A stretch of 20,162 nt of DNA, taken from the IMG/VR virus record IMGVR_UViG_3300029319_000682, positions 1 to 20,162 of that record. The stretch is one strand, 5' to 3'. Positions within the stretch are counted from its first letter, which is position 1, and each line of letters starts with the position of its first letter. The notes below the pieces were generated by a model, which did no database searches, had not been told where the DNA came from, and saw only the letters and a list, made by a program, of their open reading frames with translations. This stretch comes from a virus. Shown one piece after another: positions 1 to 20,162 of the stretch. A program made the translations under genes and the position numbers.

Positions 1-31
1 CTAAAGAAAAATATTTAGGAGAAGTAGGAAG

Positions 32-757
32 ATGATAAATCAAGAACAAATGGATAACAATTGGAATGAGTTAATGTCAATTATTGATGAACATTTTGAA
101 GGTGAACAAAAAGAAAACATTCTAAAGTTACATAGTGACTTTGAAACAGAATACAAAACTGCACCAGCATCAGGTAGACCTAATTATCACAATTGTTTTA
201 AAGGTGGTTATTTAGACCATGTTTTACATGTAATTAAAAATTCTTTAAAGATTAAAAGACAATATGAATCAAATGGTGTGAAAGTAATTCATCCAGATTC
301 TGATGTAGTATTAGCAGCTATGTTTCATGACTTAGGTAAACTTGGTGATGGGACACAACCTTATTACAAATATCAAACGGATGATTGGAGAAGAAAAAAA
401 TTAAAAGAGTGGTATACACATAATAAAGATTTGGATTACATGACAGTTCACGATAGAGCTTTGTGGTTGTTATCTAAATATCATATTGATGTTAACCCAC
501 ATGTTTACAAAGCTATATTATGTGCTGATGGTTTATTTGACCCTGCAGCTGAAACTTATTTTAAATCTTATGTAGACACAAGACATGTTCTTGGTTCAAT
601 AGTTCACTTTGGTGATTGGTTATCAACTATTTGTGAAAAACAAACTTGGTTACAAGGTGAAGAGGAACATTCAGATGAAGGTGTGACAAAACATAAAGAA
701 GTTCCAAAAGAACAAATAGATAATATGAAAGCTAAGTTTAATGAGTTATTTAATTAG
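32..757 (+). CDS. HD-domain metal-dependent phosphohydrolase
   Basis: This 241-residue protein carries the HD-superfamily metal-binding pattern. A first His is at position 63 (in GGYLDHVL), the His-Asp doublet is at 99-100 (in MFHDLGK), and a probable last Asp is at 195 (in VHFGDWLST). Further histidines at 140 and 151 fall where multi-metal HD enzymes often carry extra ligands. HD proteins hydrolyse phosphoester bonds in nucleotides, nucleic acids or cyclic dinucleotides; the substrate here cannot be read from the sequence. No signal peptide or membrane segment is seen, so it should be cytoplasmic. The start at 32 follows AGGAG at 17-21 and a second AGGAAG at 26-31. The next gene starts 9 bases after its stop. 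Together with the late sigma gene this points to a nucleotide-metabolism or regulatory role rather than a virion part; that role is inference. Confidence 0.85.
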   Translation: MINQEQMDNNWNELMSIIDEHFEGEQKENILKLHSDFETEYKTAPASGRPNYHNCFKGGYLDHVLHVIKNSLKIKRQYESNGVKVIHPDSDVVLAAMFHDLGKLGDGTQPYYKYQTDDWRRKKLKEWYTHNKDLDYMTVHDRALWLLSKYHIDVNPHVYKAILCADGLFDPAAETYFKSYVDTRHVLGSIVHFGDWLSTICEKQTWLQGEEEHSDEGVTKHKEVPKEQIDNMKAKFNELFN

Positions 758-766
758 GAGATTATT

Positions 767-1045
767 ATGTGGATGGGTTTAACAATATTATTTTTCTTAA
801 TTAGTATCTTTACATCTTTATTGGTGTATTACTCTTTACGAAGAATAACACAATATGAAGAATTGATTTTACAGATTCAACAAGTGATTAAATTTTCAAC
901 CGAAAAAATGAAACTTGTAGATTCTAAAGGACATTATGAATCAGATGATGAGACTGGTTTTTTCTTTCAACAATTAAAACAGATTCAATTATCCTTAGAT
1001 GGGATATTTGAAGAGGAGACACAAGATGCCAAAAAAGAAAGCTAA
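767..1045 (+). CDS. Small membrane-anchored protein of unknown function
   Basis: This is a 92-residue protein. Residues about 3-22 form one hydrophobic membrane segment, followed at once by the basic SLRR, then a helical, probably coiled-coil stretch (about 25-50) and an acidic C-terminal third ending in KKES. There are no positive charges before the membrane segment and two Arg just after it, so the positive-inside rule favours a cytoplasmic C-terminus. A TAGGAG ribosome site (about 753-758) sits just upstream of the start, inside the end of the HD gene. The last 20 bases overlap the sigma-factor gene, so the two are probably translated together. The product is not recognised with certainty. 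Similar small one-pass proteins occur in marine T4-like phages (from memory, unverified). A role tethering something at the inner membrane is only a guess. Confidence 0.7.
   Translation: MWMGLTILFFLISIFTSLLVYYSLRRITQYEELILQIQQVIKFSTEKMKLVDSKGHYESDDETGFFFQQLKQIQLSLDGIFEEETQDAKKES
1013..1018 (+). promoter_or_regulatory. Ribosome binding site that decides the sigma-factor start
   Basis: GAGGAG lies 7 bases upstream of the ATG at 1026. An in-frame ATG at 999 has no comparable site upstream, and using it would add nine residues and lengthen the overlap with the preceding gene. The ATG at 1026 is therefore preferred. Confidence 0.75.
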
Positions 1046-1727
1046 AAGAAAAGTATATTTTGGGAAAGAAGTTCAAGATGCAATTATAGAATATAATTCA
1101 ACTGAAAGCAGTAGTGAAAAAAATATAATTTATGGAACACGAATACATGCGGCTTTTGATAAGTTGGCTGAAAACATAATTAACACTTTTAAATTTACTT
1201 ATTTTAATGACCCATTTCAAGATGTAAAACATGAGGTTGTCGCATTTATGGTAATGAATATGCATAAATATGACCATACAAAAGGTTCAAAGGCATTTAG
1301 TTATTTTTCAGTTGTAGCTAAAAACTATTTAATTCTTCACAATAATAACAATTATAAAAAATTAAAAACACATGATGGGATGGATGTATTGGATAGACAT
1401 AGAGGTAAAGACTCTCATTATGAATCTGATTTTATGACATTTATTGATGAGATTACAGAATATTTTGATAATAATATGAATACAATATTTAAAAAAAATA
1501 GAGATTTAAGAATAGGATATGCTATTATTGACTTAATGAAACAAAGAGATGATATAGAAAATTTTAATAAAAAAGCTTTATATATCTTAATCAGAGAAAT
1601 GACAGATGTTGAAACTGCTCATATCACATCAGTAGTTAATGTATTAAAAAAACATTATAAAAAACTTCAAAACATATATCATAAAAATGGAACAATAATA
1701 CTTAATCACTCAGGTTCATTCTTTTAA
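1026..1727 (+). CDS. gp55: gp55-like late-transcription sigma factor
   Basis: This 233-residue protein resembles the T4 late sigma factor gp55 over residues about 33-115. The pattern is an N-terminal helix, then FKFTYFNDPFQD (55-66), then a helix with HKYDHTKGSKAFSYFSVVAKN (80-100). It aligns with the T4 stretch containing FNFSGYTQSWKQE, HNFDETKYKNPHAYITQA and the following basic residues. gp55 is a reduced sigma-70 region-2-type protein that directs host RNA polymerase to TATAAATA late promoters and is activated by the sliding clamp. This protein is about 50 residues longer than T4 gp55 (185). The extra C-terminal part is helical (about 150-215) and ends in a hydrophobic SGSFF tail. The N-terminus is very basic (PKKKAKRK). 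It is followed immediately by a terminator and the virion operon, as expected for a late regulator. The similarity is by eye and moderate. Confidence 0.75.
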   Translation: MPKKKAKRKVYFGKEVQDAIIEYNSTESSSEKNIIYGTRIHAAFDKLAENIINTFKFTYFNDPFQDVKHEVVAFMVMNMHKYDHTKGSKAFSYFSVVAKNYLILHNNNNYKKLKTHDGMDVLDRHRGKDSHYESDFMTFIDEITEYFDNNMNTIFKKNRDLRIGYAIIDLMKQRDDIENFNKKALYILIREMTDVETAHITSVVNVLKKHYKKLQNIYHKNGTIILNHSGSFF

Positions 1728-1732
1728 ATACT

Positions 1733-1761
1733 AAACCCACTTAATTGTGGGTTTTTTATTT
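1733..1761 (+). terminator. Intrinsic terminator after the sigma gene
   Basis: An 8-base-pair stem, AAACCCAC (1733-1740) with GTGGGTTT (1747-1754), encloses the 6-base loop TTAATT. A T-rich run follows (T1752-T1757, then ATTT). It begins 5 bases after the sigma stop codon and is the clearest transcription punctuation in the window, separating the regulatory block from the virion operon. Confidence 0.88.
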
Positions 1762-1792
1762 CATACAATTTCTCACAAATTTTATATTTATA

Positions 1793-1800
1793 TATGAATA
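1793..1800 (+). promoter_or_regulatory. Candidate late promoter of the baseplate operon
   Basis: TATGAATA matches the T4-type late box TATAAATA at 7 of 8 positions. It lies between the terminator and the first virion gene, 21 bases upstream of that ATG, which leaves room for a short leader with the AGGAG site at about 1812-1816. The surrounding stretch (1781-1800) is pure A/T apart from one G, so a chance match is quite possible; a host-type -10 box such as TATATT in the same stretch is an alternative. Position supports the call more than sequence does. Confidence 0.4.
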
Positions 1801-1821
1801 AGTCTATCTATAGGAGATGAT

Positions 1822-2226
1822 ATGTCAGGCGAAAAAGAAATATTTGAGGGAAAAACCTTTCAAGATTTAACAAAAGATATATACGAAAACACTACAAAGC
1901 GTAAAGTTCAAATAGATTTGTTAATATCAGAAATACACGGATTCATAACGACTATTGATGATGTGGTATTGGTTGCTCCTATTATAAAAGAATATATGGA
2001 TACTGCTGTTCGTAATGATGAACACTTGGTAAAACTAGCTGGTGTATTACAAAGAATTATATCTAAATCACAAGGTGAATCCGATGAATCAATGTTATTG
2101 AGTGATGAAGAAAAAGCAGAATTAATGGGAACACTTCAAGACACTGTTGATGATTTACAGAAAGAAAGTGAAAAACTTGAAGGAATAAAAAATAAAACTA
2201 TTTCATCAGGATATACGGAGAGTTAA
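1822..2226 (+). CDS. Helical protein of unknown function opening the baseplate operon
   Basis: This 134-residue soluble protein is predicted to be almost entirely helical: residues about 8-90 are amphipathic helices (containing VQIDLLISEIHGFITTIDD), and 93-125 form an acidic helix (SDEEKAELMGTLQDTVDDL) likely to be a coiled coil. There is no signal peptide, membrane segment or Cys. It has a strong TAGGAG ribosome site and is the first gene after the terminator. Its stop codon is directly followed, with no spacer, by the ATG of the gp5-like gene, suggesting coupled translation and a related job, for example a hub accessory or chaperone; this is inferred from position only. No family is recognised. 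Confidence 0.8.
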   Translation: MSGEKEIFEGKTFQDLTKDIYENTTKRKVQIDLLISEIHGFITTIDDVVLVAPIIKEYMDTAVRNDEHLVKLAGVLQRIISKSQGESDESMLLSDEEKAELMGTLQDTVDDLQKESEKLEGIKNKTISSGYTES

Positions 2227-3525
2227 ATGGGTTCAACATTTACAACATTTGCAGGACAAAAAGTTAAAGGATTTATGGGTAAAGAATATTCTGTACCAAT
2301 ATATTTACAATTTGTTCCTGGTTATTGTGTCGATGCTATTCATTCAGACCAATCACTTGGATACAAAGGTGAACAGACAATAAATTCTATATATGCCGTA
2401 TCACACATAGGGGGTGCAACAGGAAAAAGAAGAACACAATACTATAGTGAGGATAATAGATATTTCCCTCTACTTAGAAATCCTGGTGATGTTCCAACAA
2501 AAGGTGACCCAGTATTACTTTGTACTATCGGTAAAATAAATTATTATTTAGGGCCTTTGAATACAATTGATAATAGTCCAACATGGAATGATGATAAAAA
2601 TTATAAAAAAGAATTAACAATGTTAAATGCAGATAGAGCTAAAAATACTCAAAGAGGTGAACGTGGTGAAAGTTTTAACTTTAATAAAGAATTATCTTAT
2701 AGTAGATTACAGAAAGTAAGAAAAGAAAATTTAGACTATGGTGATACTCTTAATGAAGTTGTTGGTGATTATATGATTGAAGGTAGACATGGTAATAGTG
2801 TTCGTGTTGGGAGTAGAAGTAATAATCCTTATATTTTTATATCCAATCAGAGGAATAATGAAAATGTTTTTGAATCAGTATCTGATGGTAGTCTAATAAG
2901 TATTACATCAAATGGAACATTAACAGAACATTTTCCGAGTTACTTCGATGGTGATGTGGGTTTAATAAATGAAAGTGGTGAGGAATCAGGTGAAGAAGGT
3001 GAAGAAAAATTTGGTTTTACTTTATCATCCGATGAACTCGAAGATAACACTTATCCTATTGGAACTATACATTCAGATTTAAACAATGGTGCTGATATTC
3101 AAGATACAATTTATGGATACAATACAAACCAAATTTTATTCAATTCAGATAGAATAACTTTAAATTCTAAACTTGATGATATTTTTGTTTCATCAATAAA
3201 GGATATTTATGTCGGTAGTGGTAGACATTTATCAATCAATGCACCAACAAGTATAAATATTTTATCTAATAATGTTAATATTGGTAATTCCAATAGAGAC
3301 ACAATGCAATCAATGGTGTTAGGTGAAAAATTAAAAGAAGTATTAAATAAAATTATTGAAATAATACCCAAATTAGAAATAAATACAAGTCTTGGACCAC
3401 AAACTCCAACTATGGCTGCTGGTGCTACGGGAGAGGGTGGGGCAAAGCTTCAAGCTACAATTTCTAATATTAAAACTGCTATTGATAACATTACAAGTAC
3501 AAAACATAAAATAGAACAAGGATAG
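2227..3525 (+). CDS. gp5-like baseplate hub/spike protein without lysozyme domain
   Basis: This 432-residue protein has the layout of a tail-spike hub subunit. Residues about 20-115 look like an OB-fold, running from IYLQFVPGYCVDAI to GDPVLLCTIGKINYYLGPLN. Residues 185-232 hold EGRHGNSVRVGS, then PYIFISN and DGSLISITSNG, the kind of linker seen in gp5/VgrG-like proteins. Residues about 302-353 alternate polar and hydrophobic residues (ILFNSDRITLNS, DIYVGSGRHLSINAP, INILSNNVNIGN), as in the trimeric beta-helix needle. The C-terminal 75 residues are helical with a Gly/Ala-rich loop (397-406). T4 gp5 carries a lysozyme between the OB-fold and the helix; here there is only a short acidic GEESGEEGEE insert (251-260). 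It is expected to form the membrane-puncturing spike under the tail tube. It lies upstream of gp25/gp6, which fits. Identification is by architecture, not by close sequence match. Confidence 0.7.
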   Translation: MGSTFTTFAGQKVKGFMGKEYSVPIYLQFVPGYCVDAIHSDQSLGYKGEQTINSIYAVSHIGGATGKRRTQYYSEDNRYFPLLRNPGDVPTKGDPVLLCTIGKINYYLGPLNTIDNSPTWNDDKNYKKELTMLNADRAKNTQRGERGESFNFNKELSYSRLQKVRKENLDYGDTLNEVVGDYMIEGRHGNSVRVGSRSNNPYIFISNQRNNENVFESVSDGSLISITSNGTLTEHFPSYFDGDVGLINESGEESGEEGEEKFGFTLSSDELEDNTYPIGTIHSDLNNGADIQDTIYGYNTNQILFNSDRITLNSKLDDIFVSSIKDIYVGSGRHLSINAPTSINILSNNVNIGNSNRDTMQSMVLGEKLKEVLNKIIEIIPKLEINTSLGPQTPTMAAGATGEGGAKLQATISNIKTAIDNITSTKHKIEQG

Positions 3526-3527
3526 TT

Positions 3528-3926
3528 ATGAAAAAGAAAAAAACAAATATAAAAACTATAATAAGACAAATCGTTAGAGAAGAAGTTGCGATGGCTATCA
3601 GAGAAGTAATAACTGAATTGAAACAACCAACTCAATCTCAACCACAACCTAAAAAAATAGTTGAGAAAAAATCTTTCACATCTAATTCAGTATTGAATGA
3701 TGTATTGAATGAAACAGCTCAAGATGATGGTTGGAAAACAATGGGTGGTGAACAATATACTTCAGATAGAATGAATGAATTAGTTGGTAGACAATATGGT
3801 GACATGATGAATACAACACCACAACAAGTTCCATCAAGTGACCCGATGAGTCAATTTTTGAATAAGAATTATAGTGAAGTATTAGAAAAGTCAATAGAGA
3901 AATCTAAAAATAAACTTGGAAGATAA
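3528..3926 (+). CDS. Small basic/Gln-rich protein of unknown function
   Basis: This protein has 132 residues. The N-terminal 32 are very basic (MKKKKTNIK) and then form a helix with the motif RQIVREEVAMAIREVI. A Pro/Gln linker follows (about 34-42), then a polar region with the repeated feel of VLNDVLNE, and a C-terminal helix of KS/EK residues ending in KLGR. An IVREEV-type N-terminal helix recurs in small proteins of T4-like marine phages (from memory). It begins 2 bases after the gp5-like stop and ends 2 bases before the next start, so it belongs to the same transcript. It could be a minor virion or assembly protein. No enzymatic motif is seen. Confidence 0.75.
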   Translation: MKKKKTNIKTIIRQIVREEVAMAIREVITELKQPTQSQPQPKKIVEKKSFTSNSVLNDVLNETAQDDGWKTMGGEQYTSDRMNELVGRQYGDMMNTTPQQVPSSDPMSQFLNKNYSEVLEKSIEKSKNKLGR

Positions 3927-3928
3927 TA

Positions 3929-4492
3929 ATGGCACATGGTGATAGAGATTACATAGGTCTAAAACAAAGTATAATTGAAGCTAAAGAGAAAGCTGCTATA
4001 GCAACTGGAAATCCACCTCCTGATACAGGACCAAATTCTTATATTGCTTATGAGGCTGAATATATAGCTGACGCTATACTTGAGTGTTTAGTACAAGCTA
4101 ATTTTTCAGTAAAAACACTAAAAGCTCCTGTAATTGTTGAAACATTTAAATTACCAGAACAATTAGCAAATGTTGCAGTGGAAACTTTATTAGGTGAATA
4201 TGGGCCTCTATTAAAAACTTTAAAAAAAATAGCTGAACCACTTGGACTTGGTTCAGTTATTGATTCATTGGAAGAAGAAATTAGAAAGGCTGTATCTGCT
4301 GTTGTGGAAGGAGGTGCAGTTTTACCACCCACAGATGTTAGTAGAGATGATGGTGGATTGGATTCAACTGGTTATGTATTTATTGGAGAACCACCTGACT
4401 CTCAAGATGATTTTGACGTTGAAGATGATGAGGGAAAACAAGAACACACAGAAGTAGTTTTATTTAGAGAAGATGCGGAGAGATTAAAATAA
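3929..4492 (+). CDS. Putative baseplate-operon structural protein, unknown family
   Basis: This 187-residue protein has three parts. Residues 8-60 are helical with a Pro-rich break (NPPPDTGPN) and AYEAEYIADAILECLVQANF. A central hydrophobic and helical part (70-135) contains LGEYGPLLKTLKKIAEPLGLGS and AVSAVVEGGAVLPP; the latter is uncharged and mildly hydrophobic but not a convincing membrane segment. The C-terminal tail (138-175) is strongly acidic (DDFDVEDDEG). The stop codon overlaps the start of gp25 by one base in TAATG, so the two genes are translationally coupled. That context suggests a baseplate or hub component; no homolog is recognised. Confidence 0.75.
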   Translation: MAHGDRDYIGLKQSIIEAKEKAAIATGNPPPDTGPNSYIAYEAEYIADAILECLVQANFSVKTLKAPVIVETFKLPEQLANVAVETLLGEYGPLLKTLKKIAEPLGLGSVIDSLEEEIRKAVSAVVEGGAVLPPTDVSRDDGGLDSTGYVFIGEPPDSQDDFDVEDDEGKQEHTEVVLFREDAERLK

Positions 4493-4983
4493 TGGCTATT
4501 AAAGACACATCAAGAAAACCCTTTATTCAAGATAATGATACTAAAGTAAAAGTTGGTATTGATTTGCCAATTCGTAGAGGTGATGATTTAGATGGATTTT
4601 TTGCAACCACTTCAACAACCATTGAAGCTGTAAAAAACAATATAAGAAATTTATTACAAACAGAAGAGGGTGAAAGATTCTTTCAACCAAATTTAGGGTT
4701 AGGTTTAAAAAGATTATTATTTGAACATATCACAGATGAAAACTTATTTAGTGTTCAAAATGCTATACTGGATAAGTTTGAATTTTGGTTACCTTTTGTT
4801 GAAGTAAGAGATATACAGGTTTTAAGTAGAGATAATACAACAGATATTGGAGCAAATGAAATTAGAGTAAAAATAGATTTTAACATTAAACAAGACCCTA
4901 ACACTTTAGATTCAATCACATTAGATTTTTCAAGTGATGTATCTGAAACGGAATCAAGTGTAACAAGTGGAACTGGATATTAA
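4492..4983 (+). CDS. gp25: gp25-like baseplate wedge protein
   Basis: This 163-residue protein belongs to the GPW/gp25 family, an ancient lysozyme-fold-like wedge component of contractile tails and type VI secretion baseplates that helps nucleate sheath assembly. The family signature is plain: VKNNIRNLLQTEEGERFFQPNLG (47-69) followed by LKRLLFE (72-78), then the VEVRDIQVL strand (103-111) and IRVKIDF (124-130). T4 gp25 has 132 residues; the extra length is mainly an N-terminal extension and a Ser/Thr-rich tail (148-163). It starts inside the preceding stop codon and lies 13 bases before gp6, the usual gp25-gp6 order of T4-like phages. This is one of the two surest calls in the window. Confidence 0.93.
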   Translation: MAIKDTSRKPFIQDNDTKVKVGIDLPIRRGDDLDGFFATTSTTIEAVKNNIRNLLQTEEGERFFQPNLGLGLKRLLFEHITDENLFSVQNAILDKFEFWLPFVEVRDIQVLSRDNTTDIGANEIRVKIDFNIKQDPNTLDSITLDFSSDVSETESSVTSGTGY

Positions 4984-4996
4984 TTGGAGATAAAGT

Positions 4997-7234
4997 ATGC
5001 CAACATATGGTAAAGACAATTTTAAAGAATCAAATGTAAATTATTTAAATAAAGATTTTACAGCATTAAAAACATCTTTGATGAATTATGCTAAATCTTA
5101 TTTTCCAGATACCTATCGTGATTTCAATGAAACATCACCTGGTATGATGTTATTAGAAATGAATGCATATGTTGGTGATGTATTATCATTTTATATCGAC
5201 CAACAATATCGTGAGATGTTGTTACCCTTAGCAGAGGAGAGAAGAAACATAATCACAATGGCTAAGATGTTTGGTTATAAAGTTAAACCAATTGTACCAT
5301 CGTATATTGACTTAACTTTTACATCTGAAGTAAATGCTTCTAGTGGTGATGTGTCAAAAGTAGATTACTCTAACGCTGGTACGTTTGATGCTGGCATTGA
5401 AATAACTTCAGATACAAATTCTGATATAATATTTACAACACTCGAACCTATTGATTTTAGAGTATCTGCATCTAATGATACTGAAACCATTGGAACGACA
5501 GCTGATAGTGGTTTAGCCTCAACTTATACATTAACAAGAACTGTTAAAGCTATAAGTGCAACAGAAAAAACAATTTCATTTACCATTGGTAATCCTGAAA
5601 AATTTAAAACACTAACCATACCTGATACAAATGTTATTGACATTGTTTCTTGTGTGGATACAAATGGTAGTAATTGGTATGAGGTTGATTTTTTAGCACA
5701 AGATAAAGTTCCAATTGAAACACACTATACCGATGATGTGAATAGAGATTCAGCATACTCAACTGAAACTGGTGAAATAGGAGCTTCATTGGCTGTTCCT
5801 TATTCATTAACTTATATCACAACGACAAAAAGATTTACTCGTGAAACAAACCAAGATAACACAACTTCACTTGTTTTTGGTAATGGAGTGTTGAAAGATG
5901 GACAACTTGTAGACTCAGGATTTATTGATATGGAACAAGTTGGAATTGTAATACCTGGTCAAACAAACGATTTAAATGATTCAATTGACCCATTGTTAGG
6001 TAATGAATATTCAACACTTGGTGAAACACCAAACAATACAACTTTAACAATTACTTATCGTGTTGGTGGAGGAATTAATTCTAATGTTCCAGCCGAAGAT
6101 ATAACGTCCACACCAACAATAACAGCACAAAGTGGAAACACAAGTGCTACATTGACAAGTGTAACAAATAACACAGCAGCTCATGGTGGTAAAGATGAAG
6201 AAGATACAATTGAAATAAAAGAAAGAGCTAAAGCATTTTTCACAACACAAAACAGATGTGTGACAAAAGAAGACTATGAAGCTAGAGTATTAAACATACC
6301 AAGTAAGTTTGGTAACATAGCAAAAGCATATGTAACAAGAGAAGCCCCTACAATTGAAGGTGATACTAATTTAACACAAGTTAGTAATTACATTCAGTCA
6401 GTTTCAGACTTCGTAACTGGTCCTGGTGGTGTTATAGCTTATTTGAATAGTAATCTCAATGCATTTTCAAAAGAACAAGTTATTGCAGGTACATTAAATA
6501 TATTAAATAATATACCAACAGAAATACCTGATACAAGTAATTTAGCTAGAGAATTAGAATTAGGAACAGTAAACATTTATTTATTAGGTTATAATAACCA
6601 AAAACAATTAGTTGGAAATCCACATACAAGAACAACAGACCCTGATGGTGTAATAAATGATAAATTATCAGATACTTTATTATCAAATATAAAAAAATAT
6701 TTAGAAAACTTTAAATTAATGACTGATACTATTACATTAAATGATGGATACATTGTAAACTTTGGTGTGATGTTTGATGTCATAGCTGAAAAATATGCTA
6801 ACAAACAACAAGTTAAATTAAATTGTATTGAAAAAATTAAAGAATATTTTAGAATTGAAAAAATGCAATTCAATCAACCAATTTATAAAAGTCAATTAGA
6901 ATATGAATTAATGGGTGTTGAGGGTGTTCGTTCAATTGGACATGTTACCATAACCCAAGATAGAGATTATTTTTATGATGATGGTGAATCACTAACCTCA
7001 CCTACTTATACTTATTCACATACAAATGATACTGGGGTTGATTTAGATGGTGATGGTGTTAATGACCCTGGATATATCGTAGCTGATGGTGGAACGAGTG
7101 GTTATGGATATAAGTACAATTTTCAAATAGCATTATCAGATGATGGTACAATTATAGTTCCACCATTAGTGTCAACACCAACGGTTTTTGAATTAAAAAA
7201 TCCAAATCAAAACATACAAGGGAGAGTTAGATAA
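4997..7234 (+). CDS. gp6: gp6-like (baseplate J family) wedge protein
   Basis: This protein has 745 residues (T4 gp6 has 660). The N-terminus follows the gp6 pattern: VNYLNKDFTALKTSLMNYAK (14-33), TSPGMMLLEMNAYVGDVLSFYIDQ (46-69) and a MAKMFGYKV helix end (88-96). The core baseplate-J signature is at 396-428, with HGGKDEEDTIEIKERA, FFTTQNRCVTKEDYE. The C-terminal wedge domain is at about 588-655 (NFGVMFDVIAEKYANKQQV to GVEGVRSIGHVTI). gp6 dimers form the inner baseplate ring and transmit the contraction signal. The last about 85 residues are an addition: an acidic stretch with a calcium-loop-like DLDGDGVND (682-690) followed by a Gly/Tyr-rich part. An AATTGGAGAT ribosome site precedes the start, and the stop overlaps the next start by one base. 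Confidence 0.9.
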   Translation: MPTYGKDNFKESNVNYLNKDFTALKTSLMNYAKSYFPDTYRDFNETSPGMMLLEMNAYVGDVLSFYIDQQYREMLLPLAEERRNIITMAKMFGYKVKPIVPSYIDLTFTSEVNASSGDVSKVDYSNAGTFDAGIEITSDTNSDIIFTTLEPIDFRVSASNDTETIGTTADSGLASTYTLTRTVKAISATEKTISFTIGNPEKFKTLTIPDTNVIDIVSCVDTNGSNWYEVDFLAQDKVPIETHYTDDVNRDSAYSTETGEIGASLAVPYSLTYITTTKRFTRETNQDNTTSLVFGNGVLKDGQLVDSGFIDMEQVGIVIPGQTNDLNDSIDPLLGNEYSTLGETPNNTTLTITYRVGGGINSNVPAEDITSTPTITAQSGNTSATLTSVTNNTAAHGGKDEEDTIEIKERAKAFFTTQNRCVTKEDYEARVLNIPSKFGNIAKAYVTREAPTIEGDTNLTQVSNYIQSVSDFVTGPGGVIAYLNSNLNAFSKEQVIAGTLNILNNIPTEIPDTSNLARELELGTVNIYLLGYNNQKQLVGNPHTRTTDPDGVINDKLSDTLLSNIKKYLENFKLMTDTITLNDGYIVNFGVMFDVIAEKYANKQQVKLNCIEKIKEYFRIEKMQFNQPIYKSQLEYELMGVEGVRSIGHVTITQDRDYFYDDGESLTSPTYTYSHTNDTGVDLDGDGVNDPGYIVADGGTSGYGYKYNFQIALSDDGTIIVPPLVSTPTVFELKNPNQNIQGRVR

Positions 7235-8364
7235 TGCATCATTTTATTTTTCCAAATCAAGACACTTGGGTTTCAAGTGGTTCGTCAAATGTAACAGGTG
7301 AATCTTTCAAAGACCAAAACTTTGGACGAGACCAAATACTTGAAGTCAAAAAAGAATTTTATAATAATGCTTTTGATTATCCTACGAGAGCATTAGTTCA
7401 ATTTAGTGGAGATGAATTTACTGAATTGTCTAAATCATTATCGGATGGTACAATACCACTTCCTCAAACTGGTTCTACTGTAGGTTCTAAATTTTATTTA
7501 AGATTGTTTGAAGCTGAAGGTAATGCAGAAATGACTGAAGAATATAAGTTAGCTATTCGACCAATATCACAATCTTGGACAGAGGGAATAGGTAAGTTTG
7601 GTGATAATCCAAAAGTTACTAATGGTTGTAGTTGGGAAAATCGTAGTAATCCAATTGGTGGCACGGCTATTACTTGGGCTAATGCTGGTGTTACGGTTTT
7701 AACTGTAAGTAAATCAGAACAATCATTTTCTAATCAATCTCCTGACGTAAATGTAGAAGTGACTGATATGGTAAATATGTGGTATGAAGGACAAGAAGAA
7801 AATTATGGAATGTTAATAAACTTTAGTGGTAGTCAAGAAACCGATAGTGAAACATTTGGCCATTTAAAATTTTTCTCAAGAAACACACATACAATTTTTT
7901 CCCCAAAATTAGAAGTTCGTTGGGATGATTCATCATTTTCTACTGGTTCATTAAATGAATTAACAATGAGTGGATTAACTGATAACTTTTTGTATATGAA
8001 AGGATTAAGAGAAAGTTATAAAGTTGGTGAACGAGTTAAGTTTAGAGTTGGTGCAAGAAAAAGATATATTCAAAAAACTTTTTCTAACTCAGTTCAAACT
8101 GTAACTAATTCATTTATAACTAATGGTAGTGGTTCATATGCAATCAAAGATGTTGCAACTGATGAATTTATTGTTCCATTTGAAGACTCAACAGGAACAA
8201 GTTATACAAAACTTAGTTGTGATAGTAATTCAAATTATTTTATTCAATACTTAGATGGATTTTATCCTGATAGAGTTTATAAAATTTTATTAAAATTAAA
8301 ATACGATGATGGACAAGAACAAGTGTTTGATGATGATTTTGAATTTATAGTTAAAAGGAAGTAG
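7234..8364 (+). CDS. DNRLRE-domain baseplate/tail protein
   Basis: This protein has 376 residues. Residues about 5-231 follow the DNRLRE (CBM96-like) pattern in order: FPNQDTWV (6-13) with the following asparagine-rich loop, ALVQF (53-57), FYLRLFEAEG (87-96), the WTEG motif (115-118), CSWENR (132-137), VTDMVNMWYEG (176-186), YGMLINF (191-197), and FFSRNTHTIFSPKLEVRWDD (213-232). In bacteria this beta-sandwich domain is found in secreted polysaccharide-binding proteins. The remaining about 145 residues look like an Ig-like beta domain, starting at the YKVGERVKFRV strand (262-271) and ending in DDFEFIVKRK. Its place directly after gp6, with a TAATG overlap, suggests an outer baseplate component taking the position held in T4 by peripheral wedge proteins; the exact equivalence is inference. 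No catalytic residues are recognised. Confidence 0.7.
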   Translation: MHHFIFPNQDTWVSSGSSNVTGESFKDQNFGRDQILEVKKEFYNNAFDYPTRALVQFSGDEFTELSKSLSDGTIPLPQTGSTVGSKFYLRLFEAEGNAEMTEEYKLAIRPISQSWTEGIGKFGDNPKVTNGCSWENRSNPIGGTAITWANAGVTVLTVSKSEQSFSNQSPDVNVEVTDMVNMWYEGQEENYGMLINFSGSQETDSETFGHLKFFSRNTHTIFSPKLEVRWDDSSFSTGSLNELTMSGLTDNFLYMKGLRESYKVGERVKFRVGARKRYIQKTFSNSVQTVTNSFITNGSGSYAIKDVATDEFIVPFEDSTGTSYTKLSCDSNSNYFIQYLDGFYPDRVYKILLKLKYDDGQEQVFDDDFEFIVKRK

Positions 8365-8367
8365 ATT

Positions 8368-10107
8368 ATGGGTAATGAAAATTTAGAAAAATTATTAGAT
8401 TTAATCGCTGATGCTCTAATACAAAGTGATTATGTTGATACAACTAAAGTTAATAATTCACAAAAATTTATTCGTGATGGATTAATAAAATCAGGACAAG
8501 GTGGTGGAACTTTAGCATTGTTTCAAAGAGATATTAAGGCTAATGAAGAGGATGTGATTAATTCAATCACAGTTGAAACCAATGATGGAACGGTTCAACA
8601 AAATTTACAAGAGATAGCTAACAATTTAGAATTTTATTTAAACATGGAATCTCTTAATTTATCAATCGATGTTTCAGCTGATGGAAATATTTCTATAGTG
8701 GGTGGTGGTGATTACGATGGATATGATATAACAAGTTTATTAACAGAAGTTTCAACAAATGAAGATGAAACTTCAACTATTTTAAATCCATTAAATGTAA
8801 GTCAATTCATTCCATTGGAACAAAAACAATCCATTGTAGACGTTACTAAAGCCAATGAATTTCTTGATACAAATATATTTGAATTACTTCCAACAGGTGA
8901 TACAAGACAAGCTAGAATCGTTAGATTCTTTCAAGAATTAAATGCTTTACTTCCACCAAATACACCTGAATTTGATGGGGATGGAGATGGTAGAGTTGAT
9001 AGAAATATTGAAACCGATGAATGGACTGGTTCTTTACAATATTCCCAAGATAATAGTATTTCATATGCTCAAGATAATGATGATAGTAATATTGGTGAAG
9101 ATGAAGCATTTATTCATAGATTGAAATCAACAGCAAATTCAACAAATGAATCAACAACCATTGAGGATATTTACAATACAATACTTCCTTACTTAACCGA
9201 TTTATTAGAGGAAGAAGTTTTACCACAAGATGAGAGACCTCGTTATATAAATCAATCAAAAGGATATTTACAATTCAGAAATCCAAATCAGGGTATTATT
9301 GTTCGTAATACGAGTCAAGGATTTGTTGAAGGATTAGACCCAAATAATTTAACATATCTTAACACAGATGGGACTGGTGGTTTTACCATTACAATGTGGG
9401 TTAGATTTTTAGATAAAGTATCAAGTGGAACATTGTTTAATTTTGGTAATCCATTAAGAGAAGATAATCCATTTGGTTTTCGATTGGAAACTTACGTTAT
9501 AAATGGTAATGAACTACCAACAAGAATAAATGGAACAACTTATTTAGATGGTTATGGTTCAAGTAATCAAACTTGGAAAGAAATATTTCAAGATGGTGGT
9601 GGGTTTCAAAATAATGGAAATAGTTTAAATTATGATGGTCAAAGTGGTGGTGGTCTATCTTCCATACCTAACGAAGGATTTTTCAGTACATCCAATACTG
9701 AAAGGTTTGTGAGATTAGTTGTAAGAGAAGGTAATGGTGTTATAAGAGGTTCACATCTGGGAATGCCATTTTTCCGTAAAAGACAACAAGGATTACCTGA
9801 ATTTGGTTACTCTGATAATGAAGGTCCTGGAAACATTTATGACCACGCTTATGGGTTAATGACAAATACAAGAATACCTGAAGATTTTAATGAATGGTAT
9901 TTCATATGTGCAACCTATAATCCACTTGTTCAAGAAGACCAATCATTTACTTTAGGCAATGAAACATTGGAAAGAACACCTGAGTATTGGTTAAATCATT
10001 TACAACCCACTGGGGATTTTCAGAATTTTTCAGGTTTAGGAAATAGATGTAAAGTTGAAATCATATCTAAATCAGACTTACTACGAGCTCGTGGTTTTAG
10101 GACATAG
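8368..10107 (+). CDS. LamG-like lectin-fold virion protein
   Basis: This protein has 579 residues. Residues 1-100 are helical and polar, with LALFQRDIKANEEDVI near 50-65, probably the particle attachment part. Residues 203-211 form a calcium-loop-like DGDGDGRVD. From about 290 the protein looks like a concanavalin-A/LamG jelly roll: GGFTITMWVRF (337-347), a long Gly/Asn-rich excursion (about 390-430), then EDFNEWYFICATYN (505-518), matching the paired FT-W and W-hhxA-Y strands of LamG domains. It ends in KVEIISKSDLLRARG just before the C-terminus. LamG folds bind glycans or proteins, so a host-surface binding role is plausible. It starts 3 bases after the previous stop with an AAGGAAG ribosome site. 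The canonical final LamG strand is not clear, so the domain may be circularly arranged or incomplete. Confidence 0.7.
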   Translation: MGNENLEKLLDLIADALIQSDYVDTTKVNNSQKFIRDGLIKSGQGGGTLALFQRDIKANEEDVINSITVETNDGTVQQNLQEIANNLEFYLNMESLNLSIDVSADGNISIVGGGDYDGYDITSLLTEVSTNEDETSTILNPLNVSQFIPLEQKQSIVDVTKANEFLDTNIFELLPTGDTRQARIVRFFQELNALLPPNTPEFDGDGDGRVDRNIETDEWTGSLQYSQDNSISYAQDNDDSNIGEDEAFIHRLKSTANSTNESTTIEDIYNTILPYLTDLLEEEVLPQDERPRYINQSKGYLQFRNPNQGIIVRNTSQGFVEGLDPNNLTYLNTDGTGGFTITMWVRFLDKVSSGTLFNFGNPLREDNPFGFRLETYVINGNELPTRINGTTYLDGYGSSNQTWKEIFQDGGGFQNNGNSLNYDGQSGGGLSSIPNEGFFSTSNTERFVRLVVREGNGVIRGSHLGMPFFRKRQQGLPEFGYSDNEGPGNIYDHAYGLMTNTRIPEDFNEWYFICATYNPLVQEDQSFTLGNETLERTPEYWLNHLQPTGDFQNFSGLGNRCKVEIISKSDLLRARGFRT

Positions 10108-10110
10108 ACA

Positions 10111-13100
10111 ATGGCTCTCTTAGGAAAAACTGTAATAAAACCATTTGATGGAACTGATTCTGAAGACGGAAATGGATTTGGATTTCGTCAGAATACTGAT
10201 TCTAACGAAGTTCTAAATACCAGTTTTCTTTATGGTCCAAAAGAGAATGCTCGTGATTTTCCAGTTTCTGACCCAATATCAACTCTAATAGATACTAGTA
10301 CCAGTAGAAGAAATTCTTCAAATAATTCCATAGGACATTATATCAATATACAGGATGAATGGATACAAATAATTGGTGTACAATCTAAAAAATTTCCTGA
10401 CACCTGGTTTGGTTTTTACCATAGTGAATTTCTAATAGAACGAGACATTTTTAATACTTTAGATTTATCAACATATGAAGGTTATGCAGAAGGAACTGAA
10501 GTAAGATTTTATACTGAACTTCCTGAAGATGTTAAAGAATTTTATGGTATTGGTGCATCTGCAGAAGATGAATCTCTTGAAACTTATTCCTTTGAAATAG
10601 AGCAAACATCAAATAATTTTGGTGTAGATGGTTATCAAATAGAACAAACAATTTTAAATCCATTTAATCCATTTAAAGGTATGGATATAGATATTAATGA
10701 ATTTCAAAATACAAATCAAGGCCTTGAAAATTCTAATAATGATGGTAGAATTGAACTAGGTATGTTTTCATTTGATGATGATAATTTGGCCTCTGACAAT
10801 TTTCCGAATATTTTAGCACCACCATTTATAGGGATTAATAAAAGAAATTTAGTAAACAATGGTGATTGTAAATTTGTAAAAGAAGCTTTGGAAGTAGATG
10901 ATGATGGAATATCAGTAATTGTAGAACCTGAAGGTGATTGGAGATTTTTATCTTTAAAAAGAACTCCTCCTGATAGTCAATTTAGTGATGAACAAATACC
11001 CTGGAGCACTTGGTATACGGATGGTGATGCACAAGGATTTATAGCTTATGGTGGTAAACTTACATATGTCCCTTTATCAAAGAATCAAATTACAACTGAA
11101 ACTTCATATTGGGGAAATATAACAAATGGTGGTATTAATCCAGCTAATAAAATATCTAATTTATTTTCACCAGGTGGTAATCAATCTACCATTAATGGAG
11201 ATTTAAATGCAGGTACTATTCAAACTTATTGGAGAGATACTTATAGAATTCAATCCCAAACATTTCAAAATCAAGAAGTACCACATATTGCAGCTTGGAT
11301 AGTATCAGATGAAGCTTTTTCTAATTCTAAATGTTTATGTTTTATGAATTTTCAAATTTGGGATAGAGCAAAACTTTATGGTTATTTAAATCCAGATGAG
11401 GATGAAGGATATGTTTTTAATTATTTATTACCTGACCTTCGTCATAATGAAGGTATAGTTACGGAAAATATTGATGATTCAGAATTTTTACCTGACCATA
11501 TAGATAATCAATACAGAGTATTAAATCAAGTTCAAAAAATCTATGATAAATTCAATGATGAACCATTGAATCCATATAGTTCATTAAAGATAAGATTTAA
11601 AATGAAAACCACACATGTGTTACCACCTGCTAATTCATTTGATGATGGTGAAGACGCTATGGACTTTCAAGATAATCCATTAAATAATTATGCACCAAAA
11701 GTTGAAATTGGTATTTTACAATCTCAATTTGAAGAAACACCAAAAACAGGTTTAAAAGGTTTACCTCCTTTAGGGTGGAATGAATATTTTAAAGCACCTG
11801 GAAGTTGGAACTCCGAAAGATATTTTAATGCAAACACTTACGAAGAAAAACGCTTTTCAGAAATAGGTGGTATGTCAAGATTTCAAAATTCTATAATGGA
11901 TGAATGGGAGACATTTGAATTTACATACAATTTATCAAATGAACATAATAATAGAGGAGAAATATATGGAGTTCCATATGGTGGTGCGTTTGATGATGAA
12001 TTTAATAGTGGTTCAGTTGAAATAATGTTAAATCATAATGCTGATGGTGGACTTCCAAACCCAAATTCAGGTGAAATATATTTTAAAGTTCCAGGTTATC
12101 AAGATGATGACACCGCATTAACTGATTCTGAAGGTAACCCTATTTTTTACATGCTTTCACCACACCAAGTTGATGAGAATCAAAACCCAATACGAGTTTC
12201 TGTTCAACATGGGCCAAGAAATACTAATGATTATATGGTGGTAGCTAGTGACTTAGGTGACTCCGATGGTGGTGGTGGTAATTTGAAAACTGGACTTCTA
12301 GATGATGGAACATTTCTTGAAGCTTATTTAATGTATGTTGGTGGTAATTCGTTTGGTAACCAATTACCAATGAATGATGGTATAGACTATATAGCTTTTC
12401 CTGATATAGTTGTTGCGTATTGGGATGGTGAACGATGGAGTTATGATAATAATCAAGGATATAGTACAAGTAGAACATTTACACCAGATGATATGTGTTT
12501 CATCATAGCTAGATTATATCGTAGTCCTATTGAAGAATCAGATGGGATTAGTGGAATGGACCAATACATTAGTAATGAATCTCAATATTCAACTGGTGGT
12601 TTAGGTAATTTGTCTTTATTTATACAATCAGGAAATAATTTTCAAGGTAGAGTATTGATAGATGATATTGAGTGTTTTGAATCTTATGAGTTTATACCTG
12701 ATGTAGATGTTAGAAAAAAATTATCAGTTGGTAATTATGCAAATGCAGAACTAACGAATTATTATGATAAAAAATTATCACCAGAAGAGTATAAAAACAC
12801 TCAAGCTCCATTAGAAGCTCAATTTTATTTTTATCCACAATATCCAACTGAAGAAACATTTGTAGAAAGATTACCTATTTATAATGACTTTAAAAAAGGT
12901 AAATTTTATGTTTATGATATTAATTGGGGTGATGGTTCACCAAATGAATTTACATCTGAACCTGAACAAATAGGTGAAAGTGTGGCATTATATCACACAT
13001 ATGAAACAAGCGGTATATTCGAAGTTACAGGAACAATGATAAGAGTAAAACTTGATAAAGATGATGAAATAGTTGGTATTGCTCATAATAAAAAATTTAA

Positions 13101-14463
13101 ATTAAGAATTAATGTAAATCCTGGATTAGATGAAGATTTTAAATATTTTGGAAGTGATGGTTTTTCATTTATTCCATTTGAAGAAACTGTACCAATCATA
13201 GGTGGAATATCAGAACAGAGTAATTATTATAAAACATTAAAAAGACAACTTGGATTTTTAGATAATGAAAAAATTAACATAGAGTTTAAAAATAAAAGTG
13301 ATAAACTAAAAACAGAAATAGCTCTTGTAAAAATGGAAAATCAAGTTGATGGGGATTTAGAAGTGTTGCCAGATTATATGATACAAAGAGAAGATGAAAA
13401 TGGAGATTTTATATATAATGGAATTTCAACAATTAGAGAAGAATTAGGAAAAGGAATTGGTGATTGTGATTTATCAACTATAAAGTATTACAATGAACCA
13501 AAATCAATTTGGGAATTGTTTGGATTTGAGGAAGAAGATTTAGAACAAGTTGGAAATCCAGATGAACCAAGATATTGGAAAAACATCATACCTAAACACT
13601 ATGATATATCAACTAGAAATGGATTAACAAATGAATTAACAGTTCGTATTGGTGGTAGACAAGATGGTGAAAACGGAACACCTCCACATTATAATATTAT
13701 TATAAATGGAGTAAAATATTATGATGGATTTGTTGAAGATTCTGTCACAGATGGTGCACCAAGTGGTGGGCAATATGATTCTATTGATTTCAATATTCCA
13801 ATCGATAGAAGTTTAGACATTCAAGAAATAAGAATTAATTATGATAATAATGGAACACCATCTATTATTGAAGGTGATAGAAATCTATATGTTAGTTATA
13901 TACGAATAAATGGTGTAACTTTTGATGGAAGAACAACAGCTGATGTAAGTACTCATAATGATATTAATGTGTATTATGATAGTGTAGGTTGGTACAATTG
14001 GATAGAAAATAATCCAAACCAAACATCTTATAATGAAAATGGTATAAATGCGGGTGGAAGTATGGCTTGGAATGGTGATATGGTTTTTGAAATTCCAACA
14101 AAATATTTTAAAACCACTATAGATTTTTCATCAGAACAAGAATGGATTAATGATTATTACTATCCTGTATTACCAAAGTTTAGAGCGGATGGTACATTTT
14201 CAAATACAGAGATTACAAATCAAAACATTAAATTTCCAATACTTGGAGAGATAACTAACGAAAGTGAAAAAAATGAAAATTTATTAATTAATTTAGTTAA
14301 TGAAAAAATAGAAGTTGATGTTATAAATGATAATAGTGGAAATAAAAGTTATGGATTTTTTATTCAAGATTTTAAACCAGAATTTGATGAAAAAACATTA
14401 AGAGTTAAGAAAAACAAAAAAAGAAGTAAAGTTAATAGTTCTAAAGTTAATGGGGCGTTTTAA
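10111..14463 (+). CDS. Giant modular tail/baseplate adhesin with CBM4/9-like, PKD and CBM36/60-like domains
   Basis: This protein has 1450 residues, all apparently beta-rich. Residues 1-240 have no known match. At 246-252 RNLVNNGD resembles the start of CBM4/9-type jelly rolls, and the matching end, LSLFIQSG to VLIDDIECFE (about 835-857), comes 600 residues later, suggesting a jelly roll with large insertions. A PKD domain follows (about 895-1000), with INWGDGSP (937-944) and YHTYETSGIFEVTGT (961-975). Next come PIIGGISE (1028-1035), a Lys-rich helical region, and GKGIGDCDL (1114-1121) through NEPKSIWELFGF. Residues about 1173-1320 look like a calcium-dependent CBM36/60-type domain, with GDRNLYVSYIRING (1255-1268). 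The C-terminus carries SGN, then GFFIQDFK, a basic stretch and a terminal NGAF. The region from PKD onward has a paralogue in the next gene. It is probably a fibre-like outer tail protein; no enzyme motif is seen. Confidence 0.65.
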   Translation: MALLGKTVIKPFDGTDSEDGNGFGFRQNTDSNEVLNTSFLYGPKENARDFPVSDPISTLIDTSTSRRNSSNNSIGHYINIQDEWIQIIGVQSKKFPDTWFGFYHSEFLIERDIFNTLDLSTYEGYAEGTEVRFYTELPEDVKEFYGIGASAEDESLETYSFEIEQTSNNFGVDGYQIEQTILNPFNPFKGMDIDINEFQNTNQGLENSNNDGRIELGMFSFDDDNLASDNFPNILAPPFIGINKRNLVNNGDCKFVKEALEVDDDGISVIVEPEGDWRFLSLKRTPPDSQFSDEQIPWSTWYTDGDAQGFIAYGGKLTYVPLSKNQITTETSYWGNITNGGINPANKISNLFSPGGNQSTINGDLNAGTIQTYWRDTYRIQSQTFQNQEVPHIAAWIVSDEAFSNSKCLCFMNFQIWDRAKLYGYLNPDEDEGYVFNYLLPDLRHNEGIVTENIDDSEFLPDHIDNQYRVLNQVQKIYDKFNDEPLNPYSSLKIRFKMKTTHVLPPANSFDDGEDAMDFQDNPLNNYAPKVEIGILQSQFEETPKTGLKGLPPLGWNEYFKAPGSWNSERYFNANTYEEKRFSEIGGMSRFQNSIMDEWETFEFTYNLSNEHNNRGEIYGVPYGGAFDDEFNSGSVEIMLNHNADGGLPNPNSGEIYFKVPGYQDDDTALTDSEGNPIFYMLSPHQVDENQNPIRVSVQHGPRNTNDYMVVASDLGDSDGGGGNLKTGLLDDGTFLEAYLMYVGGNSFGNQLPMNDGIDYIAFPDIVVAYWDGERWSYDNNQGYSTSRTFTPDDMCFIIARLYRSPIEESDGISGMDQYISNESQYSTGGLGNLSLFIQSGNNFQGRVLIDDIECFESYEFIPDVDVRKKLSVGNYANAELTNYYDKKLSPEEYKNTQAPLEAQFYFYPQYPTEETFVERLPIYNDFKKGKFYVYDINWGDGSPNEFTSEPEQIGESVALYHTYETSGIFEVTGTMIRVKLDKDDEIVGIAHNKKFKLRINVNPGLDEDFKYFGSDGFSFIPFEETVPIIGGISEQSNYYKTLKRQLGFLDNEKINIEFKNKSDKLKTEIALVKMENQVDGDLEVLPDYMIQREDENGDFIYNGISTIREELGKGIGDCDLSTIKYYNEPKSIWELFGFEEEDLEQVGNPDEPRYWKNIIPKHYDISTRNGLTNELTVRIGGRQDGENGTPPHYNIIINGVKYYDGFVEDSVTDGAPSGGQYDSIDFNIPIDRSLDIQEIRINYDNNGTPSIIEGDRNLYVSYIRINGVTFDGRTTADVSTHNDINVYYDSVGWYNWIENNPNQTSYNENGINAGGSMAWNGDMVFEIPTKYFKTTIDFSSEQEWINDYYYPVLPKFRADGTFSNTEITNQNIKFPILGEITNESEKNENLLINLVNEKIEVDVINDNSGNKSYGFFIQDFKPEFDEKTLRVKKNKKRSKVNSSKVNGAF
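12901..14460 (+). repeat. Homologous C-terminal module, copy A (protein-level duplication)
   Basis: This stretch encodes a PKD domain, PIIGGISE, GKGIGDCDL, YYNEPKSIWELF, the SGN/GFFIQDFK block and a basic tail ending in NGAF. The same blocks occur in the same order at the end of the next gene. Copy A is longer because about 150 residues resembling CBM36/60 interrupt it after the IWELF block. The similarity is visible in protein, not in DNA, so the duplication is old. Confidence 0.7.
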
Positions 14464-17006
14464 TGGCTGAAAAGAAAATAGTAGTTGATAAACCTGAAAT
14501 AGGTGATATAAGTCAATATAATTTTGTAGATGGATATGCAGAAAACCCACCTATATATGAGGACTCAACTAGTTTACCAGAAAACAATGATAAATTTCAA
14601 AACAAAGACTTATTCACGAAATGTGTAGGTGATAAAGTCAATGAAGCTATTATTGAAAAAAATTTAAAGTTTGAAGGTGAATCTGAAATTAAAATAGAAA
14701 ACTTGTACATTGCAAATACAGGTGTAGGAGGCACTGTAAAAAATAATCACGTTACTGGTTGGATTTTTTCTCAAGAGGCTTATGGTGGTGACCCAACAAA
14801 TGATGGATATTCTACAATAAGAGATAAAATGAAAGATGAATGGAAATTTTATTCACAAGGATTTGGTAATAAATCTGAAGGAACAGATATTGGTAACATT
14901 ACTGAAGTGGAAGGAACTCCAATTGTATCTAATTTTAGTGTAGATTCTGCAGCAATTATATTAGGTGACATTGAAGGAAGGACATTAAACTTTAATAACT
15001 TAGACCCTCAAAATGAAACTACTCCAAGTGGTTTAAATGCTTTTGAATTAAATGGTTCAGAAACCACACCTGCCAATACATCTATATTTAATGAAGACCA
15101 ATATAATCCTATTTATATTTGTATTTATACAAAAGGTGATAAAAAAGTAGCTTGGCCTGTTAATACTGATAGTAGGAGAAAAAAATATTCAATTTTTAAA
15201 ATAAGTAGTGATGATTTATTTGAAAAAGTAGGTGATAATTATATTGGTAAAGTGTATCAAAATAATTTCACCAGTCCTACAAGAACAAGAACTGGTGATG
15301 GTGGTGGTGGAGCTACACAAGCTGCGTGGAGAGTAACATCTTTACAAATATCAATAAATACATCGGCGGGAGTATCAAATAACTTTTCTGATGTTTCAAC
15401 TTATCAAGAATTTATACCATTGGTTTTACCACAAAGTAAAATTACTGAAAATAGTTTTAATAGTATTGAATGGTTAGCCGCTACAAATCCAGCAACTCAA
15501 CTTGATAATTCACAAGAATCTGGAACTGATGGTGCATTATTTAGACATCCTGATTTCTTACCTTTTACAACATTTGGATTTAGTCAGAATAATTCTTTAG
15601 GAACATCTTATGTTGATTTACAAGATTATAACTATGATTTTACTTCTATCATAAAAGCATCAAGTCCATTAAATGTAACATTTAATTTAAGTATAAAAGA
15701 TGTTAATGGAATGAGTTTATCATCTTTAGAATATGTAACATTTACTGGTGATGATGTAAACCCATATGTTATACTACGAGATGAAACTGATGCTCAAGAA
15801 TTAATTTCAAATTATGATGAACAATTGTCTAATAATCCAGATTACAATCCTCCACCATTTATTAATGCTTATGAACATAATATACAAAGAGTTGCAGAAA
15901 TTTTAAAATCTAAAAATCCTCTATATCAAGAAATGGAGTATTATAATATTGAAGTTGCAAGTGTACCTGGTGCAATAACATATAATGAAAGTGATAATAA
16001 ATGGGTGGGTTTTAATCCAAATCCACATGGAGTAATAACTTCAATGACATTTAGTTATCAATCTACTGAAACTGAATCTGAAGAATATCAAAATGTGTAT
16101 TATTATTTTATAATTGATTGGAATGATATTGATGATAAATTTAAAACCATTGAAGATTGGTTAGATTCAAAACCAGAAAATACATTTGATTACTTGGAAA
16201 GACAAAATCAAAATTTATACAAAATTTATTCTACAAAGGATTCAAATACACCAAATAATGTTTATACATCACCTGGAATAAAAAATATAAAATTTATTAT
16301 GTTTAGTGTTTTTGATGGTGATGGAACAGAAGATTCTCCTGATTTTGAAATTGGAAGATGGAAACTTTGTACATCAAGAATTTATATTGACATCCCACCA
16401 AATCAATATCCTGATTTTGGTGATGTTGGTGGAAGTGATTACACAACACTTCCATGGCCTTTTACAACTCCAATAATTGGTGGTGTTAGTGAAGATTCAA
16501 AATATAAAAAAAGTATTCAAAACACATTAGGTGGTGGAAAAATAGGTGAGTTAGATATTATAGATGAAAGATTTTTAATTAATGATTTAGAAAATGATGA
16601 AATGGGAAAAAATATAGAAACAATGGATTTAGAACAATGTAGGTATTTTGATAAACCATATGGTATTTATAATTTACTTAATATTGATGCAGTTATAAAT
16701 AATGAACTAATACCATTTAATGATTTATATTATGATGGTGATATAAATAAATTTCCGATGGAAAGTTCAGTCGGACAGATATTTATAAGTGATAATCAGG
16801 ACTTGGATTTAAAACAAAGTTGTAAATTAGAATTAAATACAGGTGAAACACTTGACAAATCTATTTTAGATACAAGTGGTAACTCAAATAAAGGATTATT
16901 AATTGGTGACTATAAAATTAAAAAAGTTAAAAAAGGTCAATCCATGAGAAGAGACTCATTCATAAAAGTTCCTAAAAAGGCCAGTAATAGAAACGGAGCA
17001 TTATAA
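14463..17006 (+). CDS. Large tail/baseplate protein, paralogous at its C-terminus to the upstream giant protein
   Basis: This 847-residue protein starts inside the stop codon of the giant gene (TAATG). Residues 1-500 are polar, beta-rich and unrecognised, with a Gly-rich stretch encoded near 15295-15315. A degenerate PKD-like domain spans about 515-620: FIIDWNDIDD (549-558) takes the place of the WGDG motif, and a PGIKNIKFIMFSVF strand pair (604-617) ends in a DGDGTED loop (618-624). PIIGGVSEDSKYKKSI (670-685), GKNIETMDL (715-723), RYFDKPYGIYNL (727-738), then SGN, GLLIGDYK and a basic tail ending in NGAL follow, matching the blocks of the 1450-residue protein in the same order. It is probably the partner or alternative of that protein at an equivalent point in the particle. 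It lacks the CBM36/60-like insert. The stop overlaps the next start by one base. Confidence 0.65.
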   Translation: MAEKKIVVDKPEIGDISQYNFVDGYAENPPIYEDSTSLPENNDKFQNKDLFTKCVGDKVNEAIIEKNLKFEGESEIKIENLYIANTGVGGTVKNNHVTGWIFSQEAYGGDPTNDGYSTIRDKMKDEWKFYSQGFGNKSEGTDIGNITEVEGTPIVSNFSVDSAAIILGDIEGRTLNFNNLDPQNETTPSGLNAFELNGSETTPANTSIFNEDQYNPIYICIYTKGDKKVAWPVNTDSRRKKYSIFKISSDDLFEKVGDNYIGKVYQNNFTSPTRTRTGDGGGGATQAAWRVTSLQISINTSAGVSNNFSDVSTYQEFIPLVLPQSKITENSFNSIEWLAATNPATQLDNSQESGTDGALFRHPDFLPFTTFGFSQNNSLGTSYVDLQDYNYDFTSIIKASSPLNVTFNLSIKDVNGMSLSSLEYVTFTGDDVNPYVILRDETDAQELISNYDEQLSNNPDYNPPPFINAYEHNIQRVAEILKSKNPLYQEMEYYNIEVASVPGAITYNESDNKWVGFNPNPHGVITSMTFSYQSTETESEEYQNVYYYFIIDWNDIDDKFKTIEDWLDSKPENTFDYLERQNQNLYKIYSTKDSNTPNNVYTSPGIKNIKFIMFSVFDGDGTEDSPDFEIGRWKLCTSRIYIDIPPNQYPDFGDVGGSDYTTLPWPFTTPIIGGVSEDSKYKKSIQNTLGGGKIGELDIIDERFLINDLENDEMGKNIETMDLEQCRYFDKPYGIYNLLNIDAVINNELIPFNDLYYDGDINKFPMESSVGQIFISDNQDLDLKQSCKLELNTGETLDKSILDTSGNSNKGLLIGDYKIKKVKKGQSMRRDSFIKVPKKASNRNGAL
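16107..17003 (+). repeat. Homologous C-terminal module, copy B (protein-level duplication)
   Basis: This is the short version of the module: degenerate PKD, PIIGGVSE, GKNIETMDL, RYFDKPYGIYNL, SGN/GLLIGDYK and a Lys/Arg-rich tail ending in NGAL. Compared with copy A it lacks the carbohydrate-binding-like insert and part of the Lys-rich helical region. Confidence 0.7.
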
Positions 17007-20000
17007 TGCCAGATTTTGAATTTGAATTTAATCAACAAGATAAAGATTTAATTGTCAATCAATCAGCTGGAGAATTTGGTAATAACGATTATATGCGTTT
17101 AACCATTTATCCAAGTGAAACGATAAATCAAGTTGTTACCTTACAAGATAATACAAAAGGTATTGATGGTAAGGCTATATTCTTCTCTACTTTATTTGAA
17201 GGTCCTTTTTCTATCAATGTATCACCATTTACTAATGATAATAGTTTTGATACTAAAATAATTGGTAATGATAATGTAAATGATTTTAAAATTTATAAAA
17301 ATCCTAATGGTGGTATTTACATTAAACCAAATGAAATATTTAATAAATTTGAATTACCTCAAGGTGATTATAGAATACAAATTGATTTCTTAAATCAATT
17401 TTCCAAAGGACAAGTATCTCAACAATCATTACCAATACCTTATTGGTTTGAAGATTTTGATTTTAACGGTGATGGTATTGTTAATGTTGTTGATGTATCA
17501 GCATGGAATCAAGTAGGTAGAACGGATATTGGTAATTTAATTCTTGCTAATATTGCTGGAACTGCAGATGACCCACCATCGTATTATGCAGAAAGTGATA
17601 GTCAAGAGGGACAACAGGGACAACAAGGTGGTGGTCAAGAAGGTGGTACTGATTTTGAAACAAATCCTCTTAGAGGACCTGAATATTATTATTCTGAAAA
17701 TTTAAATCCGAACGCTGTTGTTCATTATAATTTTATTATAAAACAAATATCAACTTCAAGAAAAGAAGTTCGTTTAAAAATTTTTGATGAACCTATATTA
17801 AATGATTCGGATTTTATCACTAATTTAACAAATGAATTAAATCAAAATACTAATACTTATCAATTCAAACATGTATTAAACATTGGAACTGGTGACCACA
17901 ATCCAATAATGAATTATCAGTTTGATGCAGTTACAGATGGTAAAAATAATCAATCCATAATATTAAAGTTATATGAACCATTGGCAAATAATGTTAATAC
18001 CTTATCTCCTGTAACTATTGAAAAGGAAGTATTAACAACACAAATACAAGATATATATTATTTTTCAGATGTTCCTGAAGTATTTTTTGGTGATGGGTTA
18101 CAACCAGACCCACAAGAAAATTGGATAAATCCTGATGGTAATATTATTGGATTTGAAAACTATAATCAAATAGCCATATCATCATCAATTGAAAACACAA
18201 CAATAGATAGTATAATATCATCAAGTGAATATGGTTATCCAAGTTTAAACACAGATTTTAATGAATTTTCAAATCATACTTTTTTTGGTTCTGCTAAAAA
18301 GAAATTAGAAAACTTTAAAACAAAAGTTGAAACCATTCAAGGATTTTATACAAATATATCAAGTTCATTAAGTAGTAGTGGTATATCAATGACTGGTGAT
18401 AACAATGAGTTAATTCAAAGAAGAAAAAATTTATTTGAAAAAATAGAAAAAGAATTTAGAACATTTACACCATATGAAAGATTTTTATATTTTGATGGAC
18501 AAAGTAATACAACTGCATCTGCACCAAGTTTAACAAATTATGCTGATACCAAACCTGTTCGATTCGATGGTGATACTCTTGAGTTAAGTCAACATAATGG
18601 ATTCAATACCGTTTATAAATTTTCATCTGAAAAAATATCAAGTGTTCATGACCAATTTATACATTTATTTACTGATAAATACAAAGTACAAAACAAACCA
18701 TTTTTTAATTATAGTGGTTCAATTTATTTATCATTTTTATTACAAGGTGATAGTGGTAGTGCTTTATCTTGGGATACATATGGACAAACAACTGCAGGTA
18801 ACGGACTTGGTGTACCATTACCAAATGATGCATTACACCAAAATAGAATTTTAGAACCATTAATTACAGGAAGTGAATATAGACGTTTTATTTATGAAGC
18901 CTCTCAATCATATTGGATACCAAATCAAAACATAGATTTTTCTGATTTACCAACAATTGATAACAATGGTGAACTTATTGATAGTAGTAATGTAACTTTT
19001 TTACATACAAATATAAAAACAGGTTCTTATCAAATTAATGATTCTACTGGACAATATCCAACAACAGTTGTAACTCAAAGTGGAGCTCCATTTTTTGGAG
19101 CATGTATGCCAGCTGGTGAATTGTTTAGAATTTATAATAAAAACAATTTATCTGCAAGTTTATTTGCTCATTACAATTATGAAAACATTACCATTGATGA
19201 TAGAGATTTTGAAGTACTTGACGTTAGTGGTAATAATAGAACTATTTCTTGGGATGGTGGTTCAACTGATTCATTCACATCAGCCTCTGTAGAAACTGGT
19301 GTGGATGGTAAAATATCATCATCATTGAAATGGAGTGGTAGTAATGCTGGTGCTTCTGGATTATTTTATTTTAACTCTAATATTGATAATGAAGCAGGTA
19401 GAGTAACATTCACAACATCTTCAGGTGTAGACCAAGGCTTTGATGGATTTACATTTACCTCTTGGTTAAAAACTGAAGATACAAACATAACAATTATGTC
19501 CTTAGACATTAAGTCTTCAGGTAGTGGTGTGCAAGATAATGTAGCAGTAAATCATTCATCTCTTGATGATGTGGATGGTTGGTGGGTAGGAAAAAGTGGT
19601 GCAAGTATACAAGGACAAGTAACCGACCAAGGCCACAAAGTATTGAATAAATCTGATTTTAAAGTTAATCCAAGTAATGCAGATTTAACCGATAATGAAT
19701 TTCACCATTATGCTTTATCTTGGAATCAAACCACTGGTACGGGTTCTCTTTACATTGATGGTGTTAATGTTAAAACTTTAGCTGGTTATCCATTATCAGG
19801 TAGTAATGTAATATATAGAATAAGAGTTGGAAATGGACCAGGTAGTGCATTAGGATATGGTGATGGTCAATTTGATGAAACAAGATTTTATTTACGTTCA
19901 CTTAACGATAGTGAAATAAATCAATTGTTTTTACATCCTGATGGAAAAACAGAAACAAAAATTACAGATGTAAAACTAACATTAAAAGACCCAACTAATG

Positions 20001-20162
20001 TTTTACCATTTGATAACATTTATAAAACAACTTCAACTGAGTGGACTAATTGGTATAATGATATGTTAACAAAAGCAGAAACATTTGATACTGATAACAT
20101 ACATTCATTTGAAAACAATCTACCTCTTTACATTCAAGAAAGTTCTGAATACAATGATATGA
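17006..20162 (+). CDS. Giant virion protein with dockerin-like loop and LamG domain, 3' end beyond the window
   Basis: This open frame runs at least 1052 codons to the window edge with no stop. The start overlaps the previous stop (TAATG) and has GGAG at 16995-16998, 7 bases upstream. Residues 1-145 are beta-rich. Residues 152-163 form a calcium loop with exact dockerin type I spacing: D152, N154, D156-G157, N160, D163. A Gln/Gly linker follows (200-214). Residues about 430-475 are a basic helical stretch leading into TPYERFLYFDGQ. A LamG-like jelly roll spans about 722-978, with FTFTSWLKT (815-823), EFHHYALSWN (898-907), GSLYIDGVNV, FDETRFYLRSLNDSEI and LFLHP. The last visible residues read NNLPLYIQESSEYNDM, so another domain begins at the edge. 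It is likely a tail or baseplate adhesin. The single calcium loop may be structural rather than a true dockerin. Function is inferred from architecture and operon position. Confidence 0.7.
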   Translation, partial: MPDFEFEFNQQDKDLIVNQSAGEFGNNDYMRLTIYPSETINQVVTLQDNTKGIDGKAIFFSTLFEGPFSINVSPFTNDNSFDTKIIGNDNVNDFKIYKNPNGGIYIKPNEIFNKFELPQGDYRIQIDFLNQFSKGQVSQQSLPIPYWFEDFDFNGDGIVNVVDVSAWNQVGRTDIGNLILANIAGTADDPPSYYAESDSQEGQQGQQGGGQEGGTDFETNPLRGPEYYYSENLNPNAVVHYNFIIKQISTSRKEVRLKIFDEPILNDSDFITNLTNELNQNTNTYQFKHVLNIGTGDHNPIMNYQFDAVTDGKNNQSIILKLYEPLANNVNTLSPVTIEKEVLTTQIQDIYYFSDVPEVFFGDGLQPDPQENWINPDGNIIGFENYNQIAISSSIENTTIDSIISSSEYGYPSLNTDFNEFSNHTFFGSAKKKLENFKTKVETIQGFYTNISSSLSSSGISMTGDNNELIQRRKNLFEKIEKEFRTFTPYERFLYFDGQSNTTASAPSLTNYADTKPVRFDGDTLELSQHNGFNTVYKFSSEKISSVHDQFIHLFTDKYKVQNKPFFNYSGSIYLSFLLQGDSGSALSWDTYGQTTAGNGLGVPLPNDALHQNRILEPLITGSEYRRFIYEASQSYWIPNQNIDFSDLPTIDNNGELIDSSNVTFLHTNIKTGSYQINDSTGQYPTTVVTQSGAPFFGACMPAGELFRIYNKNNLSASLFAHYNYENITIDDRDFEVLDVSGNNRTISWDGGSTDSFTSASVETGVDGKISSSLKWSGSNAGASGLFYFNSNIDNEAGRVTFTTSSGVDQGFDGFTFTSWLKTEDTNITIMSLDIKSSGSGVQDNVAVNHSSLDDVDGWWVGKSGASIQGQVTDQGHKVLNKSDFKVNPSNADLTDNEFHHYALSWNQTTGTGSLYIDGVNVKTLAGYPLSGSNVIYRIRVGNGPGSALGYGDGQFDETRFYLRSLNDSEINQLFLHPDGKTETKITDVKLTLKDPTNVLPFDNIYKTTSTEWTNWYNDMLTKAETFDTDNIHSFENNLPLYIQESSEYNDM
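17459..17494 (+). other. Dockerin-type calcium-binding loop coding segment
   Basis: The segment encodes a 12-residue loop with acidic or amide ligands at positions 1, 3, 5, 9 and 12 and Gly at 6, the spacing of dockerin type I repeats. A hydrophobic helix start (VSAWNQV) follows. Only one copy is present, whereas a complete dockerin has two. Confidence 0.6.
17603..17647 (+). repeat. Gln/Gly-rich linker coded by short imperfect repeats
   Basis: Imperfect 9-base units of the type GGACAACAG encode a Gln-Glu-Gly linker (residues 200-214), placed between the calcium loop region and the rest of the giant protein. It is probably a flexible hinge and may vary in copy number between relatives. Confidence 0.6.

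Follow-up and report, generated by a model that had tools for sequence, protein, structure and literature searches.

Carbohydrate-binding modules on probable baseplate wedge proteins encoded after gp25 and gp6 in an uncultured tailed phage

The baseplates of the Bacillus myophages Vp4 and Deep-Blue are described as carrying multiple carbohydrate-binding modules (CBMs), with one wedge protein that binds cells and a CBM-less homologue that does not (PMC11406892). Comparable modules have been reported in lactococcal skunaviruses, where CBMs inserted into the evolved Dit protein promote adsorption to exopolysaccharide-bearing hosts (PMC10688798), and in AlgoCIS, a contractile system of a marine bacterium whose baseplate component Alg11 is described with two CBMs (PMC8894135). 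Here we analysed the whole of IMG/VR record IMGVR_UViG_3300029319_000682 (the window; 20,162 bases), which derives from an uncultured tailed phage and contains an array of genes next to gp25-like and gp6-like baseplate wedge genes. Our literature search, which chiefly covered papers outside subscription journals, returned no paper on CBM inserts in such gp25–gp6 phages.

The main open reading frames of the window all lie on the plus strand, and five consecutive ones, here called A to E, stand directly 3' of gp6, as the sequence-only reading of this DNA had proposed:

4492..4983 (+), gp25-like baseplate wedge gene, used as anchor (PHROG 261, E 3.7e-19)
4997..7234 (+), gp6-like baseplate wedge gene, used as anchor (PHROG 219, E 3.3e-23)
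7234..8364 (+), gene A, 376 aa, encoding a conserved tail protein that bears CBM96 (Pfam and homologues)
7249-7587 (+), N-terminal CBM96 (DNRLRE-type) domain of A (Pfam 1.5e-7)
8368..10107 (+), gene B, 579 aa, without a confirmed domain, conserved among environmental relatives
10111..14463 (+), gene C, 1450 aa, with a CBM4-like jelly roll, a PKD-like domain, a CBM60 insert and a D-related module
10861..12684 (+), CBM4-like jelly-roll match in C, aa 251-858 (VIA-align Z 12.6)
13624..14139 (+), site in C at which CBM60 is inserted, aa 1172-1343 (Pfam CBM60 2.2e-7, aa 1176-1274)
14463..17006 (+), gene D, 847 aa, with a C-related C-terminal half, aa 384-742 (hhalign)
17006..20162 (+), gene E, >1052 aa, probable wedge-type protein; the contig ends inside the gene
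17387..17734 (+), variable insert of E that bears the dockerin/EF-hand-like motif DFNGDGIVNVVD, aa 128-243
19409..19921 (+), LamG domain at a variable insertion site within E, aa 802-972 (Pfam Laminin_G_3 3e-11)

At positions 7234, 14463 and 17006, consecutive genes share a single base, which ends one and starts the next, and the tight packing after gp25–gp6 suggests a single transcription unit. Because the contig end falls inside E, this gene is truncated and its remainder lies beyond what is seen of the window phage; complete E proteins of relatives comprise 1586–2056 aa.

With gp6 as query, viral_contigs yielded 208 relatives, and with A 126; whole-protein queries of the same collection recovered only 7 relatives of C and 5 of D. 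The order gp6–A–B–C–D–E recurs in the environmental relatives that are long enough to show it, with two exceptions: in one contig gp6 and A are separated by a fibre-like gene (L033:5163-10231), and in another, represented by both L132 and L023, two diverged A genes flank such a gene (L132:2446-8296). In the isolated phages immuto and Mel-JY01, the gene right after gp6 is homologous to A over its full length (30–31% identity), and residues 207–518 of E are homologous to genes of 1265 and 1336 aa just downstream (E-values 2e-6 and 3e-6, respectively). In immuto, which is cultured on Flavobacterium sp. LMO8, the homologues of A and E are gp111 and gp109. Given these homologues, A and the body of E look like old tail genes. 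BLAST of B, C and D at the same two loci gave no match and, as far as BLAST can see, these three genes appear specific to the environmental lineage. By tblastn against phages, A matched 6 records, while C and E matched none. A profile search of genome_contigs with A found no relative, and a photosystem family (PF00124) was found in 0 of 12 records.

Several of the domains originally read from the letters were recovered by profile searches. The DNRLRE domain of A corresponds to CBM96 (PF24517), which exceeds its curated Pfam cut-off (31.9 bits, cut-off 26), spans only profile positions 6–88 of 164 and is present in 28 of 31 A members (member counts refer to chosen subsets in which near-duplicates were reduced). 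Likewise, the CBM36/60-like insert was borne out by CBM60 (PF16841), which passes its curated cut-off in C (31.7 bits versus 28.2). Two LamG-like domains had also been proposed, of which the one in E was confirmed by Laminin_G_3 (PF13385; 44.1 bits versus a cut-off of 27.6) and is shared by 7 of 18 E members, but the one in B was not: Pfam found no Laminin_G_3 in the window's B and a single match among 34 B members (E 0.043), and hhalign of B against the LamG of E gave no match. For D of the window, no named domain was found with PHROG or Pfam. Its residues 384–742 form a common module with residues 879–1141 of C (hhalign probability 98.7), and the similar C-terminal ends of the two proteins (...NGAF, 14440-14463, and ...NGAL, 16980-17006) are in line with such a common C-terminal module. 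Hint/intein-type domains occurred in 1 of 28 C members and 1 of 20 D members. PHROG searches with the window's A to E returned nothing convincing (best 0.032), and PDB profile searches with each of the five families nothing credible (best E 0.014). A, B and E were also aligned by hhalign with T4 gp7, gp8 and gp10 and P2 gpI and showed no match, which is weak as a negative because each target was one sequence.

We further compared an AlphaFold model of C, which covers residues 251–1450 and is of moderate quality (mean pLDDT 59.5, with large parts below 50), with known structures. In VIA-align, model residues 1–608 matched CBM4-2 with Z 12.6 over 151 residues, and the same part also matched CBM16, CBM22 and a porphyran-binding CBM; promeprin and Eph receptors, which are non-CBM sandwiches, reached Z scores near those of the CBMs, and a phi812 baseplate chain was among the matches (Z 10.8). 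Pfam CBM_4_9 was detected in 1 of 28 C members (E 0.0023), a match from which the window's C is absent. The proposed CBM4/9-like jelly roll is thus favoured by the strength of the CBM4-2 match but tempered by the low pLDDT and the near-equal scores of unrelated sandwiches. Model residues 924–1078 matched vCBM60 (Z 8.8, 22% identity). The PKD spacers of the sequence-only reading found similar, partial backing: the PKD structure 4xed matched the C model in Foldseek (probability 1.00, target TM 0.56, E 0.028), but the profile match in C was weak (E 0.29), and PF00801 appeared below its cut-off in one relative and was absent from the window's Pfam table. A Foldseek viral search with this model returned long matches of low TM without clear meaning, and single-sequence PDB searches with the CBM60 insert and the LamG of E gave nothing credible. 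One relative encodes a 3693-aa protein in the position of C (L148:6578-17656, minus strand), far above other C lengths, in which a sub-cut-off PKD was the sole match.

The model of E (pLDDT 43.5) was unusable, being too poor for a fold search. Of 24 distinct environmental relatives, 22 had a Tail_P2_I (PF09684) match in E at the same profile positions, with scores of 10.8–16.8 bits (E 5.5e-5 to 3.4e-3), none of which reaches the cut-off of 20.6; the matched stretch of the relatives' E falls beyond the window end. Among control genomes, 6 of 14 also matched, 2 of them above the cut-off, and there was no match in immuto, Mel-JY01 or T4. P2 gpI, T4 gp7, A511 gp104 and pyocin PA0619 are described as the BW3 protein, with a role in receptor-binding protein attachment (PMC10811340), and E is probably a BW3-like wedge protein. 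A PHROG search of the E relatives gave single weak matches only.

Two of the binding modules sit at sites that vary between relatives. The CBM60 stretch of C measures 123–207 aa in 11 of 28 proteins and 42–60 aa in the other 17, with Pfam CBM60 itself found in 4 of 28 members. For the LamG stretch of E (n = 26), 14 proteins were long, 9 short and 3 undetermined. On a tree of E that left out poorly filled columns, and the insert with them, at least five state changes are needed at the LamG site, four of them forced by starred branches, and the tree row nearest to the window (L151) is without the LamG insert. LamG labels showed some clustering on this tree (in 500 shuffles, 19 gave a value as low), which is what one would expect if inserts are inherited. 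The dockerin/EF-hand-like motif belongs to a second insert of E, in the window and in some relatives. One relative has a different large protein (L149:906-5036) with a Dockerin_1 match below its cut-off (E 0.0003).

From these observations, we read A to E as structural proteins of a contractile tail, probably belonging to the outer baseplate wedge and its decorations, several of which bear exchangeable CBMs that would grip host glycans beside separate fibres (rough probability, 0.6). Supporting this reading, the genes form one tight array directly after gp25 and gp6 whose order is kept in environmental relatives, and A at full length and part of E are homologous to post-gp6 genes of two isolated phages. 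Further support comes from CBM96, CBM60 and Laminin_G_3 matches above Pfam cut-offs, from CBM4-like and CBM60 folds in the C model, and from inserts that are present or absent between relatives at constant sites. The sub-threshold Tail_P2_I matches in 22 of 24 E relatives point the same way, P2 gpI being described as BW3 (PMC10811340), as does the CBM-fold wedge protein of a Bacillus phage, which is reported to bind cells where a CBM-less homologue shows no binding (PMC11406892). For A to E themselves, we infer presence in the virion, location in the wedge, glycan binding and a step in adhesion. The device itself would be built of conserved parts (A, the E body and the C-terminal module common to C and D), and the carbohydrate-binding modules would project from it, CBM96 of A as a fixed one and the CBM4-like module and CBM60 of C and LamG of E as variable ones. 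At cell contact, many weak sugar contacts would then keep the baseplate attached to glycans of the surface or capsule, and specific receptor contact would be made by the separate tail fibres. The domain content and the constant place after gp25–gp6 are consistent with the earlier idea of a multivalent carbohydrate-binding device without an enzyme in the five genes. Calling all five genes a toolkit was too strong: binding modules were confirmed in A, C and E but B and D are without a confirmed binding domain, conserved tail genes account for A and part of E, and CBM60 and LamG come and go.

Jelly rolls and Ig-like folds often serve as scaffolds. The sandwich domains could accordingly be purely structural, lectin-like folds that act in the baseplate as spacers or protein-protein mounts and bind no sugar, and the near-CBM scores of unrelated sandwiches on the C model, the restriction of the CBM96 match in A to profile positions 6–88 of 164 and its retention in 28 of 31 A members, as would be expected of a structural part, are all compatible with this explanation. 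However, the CBM60 and LamG inserts vary and can be dispensed with, unlike core mounts, and both exceed the curated cut-offs of carbohydrate-binding or lectin-fold families, which makes a purely structural role rather unlikely.

The sequence-only reading had gone further and suggested that a dedicated multivalent lectin array replaces simple tail fibres as the adsorption organ, in keeping with the several binding modules of the window and its lack of a recognised fibre gene. The relatives tell a different story. In G001, the record that extends furthest downstream, E is followed by three genes of 232–374 aa without a PHROG match, then by RuvC-like, primase and SbcC-like genes, and after these by a separate 2044-aa protein that matches PHROG tail-fibre families (best 4.8e-23). 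When searched in 12 environmental records, this fibre matched G001 and G002; G004, which reaches as far downstream, gave no match, a point in favour of fibre replacement, and the other records stop earlier. Partial matches were found in immuto and Mel-JY01, and the fibre-like genes of L132 and L033 lie inside the block itself. The window is only a fragment, so that its own fibre genes cannot be seen there. As relatives carry separate fibre genes, replacement of the fibres is not supported, and we regard it as quite improbable. Instead, the fibre gene of G001 and G002, together with the partial matches, suggests that the adsorption device likely consists of fibres plus a CBM-bearing baseplate.

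The earlier observation that no hydrolase is visible was upheld. No glycosidase, lyase or lysozyme exceeded its Pfam cut-off in the five window proteins, and a Pfam scan of 131 family members (A 31, B 34, C 28, D 20 and E 18, complete E included), read for each family as the first member's table plus the families that most members match, listed no credible hydrolase; nor was one found in the 3693-aa C. Glyco_hydro_16 scored below its cut-off in the part of E that holds LamG (18 bits versus 22, E 0.0021), a search of E for the GH16 ExDxxE motif found it absent, and a single ExDxxE-type motif in D (aa 441) was without a supporting profile. Among A members, 2 of 31 matched Glyco_hydro_78_N (best E 0.0053), which from its name we take to be a non-catalytic N-terminal domain, and 1 of 31 matched the glycosyltransferase family Branch (E 0.00034). 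We regard the Glyco_hydro_16, Glyco_hydro_78_N and Branch matches as due to chance or a shared fold. No beta-helix depolymerase was among the C-model matches listed by Foldseek and VIA-align, and no long regular parallel-strand pattern was evident in the confident parts of this model, the only usable one. That one of the five proteins hides an unrecognised depolymerase or hydrolase, such that the device cuts as well as binds, draws on the unassigned folds of B and D, the low-pLDDT parts of C, the truncation of E and its sub-cut-off Glyco_hydro_16 match, but is very improbable given the member lists without a credible hydrolase, the missing GH16 motif in E and the lack of evident long parallel strands in C.

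Extending the reading of A to E as CBM-bearing baseplate proteins, it is possible, and we suggest it tentatively, that a widespread lineage of uncultured myophages has made its outer baseplate a chassis whose fixed sockets, of which C would hold at least one and E one or two, accept exchangeable modules, and that preference for coat polysaccharides thereby evolves in the baseplate, uncoupled from the fibres. Such sockets would take LamG and CBM60, as glycan-binding modules, and dockerin-like modules. If true, carbohydrate-decorated baseplates would reach beyond phages of Gram-positive hosts to a large uncultured gp25–gp6 lineage, and the fixed, comparable insertion sites would let module identity be matched against host polysaccharides.

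Finally, we compared the locus with the described systems. Like the window as read here, Deep-Blue and Vp4 are described as having several CBM-fold tail proteins beside separate receptor-binding proteins, CBMs on the wedge protein of one phage that are absent in its relative's, and a PKD domain within the tail module, to which the putative PKD-like domain of C would correspond; they differ in their Gram-positive hosts, in having CBM16/22-like modules rather than CBM96, CBM60 and LamG, and in that binding was shown there, whereas it is a prediction for the window (PMC11406892). The evolved Dit shares the principle of carbohydrate-binding insertions in a tail-tip protein that are absent in other relatives, but it belongs to non-contractile tails and to the Dit protein, and is likened here by description alone (PMC10688798). 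Alg11 of AlgoCIS is a CBM-bearing baseplate component of a contractile system, but that system is an injection system and not a phage, and its CBMs are described as forming a spike cage (PMC8894135). Closest in gene content are immuto, which infects Flavobacterium, and Mel-JY01, which infects Microcystis: both have the gp25–gp6–A order, a full-length A and a partial E homologue, but carry one gene of 112 or 413 aa where B, C and D would stand, and their E homologue is without the LamG insert. Likened by description, the window would thus work as known CBM-bearing tails do, in a distant lineage, with other modules and at other insertion sites.

Follow-up and report, generated by a model that had tools for sequence, protein, structure and literature searches.

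Descriptions of phage tail fibres usually assign conservation to the N-terminus and variability to the C-terminus (Smug et al., PMC10684548), and domain-mosaic receptor-binding and tail proteins of phages have domains in common with, and exchange them among, otherwise unrelated tail proteins (Smug et al. 2023, PMC10684548). Tail operons with the order gp25, gp6, a protein of about 370 aa and a giant protein are found in Flavobacterium phage vB_FspM_immuto (Immutovirus; MW353176) and in Microcystis phage Mel-JY01 (PP395634). The window analyzed here, the 20,162 nucleotides of IMG/VR record IMGVR_UViG_3300029319_000682, is part of a T4-like tail operon from an uncultured marine virus of bacteria, in which the baseplate wedge genes gp25 and gp6 are followed by genes for a 376-aa protein, a 579-aa protein, two giant proteins hereafter named A and B, and a third giant protein. 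The A/B pair is flanked by two conserved proteins, one of 376 aa and one giant, the latter with a homologue in Immutovirus and Mel-JY01. Unlike in the window, no credible copy of the C-terminal module that A and B share was detected by HMM search in the corresponding regions of Immutovirus and Mel-JY01, and vB_FspM_immuto does not use Shine-Dalgarno sites.

Lineage and host of the A/B-bearing phages

The terminase large subunit, found in only one contig of the family, was 53-54% identical to those of Immutovirus and Mel-JY01, and gp6 of the window lineage was about 32% identical to theirs. Thirty window-type gp6 loci extend 6 kb or more downstream, and the A/B module was present in 29 of them; the remaining one is a range effect, as the locus (L201) was cut inside A and its contig does carry A and B, within locus L004. 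No locus among the 28 of the sister Immutovirus-type lineage carried the module, and an HMM search of the corresponding regions of the two named isolates gave no credible match to it. The 376-aa protein that follows gp6 (window positions 7234-8364), kept in Immutovirus and Mel-JY01, matched CBM96 above the cut-off (E 1.5e-7).

The two sister lineages share the same tail gene order and differ strongly in their use of Shine-Dalgarno sites. Shine-Dalgarno-like sites preceded 424 of 610 genes in the window-type loci (139 expected) and 67 of 712 in the Immutovirus-type loci (45 expected), the latter barely above chance. This suggests hosts that differ in translation initiation. Shine-Dalgarno sequences are naturally missing from Bacteroidetes, flavobacteria among them (PMC6847099), which makes a flavobacterial host for the window lineage unlikely. 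The gene psbA, a possible hint to the host, was absent from the 18 contigs searched.

Homology of the C-terminal modules and origin of the pair

A preliminary description of this DNA had proposed that the 1450- and 847-residue proteins carry the same ordered C-terminal blocks on unrelated N-terminal parts. Every listed motif was found, in identical order (Table 1). In A, these are the PKD-like signature (residues 935-974), PIIGGISEQSNYYK (1028-1041), GKGIGDCDL (1113-1121), KYYNEPKSIWEL (1125-1136), SGNKSYGFFIQDFK (1409-1422) and NGAF (1447-1450); in B, YYYFIIDWND (546-555), NVYTSPGIKNIKF (599-611), PIIGGVSEDSKYKK (670-683), GKNIETMDL (715-723), RYFDKPYGIYNL (727-738), SGNSNKGLLIGDYK (805-818) and NGAL (844-847). 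Profile-profile alignment by HHalign, the check suggested in that description, paired A1 with B1 (E 4.1e-20), A2 with B2 (3.6e-11) and A3 with B3 (9.1e-8); because pairwise E-values of this kind are uncalibrated, the argument lies in the contrast with the six off-diagonal pairs, all of which had a probability below 1%. Direct BLASTP of A against B gave E=3e-8 over the span from PIIGG to the DL..YY region, and the best raw score, 118, exceeded the maximum of 106 among 2000 shuffles of the C-terminus of B. In single-pass HMM searches for B-class proteins, the A1 seed matched 83 and the B1 seed 84, so that A1 reaches nearly every B. The claim of unrelated N-terminal parts also stood: the tiles covering A 1-880 and B 1-545 all failed to reach the paralogue.

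Table 1. Features of the A/B region in the window (+, strand as given).
Feature	Position	Strand	Remarks
Protein A, 1450 aa	10111..14463	+	Variable head and C-terminal module
A head, residues 1-880	10111..12750	+	
Block A1, residues 881-1050	12751..13260	+	PKD-like domain and PIIGG segment (13192-13233)
Slot A12	13261..13410	+	Empty state, 50 aa here; up to 583 aa in relatives
Block A2, residues 1101-1172	13411..13626	+	GKGIGDCDL, KYYNEPKSIWEL, YWKNIIP
Slot A23	13627..14118	+	Occupied by a CBM60-type carbohydrate-binding module (matched by Pfam at 13636-13932)
Block A3, residues 1337-1450	14119..14460	+	SGNKSYGFFIQDFK and C-terminal tail
NGAF codons and TAATG	14449..14465	+	Shine-Dalgarno site (GGGG) and overlapping start of B
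Protein B, 847 aa	14463..17006	+	Head and C-terminal module
B head, residues 1-545	14463..16097	+	
Block B1, residues 546-692	16098..16538	+	PKD-like domain and PIIGG segment (16470-16511)
Block B2, residues 695-742	16545..16688	+	GKNIETMDL, RYFDKPYGIYNL
Slot B23	16689..16730	+	14 aa in the window, empty; many relatives have 100-733 aa
Block B3, residues 757-847	16731..17003	+	SGNSNKGLLIGDYK and basic tail
NGAL codons and TAATG	16992..17008	+	Shine-Dalgarno site (GGAG) and overlapping start of third giant gene
Third giant tail gene, at least 1051 aa	17006..20162	+	Runs off the window; LamG-like domain
Mobile EF-hand/dockerin-like domain	17417..17617	+	Copy in third gene; in slots of A and B in relatives

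Parts of the preliminary description needed amendment. The module is homologous, C-terminal and placed on variable heads, and takes the form of a frame bearing insertion slots rather than one block. The PKD or PKD-like domain ascribed to both proteins keeps the weaker of these labels, which derives from the motif and, for A, from a weak match in PDB (4xed, E 0.013); no Pfam PKD model fires for A or B, and the domain of B is divergent.

A family of 177 loci, the window included, was gathered from viral contigs by protein and profile searches; it falls into 73 clusters, which were defined by shared 150-mers so that close relatives are merged. A was present in 70 and B in 63 of these clusters, and a missing partner mostly coincided in the gene tables with a cut contig or the end of a locus. 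In a tree of the shared block, 87 A and 77 B sequences were separated with none of the 164 tips misplaced, the bipartition having support values of 0.996 (A1) and 0.957 (B1). This error-free split indicates that the duplication is older than all sampled members and that both copies have been kept since; as judged from these alignments, A and B are ancient paralogues from one duplication, maintained as neighbours in an uncultured marine lineage. PKD and Ig-like domains are common in proteins, and the block motifs of B are short, so that the resemblance could in principle reflect a common domain acquired twice, with the other blocks alike by coincidence. Such an origin is highly improbable given that the second and third blocks match without any PKD domain, on the diagonal only, and that the tree shows one ancient split.

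Conservation, free-standing modules and gene ends

Conservation was mapped along both proteins with iterated 80-aa tiles. In A, tiles of 881-1040 were recognized in 66-67 of 70 clusters, those of 1121-1200 and 1281-1360 in all 70, and tile 1361-1440 in 51 A and 61 B clusters; the CBM60 tile was found in 5. In B, tiles of 561-847 reached 61-63 of 63 clusters, those of 1-400 reached 25-40, and the linker 401-480 reached one. Only the module was therefore present in nearly all A and B clusters. In classical tail fibres the N-terminus is the most conserved part; here the polarity is reversed, the conservation being C-terminal and the N-terminus of B intermediate.

Free-standing versions of the module were also found. 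The A module forms a gene of its own in L168 (384 aa) and in L034 and L035 (about 670 aa); a gene encoding roughly 1145-1218 aa lies directly before it in all three. Many distant relatives encode A2-A3 separately, in a gene of some 200-266 aa that follows the A1-containing gene, and the B protein of L155, with 432 aa, extends scarcely beyond the module. Two A proteins were very large (3903 aa in L032 and at least 4184 aa in L033), their heads having grown to about 3000 residues with the module still at the C-terminus. Parts found both fused and as neighbours would usually act together, and the near-universal presence of the module combined with its occurrence as a free-standing gene favours a structural or docking core.

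An opposite arrangement would follow the usual tail-fibre description (Smug et al., PMC10684548), the N-termini holding the particle and the C-terminal module being the receptor-binding end, conserved along with a conserved receptor. The first 320 residues of B are recognizable in 36-40 of 63 clusters, a fairly well kept head that is a counterpoint to C-terminal anchoring, and the inserted domains lie in the C-terminal half. Nevertheless, we consider this arrangement unlikely: the first 160 residues of A occur in just 3 of 70 clusters against a near-universal module, heads and module can be separate genes, and two paralogues would have had to keep the same receptor end on different heads.

The NGA[FL] ending had been listed as the close of a basic tail. 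It is present in both proteins and, at the nucleotide level, is in part a translation signal. The stop codon overlaps the next start as TAATG in 142 ends; GGA or GGG encodes the Gly of NGA[FL] in 101 of 103 ends, against 38% at other positions of these proteins, and where Gln replaces Gly it is encoded by CAG in 38 of 57, versus 10%. From this codon choice, the NGA[FL] codons carry a Shine-Dalgarno site some 7 nt ahead of the following ATG. The amino acids themselves are not forced by the signal, as TAATG-overlapping genes elsewhere have other endings (RVR, LTY); some constraint at the protein level may remain, that of a docking peptide included. As a general caution, a translation signal can lie within the codons of conserved C-terminal residues where the next start codon overlaps.

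The coupling of the two genes bears on a further alternative, namely that the module is mainly an assembly element, an A-B interlock or a trimerization or folding domain, which does not itself contact the particle. A and B stay together and are translationally coupled through these TAATG junctions, and in some phages A1 and A2-A3 are separate genes and so probably meet as proteins. AlphaFold models of the A module had a mean pLDDT of 58.9 and were good mainly in the PKD-like part (about 80-88 over most of its core) and the CBM60 part. Those of B reached 68.7, being good in the head (80-92 over much of residues 50-420) and the PKD-like domain and poor in the C-terminal 200 residues; a fold that requires partners could account for such low confidence in monomers. 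Docking is compatible with these observations too, and both roles could hold, and we regard a mainly assembly-related module as unlikely.

Searches for relatives outside the family were negative. Foldseek, for which the C-terminal models were of low confidence, returned nothing at E<=0.001 for A against PDB or for B against PDB and BFVD, and sequence-profile searches of PDB gave nothing for B and the weak PKD match for A. Queries with A, B, two distant relatives, the minimal module of each protein and the CBM60 insert matched no isolate phage by tblastn, and a search of bacterial and archaeal genome contigs gave no match. PHROG searches with all members gave single-member matches only, none of them to the window proteins and none tail-annotated, and a literature search for a described family returned general domain mosaicism only.

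Insertion slots and mobile domains

The module accepts insertions at fixed positions, which across relatives range from empty to hundreds of residues: 50-583 aa in A12, 0-759 aa at an internal position of A2 that is used in some relatives, 0-236 aa in A23, 0-733 aa in B23 and 0-94 aa inside B1 (up to 136 by seed alignment). In the window all slots of B are empty, and the module of A is interrupted in A23 by a CBM60 match (residues 1176-1274; Pfam E 2e-7, 31.7 bits against a curated cut-off of 28.2). Alignment revealed homologous inserts in L008, L010, L017 and L018; in L004 and L007 slot A23 has 4 aa, the L004 protein being otherwise close to the A protein of the window.

Inserts resemble one another across non-equivalent slots and across A and B. 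Examples are the insert inside B1 of L008 and that in A23 of L012 (62%, E 2e-37), B23 of L024 and the A2 insert of L026 (50%, E 2e-37), and B23 of L022 and the A2 insert of L030 (43%, E 2e-48); cross-slot pairs at E<1e-5 number in the hundreds, pairs that are not independent events. An EF-hand/dockerin-like domain, about 55-80 residues long and marked by the signature LPFPxYxEEFDxNxDG...RPDI, occurs in 38 clusters, in A heads, A12, A2, A23, B1, B23 and a single B head as well as in genes other than A and B, those listed being the third gene. Its best Pfam matches, EF-hand (E 3.5e-4) and Dockerin_1 (0.025), are below curated cut-offs. A and B thus resemble domain-mosaic tail proteins in carrying the same domain in otherwise differing contexts. 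Unlike the mosaics of Smug et al. 2023, their constant part is C-terminal and their variable parts are N-terminal and internal, and related inserts occupy fixed slots of two ancient paralogues and the next gene.

Among the display inserts only CBM60 passes its curated Pfam cut-off, matches to CBM4/9 lying below, so that glycan binding is predicted for one family and guessed for the rest. CBM60 (PF16841) is a Ca-dependent xylan-binding module, and its counterpart here, found unlike the usual CBM60 in a phage tail protein, may bind glycans in a Ca-dependent manner.

Two further cases were noted. Similarity of the third giant protein to its isolate homologues covers residues 212-523 or so and resumes around 1009, and its LamG-like domain (801-971) falls between the two matching stretches, as if the intervening part were also an insertion. 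Slot B23 of L023 (positions 13096-14661) has a HINT/intein-like domain (PT-HINT E 1e-8, Intein_splicing 8.5e-6) that begins with Cys and ends with HNS, a possible mini-intein or BIL-type domain.

Proposed role of the A/B pair

We give a probability of about 0.5 to the reading of A and B as a structural frame on which exchangeable surface-binding domains are displayed, with the module anchoring the proteins and inserts being swapped. A and B would be paralogous tail or baseplate proteins, adjacent and translationally coupled, with the C-terminal module (PKD-like domain and PIIGG, DL..[KR]Y[YF]..P, SGN..DYK) as their invariant structural core; this core would most likely hold A and B on the particle, to each other, or both. 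The N-terminal heads and the domains at fixed slots of the core (CBM60, CBM4/9-like, EF-hand/dockerin-like and others) would be the exchangeable parts, making the pair a display scaffold whose surface-binding domains probably recognize glycans of the host or its surroundings, and which could be retuned by moving inserts between slots and between genes.

These results provide boundaries and HMM-ready blocks for a tail protein family that is present in at least 73 viral contig clusters and for which searches of Pfam, PHROGs, PDB and isolate phages found no relative. The fixed slots make domain exchange directly measurable, from the slots that each domain occupies and the frequency of its moves to any association with host or habitat. 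Insert exchange is possibly a way to alter what the virus sticks to. More tentatively, phages of this uncultured marine lineage may use a two-protein display frame, with a duplicated core, standard insertion sites and a pool of surface-binding domains moving across three adjacent tail genes, which would allow several binding specificities to be carried and re-assorted at once.
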